DNA of 47,655 nucleotides from positions 1-47,655 of IMG/VR virus record IMGVR_UViG_3300017738_000006. The stretch is one strand, 5' to 3'. Of the stretch, positions 1 to 47,655 are shown piece by piece. A program made the position numbers and the translations under genes. The notes below the pieces were generated by a model. It was not told the DNA's origin and ran no database searches. It saw nothing but the letters and a program-made list of their open reading frames with translations. Position 1 is the stretch's first letter. Each line of letters opens with the position of its first letter. This DNA comes from a virus.

Positions 1-112
1 CAGTCGTAAAATATTCAACTTTTGGTAGTTGAACAATATTAAACTTAAACTGAGTAGGACTTGCATAGTCTAACTGAGTTGGTTGTCTATCTATTCCAAA
101 TACTTGTGCCAT
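1..112 (-). CDS. Tail-tube-fold virion protein, N-terminal 37 residues only
   Basis: The gene starts at the ATG at 112 and runs off the left edge. The visible protein begins MAQVFGIDRQPTQLDYASPT and continues with a segment (FKFNIVQLPKVEYF) that resembles the first strand of gp19-like tail tube or baseplate-tube proteins of marine T4-like phages. It could be a baseplate tube-initiator-type protein (gp54/gp48 class), but too little is visible to decide. There is no Shine-Dalgarno sequence. A CTAAATA late-promoter element ends five bases before the ATG, so the mRNA may be leaderless. The gene is separated from gene 23 by a terminator and looks like the first gene of a new transcription unit. 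Confidence 0.55.
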   Translation of the reverse strand, partial: MAQVFGIDRQPTQLDYASPTQFKFNIVQLPKVEYFTT

Positions 113-117
113 ACTAC

Positions 118-124
118 TATTTAG
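118..124 (-). promoter_or_regulatory. Late promoter -10 (CTAAATA) abutting the ATG
   Basis: On the minus strand CTAAATA is followed by GTAGT and then the ATG at 112. T4-type late promoters start transcription about five to six bases after the TATAAATA box, so the start would fall on the ATG. The box lies just beyond the T-tract of the gene 23 terminator. The assignment rests on motif and position only. Confidence 0.5.
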
Positions 125-126
125 TC

Positions 127-154
127 AAAAAAAAGAGGGGTCTTGCGACCCCTC
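127..154 (-). terminator. Rho-independent terminator after gene 23
   Basis: On the minus strand a perfect 8-bp stem (GAGGGGTC/GACCCCTC) closes a GCAA tetraloop and is followed by eight T residues. It lies about 30 bases after the gene 23 stop codon and ends transcription of the head gene unit. This is the clearest intrinsic terminator in the window. Confidence 0.93.
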
Positions 155-182
155 CAAGTTTACACTAGTAATATTATACTGA

Positions 183-1511
183 TTACATGAGGTTTGCGAC
201 TTTAACTCTTCTGTAATACTTGTTAGTATTTGCAGAGATGGAGATCGCACCCTCAGCAGAAGCTGCAACTGTTCCTGTGTGGAATGGGTTAGCTGCGATA
301 CCATATCGAGTTTTAAAACCAATTTTTGGTTGGAAAGTGTGTTCCCCAACTGCACGAACCATTTGTAGTGGAACGTATGGGCAGTAGAACATACCAGCAT
401 CGTAAGGTGATGTTCCTTTGTATCCAACAACGTAGTATTGAGAAGCGGCTACGTTTGCAGAATATGGGTCAACATACACTTTGTATCGTCCGTTAAGAAC
501 TCCAGCAAAAGTAGTTGTTGTGTCGTCAACATTTAGGTTGTTCGCAAGAGCAGGTGTGTAGTCAAGTACACCAGCCATTTGTAGTGCAGAGGCAACATCA
601 GCAGAACATATAACCATGTTACCTTTTCCTCTACGAGTTTGTTGACCGATTGCATTAGCATCTCTTTCAAGAGCAAACATTAGACCTTTGAACTTTTCAA
701 CTGACCATCTACCATTTGAGTCTGTATCTAAGTCAAAGATACCAGCGGTAGTTGTGTTCACTTGAGCACCTTTTACAGAAGAAACGTAGATATTTCTAAC
801 AACTTCTCTGTTTATTTCTGCAAGTATTTCAGCAGATAAGATGTTTGCAAGTTCAGTTTCAGCGTCAAGACCATGTATCGCTTTCAAGTCTTGTGCAAGT
901 TCCATTGTGTACTCTGCCTTTAGGGCTCTAGTAACAGCGGTAACTGTGTGCTTCTCAATTGAGAACGCCATTTCTGCAAAAGTGTTTGTAGATGAGTTAT
1001 CACCTAATGCTTCACCTTGTGCAGTAGTCATACCTGTTGCAGTTTCGTATGTTCCAACAGGACTATCGTTAAGAACAGCAGGGTTAGTTGCAGTATCAGT
1101 GATATCTCCACCACCTGTTGTTCCTTGTGCGTTTTGGTTTGAGAAATCTTGTTGTGACTCGTCTGCGAGCATTTCTGCACCAGTTTGTGAAGTCTTTCTA
1201 GATCTCATTGCGAATATAAGACCTGTGGGGCCTGTCATAGGTTGTACACCACAGATGTCATAAGCGATTAAGTTAGGCATAGACCTTCTGACAAGTGAGA
1301 TCAAAATTGGATCCCAATTATCTATTGAAGTACCAGTTGCGTTTTCTGGTGCTGCCTCTCTCAAGAACGCTCTGTCCTCTCTGAGTGCTTTTTCTTGGTT
1401 TTCAAGAATTAAAGTAGTAACTGCCCTTTTGTATGCATCCTCAATCTTAGGTAGATCTGGGTGTGCAAGGACTGGTGACCACTTCTCTTGTAGATGTTCT
1501 GTCTGAAACAT
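183..1511 (-). CDS. gp23: Major capsid protein gp23
   Basis: This is the T4-type major head protein that forms the hexamers of the prohead shell. The 442-residue product keeps the family hallmark around residues 74-92 (RRSMPNLIAYDICGVQPM) and a C-terminal RYGIAANPF segment. T4 gp23 is 521 residues, so this is a short marine-type version. The sequence LRE at residues 50-52 followed by Ala fits the (L/I)xE consensus of the gp21 prohead protease, and mature protein probably starts near residue 53. A good AAGGAGA ribosome site (1518-1524) and a TATAAATA late promoter precede the ATG, and a strong terminator follows, so it can be expressed at high level independently. It follows scaffold and protease genes as in T4. 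No gp24 vertex paralogue is seen. Confidence 0.97.
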   Translation of the reverse strand: MFQTEHLQEKWSPVLAHPDLPKIEDAYKRAVTTLILENQEKALREDRAFLREAAPENATGTSIDNWDPILISLVRRSMPNLIAYDICGVQPMTGPTGLIFAMRSRKTSQTGAEMLADESQQDFSNQNAQGTTGGGDITDTATNPAVLNDSPVGTYETATGMTTAQGEALGDNSSTNTFAEMAFSIEKHTVTAVTRALKAEYTMELAQDLKAIHGLDAETELANILSAEILAEINREVVRNIYVSSVKGAQVNTTTAGIFDLDTDSNGRWSVEKFKGLMFALERDANAIGQQTRRGKGNMVICSADVASALQMAGVLDYTPALANNLNVDDTTTTFAGVLNGRYKVYVDPYSANVAASQYYVVGYKGTSPYDAGMFYCPYVPLQMVRAVGEHTFQPKIGFKTRYGIAANPFHTGTVAASAEGAISISANTNKYYRRVKVANLM

Positions 1512-1539
1512 AATGCTTCTCCTTTTAATATTATCTACT

Positions 1540-1547
1540 TATTTATA
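1540..1547 (-). promoter_or_regulatory. Late promoter TATAAATA for gene 23
   Basis: An exact T4-type TATAAATA lies 28 bases upstream of the gene 23 ATG, leaving room for a short leader with an AAGGAGA ribosome site. It is in the gap between the scaffold stop codon and gene 23. Confidence 0.85.
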
Positions 1548-1554
1548 ATTTTCG

Positions 1555-3033
1555 TTACTTTGCACCATTGCCAAATTTACCGATTGCCCTCATATATGAG
1601 TGCATAGAGTCGGTAGTATCAACGTCCTGTGCAGATCCAGTCTCCTCATCATCAATTACAGTTTCAGTTTCTACTGGTGTTTTCTTTCCAACTTTAGGAA
1701 AGTAAGACTCTTTTAGAGTGTCTAACTTTTCTTTGAAAGAACTTTCGTCTGTGAACTCCACATCTCCAGTAAGAGAGCGAAACTTTTCAATTTCTGTTTC
1801 AGCGAGATCGTCAGTAGCTTCTGATATCGCCTTTTCCTTTATTAGAGAGGTTTTGTCTTGTCTTAATGTTACAATATTTGATATTGCTTCATCAAGTTTA
1901 CCCTCTAACTCAGTAATCTTCTCTGATTGTGCTTCTAGTACATCATACTTTTCATCTGGTACGTCTACATAATGATCTTCAAATAGTTGCTTCAACCCAG
2001 AAATGAAATCCTCTGCAATTTCGCCTTTTAGGCCTCTTTCGACTGCGAGTTCATTTTCTTTCATCCATTCTTCGACAACGTAGTTCAGATAAGTGTCAAC
2101 TTTCTCTGATAACTCTTCCTTTGTCTGTTCTATAGATTCATCTAATTCTGATTTATATTGACCCTCTAGTCTTTCGACTTCGGTTCTAATTTTAGATTTT
2201 ACAGCGGCTTCGAATACTGTTGCAGCTTTTCTCTTGAACTCTTCTGAAAGGTCACCCTCTCCGTTCATAAGTGCATTAACGTGTTCTGAAACATCGACAG
2301 TCTTTAATCGAGCTTCGATTGCTTCATTCATATCGTCATCATCATCTTTTTCGTCATCGTCATGAGCACCCATTTTCTGCATAGCTGCATACATAGCCAT
2401 CATTTGTGGTTTTGTCATTTTGTTGTTTAACATTTTGTTCATACCGGCATGAAGTTTCTCTTTGGTCATCTTCTTTGGGTCTTCCATGTCTTCATGATGT
2501 GCTTCAGATACCATTATTTGCATATCTTCTGCCATGACTTTCTCTTCGATACCATGTTTGAACTGGACATCATACCACTGTACAAAACCCTCATCATCTG
2601 GTATTGCGTGTGAACCATGAACTGGTTTACCTTTACCCCATACTGGATGTTCTACGACTGTTGCACAATCGTGATCTTTTGAGTGACATAGTTCTCTGAT
2701 TTCCTCGTCTGAATATCCTTCTTCCATATCTTTTCCATTCTTCTTTTTATGGGCCATTGCATTGAGTTTTTTCATTTTGTCTGGAGCACCCTCACCTTTT
2801 TGTTGTGCATCACCACCGATCTCTTTGGCAGCTCCGGCAACTTTCTTCGCTGGTGCATCTCCTTGAGTTGGTGAAACGACTGCTTTACCAGTGTCTTGTA
2901 CTTCACCATTCGCTTTTTTCTTCATTGGTTCGGCTGCGACTGCACCTTTTTTTGGTGCATCATGCATACCCTCTTCGAGCTCGGCCATAACTTCCGCCTC
3001 TAGCTCTTCTATAGTTTTTTCTGTATTTGACAT
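1555..3033 (-). CDS. gp22: Prohead core scaffold, gp22-like, with long N-terminal extension
   Basis: The protein should form the internal core on which gp23 assembles and is then digested by gp21. The C-terminal half (about residues 240-460) is a long charged coiled-coil typical of gp22. T4 gp22 is 269 residues; this one is 492. The extra N-terminal half holds a Lys/Ala-rich stretch (25-100), a compact domain around 127-175 (EHPVWGKGKPVHGSHAIPDD, then VQWYDVQFKHGIE) that looks like a small SH3/tudor-type beta barrel, and a very acidic run at 225-234. It has its own TATAAATA promoter and sits between protease gene 21 and capsid gene 23. The gp22 assignment is firm by position and composition; the fold of the added domain is an inference. 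Confidence 0.88.
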   Translation of the reverse strand: MSNTEKTIEELEAEVMAELEEGMHDAPKKGAVAAEPMKKKANGEVQDTGKAVVSPTQGDAPAKKVAGAAKEIGGDAQQKGEGAPDKMKKLNAMAHKKKNGKDMEEGYSDEEIRELCHSKDHDCATVVEHPVWGKGKPVHGSHAIPDDEGFVQWYDVQFKHGIEEKVMAEDMQIMVSEAHHEDMEDPKKMTKEKLHAGMNKMLNNKMTKPQMMAMYAAMQKMGAHDDDEKDDDDDMNEAIEARLKTVDVSEHVNALMNGEGDLSEEFKRKAATVFEAAVKSKIRTEVERLEGQYKSELDESIEQTKEELSEKVDTYLNYVVEEWMKENELAVERGLKGEIAEDFISGLKQLFEDHYVDVPDEKYDVLEAQSEKITELEGKLDEAISNIVTLRQDKTSLIKEKAISEATDDLAETEIEKFRSLTGDVEFTDESSFKEKLDTLKESYFPKVGKKTPVETETVIDDEETGSAQDVDTTDSMHSYMRAIGKFGNGAK

Positions 3034-3059
3034 GGGGATGTCTCCTCTATTTTAATATT

Positions 3060-3067
3060 TATTTATA
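3060..3067 (-). promoter_or_regulatory. Late promoter TATAAATA for the scaffold gene
   Basis: An exact TATAAATA lies 26 bases upstream of the ATG at 3033 and directly after the gene 21 stop codon. A GAGGAGA-type ribosome site follows. Confidence 0.8.
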
Positions 3068-3069
3068 AG

Positions 3070-3729
3070 TTATAACTTTTTGAGAAACCTTAAAAATTCT
3101 AAGGCATTCTCGTTTTCCTGTCGTTTGCGTACTCGTTCATTTATTCTTCGTTTTTGACGTTCTAGTTCTGCCTCAACTAATGAACCATTGTTCCAAACCC
3201 ACTCTTTTCCCTCCATGATACCCTCTACGAAAGCATTCGGAGCGGAAGGGTCTGCAACGATGTCGGCTGCAGTCGCCAGGTAAAAGTCACTTCTCACATA
3301 GTTAGCACCATTCTTTTGGTCTAAACTCCCCATTCCTCTTGATGAAACTCCAAGTTTTGCACCCTCGTCCATCAAAGATTTAACAATATTTCCCATTGGT
3401 GTTTTGAGTATTTTCGCCTCACCAATGAAATTCTTTCCGTCTGGTTTGAGAGATGTAATCATATGTGATGCTCTCTCAAGATTTACTGTTGGGCCATCTG
3501 GGTGTCCCAACTCTCCAAACGCACGATTCTCGTTGATATATTCTTTATTATATCTGTTTACTTCTTTATTTAGTACTTCCATAGGATAGACACGACCATT
3601 TCTATTCTTTATGTCTGCTTGCATAAAGACACCTCGTATCTTATAATTTTTCTTTCCGTTCTCTTGTTCCTCGCAGATATACTCTACGTTTTGAATTTCT
3701 TCTGATATTAGTTTTACTGTCTGTGTCAT
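3070..3729 (-). CDS. gp21: Prohead core protease gp21
   Basis: This serine protease of the T4 gp21 family digests the scaffold and trims gp23 during head maturation. At 219 residues it matches T4 gp21 (212). Visible catalytic landmarks are His76 in FGELGHPDGPTVNLE, the Ser129/Ser130 pair in LGVSSRGMGS and an Asp in DIVADPSAP (156-164). A basic C-terminal tail (190-219) is rich in Arg and Lys. The start codon overlaps the stop of the upstream 161-residue gene as ATGA, which suggests translational coupling. Confidence 0.95.
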   Translation of the reverse strand: MTQTVKLISEEIQNVEYICEEQENGKKNYKIRGVFMQADIKNRNGRVYPMEVLNKEVNRYNKEYINENRAFGELGHPDGPTVNLERASHMITSLKPDGKNFIGEAKILKTPMGNIVKSLMDEGAKLGVSSRGMGSLDQKNGANYVRSDFYLATAADIVADPSAPNAFVEGIMEGKEWVWNNGSLVEAELERQKRRINERVRKRQENENALEFLRFLKKL

Positions 3730-4211
3730 ACTGGATTCGCCTGTGTTACTACTTCTATGTGGACTGCACCATCACTACCACTACCTGTTTCATTGATGAC
3801 TGATATAAAATAGTTTTCCTCAGCAGCGTTGATTAATACACCACTTCCAGCGTTCAAACCATCTGCATCTGTTCCGTCTAAGTGAATTAAAGACCCAGCA
3901 TCTGATTGGTCTGAGTCTGTTCCGTCTAATGCGACCCTAGCACCTGTATCACCTCCAACTATCGGTGACCTGTCTCCCTCTGGTACAATGTTTACTGTAT
4001 TATTTGCTCTGAGGTATAATCCATTTGATGATGTGACTGCTGTTCTCTGATCAATACTTGTTACCTTTATGAAAACATCATTTCCACCAAATTCGTTTAC
4101 TCTAAATGCATTTCCGTTTCCTAATTTTCCTAGTGCAAGTCCATGAGCTGCATCGTCACCCAGAGTTGATGCAGTAATCGTACCAACGTGTCTAATTAAT
4201 TTTAAAGCCAT
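3726..4211 (-). CDS. Unknown virion-module protein with acidic LDGTD repeats
   Basis: I do not recognise this 161-residue protein. It sits between the small prohead-core genes and protease gene 21, where T4 has no extra gene, and has an AAGGAAGAG ribosome site. Residues about 93-127 hold two tandem acidic units, LDGTDSDQSDAGSLIH and LDGTDADGLNAGSGVLI, of a repeat found in at least five other virion proteins here. The N-terminus (MALKLIRHVGTITASTLGDD) and the remainder look like short beta strands with no signal peptide or membrane segment. A small head-surface or decoration protein is a reasonable guess from position, without direct evidence. Confidence 0.75.
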   Translation of the reverse strand: MALKLIRHVGTITASTLGDDAAHGLALGKLGNGNAFRVNEFGGNDVFIKVTSIDQRTAVTSSNGLYLRANNTVNIVPEGDRSPIVGGDTGARVALDGTDSDQSDAGSLIHLDGTDADGLNAGSGVLINAAEENYFISVINETGSGSDGAVHIEVVTQANPV

Positions 4212-4220
4212 CTCTCTTCC

Positions 4221-4469
4221 TTAAATTGTTAACATTTCTTTTTCAAAATAACCCATGAGTTCTTTTTCGGAAACCCTGTACTTTTTAGAGATTTGTTGTA
4301 TAGTTTTCTCAAAAGTATTTAGGAAATCTTGAGGTTTAGAGTCCATTTTTTTAAAGATATCGTCAACTGCATCTCGCATCTTTGGAGATAACTTCTTATA
4401 TAACTTAGATTTTTTGTGTTCATCTTTCTCCGTTACTGGAGTATAAAATGAATCAAACTTCTTCGACAT
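4221..4469 (-). CDS. Small basic protein in the gp68 (prohead core) position
   Basis: The product is 82 residues and Lys-rich, predicted helical (KLSPKMRDAVDDIFKKMDSK), and lies third after the portal gene, where T4 encodes prohead core protein gp68. I chose the ATG at 4469 over the one at 4475 because AAAGGA lies eight bases upstream of 4469 but only two bases from 4475. It overlaps the preceding gene by 17 bases. The core-protein role is inferred from synteny and charge only. Confidence 0.7.
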   Translation of the reverse strand: MSKKFDSFYTPVTEKDEHKKSKLYKKLSPKMRDAVDDIFKKMDSKPQDFLNTFEKTIQQISKKYRVSEKELMGYFEKEMLTI

Positions 4470-4632
4470 CTCCATCGTCCTTTACTACAGTTTTTACAAA
4501 ACTATTTGCAACTTCTCTACGTTTAGTTTCTAAAGCCGCACCAATCTTATTTTGCATTGCAGATTTGAAAGAACTTTCTGCTTCAAGGTTCTTACCCATT
4601 TGTAACGCATCTACGAAATCTTCACTACTCAT
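4453..4632 (-). CDS. gp67: Small prohead core protein, gp67-like by position
   Basis: The product is 59 residues: MSSEDFVDALQMGKNLEAES, then a helical FKSAMQNKIGAALETKRREV segment and an acidic C-terminus (KDDGDVEEV). T4 gp67 is a small acidic-tailed core protein encoded directly after portal gene 20, as here. I chose the ATG at 4632 because AAGGAGGAG is placed perfectly before it; upstream in-frame ATGs lie inside gene 20 without such a site. It overlaps the gene 20 stop by eight bases. Confidence 0.72.
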   Translation of the reverse strand: MSSEDFVDALQMGKNLEAESSFKSAMQNKIGAALETKRREVANSFVKTVVKDDGDVEEV

Positions 4633-6229
4633 TATTATCTCCTCCTTGTTTTGGTGGTTCATCATTATCATATTTATCTACATCATCTGCACCGATAATA
4701 TTACCACCTTGTGATGGATATCTTGTGACACCATCTGTGTTTTGGGGTAAATCTACTCCACCATCTTCAACATCTTCTCCTGCTTCTCTATTCATTTGTT
4801 TTTGCATTTCTTCAATCTCATAGTCTGTCATTTGCAATACGTTTGTTTGCACCCATTGTTTACTAAAGAATGTTCCGATATAAGAGTCGATAGTTCCTAA
4901 CATATCAACTTGTTCTCTGAGTATCTCTGCTTTCTTGAGTTCTGCAAAATGACCATCTTGCATGAAGTCATACTGTATGTGTTGATTCATTTTATCCCAA
5001 TCCTCAAGAGTAATAACACCCTTGAGAACTAGTTGGGTTTTTAGAATATCTGTGAAGAGAGGAGTAAACTTTTTTCTAAGTCTTTGTACAAACTTAGTAA
5101 ATTTAAGTTCATCTCTTGTAATCTCTGTGGAACGACCAAGACTGAAACCTTGTTCTGCTTCTAGTCTTGAGATAGGAACATTGAGTGACCTGTATAGTTT
5201 TCTCTGAAAGTAAATTATATCATCTATCTCACCAAGATTAGAACCACCAGGCAGTGTAGTAATCTCTGTTCCTCTACCACCCTCTCGTCTTGGTAACCAA
5301 AAGTCTTCCAACATTGACATATGATTTCTATCATCTCGTATCTCACCAGTAGATGCATCATAGACCAGTTTGTTTCTATATCTGTTCATCACATCTTTTA
5401 GATACTGTTCTGCTTTTATCTTCGGTAAGTTACCCACATCAATATAGAATATTCTTCTTTCTGGGGCTCTTGATATCCTGTAAATAACTAACGCATCTTC
5501 AATCATGCGTAACTGGTTTACAGGTTTTATCGCTTTATGTAAATACGATAGAACGTGTCCTTTGTTTGCATCTACCAAACCAGATGGACAATATGTAATA
5601 CTATCTGGTGATATTCTTATACCCTCAGATGTTCCTGTCATCGCCATACCTTTTTCATTGTAAAGGTAATACTCTTCTACTTTTTTAATTAAATTTAAAC
5701 TAGTACCACTCTTAGGTTGTTTTACTAGTTCTCTAACTTTCTTGATTTTTCTGGGTTCAATAAACCTAAGTTCCATCACACCCTGTCTTGGATTTTTCTT
5801 ATCAATCACTTTGTGATAGTATAATCTACCATCAACATACCATCTACGAAAGATATCGTGACCTTTTGTATCAAAGTCTAAAAGTCTGAGAACACTATCA
5901 AACTCTTCTCTCACTCTATCTTTTATTCTTTTGGGATATGGTAATCTATCTAAAACAATAGATACCGATTGATCTCTTTCATCAGCAACGATACCCTCGT
6001 TTACAATATCTTCAATCGCAGAGTCACACTCTGGTTGTTGTGATATATCACGATATCTTCTGATTAAGTCTTGTTCTGTGCGATCTCTACCATCTGCATC
6101 TAGAACTTGACTATAAAAACCACCACCACTTAGGTCGATAGCCCCATCATTAGACGTAGGGGCGGTGAACTTCTCACCACCCTTACTATCTTTGATTCTT
6201 TCAAACTTGAAACCAAATAGTTCTGCCAT
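4625..6229 (-). CDS. gp20: Portal vertex protein gp20
   Basis: The portal ring is the DNA entry and exit gate at one head vertex and nucleates prohead assembly. The 534-residue product is close to T4 gp20 (524). Recognisable family features are the RYRDISQQPECDSAIEDIVN segment near the N-terminus, a central FIEPRKIKKVRE, and RAPERRIFYIDVGNLPK with DFWLPRREGGRGTEITTLPG, which are typical portal clip/stem sequences. The C-terminus is acidic and Gln/Asp-rich. The gene has a GGAG ribosome site and a CTAAATA-type late promoter just upstream. Confidence 0.97.
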   Translation of the reverse strand: MAELFGFKFERIKDSKGGEKFTAPTSNDGAIDLSGGGFYSQVLDADGRDRTEQDLIRRYRDISQQPECDSAIEDIVNEGIVADERDQSVSIVLDRLPYPKRIKDRVREEFDSVLRLLDFDTKGHDIFRRWYVDGRLYYHKVIDKKNPRQGVMELRFIEPRKIKKVRELVKQPKSGTSLNLIKKVEEYYLYNEKGMAMTGTSEGIRISPDSITYCPSGLVDANKGHVLSYLHKAIKPVNQLRMIEDALVIYRISRAPERRIFYIDVGNLPKIKAEQYLKDVMNRYRNKLVYDASTGEIRDDRNHMSMLEDFWLPRREGGRGTEITTLPGGSNLGEIDDIIYFQRKLYRSLNVPISRLEAEQGFSLGRSTEITRDELKFTKFVQRLRKKFTPLFTDILKTQLVLKGVITLEDWDKMNQHIQYDFMQDGHFAELKKAEILREQVDMLGTIDSYIGTFFSKQWVQTNVLQMTDYEIEEMQKQMNREAGEDVEDGGVDLPQNTDGVTRYPSQGGNIIGADDVDKYDNDEPPKQGGDNNE

Positions 6230-6251
6230 AATATCTCCTACTTACTATTTG

Positions 6252-6258
6252 TATTTAG
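6252..6258 (-). promoter_or_regulatory. Late promoter (CTAAATA) for portal gene 20
   Basis: CTAAATA lies 22 bases upstream of the gene 20 ATG, followed by a leader with AGGAGA. CTAAATA is a variant late -10 used by marine T4-like phages. It sits in the 39-base gap between genes 19 and 20. Confidence 0.6.
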
Positions 6259-6268
6259 TAGGTTAGAT

Positions 6269-6802
6269 TTAGAAACTTACGCCAGATGGTTCGTAGTGTT
6301 GGTATCTCCAAGATACTTCAAATGTTTCTATCTCACCAGCTTCTGCACTACTTAATGCAATATCACCGATGGTCAAAGGATACGCATTTCTAAAGATGTA
6401 TGTCTTCAGAATTGTGTCATCTCTATCTAACTGTTCTACAAATAAGTCTGTCTGATAATCAGATGGAGATGTCACACCAGTATTATTTGCAAAGTCGTTA
6501 ATACCATTGTGCCATAGTTCCATCGCATTTCTTATCATAAAGTCTGTATCATTGTAGAAAGTAGTTGACCATACGTCTGGTGCTGGTCTATCTCCAGAAA
6601 CATAGATGTTTCGACCTCTGAATGGAACTGCAATCTCACCAAGTGTTGATGCTGGTAAGATACTTGCAGTCACTAGGAATGATGCTCGTCTTACATCAAG
6701 TCCTATTGCAATTCCAGAGGGTGGTGTTACAGTTACCCTAAATTGGTTTGCACGAGCACCACCACCGATAAGGTTTGCTTTAAAGTCATCTATATTTGCC
6801 AT
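6269..6802 (-). CDS. gp19: Tail tube protein gp19
   Basis: This protein polymerises into the inner tail tube. The 177-residue product compares with 163 in T4 and carries family features: an N-terminal GGGARANQFRVTVTPP segment, PFRGRNIYVSGDRPAPDVWS near residue 60-80 and a C-terminal EVSWRYQHYEPSG. The start lies two bases after the gene 18 stop codon with an AGGAGG-type site inside the end of gene 18, so sheath and tube are co-expressed. Confidence 0.95.
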   Translation of the reverse strand: MANIDDFKANLIGGGARANQFRVTVTPPSGIAIGLDVRRASFLVTASILPASTLGEIAVPFRGRNIYVSGDRPAPDVWSTTFYNDTDFMIRNAMELWHNGINDFANNTGVTSPSDYQTDLFVEQLDRDDTILKTYIFRNAYPLTIGDIALSSAEAGEIETFEVSWRYQHYEPSGVSF

Positions 6803-6804
6803 GA

Positions 6805-8907
6805 TTAACCTCCTACCTCAGTAAATGCGACACCAGTTCTCGTTGCAATGAAGTTCAGAGTGATGAAGTTAATTGACCTGTTTGGTTTGATGAAGATGTC
6901 TGAAACAAACTCGTTTCTATCTATGACTTCACCAGTATTGTTGGTTGCATCTGCAATCACACTAAAGTCTGTTATACCTCGTCTACCTTGAACATCTCGT
7001 AAGAAAGGTTCTACCAAGTTTCTAAATTGCGCCCTTGTAAATTCGTCATTGAACTCAAAGAGTTGGAACTTAGCCGCAGTTGCGATTGCTTTTTCAAGTA
7101 GTAAGAATAGTCGTCTTACATTTATTCTATCAAACGCACTTGGTTTTGTTAACGCAGTCTTATCTCCAAAGAGTGTCACACCTTGTCCAGAAAAGTTCAC
7201 CACAGGATTTACTCTTGCACGATACAATCTATCTCTCTCTGCATTGTTCGGATTGTAAGAGAGTTTGATTGCACCTCTCACTCTACCTCTGTTGAAACCA
7301 GCAGGAGAGAAGAATGAATCTGCAATTTGGTCTGTGAATGCACACAATCCAGCAGTATCTCCGTTGAGTGGTACAAATCTGAATAAGTCATTGTACTTGT
7401 CGTACATATACTTGTATCCACTATCGTATACCACAAAAGATGATGATGGACATAAATTAAATGCATCTATCACATTATCTGTTTGTGTAAGTGAACTATT
7501 TACATTAACTGTTGCACTTCTGTGTGGTGATACAAATGCGACACAATCTCTTCGTGTTTCAACGAATGCTGTCAACATTGTAACGTGTGTGTCTTGTAGT
7601 GATGAACTATCACCAGACCCACCACCTCGTCCACCTAAGATTAGGTTTACGTCAAGTGATTCTGTATCTGCAAATCTGTCGTATGCAGTTTTAAGTTCAC
7701 CAGCGGTTACTGCATAGTCATCAGTTCCACCAGAGAGTTCACTTCTTGTTGGTAAAGAAAGTGTTGCATATGTTGATGAACCATCTTCTAAGTCAATGTT
7801 ATCACCATTGTCTGTTGATGAACCATCTGTGCCGTCTAGTAAAAGTTTGTCACCAGCACCCTCTGTTGCAGAATGACCATCAAGTAAAATGTCACCCTCT
7901 TGAGTTCCGTCTACATCTGTTCCCCAGTTTGTTCCACCAGTATTATGATCCATCCAGTATACAAAATTAGATTGTCTGTATATTACATCTGGGTAGAAGA
8001 TACTATCTCCTTGTGGCCCTTTTGCGTTACTGTTGACTGAAAGGTTTGCAAATATTTCTAGAACAGCGGTTGTTCTTTGTCCATTTGCATCTGCACTAAA
8101 ACCAGATAATGCACCAGATGTATCGTAAACAACTATGTGTATCTCGTCTAGTGTTCCTCTATCATTATTAGATGCGTAGTTTGAAGTGCCTGGTTCTGCA
8201 TCAAATAAATCGTAGAACCTCCATCTTCTTCGAATGTTTGTTCCACTTGATATTGTACTTTGTAGTCCAGCACCATTTACGTCATCTTTAAGTTTAATAA
8301 CTATGGTATCTGCACTTCCACTATCATTTACAGAAGTAACTTCATATTCGAAACCATCTGTTTCACCAAAGTTCACTAAGTCACCAACACTAAACACACT
8401 TGCATCAGTAACAGATATTGTGGTCTGTCCCTCAGCTTCTTCTGCACTTGTTGTTGTGACTGCATTTTGTGAATAATTGTTTGCACTAGAACATATTGAA
8501 ACTCCTAGTGAGTTACCATGTGTTCCAGCAGTTCTAGATGCCCATTCACCGACTGAACCTTGTCCGTCACCAAATGCTTCTAGATAGTGGTCTGTATTTC
8601 TTATGAGTAGTCCTGTACTACCAGCGGTTGCGTTTAGGATGCCAGATTCTACTCTTACTACGTTGAGTTGGTTTGTATACTGCAAGAAGTTTGCAGCTGT
8701 GAACCACCACTCATATTGGTTACTTGTAGTTTGAGGTTTACCAAATATCTTTACCAACTGTTCCTCTGAAGATATATTCGTTACTTCAGAAACAGGCCCT
8801 TTTTCGAAAGGACACGCAATTGCACCGATTGATGTTGCAACTGCTGGTACGACATTCGTTAAATCTACTTCTTTGACTTGAACGCCAGGAGAAACTAAAA
8901 ATGCCAT
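6805..8907 (-). CDS. gp18: Contractile tail sheath protein gp18
   Basis: The sheath contracts to drive the tube through the host envelope. The 700-residue product matches T4 gp18 (659) with the typical N-terminus (AFLVSPGVQVKEVDLTNVVP) and a C-terminal core that includes GFNRGRVRGAIKLSYNPN and LEKAIATAAKFQLFEFND. Residues about 337-376 (nt 7780-7899) are an insertion of the acidic repeat (DILLDGH..., LLLDGTDGSSTDNGDNIDLE) in the middle, surface-exposed part of the protein. The gene has a TATAAATA late promoter and is divergent from the plus-strand islet at 9010. Confidence 0.96.
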   Translation of the reverse strand: MAFLVSPGVQVKEVDLTNVVPAVATSIGAIACPFEKGPVSEVTNISSEEQLVKIFGKPQTTSNQYEWWFTAANFLQYTNQLNVVRVESGILNATAGSTGLLIRNTDHYLEAFGDGQGSVGEWASRTAGTHGNSLGVSICSSANNYSQNAVTTTSAEEAEGQTTISVTDASVFSVGDLVNFGETDGFEYEVTSVNDSGSADTIVIKLKDDVNGAGLQSTISSGTNIRRRWRFYDLFDAEPGTSNYASNNDRGTLDEIHIVVYDTSGALSGFSADANGQRTTAVLEIFANLSVNSNAKGPQGDSIFYPDVIYRQSNFVYWMDHNTGGTNWGTDVDGTQEGDILLDGHSATEGAGDKLLLDGTDGSSTDNGDNIDLEDGSSTYATLSLPTRSELSGGTDDYAVTAGELKTAYDRFADTESLDVNLILGGRGGGSGDSSSLQDTHVTMLTAFVETRRDCVAFVSPHRSATVNVNSSLTQTDNVIDAFNLCPSSSFVVYDSGYKYMYDKYNDLFRFVPLNGDTAGLCAFTDQIADSFFSPAGFNRGRVRGAIKLSYNPNNAERDRLYRARVNPVVNFSGQGVTLFGDKTALTKPSAFDRINVRRLFLLLEKAIATAAKFQLFEFNDEFTRAQFRNLVEPFLRDVQGRRGITDFSVIADATNNTGEVIDRNEFVSDIFIKPNRSINFITLNFIATRTGVAFTEVGG

Positions 8908-8947
8908 GTTTTTCTACTCCCTCTATTAAATTGAGATTATTTCCTAA

Positions 8948-8955
8948 TATTTATA
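8948..8955 (-). promoter_or_regulatory. Late promoter TATAAATA for sheath gene 18
   Basis: An exact TATAAATA lies 40 bases before the gene 18 ATG in the divergent gap 8908-9009. It is the left-facing half of a pair of back-to-back late promoters. Confidence 0.8.
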
Positions 8956-8996
8956 AAAAACAACATTCTAAAAACTAAACCTTTATATTCAGAAGT

Positions 8997-9004
8997 TATA
9001 AATA
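8997..9004 (+). promoter_or_regulatory. Late promoter TATAAATA abutting the ATG of the 9010 gene
   Basis: TATAAATA is followed by TCACT and then ATG at 9010. Transcription would start on or next to the ATG, and no ribosome site is visible, which suggests a leaderless transcript. Confidence 0.75.
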
Positions 9005-9009
9005 TCACT

Positions 9010-9294
9010 ATGAATCAACATTATAACAAATATAAAGAAACTATCAAAAAAGTTGCAAGGCGACACAGATTGTTAAAAGATAAGTGGATTGCTGATTATT
9101 TGATGTCTAACTCCTGTTCACATTGTGGTGAGTCTGAACTCATATGTTTACAGTTCTATCCAGATGACAGAAAGATACGAGCCCTGTCTAAAAGAACTGA
9201 GGATAAAACTGAAGTACTGGAGTATATATCAAAAAACGAAATTGTATGTAGAAATTGTTTTCAAAAATTAGATTCGGATATTATAGGAGAATAA
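9010..9294 (+). CDS. Zinc-ribbon protein related to HNH nucleases, catalytic histidines lost
   Basis: The 94-residue product has two zinc-binding knuckles, CSHC (36-39) and CRNC (80-83), spaced as in small phage HNH proteins of the pattern CxxCG...LEFHH...VLCxNCH. Here the LEFHH catalytic motif reads LQFYP (47-51) and the final CxNCH reads CRNCF, so the zinc scaffold is kept but the nuclease histidines are gone. The N-terminal third is very basic (KKVARRHRLLKDK), which fits nucleic-acid binding. It is the first gene of a two-gene plus-strand islet between genes 18 and 17. A regulatory DNA/RNA-binding role is more likely than cleavage; this is inferred. Confidence 0.75.
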   Translation: MNQHYNKYKETIKKVARRHRLLKDKWIADYLMSNSCSHCGESELICLQFYPDDRKIRALSKRTEDKTEVLEYISKNEIVCRNCFQKLDSDIIGE

Positions 9295-9297
9295 AAT

Positions 9298-9930
9298 ATG
9301 AGTAATTGGATGACTGACCAAGATAACTTAAATAAGTTAAATGTTTCTGGAAATGAAGTTCCAGAAACCCTATTCCAATGGTTGAAAGATGTTGCACTTG
9401 AAGCAAAGAAAAATGGTAAAGACTATCGTAGTAAACTCGCTGGTCAACTATCAGAAGAATATGAAATAAAAGATAGAAGTGGAGAATTTGAAAGTTGGTT
9501 AGCAACTTGTTCCACAACTGGAAACGTATATCAATCATGGAGAGAAATGGTTGTGTTAAATGAAAATGCACCTATAATGTTAAGTAACTTGTGGGTAAAC
9601 TATCAAAAGAAACATGAGTTCAATCCACTACACACCCACTCTGGGTTTGTTTCATTTGTAATATTCATGAGTATACCCTATGACCTACAGGATGAGGAAG
9701 ATATGTTCAAGGAGGCGAACAATAAACAAGCATCAAAGTTTGCATTTTTCTCACCAGACCATAGATATCCAGGCGGTATAGATTTGGTTAGTCTAAACGT
9801 AGATAAAAGTTATGAGGGAAAAATGATAATGTTCAAATCATCACAGGTGCATGGTGTATATCCATTCTACACAAGTAATGACTATAGAATTACTATATCC
9901 GGCAATTTAACTTTTAGAGTTACCAGTTAG
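9298..9930 (+). CDS. Putative 2OG-Fe(II) oxygenase (TIGR02466-like)
   Basis: The 210-residue product looks like a phage 2-oxoglutarate/iron dioxygenase of the type with an N..HxH iron motif. Candidate ligands are His112 and His114 in FNPLHTHSGFVSFVIF, His185 in SSQVHGVYPF and Arg197 (NDYRITISGN) for 2-oxoglutarate. HxH in place of HxD is seen in this subgroup, but I cannot confirm activity. The start follows an AGGAG site four bases after the preceding gene, so the pair is an operon. Its 3' end overlaps the 3' end of oppositely oriented gene 17 by 11 bases. Substrate unknown. Confidence 0.72.
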   Translation: MSNWMTDQDNLNKLNVSGNEVPETLFQWLKDVALEAKKNGKDYRSKLAGQLSEEYEIKDRSGEFESWLATCSTTGNVYQSWREMVVLNENAPIMLSNLWVNYQKKHEFNPLHTHSGFVSFVIFMSIPYDLQDEEDMFKEANNKQASKFAFFSPDHRYPGGIDLVSLNVDKSYEGKMIMFKSSQVHGVYPFYTSNDYRITISGNLTFRVTS

Positions 9931-11569
9931 AGTTATAGTTCCTTACTATAGGATTCCACTTAGTACCATACTCGTCAACCATTTCACCTATGTTTTCATC
10001 TTCCAGTCCGTTTACAACGAAACCAAAGGGGGCCATGTCCTGTTCTAGTTGATCTTGTTGGTCTTTGAACATTTGTTCTCTCACATCATTGTTGGTAAGT
10101 TCTTTAAAATATGTTTGGTCTGTCGCCCAACCAAATATAAACATACACGCAACTAAGTCATCATTACAACCATCATCTGCTTCAAAGGATGACCCTTTAA
10201 CTATAAATGTAGACAATTCATTGATACAGTCAAAATCCTCAACTATTATCTTATCACTCTCTAATAGTTGTTTTAGATTAGAACACCCAATCTTCTTAAC
10301 TGCTTTAGTAGTTCTTACACCCAACTGGGCTCTACCACCAGAGAAACCACCACCCATGATTTGACCAGCACGACCCCTCATAGATGCCATAACTAGATTA
10401 TCATACTCCATGTCAAACTGCATTGCATTTGCAACCTGTTCTCCAATATCATTTACCTCTATAAGAACAAACGCAAGATTGTATGCTCTCGCAACATGAT
10501 ATATTTTTTGTGGAAACAATAATGGTTTGATTTCATTATCTCTAAACTTTGCAACTACACGATAAGGAACTTGTGTTACATCAAAAACAATATACGCAGA
10601 GTAATCATTTTTAGTTCCCCTTGATACGTCTGCAACCATAAAGTATGTGTGGTCTTTTTTTGGTTGTTCGTATATTTCCAGACCAGCGTTAGACTGTAGT
10701 GGTGTCTTATACGCAAGTGTTCTAAGTTTGCGTGGTGTGATGAGTGTATCAATAGAACCAAGAAACTCACATTCAAATTCTGTTTGGAACTGTTGTTCAC
10801 TTGTATTTGCGATTGTTTCTTGTTTCCACTTGTCATCACGACCAGGCACTTCACTCCAATGCACTTCTATTGGTATATAAGTGTTCCTCTTCTCCTCTGC
10901 ATCTGTCCAGAGTTTATAGAACATATTCATACCATGTGGTGTGGAAACTATCATAACCTTTGTAGACTTACCAGACGATATTGTAGGATACACAGAACTA
11001 AAGAATTGTTCTGCAACATTTGATGGTACATACGCAAACTCGTCTAAGAATATGATGTTGTAACTTCCACCCCTTACAGCACTCGCAGAAGTGGAGGAAG
11101 CGAGTATTTTAGACCCATTCTCCAATTCTAGTGAACCTTTGTTCCATGACATAACTCCCTGTTGTAACCACTTCGGTAGATGTTCGTATGCAAGTTGCAG
11201 TCGTCCTAACAAATCTCTTGCAGTTGCAGCTTTGTTTGCAAGTATCGCTATATTAACACTTGGGTTGAAAAGTGAGTAGTGTAGTAGGTAGGATATCATA
11301 GTCGTGGATTTACCAGACTGTCTGGGTAACTTACAGATTGTAAAACGATTTTTATGAAATGTACCCACCATCTCCTTTTGGAAGGGGTACATCTTAAATG
11401 GTATTAAACCCTCGTCTAGAGATACAATTCTGACATAGGTTTGTATGAAGTAGAGTGGGTCTTCCATACATCGTGCGTATTCTTGGAGTTGTTTCTTTGT
11501 CCACTCCTGTTGAACATTCGCCTTTTTTAGGTTTGGATTACCTAGATATGTGAACTCATTGGTCTGCAT
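9920..11569 (-). CDS. gp17: Terminase large subunit gp17
   Basis: This is the packaging motor ATPase and headful nuclease that docks on the gp20 portal. The 549-residue protein has a Walker A segment LPRQSGKST (81-89), a Walker B segment NIIFLDEFAY with Asp176-Glu177, and RNase-H-fold nuclease acids at Asp314 (MVADVSRG), Glu371 (LIEVND) and the Asp470/471 pair (DDGCNDDLV). T4 gp17 is 610 residues. The start overlaps the upstream dioxygenase gene by 14 bases. Confidence 0.97.
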   Translation of the reverse strand: MQTNEFTYLGNPNLKKANVQQEWTKKQLQEYARCMEDPLYFIQTYVRIVSLDEGLIPFKMYPFQKEMVGTFHKNRFTICKLPRQSGKSTTMISYLLHYSLFNPSVNIAILANKAATARDLLGRLQLAYEHLPKWLQQGVMSWNKGSLELENGSKILASSTSASAVRGGSYNIIFLDEFAYVPSNVAEQFFSSVYPTISSGKSTKVMIVSTPHGMNMFYKLWTDAEEKRNTYIPIEVHWSEVPGRDDKWKQETIANTSEQQFQTEFECEFLGSIDTLITPRKLRTLAYKTPLQSNAGLEIYEQPKKDHTYFMVADVSRGTKNDYSAYIVFDVTQVPYRVVAKFRDNEIKPLLFPQKIYHVARAYNLAFVLIEVNDIGEQVANAMQFDMEYDNLVMASMRGRAGQIMGGGFSGGRAQLGVRTTKAVKKIGCSNLKQLLESDKIIVEDFDCINELSTFIVKGSSFEADDGCNDDLVACMFIFGWATDQTYFKELTNNDVREQMFKDQQDQLEQDMAPFGFVVNGLEDENIGEMVDEYGTKWNPIVRNYNSNW

Positions 11570-12134
11570 GAAAACTGAACCACCCTGTTATTATAGACTT
11601 TTCGCCTTCGTAATTTGTAACACCCCTGTGAGTATGTGTCCAAGCTGCAGGCCATATTATTGTTAGTCCTTTTTCACATGGTGTTGTAGTTTTCTGATAC
11701 CAAAATTCTGTACCAGCGTTATCTAAAGTATTTAGATAAGTCATGAAAGTTAAGTGTCTGTATAAAGATTTACCGATACCACCATTCTCCATGTGCCACT
11801 TGTAAAACCCATCACCAGGCATATAGTGTTGTATCTTTATATTATTGTCATTTAGACTGTAAACACCAACCTCATCACAAAACGGATATCTCTCCTTATA
11901 TAAATTTAAACAATCACTCAAATGGTCTAGGTAATTTGATATTTTTCCAAATTCATTTGGTGGTACATACAAATCTTTACATTTTTTCCACTCTGGGTTT
12001 AATCCACGACCACACTCACCATCTACCAATTTATCTTGTTCTGAATTAAGTACGTCAACTACACTATCACACACTTCTTCGGGCATATACCAACCACCGA
12101 TAAAAGTATTATTGTCTATTTCATATTCTCTCAT
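11556..12134 (-). CDS. 2OG-Fe(II) oxygenase (prolyl-hydroxylase-like)
   Basis: The 192-residue product belongs to a phage dioxygenase type with the iron motif HxE. His114 and Glu116 lie in YKWHMENGG, the distal His is in PAAWTHTHRG (His167 or His169), and Lys179 in GEKSIITGW probably replaces the usual 2OG-binding Arg. The double-stranded beta-helix core spans about 98-188. It is placed between terminase genes 16 and 17 with ATGA overlap to gene 16, so it is translated with the packaging genes. The substrate is unknown; protein hydroxylation is the family default. Confidence 0.82.
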   Translation of the reverse strand: MREYEIDNNTFIGGWYMPEEVCDSVVDVLNSEQDKLVDGECGRGLNPEWKKCKDLYVPPNEFGKISNYLDHLSDCLNLYKERYPFCDEVGVYSLNDNNIKIQHYMPGDGFYKWHMENGGIGKSLYRHLTFMTYLNTLDNAGTEFWYQKTTTPCEKGLTIIWPAAWTHTHRGVTNYEGEKSIITGWFSFHADQ

Positions 12135-12538
12135 TCACTTTTTCCTTTTAACATTTTTTGTAGTTCAGCCGTAGAACCAACAAATAATGCGTTGGTAACA
12201 TTCTTGGGTGCAGAGTTTGGAACTTCTTTGAGTTTTTTCATCTTCTCCTGTAGGTCACCAAGTTTCTCTGTGACCTCTGCAACTTGTTTGATTAGATTAC
12301 CAGCAACTTCATAACCTCTAGGGTGGTCAGACTCTTTTGCAACATTCAGTATTCCCTGTATTGCATCTTGACCTTTTTCTATTAGATTATAAAAGTTATC
12401 TCTTTGATATTTGTAATCTGCATCAACATCATCTAAGTCATCAGATGGTTTGGGTATAGGTTCGCTGACAACAACTTCTTTTGATGTAGGTTCTGAAACT
12501 CCTAGAACCTCATTGAGTATGTCATCTGCATCTTTCAT
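12131..12538 (-). CDS. gp16: Terminase small subunit gp16
   Basis: The 135-residue product matches the T4 gp16 pattern: an acidic N-terminus, a central helical pair (NFYNLIEKGQDAIQGILNVA, then ESDHPRGYEVAGNLIKQVAE resembling NADSPRHMEVFATLM of T4) and a C-terminal NALFVGSTAELQKML that parallels NATVFMGSPTELM of T4. gp16 recognises DNA and stimulates gp17. T4 gp16 is 164 residues. It lies in the T4 order 15-16-(dioxygenase)-17. Confidence 0.9.
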   Translation of the reverse strand: MKDADDILNEVLGVSEPTSKEVVVSEPIPKPSDDLDDVDADYKYQRDNFYNLIEKGQDAIQGILNVAKESDHPRGYEVAGNLIKQVAEVTEKLGDLQEKMKKLKEVPNSAPKNVTNALFVGSTAELQKMLKGKSE

Positions 12539-12540
12539 AA

Positions 12541-13368
12541 CTAATCATTGGTTGATGTCTTGTCCGTACCAGCTGGTTGAGTTGTATCTCTATCCTTTGC
12601 ATCTTGAAAGAAAGATACAGTTTCACTAAAACCAAAATCGTCATCAGAGTCGGCAGAAACTGGGTCTGGTGTAACTGTGTATCTCTGTTCTCTCTTTGGT
12701 GATTGGTCTTGTAGATTTGCATATTGGTCAACTTGTACAGTTTTGATAACTTTTGCAGAAGTAACAGGGCCGTATAGATAAAACTTTGCTGTAAAAGCGA
12801 GTGTATAGATAATGGCTCTTCTATCTGCATAATCACCACGATAACTATCTTCATAACTTATACTGTTAAGAACAATGGGTATATCTCTTTTAACACCCAT
12901 GTCTGCCATGTCATTTATTGTAAGTGTATAGTCTGGTTGAAAGAAAGGCACTATCTGTTCTATTATCTGTAAAGCATCATCTGAGTTTTTTGCCATTGCA
13001 TATAGTTCCATGTCTAGGTTATATGGAACAGGCATAAACTGTGAGTCTAATTTATTAGAATCGTCAGAGGCAGTTTTAACTTTCTTAAACTTCTGCACAC
13101 GATTTAGTTTTCTTGCTGGGTCATATGCAAGGTTCTGTATCTCAAAACCTAATCGTGGTAATGTGATTGCAACCTTTGTATTTAAGTTTGCATCTGCATC
13201 TAATCTAGATAACCACTTTTGTTTCGGCCCGTATGCGAGTGGAACTTTCATTGTCTGTGTAACAGTACCACTGTTATTTTTTCTTACTAAATTTATATTA
13301 TTAAATAGTGTACCAAATGAAATAATGACTTTTCGCATTGTCTCATGGTAAAATTGTTGTCCTAACAT
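12541..13368 (-). CDS. gp15: Tail sheath stabiliser / completion protein gp15
   Basis: gp15 caps the sheath and joins the tail to the head neck. The 275-residue product is the same size as T4 gp15 (272) and shows the family N-terminus (GQQFYHETMRKVIISFGTLF, VPLAYGPKQKWLSRL) and a central DMELYAMAKNSDDALQIIEQ segment. The C-terminus (220-275) is Asp/Ser/Thr-rich. Its first codon overlaps the gene 14 stop region. Confidence 0.95.
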   Translation of the reverse strand: MLGQQFYHETMRKVIISFGTLFNNINLVRKNNSGTVTQTMKVPLAYGPKQKWLSRLDADANLNTKVAITLPRLGFEIQNLAYDPARKLNRVQKFKKVKTASDDSNKLDSQFMPVPYNLDMELYAMAKNSDDALQIIEQIVPFFQPDYTLTINDMADMGVKRDIPIVLNSISYEDSYRGDYADRRAIIYTLAFTAKFYLYGPVTSAKVIKTVQVDQYANLQDQSPKREQRYTVTPDPVSADSDDDFGFSETVSFFQDAKDRDTTQPAGTDKTSTND

Positions 13369-14501
13369 TATTTTCCTCCAGCATCACCAAATGGATTTGT
13401 TTCTGAGAAATCCAGAACATCATCGTCCAGTTGATCAAATAGTTCATTTTGTGCAGACGTATCTAAGTCTGTAGTCGTTGTACTTGAGTCACCTACTATA
13501 TAGGTTTCTTGTAACAAGTATTGTTTATCACCACTATCAGCTGCATTTTCAAGTATTATATTCTCACCAGCAGAAGTGTCTTCGTCTTCCATAATAATAT
13601 TATCACCATCAGTTTCTTCAAGTAATACACCAAAGGTATTGACAGTATCGTTAATTTCAAGTCCCTCATTATAAGTAGAGGATTGTTCTAGTGTAAACTG
13701 ATATTGTCCAGTATCGGCAGATAGGTCTGACTCTATGTTGTCAAGAACTGTAATACCAGTATCAATCGCTTCTTGACTGTACTCATACTGTTTACATCTT
13801 AATTTATATACAGGGTTGTTATCTAATTGATGAAAAGGTTCATCATGGTCAACAAAACTAATTTCGAATAGTTTGTTAAGTATAGGTGTAAATATTAAGT
13901 CACCCTCTAGTGGTCTGTCTGCATCTGTGGTCACAGTATCATTGATAAGGTAGAACTCACTACCACTTTCTTCAGACAATATAAAAGATGTATTATCATC
14001 TTCTAACATAATCTTATCATCTGCATTAGTAGATGAACTATCAGTTCCACTTAGAGTTACAAAACTCTGTGTAATTTGTGTCTCTAGTCTTGATGATGTT
14101 GTAGTCTGGTCTATCGTACCAGCTTCTAATTGTATTGAACCACCTGTAGTTCCAGTTCCATCTTCAAGAGTAATTTGACTATCCATTTCTTGAAATCGTT
14201 TTTTGTTAACAACAAAGGTTATCTCGTTTCTATTTTCTAATCCAAACTGAGATATTAGTTCTTTTTCACCAGCGTATCCACCAGTTGCATCTTCAACATA
14301 CATTTCTATGGGGTGTTGTGTGGTAAACTTACTGAGAGAGTCTTCACCCAAAACATTATCTCTTGCAACCAAAGTTCTATCCATGTAGTATACATCATGT
14401 CCGTATATCTGTATCGCCTCTTTTATTAGGTCACTATATAGATTTCTTTCTGCTTGTATTGATGCAAGGTTATTTGTTTTGAATATTGCGTTGACAGCCA
14501 T
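13368..14501 (-). CDS. gp14: Neck protein gp14, expanded by acidic repeats
   Basis: gp14 completes the head-to-tail neck. The N-terminal ~110 residues (SDLIKEAIQIYGHDVYYMDR, KFTTQHPIEMYVEDA) and LKCRQYEYSQEAIDTGI in the second half are typical of the family. T4 gp14 is 256 residues; this one is 377. The extra length is two acidic blocks, about 120-190 (VTLSGTDSSSTNADDKIMLE) and 285-345 (LLEETDGDNIIMEDED, ENIILENAADSGDK), related to the LDGTD repeats in other virion proteins. It follows gene 13 by four bases. Confidence 0.92.
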   Translation of the reverse strand: MAVNAIFKTNNLASIQAERNLYSDLIKEAIQIYGHDVYYMDRTLVARDNVLGEDSLSKFTTQHPIEMYVEDATGGYAGEKELISQFGLENRNEITFVVNKKRFQEMDSQITLEDGTGTTGGSIQLEAGTIDQTTTSSRLETQITQSFVTLSGTDSSSTNADDKIMLEDDNTSFILSEESGSEFYLINDTVTTDADRPLEGDLIFTPILNKLFEISFVDHDEPFHQLDNNPVYKLRCKQYEYSQEAIDTGITVLDNIESDLSADTGQYQFTLEQSSTYNEGLEINDTVNTFGVLLEETDGDNIIMEDEDTSAGENIILENAADSGDKQYLLQETYIVGDSSTTTTDLDTSAQNELFDQLDDDVLDFSETNPFGDAGGK

Positions 14502-14505
14502 AACA

Positions 14506-15321
14506 CTATCCCATCATGTATTCTGGTGGTAGTTCAAATGCAAGTTGTATCTGTTCTTCTAATCTGTTGATTTCTTCTTGTGCTTGTGAGTATATCTCTG
14601 CACCATTCATCTCAACACCACCAAGTAGTTGTACTCCTTGAAACTTAGAGAGGTTCGCACCCCATTGTCTTTTGATAAGTGCAGTTGTATATCTCTTGAG
14701 ATAGATATCATCAAAGATGTCTGGATAAGATGCTGGATCTATCTTTCTGTAACACTCTATGATAAGATGTTCGCCCACATCTATATCGTTTGCAAAGTCC
14801 ATATCCAGATATAATCTGTTCTGGTGTTGATTAAAACGTACTGGTTTCTCTCCTACCAATATGTGTGATAGAAAGTCCAGTTGTTGCATTGTCATTTGAT
14901 ATTGTAGAATAGATGTTGATGAAAAGTCATACAGGTCATTAAGTCTAAGTTGATAACGAATATCAAACATATTATTTGTGTTCGCATCATCAAATGGAAA
15001 TATTTGTAAAACCGACACAACAGCAGGAGGCATGGGTATAAAGTTCTTACCCTCTAGAAATGTTGCAGATATAGTTCCGTCTTTTGTATCTGTTGCAGTT
15101 GTTGAGTCGTTTGTTGCGGCTCTGTCAATATCATCCTGTGTCATTTTGTATTTTAAATACATCTTCTCAACACCATCATAGTGGTATTGTGCAAAGTACT
15201 GTAGTGCCTCATCTATTCTATCGTCTACTTGTGCATCTGATACATTGATATCAATAACACCAAACCCAAGATTGCGTAAACAGTAATCTTTAAAAGTAGA
15301 CCTAGTTGTAGGTATCGCCAT
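14506..15321 (-). CDS. gp13: Neck protein gp13 (head completion)
   Basis: The 271-residue product matches gp13, the head completion protein that docks on the portal. It has the common N-terminus TRSTFKDYCLRNLGFGVIDI, then VSDAQVDDRIDEALQYFAQYHYDG, and a C-terminal region with YLKRYTTALIKRQWGANLSKFQG. T4 gp13 is 309 residues. An AAGGAC ribosome site precedes the ATG. Genes 13, 14, 15 and 16 form one tight block. Confidence 0.94.
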   Translation of the reverse strand: MAIPTTRSTFKDYCLRNLGFGVIDINVSDAQVDDRIDEALQYFAQYHYDGVEKMYLKYKMTQDDIDRAATNDSTTATDTKDGTISATFLEGKNFIPMPPAVVSVLQIFPFDDANTNNMFDIRYQLRLNDLYDFSSTSILQYQMTMQQLDFLSHILVGEKPVRFNQHQNRLYLDMDFANDIDVGEHLIIECYRKIDPASYPDIFDDIYLKRYTTALIKRQWGANLSKFQGVQLLGGVEMNGAEIYSQAQEEINRLEEQIQLAFELPPEYMMG

Positions 15322-15332
15322 TTAAATAGTCC

Positions 15333-16100
15333 TTATGAGTGATCATTATCAAACTGGAATGTATTCCATCCTACACCAGATAGTGTTATTCCATGTGATG
15401 CAAGAACTAATAAAACATCTGAGGTTGCATCTTCAAGTAGTATTCTATCGTTTTCATTTACAGATGTGTTCTGTACTATGTTATCACCAGCGTTTGCAGA
15501 ACCATCTGTACTATTTAGTATCAATCCATCTAAAAGTTCTATTGTTCCTGTCTTATCTGGTAATGCGACTGTTCTGTCAGCAGTAGGTTCATCTATACTA
15601 AAAGTTGTTTCATTTGAATCTGCTGTTGCACCTTCAAATACAAATGCTTCTGTAACATTTATCACCTGTTGATTTGTGGTTACAGTCGTTCCAGAAACAG
15701 TCAAGTCACCAGATATACTAACAGCACCAGCGACTGTGAGAGTACCACTTGCAAGTGTCATCAAGTCGGTGTCATCAGTATGACCTATCGTAGTTCCGTT
15801 TATTATCACATTATCTACTGTGAGTGTCGTGAGTGTTCCAACTGACGTAAGACTTGATGCAGTTATACCACTCGCAAGTGTCGAACCAGATAAGTCTGTA
15901 CCTTGTACTGTTGGTGTTCCAAACTCAACCGCTGTTCCACCACTATTAACTTTAAGTGCTTGACCAGCAGTTCCTATTGTGAGTGCGACACCCAGACCTC
16001 CGTTACTAAGTGCAACTGTATCTGATGCTTGAAATTCTGCAAGACCTGTCGCAACATTACTTGCGTTAAAAACTGCTTTAATTGGAGCTGCATCTGCCAT
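15333..16100 (-). CDS. Tail-fibre-like virion protein
   Basis: The 255-residue Thr/Ser/Gly-rich product is built of short beta repeats (LTVAGAVSISGDLTVSGTTV) like phage fibre shafts. Residues about 148-190 (FEGATADSNETTFSIDEPTA, DRTVALPDKTGTI) are nearly the same module as in the 907-residue S74 fibre downstream. The C-terminal part carries two units of the acidic repeat (LILNSTDGSANAGDNIV, NENDRILLEDATSD). An AAAGGATAA ribosome site precedes the ATG. It is directly upstream of neck gene 13, so it could be a neck whisker or fibre; the exact place in the virion is unknown. Confidence 0.75.
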   Translation of the reverse strand: MADAAPIKAVFNASNVATGLAEFQASDTVALSNGGLGVALTIGTAGQALKVNSGGTAVEFGTPTVQGTDLSGSTLASGITASSLTSVGTLTTLTVDNVIINGTTIGHTDDTDLMTLASGTLTVAGAVSISGDLTVSGTTVTTNQQVINVTEAFVFEGATADSNETTFSIDEPTADRTVALPDKTGTIELLDGLILNSTDGSANAGDNIVQNTSVNENDRILLEDATSDVLLVLASHGITLSGVGWNTFQFDNDHS

Positions 16101-16113
16101 ATCTTATTATCCT

Positions 16114-17679
16114 TTAAAAACTAAACAATTCTGGGTTAGAGTCTTCTAATGCAGTTCCATCTGACAATGTAAATGAACCAGCATCAGTGAAAACATAACT
16201 AAGACCCTTTGATTGAAATTTAAATGTTGCGTTTGCCGTTGATGTTCCTCCAGCTCTACTGAAAAACTCAACACTAGTTGAAGTTTTACCATTACTTCCA
16301 GCAATCGCAATGTTGTCGTCAACAACCTTTGAACCACTAGGTAGAGTAACACCATCAGAGGAAATCGTAACTGTACCAGAACCATCAGAAGAAATAGTTG
16401 CACCACCTAAGTCAATGGTTTGTCCAGATAAGAATAAGTCTTTAAATCTCTTACCATTTGAACCTAAACTTCTTACATTGTTTTGGTCTGGTATTATGTC
16501 CTCTGAAATATTATCAAAACCAACTGAACCAAAAGTATCATTTTCTAAGTTAAAGAAATCACCCTCGTTTGCACCATCTGAGTCAGTGCCCTCTAACAAC
16601 ACCTTTTCGTTTGTTTCTAAAACTATCGCTTCTGTTACTCTTACTATACCCTCGACTTTACCAGTTGAGGCTTTGTATGCAAGAACTCGTCCATCATTAA
16701 ATACTGTACTATCTGCAAAAGTTGATAGTCCACCAAACGTACCATCTTCTAAATCTAAACGACTACCAGCATCATCTTGGTCAGAGTTAGTTCCATCCAA
16801 TGCAAGGAAATCTCCATCTTCTGTAATAAGATTTTCTGTTTCTGGGTCTACACCATCAAACTTACCTTTTGTTGCGTTAAATCTAAAAATTCTACCATCT
16901 ACAAGAGCGGAGTCTGTATCAACATCATCCATATCCTGTATCTTAACTGCACCACTACCACTGTTACCATCATATGCGTTTTGTTTTGCTTCAAGATTAC
17001 GTTGCATAACAGTTCTAAACTGTTCAAACTCTTTGCGTAGTCTAGTAAGACTATCATCTGTTTGTGCAACTTTTCTTTGTAATGATGTTTCGTCTGGGGT
17101 AAGTAGACTATCCTTGATAGAGTTTGGAAAACTTTGTTCACTCATATCAACTGGTTTTTCTTCTGGGGGTAGTTTTGCAATCTCATCTAAGAAATTAGAC
17201 ATATACTTCTGTTCTTTCACAGATATCATAGCTTTTTTGATTGGTCTAGGTTTCTTAGGTTGTACTGGTTTTTCTTGAAATTCTTTTAATAGTTCATCTG
17301 GTATCTCAGATGTTTCTTCTACTACAGGTTCAAAGTTTTCATCTTCTGGAATTAAAGGTGCGAACAGTTCTCCTAGTGCTTCAACCTTTTTATCATTCTT
17401 CTCAACGTCTTTCTTTATCCAATCTGATACTTCTTTACCGACATCATCAGTTGGGTCATCTTGTATCTCTGACTCTTCTTTTTTCTTATTATCGTCTGAA
17501 AGAGACTCCATAAGACTAGAGAACAAATCCAGACCTTTTTCCTCTTTTTTAGAAAGTTGTACTTCTTCTTCAACAACTTCCTCTACAATAGGTTCTACTG
17601 TCTGAGATTTATTTCTCTTAACTTCAGCTTCTAACTTCTCAAAGATTTTACTGAATTTGTTTTTTGCACTTTTTTCCAT
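16114..17679 (-). CDS. Fibre-like virion protein with charged coiled-coil N-terminus
   Basis: The 521-residue product has two parts. Residues 1-240 are highly charged and Pro/Glu/Lys-rich with coiled-coil potential (RKVAQTDDSLTRLRKEFEQF). Residues 240-521 are beta-rich with acidic repeat units (DFLALDGTNSDQDDAGSRLD, VLLEGTDSDGANEGDFFNLE) and fibre repeats (IDLGGATISSDGSGTVTISS). Such proteins in marine T4-like phages are usually virion or tail fibre components. It has its own TATAAATA late promoter. I do not recognise a T4 counterpart; the location before neck genes would also fit a whisker-like role. Confidence 0.75.
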   Translation of the reverse strand: MEKSAKNKFSKIFEKLEAEVKRNKSQTVEPIVEEVVEEEVQLSKKEEKGLDLFSSLMESLSDDNKKKEESEIQDDPTDDVGKEVSDWIKKDVEKNDKKVEALGELFAPLIPEDENFEPVVEETSEIPDELLKEFQEKPVQPKKPRPIKKAMISVKEQKYMSNFLDEIAKLPPEEKPVDMSEQSFPNSIKDSLLTPDETSLQRKVAQTDDSLTRLRKEFEQFRTVMQRNLEAKQNAYDGNSGSGAVKIQDMDDVDTDSALVDGRIFRFNATKGKFDGVDPETENLITEDGDFLALDGTNSDQDDAGSRLDLEDGTFGGLSTFADSTVFNDGRVLAYKASTGKVEGIVRVTEAIVLETNEKVLLEGTDSDGANEGDFFNLENDTFGSVGFDNISEDIIPDQNNVRSLGSNGKRFKDLFLSGQTIDLGGATISSDGSGTVTISSDGVTLPSGSKVVDDNIAIAGSNGKTSTSVEFFSRAGGTSTANATFKFQSKGLSYVFTDAGSFTLSDGTALEDSNPELFSF

Positions 17680-17697
17680 AAAAATCCTCTTTATAGG

Positions 17698-17705
17698 TAT
17701 TTATA
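17698..17705 (-). promoter_or_regulatory. Late promoter TATAAATA for the 17679 gene
   Basis: An exact TATAAATA lies 18 bases before the ATG at 17679 and overlaps the stop of the preceding gene. It can drive 16114-17679 and the neck/packaging block behind it. Confidence 0.8.
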
Positions 17706-17922
17706 AAGAGTTACTTTTATCACCATGCAAAAGGTCACCACTGACTAATCGTTTGGTGATTTGATGCTTTAACTCTTGTAAATCGTCAATATAATGATTA
17801 TGGTCACACTCATGACAATCAGACATCTTACGTTCACTCATTTCGTCTAATCTGACAAGAATCATATCTACTATACTGTATCCATTATCATGTTTCGTTG
17901 TTTTAGGTCGTCTTGTAATCAT
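17701..17922 (-). CDS. Small protein of unknown function with Cys/His pattern
   Basis: The 73-residue product has a basic start (MITRRPKTTKHDNG), an amphipathic helix (VDMILVRLDEMSERKM), a possible metal site CHECDHNHYID at about 41-51 and a helical C-terminus. I chose the ATG at 17922 because it follows the upstream stop codon by two bases with GGA six bases before it. The longer frame starting at 17952 would overlap the upstream gene without benefit. I do not recognise the family. Confidence 0.65.
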   Translation of the reverse strand: MITRRPKTTKHDNGYSIVDMILVRLDEMSERKMSDCHECDHNHYIDDLQELKHQITKRLVSGDLLHGDKSNSL

Positions 17923-17924
17923 AA

Positions 17925-18389
17925 TTATCCATCTGGGTTTACTGTTGTCCACCCTACTGTATTATCTGCTTGATAGGCAGACTCGTCCCAATAATAAGCG
18001 TTATCTTGATCGGTAGGCAGAGTTATTGGAGCCTCCCATAAACCAGTTGATGTATTTAAAGTCCAACTTGCATATGGTTGTGCTTCATAGAACATATCAC
18101 TTGTTCTATTATACTTATAACCCACGCCTGGACAGTTCTTACGTTGTCTACCATCTTGTGCGGCTATTACTGTTGATTGATCATCAGATGGAGTTTTGAA
18201 TGAGTTTTCACCTGTAGCATCTGCTACATAATGAACACCACCAAACATATTAAAACTGTACTGAACCCAATCAGATGGAGAACCAGACAGTTTCCCACCA
18301 GATACATCTGCATCATCTGTTACATGAACAATTTCTGTTACTGTTCCTACGTTGTTTGTATAGTTCTCAACTTTTGCCCAATGTCCCAT
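17925..18389 (-). CDS. Marine-phage tail-associated protein (FGGVHY/PYPSW-type family)
   Basis: The 154-residue product resembles a small protein family common in marine phages: an N-terminal HWAKVENNTV-type strand, then a segment containing WVQYSFNMFGGVHY, then RKNCPGVGYKYNRTSDMFYE and QPYASWTLNTSTGLWEAPIT. It lies directly after the polyglycine fibre gene. I chose the ATG at 18389 because TAGGA is six bases upstream; the ATG at 18395 touches that site. It is likely a fibre tip or tail accessory protein, inferred from neighbours and family distribution. Confidence 0.75.
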   Translation of the reverse strand: MGHWAKVENYTNNVGTVTEIVHVTDDADVSGGKLSGSPSDWVQYSFNMFGGVHYVADATGENSFKTPSDDQSTVIAAQDGRQRKNCPGVGYKYNRTSDMFYEAQPYASWTLNTSTGLWEAPITLPTDQDNAYYWDESAYQADNTVGWTTVNPDG

Positions 18390-18397
18390 ATTCATTC

Positions 18398-19345
18398 CTA
18401 CGATGTATACTGATATCTAACAATGACTATTCCAGAACCACCATTAAATCCGCCTGGACTTCCATCACTTCTTCTTCCACCACCACCAGAACCAGTATTA
18501 CCAGATCCAGCAGTTCCGTTACCAGCGTTGGTTGGATTTTCTCCACCACCACCAATACTACAAGTTCTTGATGTACTTTGTCCACCAGTTCCACCAGCGG
18601 CATAGTTTGTGTTGGTTGCTCTTATGTTAGAGGCTTTGCAGTTTCCACCGCCTCCTCCACCGCCACCACCGCCGTTTCCACCAGCGCCTCCGCCTCCACC
18701 AGCGTTTGAACCACCATCATATCCGTAAGTTCCTCCATGACCCCCACCAGCGCCTTGACCTCCACCGCCTCCAGAACCACCTGGCGAAGAACCACCGCCT
18801 TGGTCTTTATTACCACCATAACCACCACCAGTTGCAGTAATACCATTGAAGTTTGAAGCACCACCTTGAGAGTTACTTCCACCCCCACCAGCGATAGTTA
18901 CATAGTGTCCACCAGTTGTTGAAAAAGATGTATCTCCAGCGGCACCATGACCACCACCTTGAGTACCATAACTTGTACGCATACCACCAGCACCAGCACC
19001 GCCTCCGTATCCGTTGTCTCCTCGACCTCCACCGCCGCCTCCAGCGACAATGAGATACTCAACTGCTTGGTTTCCAGCACTATTTCCTACGTTGGTAACT
19101 GTGAGTGTTCCACTACCATTGAAAACGTGTATTCTATTATTTCCACTAGTGAAGTTTGAATTACCACCAGTTGCTTGAACATACTGTGCGTTTGATGTTC
19201 CGTAGAACTCACTTACTGATATTGTACTAGAACTTGGGATACCAGAAGCCGCATCATAAAATTCACTTAAACTATGGGGTGTAGTTCCACCAAACTCTCC
19301 AGCGATTTCACCGATTGATATTGCTCCAGAATTTTGTAGTGTCAT
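18398..19345 (-). CDS. Glycine-rich tail fibre tip / adhesin candidate
   Basis: The 315-residue product has an N-terminal virion-attachment-like segment (LQNSGAISIGEIAGEFGG), a beta strand region ending in AVEYLIVAGGGGGGRGDNG, and then about 200 residues dominated by Gly runs with interspersed Asn/Ser/Asp, closing with GGSGIVIVRYQYTS. The composition recalls polyglycine-II sandwich adhesins such as the gp38 tip of T4-like phage S16, where gly-rich segments form a lattice that carries variable receptor-binding loops. It is encoded directly after the S74 fibre in the fibre block. The host-recognition role is an inference from composition and position. Confidence 0.78.
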   Translation of the reverse strand: MTLQNSGAISIGEIAGEFGGTTPHSLSEFYDAASGIPSSSTISVSEFYGTSNAQYVQATGGNSNFTSGNNRIHVFNGSGTLTVTNVGNSAGNQAVEYLIVAGGGGGGRGDNGYGGGAGAGGMRTSYGTQGGGHGAAGDTSFSTTGGHYVTIAGGGGSNSQGGASNFNGITATGGGYGGNKDQGGGSSPGGSGGGGGQGAGGGHGGTYGYDGGSNAGGGGGAGGNGGGGGGGGGGNCKASNIRATNTNYAAGGTGGQSTSRTCSIGGGGENPTNAGNGTAGSGNTGSGGGGRRSDGSPGGFNGGSGIVIVRYQYTS

Positions 19346-19361
19346 TTAAGTCTCCTAATTA

Positions 19362-22085
19362 TTATTCGTGGTCATGATCTCCAACATGACCATTTTTACT
19401 ATGCATTTTTTTTAATTCTTTTATATCTTCTCCGTAAGAACTAAGGTTGTCGTAAACGTAGTTCTTCAGACTTTCCATTTGTTTTTCAATTCTTTGTACA
19501 TCTGATGCTACTACTTGACCTAGTTCTTTTACTGACTCTATGAGTAGAGCAGTTAACTTACCATAGTCAACTGATTTAGTTCCCATTTCATCATCAGCAG
19601 TTTTCACTACCTCTGGAACTACTTCCTCTACTTCTTGTGCGATAACACCTATTTGTGTTTTTGCATCTTGAATATCTGATCTCTTGTAAGAAACACCTCT
19701 AAGTTTCATTAACTTCTCTAGACCATTTTCTATGGTTTTTATATCAGTCTTGATTCTTTCATCTGAGAACGCAGTAACATCAGCATTAAATGTTGCAGCT
19801 CCAGCAGCAGAATAATCAATAGTAAGTGCAGTAATTTGTGTACCACCATCATTACCTTTTAATATAAAATCTTTATCAGAAGTAGTGGTGTTTACCACAA
19901 AATCTGTAGATGAGTTAGTAAGAGAACCAAATTGAGTTCCATCATCTTTAAAATTTATATCACCACCATTAGCATCTAGAGAAATATCACCAGCAACATC
20001 AACTGTTAAGTCACCAGAAGTTAAGGCAAAAGTTGTTCCGTCTATGGAGAAGTTATCTATAGTCACACCACCATCAAAGTCTGCTGACGTTCCTGATACT
20101 GCTTGACTAAATGTAACAACACCATTTGCTGCGATTGCAATTGCATCTGTGTCAGAGGCAGAACCTATTGTACCAGCGTCTGCAATAACTAGACCAGCGC
20201 CTGAGGTAATTAAAGCACCTGACGTTATTCCAGCAGAAGTGGTTAATAGTCCAGCAGAACTTAGTGACATTGTTTCGGCTGCGGCCGCAGAGGCAGCGGT
20301 CTTGAAAGATAGTTTAGTTGCATTATTACTTGCACTAAAGTCACCCTCTGATACTGCTTCGATACCAGCTGCAACTAATATCGCATCTCCAGAACCAGTT
20401 CCCTCATCTGGTGCTTGAAAATTTAAAACACCCAATTTATCATTGGCTGCAATGTCCGTATCACCAGTTTGTAGAGTAAGTGTTGGAAACTTATCGTCTG
20501 CTGTGGCTGCGTGTTTAAGTATAAGACCTGTATCTGCAACGTGTGTTAGTGTAATCTCTTGGTCATTACCAAATTGTATTGTTCCACCATCTGCAAGAAA
20601 TAAATCAGAAAATTCTGCGGCTGCAGTACCAAGTGTCGCTCCGTCTGCACTTGCAGGCACGATTGAAGTTCCCACAGTTGCAGTATTTAAAACAGGACTT
20701 GTTAATGTTTTGTTTGTAAGTGTTTCTGATAATGTTAATGTAGAAACTGTTGCAGTTCCAACTGGTAAAGTAACTGTTACGTCACCAGAAAAGTCTGCGT
20801 GTGCAGGCGCTTGTAGTTGTACATAGTGTGCGTTTGAATCTTCACAATAAAATCTTACATATGACTGAGCACCACTATTTTTGATTGATATCGCACCAGA
20901 CTCCATTGCAATACCATTAGTACCATCAACTTGAAATACAGCAGTTCCGTTGAGTGTCGCTTCTATATTACCATTAGCGGCGTCCACAATTTTCAATGCA
21001 GACGAGTTTGTTCCACCATTTGTATTCATGATTAAATCAGTTGCACCACCAGTGGTAACTGTTAATGTTCCAGCACCATTAGATGATAAAGTTGCGGCCG
21101 CACCAGCGTCACCGACTGTGACTGTATCACCAACAAGAACTACATCACCAGTTCCGTTTGGTGTTAGTGTGATATCACCATTTGCACCATCTGTGATAAC
21201 AATTGTACCAGAGTTAGTTCCACCATTTGTACTTAGTGTTAAGTCTGTAGCACCACCAGTTGTAACTGTTAACGCACCAGCACCATTTGAGGTCAAAGTC
21301 GCAGCTGCACCAGAGTCACCAACTGTTACTGAGTCAGCAGAAAGAACTACATCACCAGTTCCGTTTGGTGTTAATGTAATATCATTATTTGCACCATCTG
21401 TGATTACGATTGTACCAGAGTCCGTTCCAGAGTTTGTAGATAGTTTGATATCTTGTGTGCCTGGAGTGGATAAGTGACCAACCTCAGTACCACTTCCTAG
21501 TGTAATGAGATCTGAGTCTAGGAGAATATTACCTGTTCCATTTGGTTCAATCTCTACGTTTGCGTTTGAGGCAGATGTAATCTTGTTGCCGTTTACATCA
21601 AGATCGCCACCCAACTGAGGAGTTGAGTCACCAGCAAGAGATGCAAGACCACCAACAGAACTAAAGATGTTATCTACAGTAATCTTTTTTAACGTAGTTG
21701 CAGAAATATCTGCGATAAGTAGAACGTCAGTTCCACTTACAACATCACCAGAACTAAGTGCAGTCTTATCACTGAAGATTGCTGTGTCGGTTGTTTCAGT
21801 TAGAAAAACTGTTCCTGTTGCATCTGGTAGTGTGATTGTTCTGTCAGCGGTAGGATCTGTTACTGTGAGTGTTGTTTCATTAGTACTATCAGTTGCACCC
21901 TCAAAGACTATTGTTCCGTCTTCTAAGATGTTGAGTGCAGAGGTAGATGTGGTTGTTGCACTAACTGAACTAAATGTGAGAGTTCCAGATTCTAATCCAT
22001 TAACATCAGTCTGAAGATTGTTGAATTGTTGTCTAAAATTCTCAAGTGTATTACTTGTTGCGATTTGTGTTGCTGATATTGCCAT
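19362..22085 (-). CDS. Tail fibre with C-terminal S74 intramolecular chaperone
   Basis: The 907-residue fibre has a repeat-rich beta shaft and a C-terminal Peptidase_S74 domain that trimerises the fibre and then cuts itself off. The predicted cleavage is before Ser774 in FSDERIKTDIKTIENG; IGVIAQEVEEVVPEVV and SVDYGKLTALLIESVKEL are typical of the family. A coiled-coil and a His/Asp-rich tail (GDHDHE) close the chaperone. The shaft includes a DPTADRTITLPDATGT module shared with the 15333 gene and a 69-residue tandem repeat (215-352). It follows a small coiled-coil gene and precedes the polyglycine protein. Confidence 0.92.
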   Translation of the reverse strand: MAISATQIATSNTLENFRQQFNNLQTDVNGLESGTLTFSSVSATTTSTSALNILEDGTIVFEGATDSTNETTLTVTDPTADRTITLPDATGTVFLTETTDTAIFSDKTALSSGDVVSGTDVLLIADISATTLKKITVDNIFSSVGGLASLAGDSTPQLGGDLDVNGNKITSASNANVEIEPNGTGNILLDSDLITLGSGTEVGHLSTPGTQDIKLSTNSGTDSGTIVITDGANNDITLTPNGTGDVVLSADSVTVGDSGAAATLTSNGAGALTVTTGGATDLTLSTNGGTNSGTIVITDGANGDITLTPNGTGDVVLVGDTVTVGDAGAAATLSSNGAGTLTVTTGGATDLIMNTNGGTNSSALKIVDAANGNIEATLNGTAVFQVDGTNGIAMESGAISIKNSGAQSYVRFYCEDSNAHYVQLQAPAHADFSGDVTVTLPVGTATVSTLTLSETLTNKTLTSPVLNTATVGTSIVPASADGATLGTAAAEFSDLFLADGGTIQFGNDQEITLTHVADTGLILKHAATADDKFPTLTLQTGDTDIAANDKLGVLNFQAPDEGTGSGDAILVAAGIEAVSEGDFSASNNATKLSFKTAASAAAAETMSLSSAGLLTTSAGITSGALITSGAGLVIADAGTIGSASDTDAIAIAANGVVTFSQAVSGTSADFDGGVTIDNFSIDGTTFALTSGDLTVDVAGDISLDANGGDINFKDDGTQFGSLTNSSTDFVVNTTTSDKDFILKGNDGGTQITALTIDYSAAGAATFNADVTAFSDERIKTDIKTIENGLEKLMKLRGVSYKRSDIQDAKTQIGVIAQEVEEVVPEVVKTADDEMGTKSVDYGKLTALLIESVKELGQVVASDVQRIEKQMESLKNYVYDNLSSYGEDIKELKKMHSKNGHVGDHDHE
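21030..21443 (-). repeat. Two tandem 207-bp repeats in the fibre shaft, third partial copy following
   Basis: Residues 215-283 and 284-352 of the fibre are 69-residue copies built on TIVITDGANxDITLTPNGTG and VTVGDxGAAATLxSNGAG. A third, diverged copy continues down to about 20950. Base sequence is also strongly conserved between the two full copies, which indicates recent duplication and possible length variation. Confidence 0.85.
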
Positions 22086-22086
22086 A

Positions 22087-22314
22087 TTAGTCTCTTTCCA
22101 ATAATGTTTTTAACATACTCTTAATTTCATGCATCTCACATTTAAGATTATTTATCTCCCTTGATGCACCTCTTATTTCATCTCTTTGTTTTTGAGCTTC
22201 TTCTGCTCTTCGTTTTGCGAGATTATATGCAGTTTTATCTTTATTTATAATTGCATGACTGTTAGTATCTCTAACTAAACCATTATACCCTTGTACTTTT
22301 ATATAGTCACTCAT
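22087..22314 (-). CDS. Small coiled-coil protein conserved beside marine phage fibre genes
   Basis: The 75-residue product starts MSDYIKVQGYNGLVRDTNSH and ends in a long charged helix (RRAEEAQKQRDEIRGASREI, then MHEIKSMLKTLLERD). Similar small proteins lie in the fibre/baseplate region of marine T4-like phages, and their function is unknown to me. It is one base apart from both neighbours (2144-residue and fibre genes), so translation is coupled. A fibre-attachment or chaperone role is possible; this is inference. Confidence 0.78.
   Translation of the reverse strand: MSDYIKVQGYNGLVRDTNSHAIINKDKTAYNLAKRRAEEAQKQRDEIRGASREINNLKCEMHEIKSMLKTLLERD
22242..22249 (-). promoter_or_regulatory. Possible intragenic late promoter TATAAATA
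   Basis: An exact TATAAATA lies inside the 22087-22314 gene, about 157 bases before the fibre ATG at 22085. It could give extra transcription of the fibre genes, although it also encodes a stretch of the small protein and may be chance in AT-rich DNA. Confidence 0.4.
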
Positions 22315-22315
22315 C

Positions 22316-25300
22316 TTATGTTGCCAACGCTATAACTCGTAAATCTTTGAGTAGTGGTGGATTAGCTGCATCTGTGCCTTGCATCACTATCTTGATTTGA
22401 AATTGTGAAAACTCTGGTAGTGGTTCTCCTATACCATCATCTGTAACACCAGCGGTGAACACATATTCTTGAAAATCTTCATCTGATAGAGAATTTCTCA
22501 CAGTAGAGTCTGTAGTTCCTGTTGTGTTAAAGAATGAAAACCCCTTTTCATCAAAGTCTACTGACTCATCAGAACCTAGAGTTTTGTGTAAAACTTTAAT
22601 TTCAGACGTTGATTTCTTTGCGGCTGCAAAGAACACCTTGAGTGATGTCGCTGGGTTTTCAAGTGCAATACCTCTAGTTAAGTATACTGCAACATTGTTA
22701 TCACCATCTGGTTCAGTTGATGCATTGAAGTCTGTAGTTGGATATACATCAGATGAACTGTCAACATTATTAATTCTATTTGCAATCAAGTTGACTGACG
22801 CTCTATCCAAGTCGATTACTGGAGATAAGTTTGCATTAGTTGTTGATAATTTTAAGTCTATGAAGAAAGACTTAGAACCAGATAATTCGTTTGTTTCATT
22901 GACTTGTGATGCGACTAATCTAGTTGTTTCAAAATCAAAGTTCTCCCCAAGAGGGAACGCTTGTGCATTTCCAGATGTTTCTGTTGTAAAAGATGTTTCT
23001 GTACCACTTGGACTTGTACCAGATGTTGTCCTTACAGTTGACTCAATCGAGGTATCTATTAGTTCTAATGTAGAGATAGCACTTTGCATTAGTTCAAATC
23101 TATAGTTCGCACTTGCAAATACAGAAGTTCCACCCACCTGTACATCACCAGATGTACCAGTCACAGATGGTGTACTTGTTATCGAAAGTGTGTATGAGTC
23201 AATACCTATATCTGCAATTGCAGTATGAGTTTTGTTTATCTCTGTTAAACGAACACCATTTATTTGATATAGTTCTATAGTATCACCAACTGCGTGTGCG
23301 GCTGCATCTGAAGAACCAATACCTCTGGTTAAACTTGAAAGTGTAGTTCCAGATATTGTACCAGACATTATCTCATTATTGACCTTTACTGTTACAGTTC
23401 CAGAACTTGGAAAGTTTGTTGCAGACGTAATGACTAAACTTGTTGATGAGATAGTAATTGCAGTTGTAGCGACTGTTGTTGATACACCAGAAGATACACC
23501 AGTTATAACTACGTTGTTACTGGTACTATACATTCCATGATTTCTATGATTTACTTTTACTTTAGTAGTTCCGTTAGTAATTATTATTGGATTTGCAAGA
23601 AGTTTTTCTGCATAGACAGGAGTAGAAGAACCCTCTTCAATAGTTCTCGCTTCTAAGATATTATCGTTAGTCATAGATATCGTTGCACCACCTGTATTAA
23701 ATACAGCTTTTCGTAGTGTAAACTTCATGTCTTGAGATTGCACTGCATCCCATGTTCTATTATTCTGAGATTTAAATAAAGTTCCAAGATGTGGTTGTGC
23801 AGATATAACTCTCTTAGTTCCACCTACGTCTTGTTCACCCATTTGTGATATCCATACTTTGTATTCTAAACTATTAGACATCACAACAAAACAATACTCA
23901 GTACCCTTTTGTAAAAAGATTGGAGAGTCAAAGGTAAAAGTTGTTGCAACATTTCCTGTGTCTGAGTTAATGTTGACATCTGCTGGTTCTAAAACTTTTC
24001 TACCAAAAGGTATCAGTTTAGGGCCAGGGTATCCATTTACAACATTTCTCACTTCAACCCAAACAGGTAAAATATTATCTTTCTGTGAAAAGAATAAATC
24101 TAAACTCGTTAGAAAACAACCACCTGTTTCTATCACAAGAAATGTTTGTGCGAGTGGATCAAAAGATGTAATATCTGGCGGTTCACTATTTGCACCACCA
24201 CCATCTCTATCATCATCTGCAAATCCTATAACTCTAGATGCAACAGTAGATGTATCAGTAACACTTGTTGATTGATTAACACTCATCTGTACAACCTCTG
24301 CGTTTCTAGTTGCAATAATTGTTTCCTGTACAGTTTCACGAATACCAGATGATATGTAAGTTGTTTGTCCAGCAGAAAGTGGAGAAGGAATTTTTAAGTT
24401 TGTTGAACTTGATGATAATCTAAATTCTAATTCACCACTCTTAAAACTTGGTTGTGACTCTTGACCTTGAAATCTATACTCTGGTATTCTAAATGAGAAT
24501 GAAGCTTTACCAGACCCATTCGTAATTAATGGACTTCCCTCAACTGGTGATGTAACATTAGAAAACTCTTCAGCAGATGGTGTAACAAATGTACTCATGT
24601 CTTTACCATCAAAGAACGCATACAATCTTATGCCTGGTCTGAAACATTCTCCTGTAACAGTTAGAGTTCTTGGTCTTACGAAAGGTATGATGGCTCTTGA
24701 TATAACTCTGTTACCTAGTGACTCTTCCTCTATATTCTCTACAACTTGTGTGTTAACACCTGTTCTTGTCAAATCTGTTCTAGTGGTTTCTATTGTTCTT
24801 TCAACAATAGTTTCTCTCATTCCAAAACCCCTACCTGTTTCAGTAGTTCTTGAAACAACTCCACTCCATTGTGTCTGCCATGCGTTCCATACAGTTCCCA
24901 TAACACCTCGATTTCTTAGTCCTGCTTGAATAGTGTTAAAGTTACCCTCAACATTGATAATCAACGCTGGAACTTCCTCTGTTTCAAACCACTCATCACC
25001 ACTTGGTTCTAGAGTTATCTTACCAACCCACTCATGTATAAGATATGTTTGAACATTCTCAACTCTTGTTGCATATGGTTGTGTGATAAATGCACTTGAT
25101 GTATATGGTAGTGTTAGTAGGTCACCTGTCTTTTGATAACCAGAAGTTGTTCTTGCAGTATCAGAAGTTGCAACCTCAGTAAGTGCAACATTTCTCATGA
25201 CACACTTAGGTCTTAGTAAGTTCTGTTCCATATCAATCGCAACTTGATAATCTTTGTGTAGAACATCACCTACTCTGTGTCCACCAAAGTTATCAACAAT

Positions 25301-28300
25301 AAATCCAGATTTAAATCTATTCAATCCATTTGCATCTTGTATTTCAAAAGACTCTGCATCTCTTTCTAATAAAGACAATGCAGTTACGGCTTCTATATTT
25401 TCAATTCTATTTTTTAGTCTACCAATATCTCTCATGGTAAACCTTTGTGTTTTTTCTCTTCTTACTCTAACATCAGTTGGTTTGAATGTAAATGCAGGCA
25501 AGTCAATTGTCGCAAGTTTCATTCCGTTGTCTATATCTTTTGGTAGTCGTGGAAACTCTGCTGATGCACCCTCTAGTATTTTAAACTCACCTGTAGTTGT
25601 TAGGAATATAGTTGCAATTTTACCAAGAAAAAATTCAAAGTCGTGGTTGGAAGAACTATCTGGTTTCGGTGTGTTAACTACAACCGAACCTGTTCCACTA
25701 AAAGACCTTGAGGTAAAGTCAAATGAATTACCTGTAATGGTATCCGTTGCAGTAACAGTTGTTGATGCACCTGTAACATCTGCGACTGTTGGTCTAAAGT
25801 CTAAACAATCTCGTAAGTCAAAATTACCAGTTGGTTCTGGGTCATCTGGGTCAATTCTTGCGGCTGTGTATGTTGGTATATCATCATAGTTCATCTGACC
25901 AGCAACTGGACTATAGGAGTCTACTGAGAAGAACTCACCAGAACCATGTGAGAAAAAGTCAAACACTACAAGTAATCTACCACTTGGTGACACCACGCCT
26001 GGTTTTCTAACTATTCTACCTATGTCGTAAATATTATCTCTCTGTCCTGTGTCAAGTTCAAAGTTCTGTGTAACTATCTTACTACCAGCAGTTTTAGTTC
26101 CTACAGTTGCAGTCGCACCAGACGACTCTCCTGTTATTGTTTCTCCAACTGCAAAATCAGTCACACCAAATGTTCCGTTCAGCGTATATGTCATTGGAGT
26201 TGTTGTGGTTAGAACTCTACCTTTTGCATTTGTTGTACCACCTGTAATTTTCTCACCTCTGGTAAACGTACCAACTATACTTGATATTTCCATAGTGGGT
26301 GCAGTTGCATCTGCACTTGTATCTTCTGAGTCATATACTGCTTGTAATCTATAAACGTCTGCACGACCTAGTGATATTTCTTTATCACTCGCTCTTACAC
26401 CATACGCACCATCATCATCACTTGCAAGAACTTTTACTTGTTTCAATAAATTAGTAGTTTTAATTCTTGCAGTCACAGATGTCTTGGTAACAGTTCCTAT
26501 GAACTTAACTTTTGCAGATGCTCCCAGAACAGTCGCATCAGTTATGGTGACTGTATTACTACCAGTTCCAGATATATTACCTGTCATATCAACATGGTCA
26601 CCTTGAGCTCCTGTACCACCACCAGCCGTTAAGATTGATATTGAGTAATCTAGGTTTGAAAAACTAGCGAATGTTTCATTTGTTCCAGCAGAAAATGAAA
26701 CAGCACCAGATGCGTTTGTAGTACCTACGAACTGTCTTCTAATAACTATTTGTGAGTCACTTGCACCAGCGTTGTCATCTGTTAATAGAGTTTTTATCAC
26801 TCTCTTAGGTAATCTAAATATCGCAGTATTTTTTTCTGGTTGTTGTAAAGTTGCAGACCTCACTGTTTCCAATTCAACTCTGTCAAAGTCAGCACCATCT
26901 TCACCCAGAACAAAGTCACCATCACCATCTTCTTGTCTTACAAAAGATAATTGACCTCTTTTATTTTCTGATAAATCAGCAGTAAAATCTTGACCACCAT
27001 CATCATCATCCATAAAGACTGCCTTTGCATCTTCAAACTTAAATGATCTTGTTTCAGATACAGTTAAATCAGCGTTTGAGGCATCCTCTATAAGTTGACC
27101 TGTTTCTGCACTATCAGATGCAAGTATCTTTTCACCTGCTGAGAATGTCCCTCTAACATTCACAAGGTTTATTACAGATGCAGCTCTAAGTCCATCATCA
27201 CTAGTTTCTGTACTGAAAACAAATCCAACTGCTTTAGATGTTGCACCCTCTAGTCTTACACCACCACTTGTGTGTGTTGCAGTTAGTAGGGGACTTGGTG
27301 TATCACTTAGTGTCAGTCTTGTAAACATTTGAACATCAAACAAGAACAGTTTATGTTCTGCGGCTGTATCTCCAGCGACACCTTGAAAAAACTCAAACGC
27401 TCTTGGTCTTGCAACACCTATATTTTTACCCATTCCAGTTGTAGCACCTCTGGTTGATGTTGGTAATTCAAATAGTTGTAATTGTTTGTATGGTGTTGTT
27501 TCACCAGATATGTCACCAATGTCAGGCATACCATATGCATTTGTTACTCTAACAAAGTTACCTACTTCTAGATTAGTAACACCAGCATTTATAGTTCTTA
27601 CATCTCTCGCTTTTTCTAAATCTTTAAATGTTATCGCAGTTTTTTCTATTTCAAATCCACGAACATACGCTTTTCCAGGCGTTACTGCGATTGCGAGTTT
27701 ACTCTCTCCAGCAGTTCCACCATCATCAGTAGTTGCACCACTAGAATATACACCACCAAACTCTTTTGTTTTTACAGAATTATCAATACTTTCTCTAACA
27801 TCAAACTGAAATGGTCTAGTTGTGTAATCACCAGACTCATCAAAAGTTCTTCTTGCAAAAGTTTCACCTATCTGAGAATACTTTGTAACGTCAACTCTGT
27901 TCTCTGTAAGTTGACCTCTTTTTACTGTAACTAATTCTACAAAGTCTGTATCATCTGTTGAACCAGAATCTTTCTTTGCAAGTGTAAGATTAATTTTTAA
28001 TCTATGAGCACCTTTAGCTGCAAAGTTTGTTGTTCCTGTTGCATTATCCGTAAGACTTGAATCTATTTCTGGTGTAATAAGTTCTTCTAAAACTGTGAAA
28101 CCTACACGATTACTTTCTGTGGTTGAACTTGAACTTAATAATAAAGTTTGTTCTGCACATCTTACAAACTGTCCACGAATGAAATAAACACCCTCCTCTA
28201 CTTTTACAGAAGAACCTAATTGGGCTGCACTTGAAGAGTGTGTAGTTGCAGATGCTACCTCAGTGGCATATGATGAGGTGTGTGTAATTGAAACATCTGC

Positions 28301-28750
28301 TGTTATATTTTCACCATCTGCAAAGGACTCTGTTGCATTATCTGTACCAGAGTTTATGTATCTAAGTATCAATAATGGTTGTGTCGTTGCAGTTGCATCT
28401 TGATACCCAATAACGTATGCTTTCATACCACTTGTTGCACCTGTGATAGTCACAGGAGTCGTTGCATTATAATACTGACTTGGTGTAATTGTTTCTCCAG
28501 CGAATGTGGTTGCAAGTTGCACATTAGTTACTGCTTTTGAATAAGTAACTTGGCCTGGGATAACGACAGTTCCCTCTTGGAACATATGTCTACCAAACCT
28601 TTCGATTTGGTTTTGCATGATTGACTGAAGTTGTGTTAGTTCTCTCGCTTGTATTGCAAAGCCAGGACGAAAGAGAACACGATGAAAATTATCATCTTTG
28701 TCATAATCGTCATAATAAGGTGCAATGTTTAGGTCTGTAATTTGTGGCAT
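22316..28750 (-). CDS. Giant DUF4815 baseplate/fibre-attachment protein
   Basis: The 2144-residue protein begins with a DUF4815-type domain: YYDDYDKDDNFHRVLFRPGF, then QARELTQLQSIMQNQIERFG and later YFIRGQFVRCAEQTLLLSSS. Further on are a GETITGESSGATATV repeat pair (about residues 825-890), a helical LKNRIENIEAVTALSLLERD segment, and a beta-domain RTLTVTGECFRPGIRLYAFF. The C-terminal third is Thr/Ser-rich. In marine T4-like phages DUF4815 proteins are virion proteins of the distal tail. Encoded just after gp8, where T4 has gp9/gp10, it is a good candidate for the fibre-anchoring peripheral baseplate. It starts one base after the gp8 stop. Confidence 0.85.
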   Translation of the reverse strand: MPQITDLNIAPYYDDYDKDDNFHRVLFRPGFAIQARELTQLQSIMQNQIERFGRHMFQEGTVVIPGQVTYSKAVTNVQLATTFAGETITPSQYYNATTPVTITGATSGMKAYVIGYQDATATTQPLLILRYINSGTDNATESFADGENITADVSITHTSSYATEVASATTHSSSAAQLGSSVKVEEGVYFIRGQFVRCAEQTLLLSSSSTTESNRVGFTVLEELITPEIDSSLTDNATGTTNFAAKGAHRLKINLTLAKKDSGSTDDTDFVELVTVKRGQLTENRVDVTKYSQIGETFARRTFDESGDYTTRPFQFDVRESIDNSVKTKEFGGVYSSGATTDDGGTAGESKLAIAVTPGKAYVRGFEIEKTAITFKDLEKARDVRTINAGVTNLEVGNFVRVTNAYGMPDIGDISGETTPYKQLQLFELPTSTRGATTGMGKNIGVARPRAFEFFQGVAGDTAAEHKLFLFDVQMFTRLTLSDTPSPLLTATHTSGGVRLEGATSKAVGFVFSTETSDDGLRAASVINLVNVRGTFSAGEKILASDSAETGQLIEDASNADLTVSETRSFKFEDAKAVFMDDDDGGQDFTADLSENKRGQLSFVRQEDGDGDFVLGEDGADFDRVELETVRSATLQQPEKNTAIFRLPKRVIKTLLTDDNAGASDSQIVIRRQFVGTTNASGAVSFSAGTNETFASFSNLDYSISILTAGGGTGAQGDHVDMTGNISGTGSNTVTITDATVLGASAKVKFIGTVTKTSVTARIKTTNLLKQVKVLASDDDGAYGVRASDKEISLGRADVYRLQAVYDSEDTSADATAPTMEISSIVGTFTRGEKITGGTTNAKGRVLTTTTPMTYTLNGTFGVTDFAVGETITGESSGATATVGTKTAGSKIVTQNFELDTGQRDNIYDIGRIVRKPGVVSPSGRLLVVFDFFSHGSGEFFSVDSYSPVAGQMNYDDIPTYTAARIDPDDPEPTGNFDLRDCLDFRPTVADVTGASTTVTATDTITGNSFDFTSRSFSGTGSVVVNTPKPDSSSNHDFEFFLGKIATIFLTTTGEFKILEGASAEFPRLPKDIDNGMKLATIDLPAFTFKPTDVRVRREKTQRFTMRDIGRLKNRIENIEAVTALSLLERDAESFEIQDANGLNRFKSGFIVDNFGGHRVGDVLHKDYQVAIDMEQNLLRPKCVMRNVALTEVATSDTARTTSGYQKTGDLLTLPYTSSAFITQPYATRVENVQTYLIHEWVGKITLEPSGDEWFETEEVPALIINVEGNFNTIQAGLRNRGVMGTVWNAWQTQWSGVVSRTTETGRGFGMRETIVERTIETTRTDLTRTGVNTQVVENIEEESLGNRVISRAIIPFVRPRTLTVTGECFRPGIRLYAFFDGKDMSTFVTPSAEEFSNVTSPVEGSPLITNGSGKASFSFRIPEYRFQGQESQPSFKSGELEFRLSSSSTNLKIPSPLSAGQTTYISSGIRETVQETIIATRNAEVVQMSVNQSTSVTDTSTVASRVIGFADDDRDGGGANSEPPDITSFDPLAQTFLVIETGGCFLTSLDLFFSQKDNILPVWVEVRNVVNGYPGPKLIPFGRKVLEPADVNINSDTGNVATTFTFDSPIFLQKGTEYCFVVMSNSLEYKVWISQMGEQDVGGTKRVISAQPHLGTLFKSQNNRTWDAVQSQDMKFTLRKAVFNTGGATISMTNDNILEARTIEEGSSTPVYAEKLLANPIIITNGTTKVKVNHRNHGMYSTSNNVVITGVSSGVSTTVATTAITISSTSLVITSATNFPSSGTVTVKVNNEIMSGTISGTTLSSLTRGIGSSDAAAHAVGDTIELYQINGVRLTEINKTHTAIADIGIDSYTLSITSTPSVTGTSGDVQVGGTSVFASANYRFELMQSAISTLELIDTSIESTVRTTSGTSPSGTETSFTTETSGNAQAFPLGENFDFETTRLVASQVNETNELSGSKSFFIDLKLSTTNANLSPVIDLDRASVNLIANRINNVDSSSDVYPTTDFNASTEPDGDNNVAVYLTRGIALENPATSLKVFFAAAKKSTSEIKVLHKTLGSDESVDFDEKGFSFFNTTGTTDSTVRNSLSDEDFQEYVFTAGVTDDGIGEPLPEFSQFQIKIVMQGTDAANPPLLKDLRVIALAT

Positions 28751-28751
28751 A

Positions 28752-30251
28752 CTAGAACTCTATGATAAGTTTGATGTCTTCCGTTTGGTCTGACGCTCTT
28801 GAGATTGGTTTTCTATTTTCCAGATAGATTATAGTACCACTATCTGGTTGTAACTCTGGATTTGCATAACCAGTTGTCAATGATATTGTATTGTTATTTG
28901 CGAGTGTGACTGTTTCAGTTACACTTGATGGTGTTAGTGTTGCACTTGATGTTCCACCTGTGATTGTGTTTGTTCCACTAAACGCAACGTATCCACCATT
29001 TGTAGAACTTGTACCAAAGTCTGCAAATCTTTCTTGTTGATAGTAAAGTAAGTTTCTACTTGAGTCAAACTCAACCACCTTTCCTACTGCACCAGTCGAT
29101 GATTGTGTTATCTGTTCGTCTGCTGAGAATGTACCAGAAACACTTGAACCTTTTAAAACAAAAGTTTGTCGTGCAGTTGAGCTACTTGCGACTGTTGATG
29201 TTCCAAAAGTAGTTGGGTCTACAACAAGACCAACCTGTCTAAAATCGTTTGCAGTTGTAAAGTCATCACCCTCTGCTTGTGTTAGTGTTGTAGATGTCAT
29301 CACAAAATGTCCACCTAGTTCTGCAACTGCATCATTACCATGTCCCTCTTTAGGACTGATAACGACTGATACTGCACCACCACTTCCACTTCCCATAGAA
29401 GATGCACTCGATAAGTCTGAGTCAGAGAATGTAAAACTAGAACCTAAGTTTACTGTTCCAAATGTGTAACTAGTTCCAGCGGCATGAATTGTTGTGTCTG
29501 AACCAGCAGTCAATCCAAAAGATTGTATTGCACCACCTGATACTGTAATCCTTACAATCGCACCAGATGATGTTCCTTGACTTGTTCCATCTCCGAACAC
29601 GGCTGCGTAGTAAGTTCCGTCTGAGTATCCAGAACCAGCAGTAATTATTAGTGACTCAATAGCACCATCAGTTGCGGCCGCACTTACAGTTGAGTCAGTA
29701 GATACTGGCATGAAGTCCGTTGTTAAGAACTTAGCGGCATCAGATGAGGATATAGAGTACATATACTTGAGAACATATCCACCTAATGCAAATGGTGATG
29801 TGGACTCAGAGGTTGGTTCAGAACCAGAGTATGAAGTTCCACCATTGTTGTCTAAAACTTTGTATACTCTGTTCGCAGACGTTAGGAAATAAAATGTTGA
29901 GTCATATAGATTAGATGAACCAGAAGTTGTTGTATTGTCTGAACTAATGTTGTGTTCATACATATCGTAGGTCGTTCCGTTTGCAAAGTTTCTTCTTACA
30001 ACTGCTCTTGTAATGTCAGATGAAGATATATTCTTTGCACCCAACATTGAGTCCCAAGAGTAATACTCTGTTTGTCCTACTGAGTCTGCTGGTGTGGGTG
30101 GTGAACTATCACTACCCCCAGATGTAGCAGATGAAAAGGGACTTGACTTTCCCAGAAATAAGTAGTATACACTTGCAGATGCTTCAGTAAATGATTCGAC
30201 AAATTGTGAGGCATTGTGCAGTCTAAACTTTTCAGTGATTATTGCGGCCAT
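28752..30251 (-). CDS. gp8: Baseplate wedge protein gp8
   Basis: gp8 is a dimeric component of the T4 baseplate wedge. The 499-residue product shares the N-terminal ITEKFRLHNASQF...YYLFLGKSSPFSS pattern (T4: IVTSKFRTEKMLNFYN...IFITFGRSEPWSS) and an almost collinear C-terminus, IYLENRKPISRASDQTEDIK (T4: IYMENRPPIIMAMDQTEEIN). T4 gp8 is 334 residues. The added middle (about 190-430) is Ser/Thr/Gly-rich and includes a FSADEQITQSSTGAVGKV repeat unit. It has a TATAAATA late promoter. Confidence 0.92.
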   Translation of the reverse strand: MAAIITEKFRLHNASQFVESFTEASASVYYLFLGKSSPFSSATSGGSDSSPPTPADSVGQTEYYSWDSMLGAKNISSSDITRAVVRRNFANGTTYDMYEHNISSDNTTTSGSSNLYDSTFYFLTSANRVYKVLDNNGGTSYSGSEPTSESTSPFALGGYVLKYMYSISSSDAAKFLTTDFMPVSTDSTVSAAATDGAIESLIITAGSGYSDGTYYAAVFGDGTSQGTSSGAIVRITVSGGAIQSFGLTAGSDTTIHAAGTSYTFGTVNLGSSFTFSDSDLSSASSMGSGSGGAVSVVISPKEGHGNDAVAELGGHFVMTSTTLTQAEGDDFTTANDFRQVGLVVDPTTFGTSTVASSSTARQTFVLKGSSVSGTFSADEQITQSSTGAVGKVVEFDSSRNLLYYQQERFADFGTSSTNGGYVAFSGTNTITGGTSSATLTPSSVTETVTLANNNTISLTTGYANPELQPDSGTIIYLENRKPISRASDQTEDIKLIIEF

Positions 30252-30268
30252 ATTCTAATCCTTTGTTT

Positions 30269-30276
30269 TATTTATA
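30269..30276 (-). promoter_or_regulatory. Late promoter TATAAATA for gp8
   Basis: TATAAATA lies 17 bases before the gp8 ATG, followed by an AAAGGA site. A second ATAAATA at 30281-30287 overlaps the preceding stop codon, so the pair may act as tandem start sites. Confidence 0.75.
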
Positions 30277-30283
30277 CGTTTAT

Positions 30284-33200
30284 TTATGGTATTATTCCTG
30301 TTGCACCTTCTAAACTTATATTATCACCAGCATCAGCGGTGGTGTCTAATACAAGAAATGCAATCTCCCCAACATTATCTAATGTTCCATCTTCAAGAAC
30401 TACTTCTCCAGTATCCCTCACATTAATTACAGAACCACGAACAAATGGTTGATTACCAATTCTTACTTTTGTACTTGTTGAACTATTTAGTCTTAGATTT
30501 TCAAATGGTATTTGACCCCCATCTAGTTTTATTTCAAAACTTTCTGCAACTACTCTTCCACCAGCGAATACTGTTGTTTCATATTGTAGGAAACCACCTT
30601 CATCTGTGTTATCTTCAAGTGCGATATAGTCGTCAAAACTATTTGTAGACGCTGTTTCTGTTAATAGACTTCCAGACTCCTCTAGAATGAAGTTTACTCT
30701 GGTATCCTCTTCTGCGGCTAAGAAACAATTTTCATCAGTTCCATCTTCATCAGATCCATCAAGTAGTAGTCTACCAAAGTCTTCTAGTAGTAATCCAATC
30801 TCTTCAGTTGCGTTTGCGTTGTTCTGGTCATTTGGTGGATCACTCAGTAATATCTTAGATGATCTCAGTATATCCTCAAACTTGAGTTCACTAATATCAC
30901 TTAGACTTGGTAACACATTATCAAAATCTTCTAGAACTATTCTATCACCATCGTTAAGAGTGAACGTAGAGTCAAAAGTGCTTGGTGGGAACTGTCCATC
31001 TTCTGCGAGTAAGATACCACCTGTTTCAAGTTCTATTCTGTCTAGTTCACCTGTGGTTGTGAACCCTTGATCTTCATTTAGTGTTCTGTTACCATCTTCC
31101 ATCAAGATGTTACTACCTGTTTCTAATATAACGTGGTCTAAATCTTCATCACCCTCTAATAGTAATGGTTTGTTGAAAGGTAGTGGGTTTGTTCCATCCA
31201 TGACTACCACACCAAATTCAAACTTACCAACCTCACCATTTTCTAACTGTATACCAGCAGGGTCAGAACCAAAAGGTCTTTCTGCAAGTTGTATCAATAG
31301 ATTGTTAACAACTCTTTGTTGTGGTCTAGTTGCAATTTTTACTTCTGTGGGTTGTAGAACTGCGAGTTCAAAGTTACCACTTGCAACAAGTGGAGCACTC
31401 TCTGACATCAATCTACCATTGTCAATACCATCATCACTAACTAACACATTATCACCAGTAGTTACAAACGCATCTTCAAGTAGAACTGTTTCAGAACCAG
31501 GCTGTTCTAAAAATTCATCTGATCCAACAACAATGTTTGTTACAGGTTGTGTATTAAATCCTGCTAGTTCAACAAAATCAGTAAAGACTAAGGCACCGAA
31601 TGTAGTATTAGTTCCGTCTGTATCACCAAGAATAACAGGAGTAGAGAAAGTTGCATCTGAAAGTGCGACAGGAGGTGTCTCCAACAATAAACTATCAAGT
31701 TCACCAAATATAACACCAGACTCTAAATCTATCTTACTATGTTCGTCTGCAAATCCAGCGGCAGATGAGTCAAGAATTACATACGCAATATCATAACCAT
31801 ATCCACTTGGTTGTAAACTATCTTCCAGTAGTATAGAGAAGTCTACGTTAGTTGTAGTTGTTGATGTCGTAGACTTACCATTAAGTATAATTTTATCTCC
31901 AGGCAAAAGACCATTCTCAAGAAGTATCTGGTCATCTGTATCACCAACATTATAAGTTGGAGCTTCCATTCTTCTTTCAATTTCAACTTGGAAGATGTTA
32001 ATAAGAGTAGATGCAAGTTCTGGTGTAAATGTATCATCACCTGTGTAATCTGGGACATCTGTTGCTGTGGTCTTGAGTGCAACCGATACTTGACTTGCGA
32101 TAGATACTTTTCCAAATGGTCTGAACCCTGCTGGGTGAACTGCCTTTTGTAATTGTTTTAGATAATTACCTAAAGATACACCAACCTGTACTTCGTATGA
32201 GTAGTCTTGGTAATAGTAGGAGTCTTGAATACGATTTAAATCTTCACCAAGTAAACTCTGAATGTCTATATACGAACCCTCATTTGTTTGTGTAATCGCA
32301 ACCGAACTTGTTATCGTTCCGATATTCGCCTTCATGATTGTTGCACTTGCACCACTTGAGTCTGTAATTGTTACATTCTTATTACTGAAGTCAATCGCTT
32401 CTTCATTGATAATATTGTCACCAGCATCAGTTGATGATGAGTCAGTTCCGTCCAATAGAATATCACCACTACCAGTTTCATCTTCGAACAACACTTTATC
32501 GTTTGCATCATCATCACCATCTGTGCTGTTAAGTATTAAACTATCACCAGCATTTTCAGTTGCGAGTTGTTGACCATCATTCGTTCCGCTGGAGTCTGTT
32601 CCGTCAAGTAATAGTTTTGCAACTGTGCTATCCTCTTGAAATCTGTCGATAAGTAACTTACCACCATCATCTTGAACAAAGAAACCACCAACTGTTTCAG
32701 ATGTTTGTCCAGCAAACTCTGTATCATTAATTCTATCAAGTGTTGACATTTCAAGAAGTATCGCTCCACCAAAGTTATCCTCTATACCAGTTGTTTCTAC
32801 TGTATCGTCACCCTCCTTGAGTAAGACAGAAGTTGCACCATCATTTGAACCATCTTCTAATAGTATACTTGCGTTCTGGTCATGTGCATCTGTAGCACTT
32901 AAATCTAAATTAATCTGTGCTGGTCTAGTTGAAACTAAACCCTCTTCTCTTAGGAAACCATTACCTAAAGAGTCTTCTAGTTGTAATCCAAAGATTGTAG
33001 TTGCACTACCATTAAGTACAATATTATCACCCCTATCTCTTACAAAAGTTTGCACTTCTTTTGATCGAATAAGTCCACCCATACCAGAATGATTAACACA
33101 ATAGTAGTATAAATCTGGAGCGTCTGTTGCAACAGTTATTTGTAGAAATGCACCTGTAGTTCCTGCTTCTATGTAAGCCGCAGATTTTGTTACACCTGTG

Positions 33201-35632
33201 GTATACTCAGAACCACTACCATGTGTTCCATCTGATGTGGTTGATAATCTAAGGATATGATTATTACCAGATGTCGCATTGTATAGTGAACTATCAGACA
33301 AATCAAAATAGTATGTGTTACTTTGTACAAATGATAATGTCGGTTGGTTTACACCATTTATCTGATAGATGTTTGCAGTATCATCTGCATTTCTGACAAC
33401 CTTTACTTTTAGTACAATATAGTCTGGGTCTGGAGTGACAACCTCTGTTCCCTCAAGCACAATTGAGTCACCCTCATCTGGTTCAAAGTCTTGTGTATCC
33501 TCAAGCAAGAAACCCTCTGCAATGTCCTCATCTTTTAATGTGTATTCTTCTAGTTGTATACCCTCTTGAAATGTACTTGATGATTCTTGTTCAACTCTAA
33601 CCACGTTCTCAAAGGTGGTATCAAGAACACCAGTAGAACTATCAAACCCCTTGACTGTTCCAGTATGTGTTGTTAGTGTGTTACCATTTGTAAAAGTCCC
33701 TGTTACATCTTTTACAACAAAGTGAGCTCTTGGTGTCATCTCTGGTGCGTTAGACTCAGAGTATGCAAAACCAGCGTCTTGTATTTTTACCTCATCAATA
33801 GCACCAATGTTATCTGTTACTGCAACTATTTTTGCATCTGCACCAGTTGTTGTGGTAAGAGAAAGAGTTGGTATATCAGTATACGCACCCCCACCATCTG
33901 ATATGTGTAGTTTTTGTATAGACCCACTTTCAGCAGTATCACCGATATCTTCGAAAGTTCCAAACTCCAACACTATTTGGTCTGTCGGTGTTCTGTGTGC
34001 ATCTTCCTGTTCAAGATCTAAACTTGACTCCGTTAGAATATTATGTCCAGCGTTTGCAGAAGCACCATCTGTTCCATTTAAGATAAGTGCATCATCACTT
34101 TTACCCACACAATCAACTCTTGCATTATTTGGTGGTGCATCTCTAAATGTAAGAGTTGTACCTACAAGAGTAAAATTAGAAAGTCCATCTTTTCTGGTTG
34201 CATCTTGTTTTACATTGTTTAGAAAAACAGTTATTGTATCTGTACTCGCACTCAGATTTGTTAGAGTAAATGCTGTGGTTGTTCCATCACCTTTGAATTT
34301 ATCTGTGGTTATCTGTTCAAGTATTATATTGAAAGGTTCTAGGTGTGTGTTTGTTCCAGACTCTAATATGATTGCATCGTCTGTCAAACTTGAGTCGTCT
34401 AGTGTTCCAGTTTCTAACTGAACACCACCACCAACCATACTGACAAAACCCACAGCAGACTCTATATTTGTATCTGCACTCACAGGAGTGAAAGTTATAG
34501 CATCTCCTACCTCATAGTTTGTACCAACATTATCAATCTCAACTCCACTTACTGAACCTCTCTTGATACCACCAACTCTTACTACTGCACTTCCATTTCC
34601 TATAGATTCTACATCTATTAATTCTTGTGCATCATGTAATATACCAGCGTTCGTTACAGTTCCAGATGATACGATAGGTCTTACTGTAAATCCAACCACT
34701 ACGTCTTTAGTTGTTGAGGTCGCAGTAAATCTTTCACCATCAGTAAACGAACCTACTTGGTTTGCGAGTTGTAATTCTGATATTGGAACACCAACTTGTT
34801 GGAACTCCACACTTGATTCTATAACGGCAGTTGCACCAGATGACACACCTGTAATTACTTGTCCTATTATTTCACTACCGACAACACCAGAGTCAGGTGA
34901 GGCTCTAAGAATTGTTTTCTGTCTGAAGTCACCATGTGAGGGTTTCATTATAAATTCATTAGGAAGAAGAACAGTTGCCTCCTCACCTAAGAATAGTCTA
35001 CTGAATAGTTTAGTCGCTTCTGTAGTACCTTTAGCGGCATATAAATCTTTTATGTTTTTGATTAAGTTTCTTTTTGATACACCAGTTGCGAGAGAATTTG
35101 GTATCCCTGCCATGAATGACAATCTAAGTTTTTCAAGAAAATCGTAGATGGTTGTATCTGTATTACCATACTCAAGAAGTTGTTGTATGTTCTGTACAGG
35201 GTTTGCACGATATTCATCTACAGTTGCAGTAGAACCAGATGTAGAACCTGTTATAGTTTCACCTGTAATAAACAATTGTTGTGATGTTGTGTAAAGAAAT
35301 TTATTTCTAGAGTCTTCAACGAGAACAGTTGCAGTCGCATTAGATGTTGCCCCTGTAATCGTTTCTCCACTTACAAACTGACCATCTGAACCTGTACCAG
35401 ACTCAGTAACAGTTCGTTCCTCATCTTCTTGTAAGATATAATTTGTAGTTACTGTTTCTTGTTTAACATAGTCTACTGTCGCAGTTATAGTAAGTCGTCC
35501 TGCTTCTAAAAATTTATAATAATCTTTTAAAAATTTTAAGAATAAAGAATGATCTGTCTGTACAAAATCTGGCGCCTGTCCAGATATAAGTGAAGATACC
35601 TTAGTGGTAAGCTTGATGTCATTCTTACTCAT
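30284..35632 (-). CDS. Giant baseplate protein in gp7 position, with cupredoxin-like domain
   Basis: The 1782-residue protein lies between gp6 and gp8, the T4 gp7 slot, but I see no clear gp7 similarity. The N-terminal 240 residues (LISGQAPDFVQTDHSLFLKF, NLIKNIKDLYAAKGTTEATK, LFLGEEATVLLPNEFIMKPS) are typical of a large marine-phage virion protein. Two GETITG repeats lie at 86-138. Residues about 736-858 form a cupredoxin-like domain with NNHILRLSTTSDGTH and YYYCVNHSGMGG; His792, Cys845, His848 and Met851 match a type-1 copper ligand set. Much of 400-570 and 860-1780 consists of acidic LDGTD-type repeats. A segment at 1120-1215 (YYYQDYSYEVQVGVSLGNYL) is again conserved-looking. It starts ten bases after gp6. 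Confidence 0.82.
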   Translation of the reverse strand: MSKNDIKLTTKVSSLISGQAPDFVQTDHSLFLKFLKDYYKFLEAGRLTITATVDYVKQETVTTNYILQEDEERTVTESGTGSDGQFVSGETITGATSNATATVLVEDSRNKFLYTTSQQLFITGETITGSTSGSTATVDEYRANPVQNIQQLLEYGNTDTTIYDFLEKLRLSFMAGIPNSLATGVSKRNLIKNIKDLYAAKGTTEATKLFSRLFLGEEATVLLPNEFIMKPSHGDFRQKTILRASPDSGVVGSEIIGQVITGVSSGATAVIESSVEFQQVGVPISELQLANQVGSFTDGERFTATSTTKDVVVGFTVRPIVSSGTVTNAGILHDAQELIDVESIGNGSAVVRVGGIKRGSVSGVEIDNVGTNYEVGDAITFTPVSADTNIESAVGFVSMVGGGVQLETGTLDDSSLTDDAIILESGTNTHLEPFNIILEQITTDKFKGDGTTTAFTLTNLSASTDTITVFLNNVKQDATRKDGLSNFTLVGTTLTFRDAPPNNARVDCVGKSDDALILNGTDGASANAGHNILTESSLDLEQEDAHRTPTDQIVLEFGTFEDIGDTAESGSIQKLHISDGGGAYTDIPTLSLTTTTGADAKIVAVTDNIGAIDEVKIQDAGFAYSESNAPEMTPRAHFVVKDVTGTFTNGNTLTTHTGTVKGFDSSTGVLDTTFENVVRVEQESSSTFQEGIQLEEYTLKDEDIAEGFLLEDTQDFEPDEGDSIVLEGTEVVTPDPDYIVLKVKVVRNADDTANIYQINGVNQPTLSFVQSNTYYFDLSDSSLYNATSGNNHILRLSTTSDGTHGSGSEYTTGVTKSAAYIEAGTTGAFLQITVATDAPDLYYYCVNHSGMGGLIRSKEVQTFVRDRGDNIVLNGSATTIFGLQLEDSLGNGFLREEGLVSTRPAQINLDLSATDAHDQNASILLEDGSNDGATSVLLKEGDDTVETTGIEDNFGGAILLEMSTLDRINDTEFAGQTSETVGGFFVQDDGGKLLIDRFQEDSTVAKLLLDGTDSSGTNDGQQLATENAGDSLILNSTDGDDDANDKVLFEDETGSGDILLDGTDSSSTDAGDNIINEEAIDFSNKNVTITDSSGASATIMKANIGTITSSVAITQTNEGSYIDIQSLLGEDLNRIQDSYYYQDYSYEVQVGVSLGNYLKQLQKAVHPAGFRPFGKVSIASQVSVALKTTATDVPDYTGDDTFTPELASTLINIFQVEIERRMEAPTYNVGDTDDQILLENGLLPGDKIILNGKSTTSTTTTNVDFSILLEDSLQPSGYGYDIAYVILDSSAAGFADEHSKIDLESGVIFGELDSLLLETPPVALSDATFSTPVILGDTDGTNTTFGALVFTDFVELAGFNTQPVTNIVVGSDEFLEQPGSETVLLEDAFVTTGDNVLVSDDGIDNGRLMSESAPLVASGNFELAVLQPTEVKIATRPQQRVVNNLLIQLAERPFGSDPAGIQLENGEVGKFEFGVVVMDGTNPLPFNKPLLLEGDEDLDHVILETGSNILMEDGNRTLNEDQGFTTTGELDRIELETGGILLAEDGQFPPSTFDSTFTLNDGDRIVLEDFDNVLPSLSDISELKFEDILRSSKILLSDPPNDQNNANATEEIGLLLEDFGRLLLDGSDEDGTDENCFLAAEEDTRVNFILEESGSLLTETASTNSFDDYIALEDNTDEGGFLQYETTVFAGGRVVAESFEIKLDGGQIPFENLRLNSSTSTKVRIGNQPFVRGSVINVRDTGEVVLEDGTLDNVGEIAFLVLDTTADAGDNISLEGATGIIP

Positions 35633-35641
35633 TGTTCACTC

Positions 35642-37573
35642 TTAGTAACCAGATGTTTCTGGTGTTGTTGACGCTGTTGTTGATACAGTAGTTGTACTTG
35701 TTGTTGCAGTTGTTGTAACAGTATAACCTTTTCCAGTTGTTGCAGTTGCATCAACTGTACCAGACACAGTTGTGTTTGTTAAGTCTAGTTCTAATAACTG
35801 GTTTCTAACAGGTACGATATCGTTTGAGTTTGGTAAAACTGTAACTCTAAATTTCGTAGACGTAGAACCATCAACATTAGAAACACTTGTTATTTTTATT
35901 GGGTTTAATTTTATTTCACCATTTGTATAATCAATAGTTCCAGCGGTAACATCATAATATGTTCTAACCCCAGCAACAAGATAATAAATTCTTATGTTAC
36001 CACTACCATCATCATCAAGAAAATACTCTAGAGTTCCTGCTTCTATAGAGAAACCTGTAGATGCAGTAATACCACCAGCCGCAGAGTTGTGTCCATCATG
36101 TGGATGAAAGAACGCATTATCAAAACTTAGTGTGTATGCAGTTGCCTCTGAGGTCACAGGTGTAATAAACTTTCCAAGTGTAACTGTTGTTACGTTACTT
36201 AATATAGAATTATCTGTATCATCAATTACACCTGTAAGTTGTGAATGTCTAAATGGTTTGTTGAAGTCTTGCAAGTTATTACTATTATAGTTTGATATGG
36301 TTGTACTTATTTCAGTTTCTAAATCATTCACAGTTTTTGTTGTTGTATTTGAGTCATACTGAAATGTAACTCCAAGTATAATAAAAGTTGTCTCTGCGTT
36401 AACAATAACTGGAGTAACAGATGCAACTTTGTACTTTCCTAAGTCCGTAACTAATTGACTCTTCTCTGTATCGGTAAGATTTTGTCCTGTGGTGTTTCTA
36501 ATTGATATAAAAACTTTACCATACTCTGGAACTGAAGTGATACCTGTTGCTGGGTCAAACCCACCATCTTCTCCACCCCATACGGATACTGCTTGTGTGT
36601 TTGGAAATAATTTTTTTGTGTATGTTATATAATCATCTGAAGTTACTGCACGACCTTGTGATGCGTAGTCAAGTGGTGCCTGTAATTTTATAGATGCAAG
36701 ACTTTCTGGTTCTGAACCACCACTTGCATTGTTTACTGTTGTCACTGTTATTGTACTAACACCATCTATTGATGAGGGTGCAGTAAAAGAAGATGCACCA
36801 TTAGCTGCAGTTTTATTTGTAACAACATATTGGAGTATAACTATGTTACCATCAGATAGTGACTTACTAATATTACCATCTCCAAAATATATTTCTTGTC
36901 TACCATTCTCAACCTCTTGTAGATAGTAAACAGAACTTGAAGATGTTAGTTGTGATATGTCTGTTGCTTTTGTATAGGTTGTGGTAGTTGAATCAGATGC
37001 AGAGTTTTGAACTTTAACTGTTAGAGTTGTTGTGTCTGAACGACTGTCTGGTAATAAGAACCTTTGTTCTACACTAGATGTATCAGCAAGATACTTTGTT
37101 GTTATATAAGTTCCCTCATATATTTTTACGTTGGTAAAAGTTACTGCACCACCAGAACCAGTTTGAGTTATCGCCTCAGAAGTAACAAACTGGAAACTTA
37201 CATCATCAACTGTCGTAGAGAATGCAGTTCCAGCGGGCATGGTCTTAGATGAACTTGTGGTTGTCAATGCGACATTGACAGTTGCGATAGGGGCTCTTGC
37301 AGATTGTATTTCATATCCTAGAGTCTTTGCGTGTGATACAACACTTGACCTAAGTGATGCACTATCAAGGAACATTTCGTTTGCGAGCATATTCGCATTA
37401 AACCCAAGATAGTGAGTATTATATGCAAGTATATCTAACATGATATTCATACCAGAACCCTCAAAGTCATAATCCTTAAACTCTGATTGTCCTTTTAGAA
37501 ATACTTTTAAATTATCCTTTACATCATCAAAGTCAAATTCTGTAATATTTAATCTTCTATCGTTTACTGCCAT
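35642..37573 (-). CDS. gp6: Baseplate wedge protein gp6
   Basis: gp6 is the conserved baseplate wedge subunit (baseplate J family) that forms the central ring around the hub. The 643-residue product matches T4 gp6 (660) and shows the hallmark FEGSGMNIMLDILAYNTHYL followed by GFNANMLANEMFLDSASLRS, and later YTKKLFPNTQAVSVWGGEDG. The C-terminal 50 residues are Thr-rich and simple in sequence. Its ATG region directly follows gene 25 (shared base at 37573). Confidence 0.96.
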   Translation of the reverse strand: MAVNDRRLNITEFDFDDVKDNLKVFLKGQSEFKDYDFEGSGMNIMLDILAYNTHYLGFNANMLANEMFLDSASLRSSVVSHAKTLGYEIQSARAPIATVNVALTTTSSSKTMPAGTAFSTTVDDVSFQFVTSEAITQTGSGGAVTFTNVKIYEGTYITTKYLADTSSVEQRFLLPDSRSDTTTLTVKVQNSASDSTTTTYTKATDISQLTSSSSVYYLQEVENGRQEIYFGDGNISKSLSDGNIVILQYVVTNKTAANGASSFTAPSSIDGVSTITVTTVNNASGGSEPESLASIKLQAPLDYASQGRAVTSDDYITYTKKLFPNTQAVSVWGGEDGGFDPATGITSVPEYGKVFISIRNTTGQNLTDTEKSQLVTDLGKYKVASVTPVIVNAETTFIILGVTFQYDSNTTTKTVNDLETEISTTISNYNSNNLQDFNKPFRHSQLTGVIDDTDNSILSNVTTVTLGKFITPVTSEATAYTLSFDNAFFHPHDGHNSAAGGITASTGFSIEAGTLEYFLDDDGSGNIRIYYLVAGVRTYYDVTAGTIDYTNGEIKLNPIKITSVSNVDGSTSTKFRVTVLPNSNDIVPVRNQLLELDLTNTTVSGTVDATATTGKGYTVTTTATTSTTTVSTTASTTPETSGY

Positions 37574-37998
37574 TATCGTAATCTTTCTAACATGACTGAC
37601 ATATCTACTAATTCAGTCGGAGTATTAACAACATAAAATTCTACTGATACCTCATATGCATTACGATCTAAGTCTGGTAAAGCACGAACTGAAACCAGAC
37701 GGGCTCTAGGTTCAAAATTTTCAATTACGTCCTCAATCTTTCTTGCAATAGTTACTGCTGTGATTGGCGACATTGGTTCAAACAACATTTCTCTTACACC
37801 ACCAGCGATTTCTGGGTGAAAAAACTTCTCATAGGTATTGAGTTGCACAAGGTTACGGATAGACCTCTTGACTGCCTGTACATCAGTTATAGTTTGAATA
37901 TCACTATTGGACGTTTTCTTTCCAAAAAATAAATCCAAATCTCTATACTGTCTTGTACCTCTCGCAGTATTATTCGATTGTGCATCATACACTGCCAT
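37573..37998 (-). CDS. gp25: Baseplate wedge protein gp25
   Basis: The 141-residue product is the gp25/W-type baseplate core protein. Recognisable parts are DIQTITDVQAVKRSIRNLVQ, TYEKFFHPEIAGGVREMLFE and ENFEPRARLVSVRALPDLDR. T4 gp25 is 132 residues. It lies between hub gene 5 and gene 6 with its own TATAAATA promoter and a TAGGAG site. Confidence 0.96.
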   Translation of the reverse strand: MAVYDAQSNNTARGTRQYRDLDLFFGKKTSNSDIQTITDVQAVKRSIRNLVQLNTYEKFFHPEIAGGVREMLFEPMSPITAVTIARKIEDVIENFEPRARLVSVRALPDLDRNAYEVSVEFYVVNTPTELVDMSVMLERLR

Positions 37999-38018
37999 TA
38001 TAGACTCCTAATTTATAT

Positions 38019-38026
38019 TATTTATA
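38019..38026 (-). promoter_or_regulatory. Late promoter TATAAATA for genes 25 and 6
   Basis: TATAAATA lies 20 bases before the gene 25 ATG and overlaps the gene 5 stop codon. It is well placed for the wedge operon. Confidence 0.8.
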
Positions 38027-40346
38027 CCACTTGACTCGATCCACTACCAAGAGATGCAACTTGTACAGGTGCAATATTATTTGCAAGTGCAATTTTTCTC
38101 TCTGCAACAAATCTTTTTCGTAATCCACCATGTAAGTTTGGACTAGATTTAAATTTTCTGGGTATACTATTAATTTTTATATCATGTATCTCATTAATTA
38201 ATTCTTCATCAGTAGGTTCTGTCTTTCCTCGTCCCTTTAAGTTTCTAACTGCCTCTTTGACTATAGTGTGACAACCACCAGCACCATACTGAACTGCTGT
38301 ACTCCATATAGTATCTTGTAATCCGTTACTGTGCGTACCATCACATATGTCTATTCCTGTGCTTCCCTTTATCTTTCGAACTGCAACGTCATGATACTTT
38401 CTTTGTATGTAATCATGTTGTGCTTTTTGGAATCTGGTTGCAGTAGTTTCATTAGTTGCAAGTTCTACCCACTTGTTTCTAAAACTTGATGCACCTCTGG
38501 TTGCACCAACATTACCTCCTGATTGTTCAAGTGCTTTTGAAAAGTCAGAGAAACCATTAGAATCAGTTCCAAGAAATGTTAAGAACTTATTCATTGCACC
38601 AACCTTTGTCGCAATCTGATAAGAACCATAAGACCAACCACCTAAATCATCTTTGTATGATTTTGTATTGATTGCGGCTGGGTTTCCATTAGACTCAAAC
38701 CTTGCAGACTGAGAACCTAGTTCTGGTCTAGTACAATCGCCTGGAGGTGATATGACTGCATCTGCATCTCCACCACCAGCAGGAGATGAACCACCCACTG
38801 CAACTCCACCCTCACTTCTACCAGATCTAGGTGCAAGATTTACAGGATTACCATCTGCATCTTCTCCCTGTGGGTCATCTTCACCAACACCCTCAACAAG
38901 TGATGACTTAGGTTCAGATGTAAGTATCTCTGGGAGAAGAACTTCGATTGGGTCTTCTTCTTCTGGTTCAGTTGGGTCTGTAACAGATGCAGAACCAGGC
39001 GATGTAATAGATGGGTCTGTTAAATGTGGAACGGCTGCACCAGCGGTAACTGAAACAAGATTAGAACTGGTTGCATTTAGATTATACGTTGTTGCATCAA
39101 TGTCTACAGTCGTACCATTGATACCTACAGTCGCACCTCTTATGTTAGATGCAGTTGAACCATTGATAGTTGTGGTTGCAGAAGTTATAGCTGCGACTGT
39201 AGATGCATCAACATCAAAAGATGCAGTATCTATATTTACAGTTGTGGTAGTGAAGATATCAAATGCACCACCAACATCATCAGACCTCGTTACATGAAAC
39301 TCTGTATCACCACCCTTAACAAAGTGTAATAAGTTCGCCTCATGATTATTAGTGACAATACCAGAATGATACCTATCTATCTTATCACCATATCTCTCAT
39401 CCACTGCACCATGAATACTTCTGGTGTATTTGTCATTGAATGTTTCTAGTACCTCACCATTTATATCAAGTGCCTCAGTACCCTCAATCCTAGTTGTTCT
39501 ATTTCTACCGATATCCTCTGTGACATCATCTTCTACTTCTATGTTCAGATTAGTACATTTGATGTTAAGTGTTCCGTCTATGGTTAAGTGCATATCGTTT
39601 TGTATGAACTCAAATAGACTTGACTTTGTTATTCTGTAATTGTTGTTTTGTACTTTGTCAGTTCTGTTACCGATTGCATCTACTTCTGTGAAAGTTCCAG
39701 AACTTGCATACTGGTGAAATCTTTGTCTGCCTGGCGTATCGTCATACTCAACCACATGACCAGACTCAGACTCGAATACATGGTTCTTAGGATAACTTGC
39801 ATTATAAGTTGTTTCTGGTTCATCAAAAACAGTTCCATCAGCAGAACGTATACCCTCTAGTCTTTGGGCTCTCTTGTCACCCACGATAGTATCTCTTACT
39901 TCAAAGTTCCTTGCGAGTCTATTTGTGTCTGCCTCTCCAGCAGTTCTAGGATATACGGAAACATTATAATCTGATTTAGATGGGTCGGAACTTCTACGAT
40001 TAGGGTCATTGAAACCTTTGTTTGGGTCACCTAATTCTTCTGGAACTCCAGGCAGTGTTCCTATGATTACAGGTTGTTGTTTGTCCTCTGCATCCATGAA
40101 GAAACCAATAACGTGTGTTCCCTCTATCATGAATGATGGTGTATTACCCATACCACTATTAGATGGGTCTGTCACAGGATGCACGACATGAGCCCAAGGC
40201 AAATCCTCTGTTGGTATTTTTATTTTATCTTCTGTGTGATATCCCATACAACGAACTCTCACACGACCAAGTTGTGATGGGTCATCTCTGTCTTCTACAA
40301 CTCCGACAAACCAGACGAAACCATCCATTCCCATAAAGTTTTGCAT
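38022..40346 (-). CDS. gp5: Baseplate hub/spike protein gp5 with C-terminal cell-wall hydrolase
   Basis: gp5 is the trimeric central spike. The 774-residue product starts with the OB-fold domain (about 8-100: WFVGVVEDRDDPSQLGRVRV, GTHVIGFFMDAEDKQQPVII). Residues about 225-430 are a repetitive beta-helix/needle-like region (INGSTASNIRGATVGINGTT). A Pro/Glu/Gly-rich linker (440-535) leads to a C-terminal domain, 540-755, with SARFESNGNPAAINTKSYKD and LGGWSYGSYQIATKVGAMNK, which resembles lysozyme-like muramidase domains of spike proteins; Glu551 is the likely catalytic acid. In T4 the lysozyme lies between OB fold and beta-helix, so the order is permuted here. T4 gp5 is 575 residues. Confidence 0.92.
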   Translation of the reverse strand: MQNFMGMDGFVWFVGVVEDRDDPSQLGRVRVRCMGYHTEDKIKIPTEDLPWAHVVHPVTDPSNSGMGNTPSFMIEGTHVIGFFMDAEDKQQPVIIGTLPGVPEELGDPNKGFNDPNRRSSDPSKSDYNVSVYPRTAGEADTNRLARNFEVRDTIVGDKRAQRLEGIRSADGTVFDEPETTYNASYPKNHVFESESGHVVEYDDTPGRQRFHQYASSGTFTEVDAIGNRTDKVQNNNYRITKSSLFEFIQNDMHLTIDGTLNIKCTNLNIEVEDDVTEDIGRNRTTRIEGTEALDINGEVLETFNDKYTRSIHGAVDERYGDKIDRYHSGIVTNNHEANLLHFVKGGDTEFHVTRSDDVGGAFDIFTTTTVNIDTASFDVDASTVAAITSATTTINGSTASNIRGATVGINGTTVDIDATTYNLNATSSNLVSVTAGAAVPHLTDPSITSPGSASVTDPTEPEEEDPIEVLLPEILTSEPKSSLVEGVGEDDPQGEDADGNPVNLAPRSGRSEGGVAVGGSSPAGGGDADAVISPPGDCTRPELGSQSARFESNGNPAAINTKSYKDDLGGWSYGSYQIATKVGAMNKFLTFLGTDSNGFSDFSKALEQSGGNVGATRGASSFRNKWVELATNETTATRFQKAQHDYIQRKYHDVAVRKIKGSTGIDICDGTHSNGLQDTIWSTAVQYGAGGCHTIVKEAVRNLKGRGKTEPTDEELINEIHDIKINSIPRKFKSSPNLHGGLRKRFVAERKIALANNIAPVQVASLGSGSSQVV

Positions 40347-40367
40347 AAATAGACTCCCTTACAGAGT

Positions 40368-40375
40368 TATTTATG
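40368..40375 (-). promoter_or_regulatory. Late promoter variant CATAAATA for gp5
   Basis: On the minus strand CATAAATA lies 21 bases before the gp5 ATG, followed by an AAGGGAG ribosome site. One base differs from the TATAAATA consensus. Confidence 0.6.
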
Positions 40376-40379
40376 AGTT

Positions 40380-40793
40380 TTATTTAAACTTATCGTTGAG
40401 AGAATCTAACACACTATCTATGTTTGGTTCTTTTCCGTTGGGGTCATATTTGCAACGATACTCTGCTGGACATTGGCCCTCGACAACTAATGTGAAAGTA
40501 TTATTCGCACCTTTATAGATACAGACTTGTTGTCCGTTCCTTGCTTGAACTCTTTTAAATCTTCTACAGGTTACATACTTAGGGTCTTCACGTTTACCTA
40601 ATCTCTTCTCTTGATCCCAAGTCCAATCTGAAAACTTCTTGAGAAAACAACTGAAACACTGAATGATGTTATCTGGTTGTTTTGTTTCTGCAAGAAGTGG
40701 TTGTGAAAAGATTGTAAGGTATATGACTACCCATGCACAAATATTAATCTTCTGAATAGTAGAAAGAGTTTTGAGATTTTTCTGATAGGACAT
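40380..40793 (-). CDS. Secreted six-cysteine protein of unknown function
   Basis: The 137-residue product has a classical signal peptide: a basic start, a hydrophobic core at 16-35 (INICAWVVIYLTIFSQPLLA) and a likely cut after Ala35. The predicted mature protein has six cysteines (46, 49, 76, 91, 108, 114), enough for three disulphides, in a basic small domain with CFSCF, KYVTCRRFKRV, QQVCIYKG and CPAEYRCKYDP. It should act in the periplasm. It overlaps the previous gene by 50 bases in another frame, and no ribosome site is obvious, so translation may be coupled. Lysis, superinfection exclusion and virion association are all possible; none is shown. Confidence 0.75.
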   Translation of the reverse strand: MSYQKNLKTLSTIQKINICAWVVIYLTIFSQPLLAETKQPDNIIQCFSCFLKKFSDWTWDQEKRLGKREDPKYVTCRRFKRVQARNGQQVCIYKGANNTFTLVVEGQCPAEYRCKYDPNGKEPNIDSVLDSLNDKFK

Positions 40794-40926
40794 ATCGTGT
40801 GTTCAATCTATGTAGATAATATATGAGTCCAAGAATGACCCATGCTGTGTTGTGGAAATCCCAAGGCACAAACAAGTAATAGTACATATCAAAGTACTCA
40901 AGAAAGTACTCAATGACATCTAACAC
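40744..40926 (-). CDS. Small membrane protein (GTG start)
   Basis: The 60-residue product has one membrane span (about 22-40, PWDFHNTAWVILGLIYYLHR) with aromatic borders and a charged C-terminus. The start is GTG at 40926, directly after the upstream TAA, with AGAGG nine bases ahead; an internal ATG (residue 14) is an alternative. It lies between a C-terminally anchored protein and the secreted Cys-rich protein, forming a membrane-associated trio next to the baseplate hub gene. A holin-like role would fit size and topology but is unproven. Confidence 0.65.
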   Translation of the reverse strand: MLDVIEYFLEYFDMYYYLFVPWDFHNTAWVILGLIYYLHRLNTRYVLSEKSQNSFYYSED

Positions 40927-41409
40927 TTAGACATAACCTCTGGTGGAAAGATAAAGATAAAAGAGGAAACCTATAAACCCAACTCCTAGAGCAACGAGAA
41001 CTGTTATTCCAACCCACTCCCAGATTACTCTCCATCTTTCTTCTTGGTCGTAAATCATCTTCTGACGTTTCTTACGAATGTCTGCTTCTGTTCTGAGTAG
41101 TTCCTCCCAAGCACCATGACCTCTGGAAAACATAATAATATTCTTGAGTTGATCTCTCATATCCTCTGTCTTCTTTTTTGCCATAAGTGTTTGCAATGCC
41201 TCCTCTTCTACAGAACCAGCCGCAAATAGTTTTTTGAATAATGGTGGTTTCTGGTTTAGTTCTTCTGCTTTTTTAATATCACTAACTGCTCCCATCCATC
41301 TGGCCATATCACCTGCCATACCTTCAACATCTCTCCCTGCTTGGAAACCTGTCTTAATTGCATTAAAGGCTGTGGTTGCAACACCTAGTGCTGTTACTGG
41401 ATCAATCAT
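40927..41409 (-). CDS. C-terminally membrane-anchored protein conserved next to gp5
   Basis: The 160-residue product begins MIDPVTALGVATTAFNAIKT, has a central helical region (PLFKKLFAAGSVEEEALQTL, RDQLKNIIMFSRGHGAWEEL) and a C-terminal membrane helix (about 130-155, VGITVLVALGVGFIGFLFYL). I recall proteins of this layout beside gene 5 in other marine T4-like phages, with no assigned function. It opens the trio under a TATAAATA late promoter with a GAGAGG site. Involvement in lysis or in tail-membrane interaction is speculative. Confidence 0.8.
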   Translation of the reverse strand: MIDPVTALGVATTAFNAIKTGFQAGRDVEGMAGDMARWMGAVSDIKKAEELNQKPPLFKKLFAAGSVEEEALQTLMAKKKTEDMRDQLKNIIMFSRGHGAWEELLRTEADIRKKRQKMIYDQEERWRVIWEWVGITVLVALGVGFIGFLFYLYLSTRGYV

Positions 41410-41437
41410 TAACGTACCTCTCTCTAACTCGCAGTAT

Positions 41438-41445
41438 TATTTATA
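41438..41445 (-). promoter_or_regulatory. Late promoter TATAAATA for the membrane-protein trio
   Basis: TATAAATA lies 28 bases before the ATG at 41409, after the end of the 45-residue membrane protein gene. Confidence 0.8.
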
Positions 41446-41467
41446 ATAACGACTTAGAGAAGAATAG

Positions 41468-41605
41468 TTATAGAGTGAAAGTAATTAAAAGTAAAATCCA
41501 GATTAAGAGTAATTCTTGCCAACTGATTGCATTACTTGTGTACGCAACCCAAGATAGATTACCACACATATAACATAAAGTGAGATAGATGAAATATTCT
41601 ATCAT
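41468..41605 (-). CDS. 45-residue membrane protein at the end of the halogenase operon
   Basis: A short frame starts at the ATG at 41605, which overlaps the stop of the preceding dioxygenase gene as ATGA, and ends with TAA at 41468. The product is MIEYFIYLTLCYMCGNLSWV followed by AYTSNAISWQ and a hydrophobic C-terminal helix (ELLLIWILLLITFTL). Two hydrophobic stretches predict a hairpin or a single-span membrane peptide. The ATGA overlap and hydrophobic coding content support a real gene. Function unknown. Confidence 0.6.
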   Translation of the reverse strand: MIEYFIYLTLCYMCGNLSWVAYTSNAISWQELLLIWILLLITFTL

Positions 41606-42231
41606 GGAGGCATCACAGTATTCATGTCGAGTTGACCAAATTGACTGATACAGAATCTACCACTCTTGGTATTCCTATATTGTTCTTCCATCTTAACAGG
41701 TACAACTCCGTGTTTAATAAATGATGGGAATATAAATGTTCTGTTGTTGTATGATTTTATTTCTGTGTCATAGTCTGGTAAAATTAAATCACCACCTGTA
41801 AATCTTTTTGGTTCTTTGTATAACCATGTCAGAGATGTAACAGTAGAAGAGTCGATGTGAGTTTTGTACTCATCATTCTCTTCGTAGTATCCTACTTGTG
41901 TGTTGTCTTTGTTGATGTGTAAGTTTTTAAAAAACCATGAGTCGTGTTGACGAAATATCTCATACCCATTTCCAAATAGTTTTCTGTTGACCATCAATAT
42001 GTTTGACATATCTCTGAACGCATACAGTCCATCTAGGTATGAATGATAATTTAATTTAAGTAGTGTTCCCTCTGGTGTTTGAGCTCCACCACTCTGTACA
42101 GTCGCTCTTCGTAACTTAGTAGGATAACAAAGAAAGTCTAACTCTTCCCATATCAAAGAGAGTTCACCCTCATCATAATAATCATCTATGATGATGTAAG
42201 GAAAAGGTTCGTTGTAGTTTTTTATTTCCAT
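41602..42231 (-). CDS. 2OG-Fe(II) oxygenase, prolyl-hydroxylase-like
   Basis: The 209-residue product has the full 2OG dioxygenase ligand set: His125-x-Asp127 in YKTHIDSSTVTSLTWLYKEP, distal His174 in FPSFIKHGVVPV and Arg192 in GRFCISQF. FTGGDLILPDYD resembles the GGxL segment of prolyl 4-hydroxylases. The gene overlaps the DUF6445-like gene upstream by about ten bases and is followed by the 45-residue membrane protein, so it belongs to the halogenase operon. The substrate is unknown. Confidence 0.85.
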   Translation of the reverse strand: MEIKNYNEPFPYIIIDDYYDEGELSLIWEELDFLCYPTKLRRATVQSGGAQTPEGTLLKLNYHSYLDGLYAFRDMSNILMVNRKLFGNGYEIFRQHDSWFFKNLHINKDNTQVGYYEENDEYKTHIDSSTVTSLTWLYKEPKRFTGGDLILPDYDTEIKSYNNRTFIFPSFIKHGVVPVKMEEQYRNTKSGRFCISQFGQLDMNTVMPP

Positions 42232-42992
42232 GTCTTCAACTTAATCGCAGACTCTATGGTTGTATCAAAGTCCTCGTTAATAACTCGTTCTCTGGGTAGT
42301 AATGTGTCACTACTGATACCACCTATGAAGAACACAAGTGTGAGTCTATCACTATCACCAACATCAAAACTATTTGCTCTGTGAAACTCCTGTGCATCAT
42401 AAATTATTAATCTGTTGTAGATATTCTGAAACCTAACAGTTTCATAAAACTTATCATTATTTCTTTTGAGAGCTGTAGTATAATCCTCATCTGAGATTTC
42501 ACCACCTGTATAATAAAAATGTTTCTCTGGATTAGTCTTAGAAACTAATTTGTTTTTGTATTCTGGTTTTACTCTCATCAATGACGTTCCACCATTTGGG
42601 TCTGCATCTGGTGTGAGGTATATCAGTCCTGCTAAATCTATATCACCTTTGTCTGCACTTGTGTCTTGATGAACCCAACCCTCATTGACAGACATCTTAG
42701 GTATTTGTTGAAAACACGCATTACTATGTGTCCAACCAAAGTTAACATAACTCATATCAAAGTATGCAGACAATATCTTACATATGATATGTTGATTGAC
42801 TACATTGTTTACTTTGAATAGTTCGTCACTTCTTACTCCAGGCCATGAACCATCACCACTAGGAATTTTATCTAACGACAGTCCCCACTCTCTAATTTCA
42901 TCTGGGTTGAGAAAAAAATCATCTACACAAACTGAGAAGAACTTCTTCTTCATTTCTCTAGAGAACTTTGCCTTGTGTTGATAACCACTCAT
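42222..42992 (-). CDS. DUF6445-like 2OG-Fe(II) oxygenase paired with the halogenase
   Basis: The 256-residue product shows the dioxygenase pattern WVHQDTS (His108-x-Asp110), LAGLIYLTPDADPNGGTSLM, distal His204 in YDAQEFHRANSF and Arg216 in DRLTLVFFIGG. Early residues (FSVCVDDFFLNPDEIREWGL) also match the DUF6445 type. I prefer the ATG at 42992, six bases from AAGGAG; the ATG at 42995 is only three bases away. The start overlaps the halogenase stop, indicating coupled translation. In bacteria, DUF6445 proteins are, as I recall, often neighbours of tryptophan-halogenase-like genes, so the phage pair may be a functional unit. Substrate unknown. Confidence 0.8.
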   Translation of the reverse strand: MSGYQHKAKFSREMKKKFFSVCVDDFFLNPDEIREWGLSLDKIPSGDGSWPGVRSDELFKVNNVVNQHIICKILSAYFDMSYVNFGWTHSNACFQQIPKMSVNEGWVHQDTSADKGDIDLAGLIYLTPDADPNGGTSLMRVKPEYKNKLVSKTNPEKHFYYTGGEISDEDYTTALKRNNDKFYETVRFQNIYNRLIIYDAQEFHRANSFDVGDSDRLTLVFFIGGISSDTLLPRERVINEDFDTTIESAIKLKTWK

Positions 42993-44548
42993 CATATACT
43001 CCTTATGTGCAACTTCTTCAAGTGTCGATAAAGACTAGGACACTTCTTCGCTTTTGTATCCCACTCTTCCTTTCTTCTTTCTAATTGCATTATTCTTTTG
43101 TTCCACTTGTCACTAAAAATATTTAGGTCACTTTCACGAGTCCCATACTTTAGTGTGTGTTCATCTGTGGGGTGAAAGTTCATACCAGCCGCAATACAAT
43201 TCATTCCAGAAAAATTAGGATAGTGAAACTTATCGAAACTCCACTCGTTAATATTCTGAAACGTACTATCTATTCTCTTGATACTACTTTCTACTCCGTA
43301 ATCTCTTCTTTGTATATCTCTCCAGTATTCCGTGTCATCTCTGATTGATAATGCGTAGTGCGATGCAACGAACTCTGCAAACTCTTTGAAAAACTTTTTA
43401 CAGTTTGCGTTGAACTGGTCTTTGACAAAAGTTGAAACTACAGGTCTATCTCTAAGTACCTTTACAAGTCTAACAAGAAACTCATGCACACTCAATAGTC
43501 CGTTACTCTCAAGTGGTTCTATGAAACCAGCAGACAATCCTATCGCACAAACATTCTTTACAAATATTCTTTTGTGTAGTCCAACTCTCATTGTAAGTTT
43601 TCTAAACTCTAGGTCATCTCTACCAAGATATTTTTTAAACTCATCTAGTGCATCATCATCACTTACATACTTGTCAGAGTAAACATATCCTGTACCTATT
43701 CTACTCCACAGGGGAATGTTCCACACCCACCCATTGTCGAGTGCAGTACAGTTCGTGTATGGTTTTATTTCTTTCTCTTTGTTTGTGTAAGGTAGATGTG
43801 TAGCCCACGCTTTGTTATTTGGTAACATATCTGCGTAACTATCAAATGGTTCTTTCAAAGTTTCACCAAGAAGTAAAGACTTCCAACCTGTGCAATCAAT
43901 GAACAAGTCAGCGGTGTATCTCTCCAGTTTGTTTGTAACTATCGTGTCGATACCATTATCGCTTTCTTTAACGATTTTGATATCACCTTTCTCCACGACC
44001 CCACCGATATCTACAAATCTTTTCTTCAACCAGTTTGCAAACATTACTGCATCAAAATGATATGCAACCTCTTTCTTATAAGAGTAAAGGTCAGGACACA
44101 GTTGAAGTGTCTTGTTCATCTCATCAGTAAGTATGGTGTTGTTATTAACAAGTGACATCATAGGATAATGAGTCAATGCGTAATCTGTCACAGGTGTGTC
44201 TGGATATAATATCTTTTTGAAATACCAGTCGTTTAGATTTGCAATACTATCGGAAATGTCTGGTCGGCCGAAAGGATAATGAAACCCACCATCACCTTTC
44301 TGGTAGAAGTTTTCAAAACGAATACTCATCTTGAGTGAACCATTACATTCTCTCATAAAATCTTCTTCGTGTAAATCAACCATAGACATCCATTGATTGA
44401 TACCACCTAACGTGCTTTCTCCGACACCGACAGTCGGTACGTTCTCACTCTCAAGTATAGTAATGTTCTTTTCTGGGAAAACTTTTTTTAAAGTATATGC
44501 TGACATGACACCAGCACTACCACCACCCACAACAATTATATTCTTCAT
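42992..44548 (-). CDS. Flavin-dependent tryptophan-halogenase-like enzyme
   Basis: The 518-residue product is close in size to PrnA (538). It has the FAD-binding GGGSAG (8-13), the GVGES motif (41-45), the halogenase signature WVWNIP (274-279; consensus WxWxIP), Lys73 in NGSLKMSIRF at the position of the PrnA catalytic lysine, and Glu347 in FIEPLESNGL at the position of the partner glutamate. Halogenation of an indole or related aromatic group is therefore plausible and catalysis looks intact; it would need reduced FAD from a host reductase, as none is encoded here. I chose the ATG at 44548 (TAATG overlap with the upstream stop, giving MKNIIVVGGGSAG) over 44602. It is the third gene of the late operon. 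Confidence 0.93.
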   Translation of the reverse strand: MKNIIVVGGGSAGVMSAYTLKKVFPEKNITILESENVPTVGVGESTLGGINQWMSMVDLHEEDFMRECNGSLKMSIRFENFYQKGDGGFHYPFGRPDISDSIANLNDWYFKKILYPDTPVTDYALTHYPMMSLVNNNTILTDEMNKTLQLCPDLYSYKKEVAYHFDAVMFANWLKKRFVDIGGVVEKGDIKIVKESDNGIDTIVTNKLERYTADLFIDCTGWKSLLLGETLKEPFDSYADMLPNNKAWATHLPYTNKEKEIKPYTNCTALDNGWVWNIPLWSRIGTGYVYSDKYVSDDDALDEFKKYLGRDDLEFRKLTMRVGLHKRIFVKNVCAIGLSAGFIEPLESNGLLSVHEFLVRLVKVLRDRPVVSTFVKDQFNANCKKFFKEFAEFVASHYALSIRDDTEYWRDIQRRDYGVESSIKRIDSTFQNINEWSFDKFHYPNFSGMNCIAAGMNFHPTDEHTLKYGTRESDLNIFSDKWNKRIMQLERRKEEWDTKAKKCPSLYRHLKKLHIRSI

Positions 44549-44745
44549 TACTTTATATATCGACCACAACAGATAGGCATGGATGCGATATTCTTTTTCC
44601 AATCTTTGTTGATCTCATCATTCATTTTTCTTTTTGTCATAAAGACAGACTTCTCACTACGAACAAACATGAGTTGAGGTTTTTTTAGACAGGACATTAT
44701 AGGCCCATCTTTTATGTATTCTACTGGGGGAGTTTTCTTCGCCAT
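44548..44745 (-). CDS. Small basic cysteine-containing protein ahead of the halogenase
   Basis: The 65-residue product is basic (MAKKTPPVEYIKDGPIMSCL, then EKSVFMTKRKMNDEINKDW) and ends MPICCGRYIK with a Cys pair. It has no signal peptide or membrane span. Its TAA overlaps the halogenase ATG, so the two are translationally coupled. I do not recognise it; a partner or carrier for the halogenase is a possibility suggested only by the coupling. Confidence 0.65.
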   Translation of the reverse strand: MAKKTPPVEYIKDGPIMSCLKKPQLMFVRSEKSVFMTKRKMNDEINKDWKKNIASMPICCGRYIK

Positions 44746-45002
44746 CAGGCAGAGATGTCGAGAGTCCTATGGATACGCATTTGATCTAACAAATTCCACA
44801 TCTGGTTCTTAGAAAAGAACTGCATCATCAATATATAAGCTAACCATCTCTGTTGTTCACGATATTGTTCTTGATGATATTCCATCAATCGTGTTTCAGA
44901 CATATGCTGAACCTGTCTTACCTGTTGTGCGTTATAGGTTTGGACAGACGCAGTGTTATGATAGTTGTTTATATATTGATTTGTAACTGTTCCTATTTGC
45001 AT
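44745..45002 (-). CDS. Gln/Tyr-rich small protein, first gene of the halogenase operon
   Basis: The 85-residue product is rich in Gln, Tyr and Met (NQYINNYHNTASVQTYNAQQ, then EYHQEQYREQQRWLAYILMM) and contains one Trp in the helical part and one near the C-terminus. It has an AAGGATAGAGAG ribosome region and a TATAAATA late promoter 20 bases upstream. Start and stop abut the next gene. Unknown family; Trp50ish and 70ish residues make it a conceivable halogenation substrate, which is pure speculation. Confidence 0.65.
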   Translation of the reverse strand: MQIGTVTNQYINNYHNTASVQTYNAQQVRQVQHMSETRLMEYHQEQYREQQRWLAYILMMQFFSKNQMWNLLDQMRIHRTLDISA

Positions 45003-45021
45003 CTCTCTATCCTTACATACC

Positions 45022-45029
45022 TATTTATA
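45022..45029 (-). promoter_or_regulatory. Late promoter TATAAATA for the halogenase-dioxygenase operon
   Basis: TATAAATA lies 20 bases before the ATG at 45002, in the 51-base gap after the dioxygenase gene. It implies that the cargo operon 41468-45002 is expressed with virion genes. Confidence 0.8.
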
Positions 45030-45053
45030 TAAACGACATATTTCTTAATTTGT

Positions 45054-45680
45054 TTAGATAACATTATAATTAATTATAAGTCGTACATCTTTCTGTGGTT
45101 GTTCTGCTGTGTGGTAGAACGCACCATCAAAGATTACCACTCTTCCTTGTTTTGGTGGCACTCTTTCCAACTCCGTTGTTTCTTCTTCTTCGTCTGGTGT
45201 ATAGTAACCAGGCATAAATTTATTTTGATATCTGTTCTTGTAGAGGATAGTGTCACCATCTGAGTCCTTTACATAGTAAAGTATCACAAGATGATTTTCT
45301 GTTCTGTCCACATGATTGATATCAAGTTCGTCTGACAATCCCTTGAGGGGTAATTGTAGAAAAGACCGACCCTGTATAATATATCTGTAGTTATAATCTA
45401 CACTCTTACATGATGCATCTATCATGGGTACTAACATATCATGTAAGTAACTTCGTTCTAGTTCGTTGTATTGTGTTCCTGTTGCAGTATGCAAATCAAA
45501 CTCTGACTCATAGTATCTGTGAGAGAAACATGGTCTAGGCTCCATGTCTGCGTTGATATTGATGTTATGATTGTAGAACCAATTTGTTTCATGTGAGAGA
45601 AGTGTATTCTTAATTCTTTCTTGATACTCTTTATCAATGACATCATCAAATACCCAAAACTTGCCACGAAAGTCGTCCAT
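45054..45680 (-). CDS. 2OG-Fe(II) oxygenase
   Basis: The 208-residue product has His123-x-Asp125 in LDINHVDRTENHLVILYYV, distal His190 in FDGAFYHTAEQPQ and Arg200 in KDVRLIINYNV, giving the complete iron and 2OG set. PPKQGRVVIFDG is the usual strand before the distal His. I chose the ATG at 45680 (MDDFRGKFWVFDDV), which overlaps the upstream TAA as TAATG exactly as at the halogenase start; the ATG at 45692 is the alternative. It is preceded by another dioxygenase gene and is separated from the halogenase operon by a late promoter. Substrate unknown. Confidence 0.85.
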   Translation of the reverse strand: MDDFRGKFWVFDDVIDKEYQERIKNTLLSHETNWFYNHNININADMEPRPCFSHRYYESEFDLHTATGTQYNELERSYLHDMLVPMIDASCKSVDYNYRYIIQGRSFLQLPLKGLSDELDINHVDRTENHLVILYYVKDSDGDTILYKNRYQNKFMPGYYTPDEEEETTELERVPPKQGRVVIFDGAFYHTAEQPQKDVRLIINYNVI

Positions 45681-46225
45681 TACCAAACCCAACTCACAAA
45701 AGAATATCTTTCACCATTGTTGATAGTATTCACTTTGTGAGGAAACATAAAGTTAGATGGAAACATAACTATGTCACCACCTGTTAGATTAATCTTCTTT
45801 TCTCCTATAACAAACTCTCCACCTGTAAAGTCATCATTGAGTAGACCCACTATACTCAGTATAGGAACACCTTTTGGTTCTGGGTCTGCGTTTGTTGTGA
45901 ACAATGTGTGTATGTGGTCACAGTGCATCTCCATTTTTGTATTCTTCGTGTAGCGATTGTAACGAGGTTTTGAGTATCCGTTCCACCCTGTAAACCAATC
46001 CATGTCCAACTCTCCAATGTAGTCACTAATGGTGAAGTGAAGTATACCCATCAGTTCATCATGTCTTTTCATTGCATGCCATGTCATGTCAAAATCTGTA
46101 TTGGTAGAACCTTTACTTTCTCCACCAGAAGCCCACCCATGTTTTATATACTTAGAACTCTGTAGTTCTTTCAACATATCTTTAGTTAAGTCATTATTCA
46201 GTTGGTCACGAAATACTCTAATCAT
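45680..46225 (-). CDS. 2OG-Fe(II) oxygenase, prolyl 4-hydroxylase-like
   Basis: The 181-residue product is a compact prolyl-4-hydroxylase-type enzyme: His101-x-Asp103 in MEMHCDHIHTLF, VPILSIVGLLNDDFTGGEFV, then LTGGDIVMFPSNFMFPHKV with distal His163 and Arg173 in NGERYSFVSWVW. It overlaps the upstream gene by four bases (ATGA) and is coupled to a second dioxygenase downstream. This pair is under the sigma-70-type promoter at 46577-46605, so it may be made earlier than the halogenase operon. Substrate unknown. Confidence 0.87.
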   Translation of the reverse strand: MIRVFRDQLNNDLTKDMLKELQSSKYIKHGWASGGESKGSTNTDFDMTWHAMKRHDELMGILHFTISDYIGELDMDWFTGWNGYSKPRYNRYTKNTKMEMHCDHIHTLFTTNADPEPKGVPILSIVGLLNDDFTGGEFVIGEKKINLTGGDIVMFPSNFMFPHKVNTINNGERYSFVSWVW

Positions 46226-46554
46226 CTTCTCTTTCCTGTTGTTTCATCTTTTGCATCATCTTTACTTAGGACAACTAGATTACCTTTATTATACGCTTGT
46301 CCTATGATATAATCACCACTTAACGCAGAAGTGGTCTTAACATAACCATTACCGATACCATTCCCTACACTCTGATATCTCTCGGATTTTTTCGCTGATT
46401 TTTTTAGGGGTTCGGATTTTGATTTCCAAGGCTTGTCTATACCCATAGTTTTCAACCATTTCTCATGGTCATCTCTCAACCTTCTCTCACGAACTGAACT
46501 CTTTCTTCTACCACTCAGTTTGGTGGTTGTATAATATACTGGCATCAATCCCAT
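46222..46554 (-). CDS. Conserved small basic phage protein
   Basis: The 110-residue product starts MGLMPVYYTTTKLSGRRKSS and contains DDHEKWLKTMGIDKPWKSKS and a C-terminal GDYIIGQAYNKGNLVVLSKD. I recall proteins with this layout (GLxPVYxTTT start, HEAWLKSMG-type helix, NYVIGIA-type strand) in many marine T4-like phages, with unknown function. An AAGGAG site and a consensus sigma-70 promoter precede it. Confidence 0.8.
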   Translation of the reverse strand: MGLMPVYYTTTKLSGRRKSSVRERRLRDDHEKWLKTMGIDKPWKSKSEPLKKSAKKSERYQSVGNGIGNGYVKTTSALSGDYIIGQAYNKGNLVVLSKDDAKDETTGKRR

Positions 46555-46576
46555 AATATAATCTCCTTATACACAT

Positions 46577-46605
46577 AGTATATCAGTGTATTGTTTCTTT
46601 GTCAA
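46577..46605 (-). promoter_or_regulatory. Sigma-70-type promoter TTGACA-17-TATACT
   Basis: On the minus strand TTGACA (46600-46605) is separated by exactly 17 bases from TATACT (46577-46582). The predicted start is near 46570, giving a short leader with AAGGAG before the ATG at 46554. It overlaps the 3' end of the 46583 gene. It is a host-type early or middle promoter for the 46554 gene and the dioxygenase pair. Confidence 0.85.
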
Positions 46606-46813
46606 CACTTATATCAATTTCAACATCATCATCACCATTTGCAATCTGGTCTAACAAATCATAAGTTGTTTCTTGACCCAACTCTGATTGATACATCTGA
46701 ACTGCACCTGCTAACATACAACCAGCAATTGCAAGTGGGTCATTACCCTCTTTCTTCAACTGCAATACAAGTTCTATGAACTGTGTGTTCATATCCTTTA
46801 TGTCGTTTTTCAT
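46583..46813 (-). CDS. Small acidic helical protein of unknown function
   Basis: The 76-residue product has an N-terminal helical part (NTQFIELVLQLKKEGNDPLA, IAGCMLAGAVQMYQSELGQE) and an acidic C-terminus (ANGDDDVEIDISVDKE). A similar layout with an IAGCxxAxxxQxY core occurs in small proteins of marine T4-like phages, to my recollection; function unknown. The ATG overlaps the upstream stop by four bases. Confidence 0.72.
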   Translation of the reverse strand: MKNDIKDMNTQFIELVLQLKKEGNDPLAIAGCMLAGAVQMYQSELGQETTYDLLDQIANGDDDVEIDISVDKETIH

Positions 46814-47055
46814 TTACCTGTCACCTCTGGAAGTTTGTCTGACATACTTTTCTCAACTTCACTCGCAATCTTCTCTTGTACCTTTTGGAGTGCAAACCTT
46901 TTGACCATGACTACTCTCTCCAATCTTCTCTTACGATTGCGTGTATCTTTGTTAAGTTTTGTCAGTTGGTTTAGTCTCCACAGTTCGTCCTCTAATTCTA
47001 TCAGACTTCTCTTTGAGAGTTTCGCCTCTCGTTCTTCTTTACGATTCAAATACAT
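46810..47055 (-). CDS. Small charged helical protein of unknown function
   Basis: The 81-residue product is rich in Arg, Lys and Glu (MYLNRKEEREAKLSKRSLIE, then NKDTRNRKRRLERVVMVKRF) and predicted to be a single long helix or helical hairpin. It is the first gene after the strong sigma-70 promoter at 47195-47223 and has an AAGGAGAG site. No family recognised. Confidence 0.7.
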   Translation of the reverse strand: MYLNRKEEREAKLSKRSLIELEDELWRLNQLTKLNKDTRNRKRRLERVVMVKRFALQKVQEKIASEVEKSMSDKLPEVTGK

Positions 47056-47110
47056 ATTCTCTCCTTATCAATTATGAGAAACAATGAAAGAAACTTCAAG
47101 TCTACTGCGG

Positions 47111-47143
47111 CCCCACTAGGGAGTCCACTCACTCCTCTAGGGG
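47111..47143 (-). other. GC-rich hairpin in the 5' leader of the 47055 gene
   Basis: In otherwise AT-rich DNA this segment forms a 12-bp hairpin: 3 bp, a 2-base bulge, 4 bp, a 1-base bulge and 5 bp (GGAGT/ACTCC) closing a 6-base loop. It lies in the roughly 130-base leader between the sigma-70 promoter and the ATG at 47055. A 16-codon frame (47129-47179, MTDDYIMNVTSVPLEE) starts about ten bases after the predicted transcript start and stops inside the hairpin. It has no T-tract, so it is not a terminator. It may be a regulatory leader or small RNA. Confidence 0.5.
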
Positions 47144-47194
47144 AACACTTGTTACATTCATAATATAATCGTCAGTCATTAATCTCATACTATT

Positions 47195-47223
47195 ACTATA
47201 CCATGATTCGGTATAAGTGTCAA
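47195..47223 (-). promoter_or_regulatory. Sigma-70-type promoter TTGACA-17-TATAGT
   Basis: On the minus strand TTGACA (47218-47223) and TATAGT (47195-47200) are separated by exactly 17 bases. The transcript would start near 47188 and run through the structured leader into the 47055 and 46813 genes. Confidence 0.88.
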
Positions 47224-47265
47224 GTATTTATCTAGGGAAGGTAAATCAAAGGTCGCTCAGTTTTA

Positions 47266-47275
47266 GGGGGGGGGG
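47266..47275. repeat. Ten-base G homopolymer upstream of the DUF59 gene
   Basis: An uninterrupted run of ten G lies between the divergent sigma-70 promoter and the late promoter of the 47293 gene, six bases before the ATAAATA box. Such a run is unusual in this AT-rich DNA and would be prone to slippage, or could be a sequencing or assembly artefact in length. The rest of the 47056-47292 gap holds the leader hairpin, the divergent promoter pair and no other gene. Confidence 0.9.
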
Positions 47276-47280
47276 TGTAA

Positions 47281-47287
47281 ATAAATA
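47281..47287 (+). promoter_or_regulatory. Late promoter (ATAAATA) abutting the ATG of the 47293 gene
   Basis: ATAAATA is followed by ATAGT and then the ATG at 47293, the same five-base spacing as at 8997-9010 and 118-112. No ribosome site is visible, so a leaderless mRNA is predicted. Confidence 0.6.
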
Positions 47288-47292
47288 ATAGT

Positions 47293-47613
47293 ATGACACC
47301 AGAAGAAAAAAACACAATGATGGAAAAGGTCGTTAAGAACTTGGAACAGGTTTACGACCCAGAGATACCACAGATATCCGTAATACATCTTGGATTAATA
47401 TACGATATACAAATAGAAGAATACATTGTAACTATCACTCATACATTAACAAGTGCGTTCTGTCCTATGGCTGATGAGATTAGTAGAGGAATAAAGAATG
47501 CTGGTCTACAGGATACAGGTGCAAAGGATTGTATAGTTAACTGCACATTCTCCCCACCATTCAACATGACAATGATACCAGAAGAAACTCGATTAGAAAT
47601 GGGTTGGTTCTGA
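47293..47613 (+). CDS. MIP18/DUF59 (SufT/PaaD-like) iron-sulphur assembly protein
   Basis: The 106-residue product matches the MIP18 family used in iron-sulphur cluster maturation: VYDPEIPQISVIHLGLIYDI (20-39), a TLTSAFCPMADEI core with the conserved Cys57, and a C-terminal PPFNMTMIPEETRLEMGWF resembling the PPWxxxxMSEEAR ending of bacterial homologues. It would help load clusters onto a target protein, of host or phage. It stands alone on the plus strand with a late promoter touching its ATG and a G10 tract upstream. Assignment to the family is firm; the client is unknown. Confidence 0.9.
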   Translation: MTPEEKNTMMEKVVKNLEQVYDPEIPQISVIHLGLIYDIQIEEYIVTITHTLTSAFCPMADEISRGIKNAGLQDTGAKDCIVNCTFSPPFNMTMIPEETRLEMGWF

Positions 47614-47655
47614 AAAAACTCTCTGGATACTTATTGCATTTATAGATTACAAACA

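Follow-up and report, generated by a model that had tools for sequence, protein, structure and literature searches.

A marine T4-like phage genome may encode as many as 24 2OG oxygenases (S-SCSM1) and frequently a halogenase too; their functions "have not been specifically investigated" (PMC9602691). One such halogenase, VirX1, is a trimer with an iodide preference and a broad substrate range (reviewed in PMC8407142), and, although no natural substrate is known for it, serves in biocatalysis. A cluster combining a halogenase with oxygenases has been described from S-SSM6a and read as serving a secondary metabolite (Iyer et al., 2021; PMC7824862). Such clusters are common as well as published, and the claims of a first-pass annotation of the DNA considered here, that halogenases of other phages are isolated genes and that their clustering with oxygenases is new, do not stand. 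What is new here is that these islands adjoin genes for Gly-rich tail adhesins, both in T4-like and in unrelated phages. In myocyanophage Pam3, receptor binding is a function of Gly-rich distal domains (PMC9608196), and the link joins the halogenase and oxygenase puzzles into one testable question.

The window, i.e. the entire stretch of 47,655 nucleotides analyzed (IMG/VR record IMGVR_UViG_3300017738_000006), found no match in a near-identity search of phage records. On its minus strand, adjoining the baseplate hub lysozyme gene, we recovered all six ORFs previously called as one unit (Table 1): neighbouring genes overlap by 1-10 nt, with TGATG junctions in addition to the ATGA and TAATG couplings already recognized. 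The single late promoter placed ahead of them is likewise real: TATAAATA occurs nine times on the minus strand versus once on the plus strand, and eight of the nine minus-strand copies, including that at 45022-45029, lie at most 60 bp upstream of a start codon. Judging from this promoter, the predicted expression is late, together with the virion genes. The extent of the unit needs revision: the six genes are present, but the set does not start at 45002, with DOXC and DOXD being coupled and directly upstream, the former next to the promoter itself. Since these two and another two elsewhere add to DUF6445 and DOXB, the window encodes six 2OG oxygenases in total, along with one halogenase.

Table 1. 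Features of the window, with positions counted from its first nucleotide
Feature	Position	Strand	Basis and remarks
Further 2OG-Fe(II) oxygenase, late region	9298..9930	+	PF13759
Further 2OG-Fe(II) oxygenase, late region	11556..12134	-	PF13640
c5/phrog_7759 companion of Gly-rich protein	17925..18395	-	same pair in other contigs
Gly-rich tail-adhesin-like protein, 34% Gly, no Trp	18398..19345	-	phrog_2295 E 5e-32; proposed substrate class
45-aa hydrophobic (membrane) protein (TM45)	41468..41605	-	ORF; diverged homologue in same place in L200/L201
DOXB, 2OG-Fe(II) oxygenase (HID...H...R)	41602..42231	-	PF13640 27.6 bits; phrog_61
DUF6445 Fe(II)/2OG oxygenase	42222..42995	-	PF20043; phrog_1644, labelled 'minor coat protein'
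VirX1-like flavin-dependent halogenase, 518 aa, ATG 44548	42992..44548	-	PF04820, VirX1 match, catalytic motifs
sp65, small protein, function not assigned	44548..44745	-	ORF; kept in L200/L201
sp85, small Gln-rich protein, function not assigned	44745..45002	-	ORF; kept in L200/L201
T4-type late promoter TATAAATA	45022..45029	-	sequence; 27 nt upstream of sp85 start codon
DOXC, 2OG-Fe(II) oxygenase (HVD...H...R)	45054..45680	-	PF13640/PF13759 below cut-off; phrog_274 E 3e-28
DOXD, 2OG-Fe(II) oxygenase, PKHD/PiuC-type similarity	45680..46225	-	PF13640 46 bits; PiuC 9ghl E 3e-4

The halogenase is a VirX1-like flavin-dependent enzyme: it matches PF04820 with 328.6 bits (cut-off 21; E 9e-98) and VirX1 (6qgm) with E 1e-95 in phmmer, and Foldseek searches with its AF2 model (pLDDT 89.8) retrieve VirX1 with a TM-score of 0.90 and PrnA with 0.81-0.84. 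The FAD motif (GGGSAG, residues 8-13, of the GxGxxG type), the WxWxIP motif (WVWNIP, residues 274-279) and the catalytic Lys73 and Glu347 noted earlier are all in place. The two catalytic residues align with K79 and E346 of PrnA, a comparison that had been named beforehand as a check; among phage halogenases, the Lys is conserved in 161/161 and the Glu in 158/162. By these residues the enzyme would appear to be active. The fold, the FAD motif, WxWxIP and the catalytic K and E are common to PrnA, RebH and PyrH, whereas the window enzyme differs from them in having a Tyr in place of H101 and in lacking the residues for the Trp carboxylate, amine and lid. These we take to be Y443, Y444, E450 and W455 of PrnA, none of which is conserved in our alignment in either the window enzyme, which shows E435, W436, H442 and a gap at these places, or VirX1. 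The missing free-Trp pocket fits a larger substrate. VirX1 (cyanophage Syn10, PDB 6QGM), also a phage gene product of the same family with the same fold and catalytic Lys/Glu, is ~36% identical to it over the structure. Bacterial relatives show at most 37% identity, except for two MAG contigs: L335 (43%), which is phage-like with a matching Gly-rich/oxygenase/halogenase block, and L334 (48%), in which neither phage-like character nor such a block was seen.

The 2OG oxygenases claimed at the outset are also real. The profile searches that the first-pass annotation had suggested, along with that for PF04820, score 37.7 bits for the DUF6445 domain (cut-off 24) and 27.6 bits for PF13640 in DOXB (cut-off 27). 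The HxD...H...R signature that had been attributed to both is present, with H109, D111, H205 and R217 of DUF6445 (the iron triad and the 2OG-binding Arg) being invariant; a pattern search finds it in DOXB and DOXC, and it can be read in DOXD as HCD...H...R. A scan of viral contigs with DUF6445 recovered near relatives only, its PDB profile search gave one irrelevant weak match, and DOXB had no match in the PDB by sequence. The AF2 model of DUF6445 (pLDDT 81.5) shows the double-stranded β-helix fold of the Fe(II)/2OG superfamily: every Foldseek match listed (TM 0.33-0.52, E 6e-6 and weaker) is either an Fe/2OG oxygenase or a putative oxygenase.

The operon is modular, with single enzymes being gained or lost. 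Two sister contigs, L200 and L201, carry sp85-sp65-DUF6445(86%)-TM45 with clean empty sites where the window has the halogenase and DOXB. Thus, the latter two are interchangeable parts, and sp85, being kept by phages devoid of the halogenase, is not specific to it. This gives no support to the fixed, dedicated six-gene pathway first envisaged.

Across phages, halogenase and oxygenase islands are linked to genes for Gly-rich adhesins in several tests, which are not phylogenetically independent: six of nine halogenase-bearing isolates have PF21722 (Gly_rich_2) no more than 1.5 kb from the halogenase (0.52 expected, p=5e-6), and among contigs anchored on the neck protein gp13 and dereplicated at 90%, a Gly-rich gene is found in 7/7 halogenase loci versus 9/33 without a halogenase (p=6e-4), and in 9/11 loci with at least two oxygenases versus 7/29 of the others (p=0.0025). 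The association in the gp13 set is stable at Gly thresholds of 0.22-0.35 and lost at 0.40; with dereplication at 80%, p is 0.004 for the halogenase, 0.018 for at least two oxygenases and 0.17 for at least one. An independent, Pfam-only test finds PF13640 in 10/13 PF21722-positive records versus 6/24 negative ones (p=0.005), or, counting records of 20 kb or more, 10/10 versus 5/14 (p=0.002). A Gly-rich gene is at most two genes away in 27 of 54 halogenase islands (permutation mean 17.8, p=0.001), and the arrangement recurs in L009-L025, which have no T4-type genes in view. Counterexamples exist: S-PM2 has five PF13640 matches and none to PF21722, and some halogenases have recombination genes, not tail genes, as neighbours (S-B64, L045, L056-L060, L077-L078). 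Where the fibre region is just as long and rich in genes but the phage is Gly-negative (L295, L310, L314, L317), there is one oxygenase or none, so the link is to Gly-rich adhesins specifically, not to variable regions in general.

The window's own Gly-rich protein, which scores 19.8 bits with PF21722 (below the cut-off of 24.3), is 23.6 kb from the halogenase, both being inside the late region. Its homologues adjoin halogenases in L012, L017 and L070, the pair formed with c5 stands ahead of the halogenase island in L014-L025, L029 and L062, and DOXB relatives adjoin halogenases in L014-L025, L053 and L062. Tryptophan as the obvious substrate finds no support on either side, with the Trp-binding residues of PrnA gone from the enzyme and Trp itself from the window adhesin; the Gly-rich proteins of L009-L013 are equally devoid of it, even though the halogenases are ~66-67% identical. 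Histidine was also considered as a target: it makes up 2.2% of Gly-rich segments in halogenase loci versus 0.6% otherwise (p=8e-8). This enrichment is clade-bound by locus, with L014-L025 showing 0.4-0.9% despite their halogenase, and 1.5% being reached in L214, which shares its sample of origin with the halogenase-less L201; the enrichment is kept only as a lead.

These observations lead to the proposal, which we rate slightly below an even chance, that these enzymes form a late, exchangeable set acting on the Gly-rich tail adhesin. With FADH2 supplied by a host reductase, the halogenase would use reduced flavin in an open, VirX1-type site to form a hypohalous or halo-lysine species at K73 from the presumed halide, and would then halogenate an electron-rich ring, with E347 activating the substrate; the Fe(II)/2OG oxygenases would hydroxylate or otherwise oxidize further residues. 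The enzymes are predicted to be made together with tail parts, and their likeliest shared substrate would be the Gly-rich tail-tip adhesin, the host-binding loops of which might in this way acquire a chemistry more diverse than the 20 amino acids allow, and the phage could swap single modifying enzymes in and out as it does adhesin loops. In the virion proteome of S-SZBM1, fibre neighbours were detected and the halogenase and adjacent oxygenases were not (PMC9146016), as would be expected if these enzymes were not built into the virion; its Gly-rich proteins likewise went undetected (PMC9146016), perhaps on account of few tryptic sites. Virion modification, one option in the initial interpretation, gains support as such; the halogenase, oxygenases and predicted lateness are retained as well, and the fixed pathway, tryptophan as the obvious substrate and the novelty of clustering find no support.

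A halogenated, hydroxylated small molecule made during infection, such as an antibiotic or a host-protecting compound, is the reading already in print: Iyer et al. (2021; PMC7824862) proposed it for jumbo cyanophages, as others earlier did for prnA (PMC2984593, PMC9964418). Carbamoyltransferases and heptose genes in some islands favor it, as do natural-product oxygenases among the structure matches of the DUF6445 model. We consider it unlikely: the S-SSM7 cluster itself sits between tail-fibre genes and gp13, islands of close relatives differ by one or two enzymes at a time, unlike a pathway, the halogenase has no free-Trp residues, expression is predicted to be late, and the window, a genome fragment, has no carbamoyltransferase or scaffold-forming enzyme among its genes. 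Improbable to the same degree is that the enzymes act on host targets, e.g. surface glycans, ribosomal or other proteins, or the 2OG and nitrogen balance, with proximity to tail genes reflecting insertion tolerance. The tail-fibre region is indeed a known hypervariable hot spot for any cargo (PMC2984593, PMC7029224), and co-location alone is no proof of shared function; roles in setting 2OG levels and in DNA repair have been proposed (PMC3037559), and some oxygenases, e.g. in S-PM2, are encoded at a distance from tail genes. Against this, the Gly-negative phages with long fibre regions are poor in oxygenases, and a 2OG sink needs no large set of diverged enzymes. Modification of another virion protein, e.g. 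a baseplate or capsid protein or the c5 companion, which has 6 Trp in 156 aa in the window and travels with the Gly-rich gene, would suit the late timing equally, yet we regard it as a poor prospect, with c5 being found without halogenase or oxygenase in L294 and the adjacency statistics covering Gly-rich genes. That sp65 and sp85 are RiPP precursors modified by the halogenase and oxygenases, as their position directly upstream, their translational coupling and the halogenases known to act on RiPP precursors (PMC10858898) might suggest, is rejected as most improbable, for both persist in sister phages devoid of the halogenase and second oxygenase, and no other phage halogenase has a relative of either next to it.

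Extended to marine phages at large, modification of the adhesin would mean that VirX1-type halogenases, together with many 2OG oxygenases encoded by T4-like marine phages, natively serve mix-and-match halogenation and multiple hydroxylations of a Gly-rich, receptor-binding tail tip, a generalization that we put forward with more reserve than the proposal itself. If true, there would be halogenated virion proteins, a chemical layer of host-range diversification, and phage host range would have an enzyme-written component invisible to sequence alone. Host-recognition islands of marine phages (Mizuno et al., 2014, PMC3909814; the pelagimyophage HRC, PMC7029224) already list Fe(II) oxygenases, with no link drawn in the available parts of these reports to Gly-rich adhesins, halogenases or protein modification. 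The ten-gene halogenase/2OGFeDO/carbamoyltransferase cluster of S-SSM6a and S-SSM7 (PMC7824862), placed between tail-fibre genes and gp13, resembles the window in that a T4-like marine phage carries a halogenase alongside several 2OG oxygenases, whereas neither a carbamoyltransferase nor any sugar gene is visible in the window unit, as far as this fragment extends. The cyanophages Sf-CH11, Syn9, S-CREM1 and Sf-FP1 have, as does the window, a halogenase and several oxygenases in one block; the block of the window is 23.6 kb away from its Gly-rich adhesin gene, whereas theirs directly adjoins such genes.

The window, a virus record of 47,655 bp, covers part of the genome of a T4-like marine phage. 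The closest matches to its major head protein come from Pelagibacter phage Mosig (75%), Methylophilales phage Melnitz (74%) and HTVC008M (69%). Its minus strand carries the late genes, for head, sheath, terminase, neck proteins, tail fibres, baseplate and hub lysozyme, and nine copies of TATAAATA as against one on the plus strand, eight of the nine having a start codon no more than 60 bp downstream. One copy (45022-45029) precedes the six genes under consideration, which overlap by 1-10 nt, bearing out the first-pass annotation of a coupled string behind a late promoter. On the plus strand, a 94-aa protein gene and a PF13759 oxygenase gene (9010-9930) are flanked by the sheath and terminase genes of the minus strand; some relatives (L210, L214) retain the 94-aa gene with no adjoining oxygenase. 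At the window end (47293-47613), a phage-encoded FeS_assembly_P protein (PF01883, SufT/MIP18-like) also lies on the plus strand, facing the opposite way from the late genes.

The proposal that the six genes form a fixed unit is not supported, as the sister contigs L200 and L201 have the operon with neither halogenase nor second oxygenase. All three share the string g81-g76-g110-an oxygenase-sp85-sp65-DUF6445-TM45-g160-g137-hub lysozyme; L200 has only 18-26 nt at the halogenase position and a few nt at that of the second oxygenase, and the DNA flanking the empty sites is 84-96% identical. Thus, the empty sites and shared string indicate that the halogenase joined, as cargo, an operon that already existed. 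The proteins nearest to it (~66-67%) are in contigs L009-L013, which are not T4-like and differ in virion gene set, implying transfer between phage groups.

The halogenase (518 aa, PF04820) has VirX1 of cyanophage Syn10 as its closest solved relative (E 1e-95), on which its AF2 model (pLDDT 89.8) superposes at TM 0.90. As previously claimed, the catalytic Lys and Glu are conserved: K73 and E347 align with K79 and E346 of PrnA (sequence identical to PDB 2apg). PrnA Y443, Y444, E450 and W455, which hold the amino-acid part of tryptophan, are replaced in both the window enzyme and VirX1; hence, 'tryptophan halogenase' is a family label rather than a substrate. For VirX1, no native substrate is known (PMC8407142). 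Both dioxygenases retain the expected HxD...H...R, with H109/D111/H205/R217 invariant in DUF6445 and HID...H...R in the second (PF13640). The DUF6445 model (pLDDT 81.5) matches small-molecule and prolyl-hydroxylase types of Fe/2OG oxygenases alike, making the fold uninformative on substrate class. Further oxygenases are encoded in the window (see table). Comparable 2OG oxygenases in phrog_274, phrog_3531 and phrog_1644 are publicly labelled 'DNA endonuclease V', 'ferrochelatase' and 'minor coat protein', which look like misannotations.

Further 2OG oxygenase genes in the window
Feature	Position	Strand	Location
Further oxygenase	45680-46225		directly upstream of the six genes
Further oxygenase	45054-45680		directly upstream of the six genes
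Further oxygenase	9298-9930	+	elsewhere in the window
Further oxygenase	11556-12134	-	elsewhere in the window

Across phages, at least one 2OG oxygenase occurs inside 40 of 54 distinct halogenase islands and in the locus for 49 of 54. Gly-rich proteins (PF21722/phrog_2295/phrog_863), whose annotation is tail fibre or tail-fibre assembly, recur as neighbours; the window product at 18398-19345 is assigned to this group by phrog_2295, its PF21722 score (19.8 bits) being under the cut-off. Some loci (L050, L065, L075, L076) contain 4 or 5 halogenases per ~12 kb. These, with L070 and L079, are ~12 kb arrays combining 4 or 5 halogenases with 4-8 2OG oxygenases, adjoining Gly-rich tail genes; the latter form tandem triplets, apart from L075, where the contig stops after the first. 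Two recurrent ~245-aa families of the islands, c3 and c12 (L010:1528-2274, L070:9271-10005), have no Pfam match, and c3 reaches four copies in a row in L084. Contig L335 (Dehalococcoidia MAG, PACM01000007.1), binned as bacterial but bearing Gly-rich/c5/oxygenase/halogenase/oxygenase genes, looks like a mis-binned phage.

In complete isolates, PF21722 is found in 9/9 halogenase-bearing records, and in 6/9 no more than 1.5 kb separates it from the halogenase (0.5 expected by random placement, p=5e-6). Among contigs selected from three sources by the neck protein gp13 and dereplicated at 90%, the Gly-rich gene is present in 7/7 with halogenase versus 9/33 without (p=6e-4; 5/5 versus 3/15 at 80%, p=0.004), and in 9/11 with two or more oxygenases versus 7/29 (p=0.0025). 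Using Pfam models only, PF13640 occurs in 10/13 PF21722-positive records versus 6/24 negative ones (p=0.005), or 10/10 versus 5/14 for records of at least 20 kb (p=0.002). Halogenase islands with a Gly-rich gene within two genes number 27, versus a mean of 17.8 when gene order is permuted within loci (p=0.001). These tests draw on clade-structured samples, Gly-rich status was called by composition, and the association disappears at a Gly threshold of 0.40. The linkage has exceptions: the halogenase adjoins recombination genes in S-B64, L045, L056-L060 and L077-L078, S-PM2 has oxygenases with no PF21722 match, and in the window itself 23.6 kb separate halogenase and Gly-rich gene. Contigs that are Gly-negative despite a long fibre region (L295, L310, L314, L317) have 0 or 1 oxygenase, which argues against a simple insertion hot spot. 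Separately, His makes up 2.2% of Gly-rich adhesin segments in halogenase loci versus 0.6% (L118-L198 proteins), mostly in cyanomyovirus-like contigs and not universally.

The late enzymes might modify amino-acid side chains in the Gly-rich adhesin. Its distal loops would bind the receptor, a role with structural precedent in Pam3 gp24 (PMC9608196); we infer enzyme activity, the adhesin as target and a benefit to the phage. Mass spectrometry of S-SZBM1 picked up gp51-54, the neighbours at the fibre genes, but neither halogenase gp46 nor the oxygenases, suggesting that the modifying enzymes are not virion parts; the Gly-rich proteins likewise went undetected (PMC9146016). A search of literature available without subscription returned no paper in which Gly-rich adhesins are tied to either halogenases or 2OG oxygenases. 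The prior art comprises VirX1, the S-SSM6a cluster, interpreted as a secondary-metabolite system (PMC7824862), and the oxygenases already listed among host-recognition island genes (PMC3909814).
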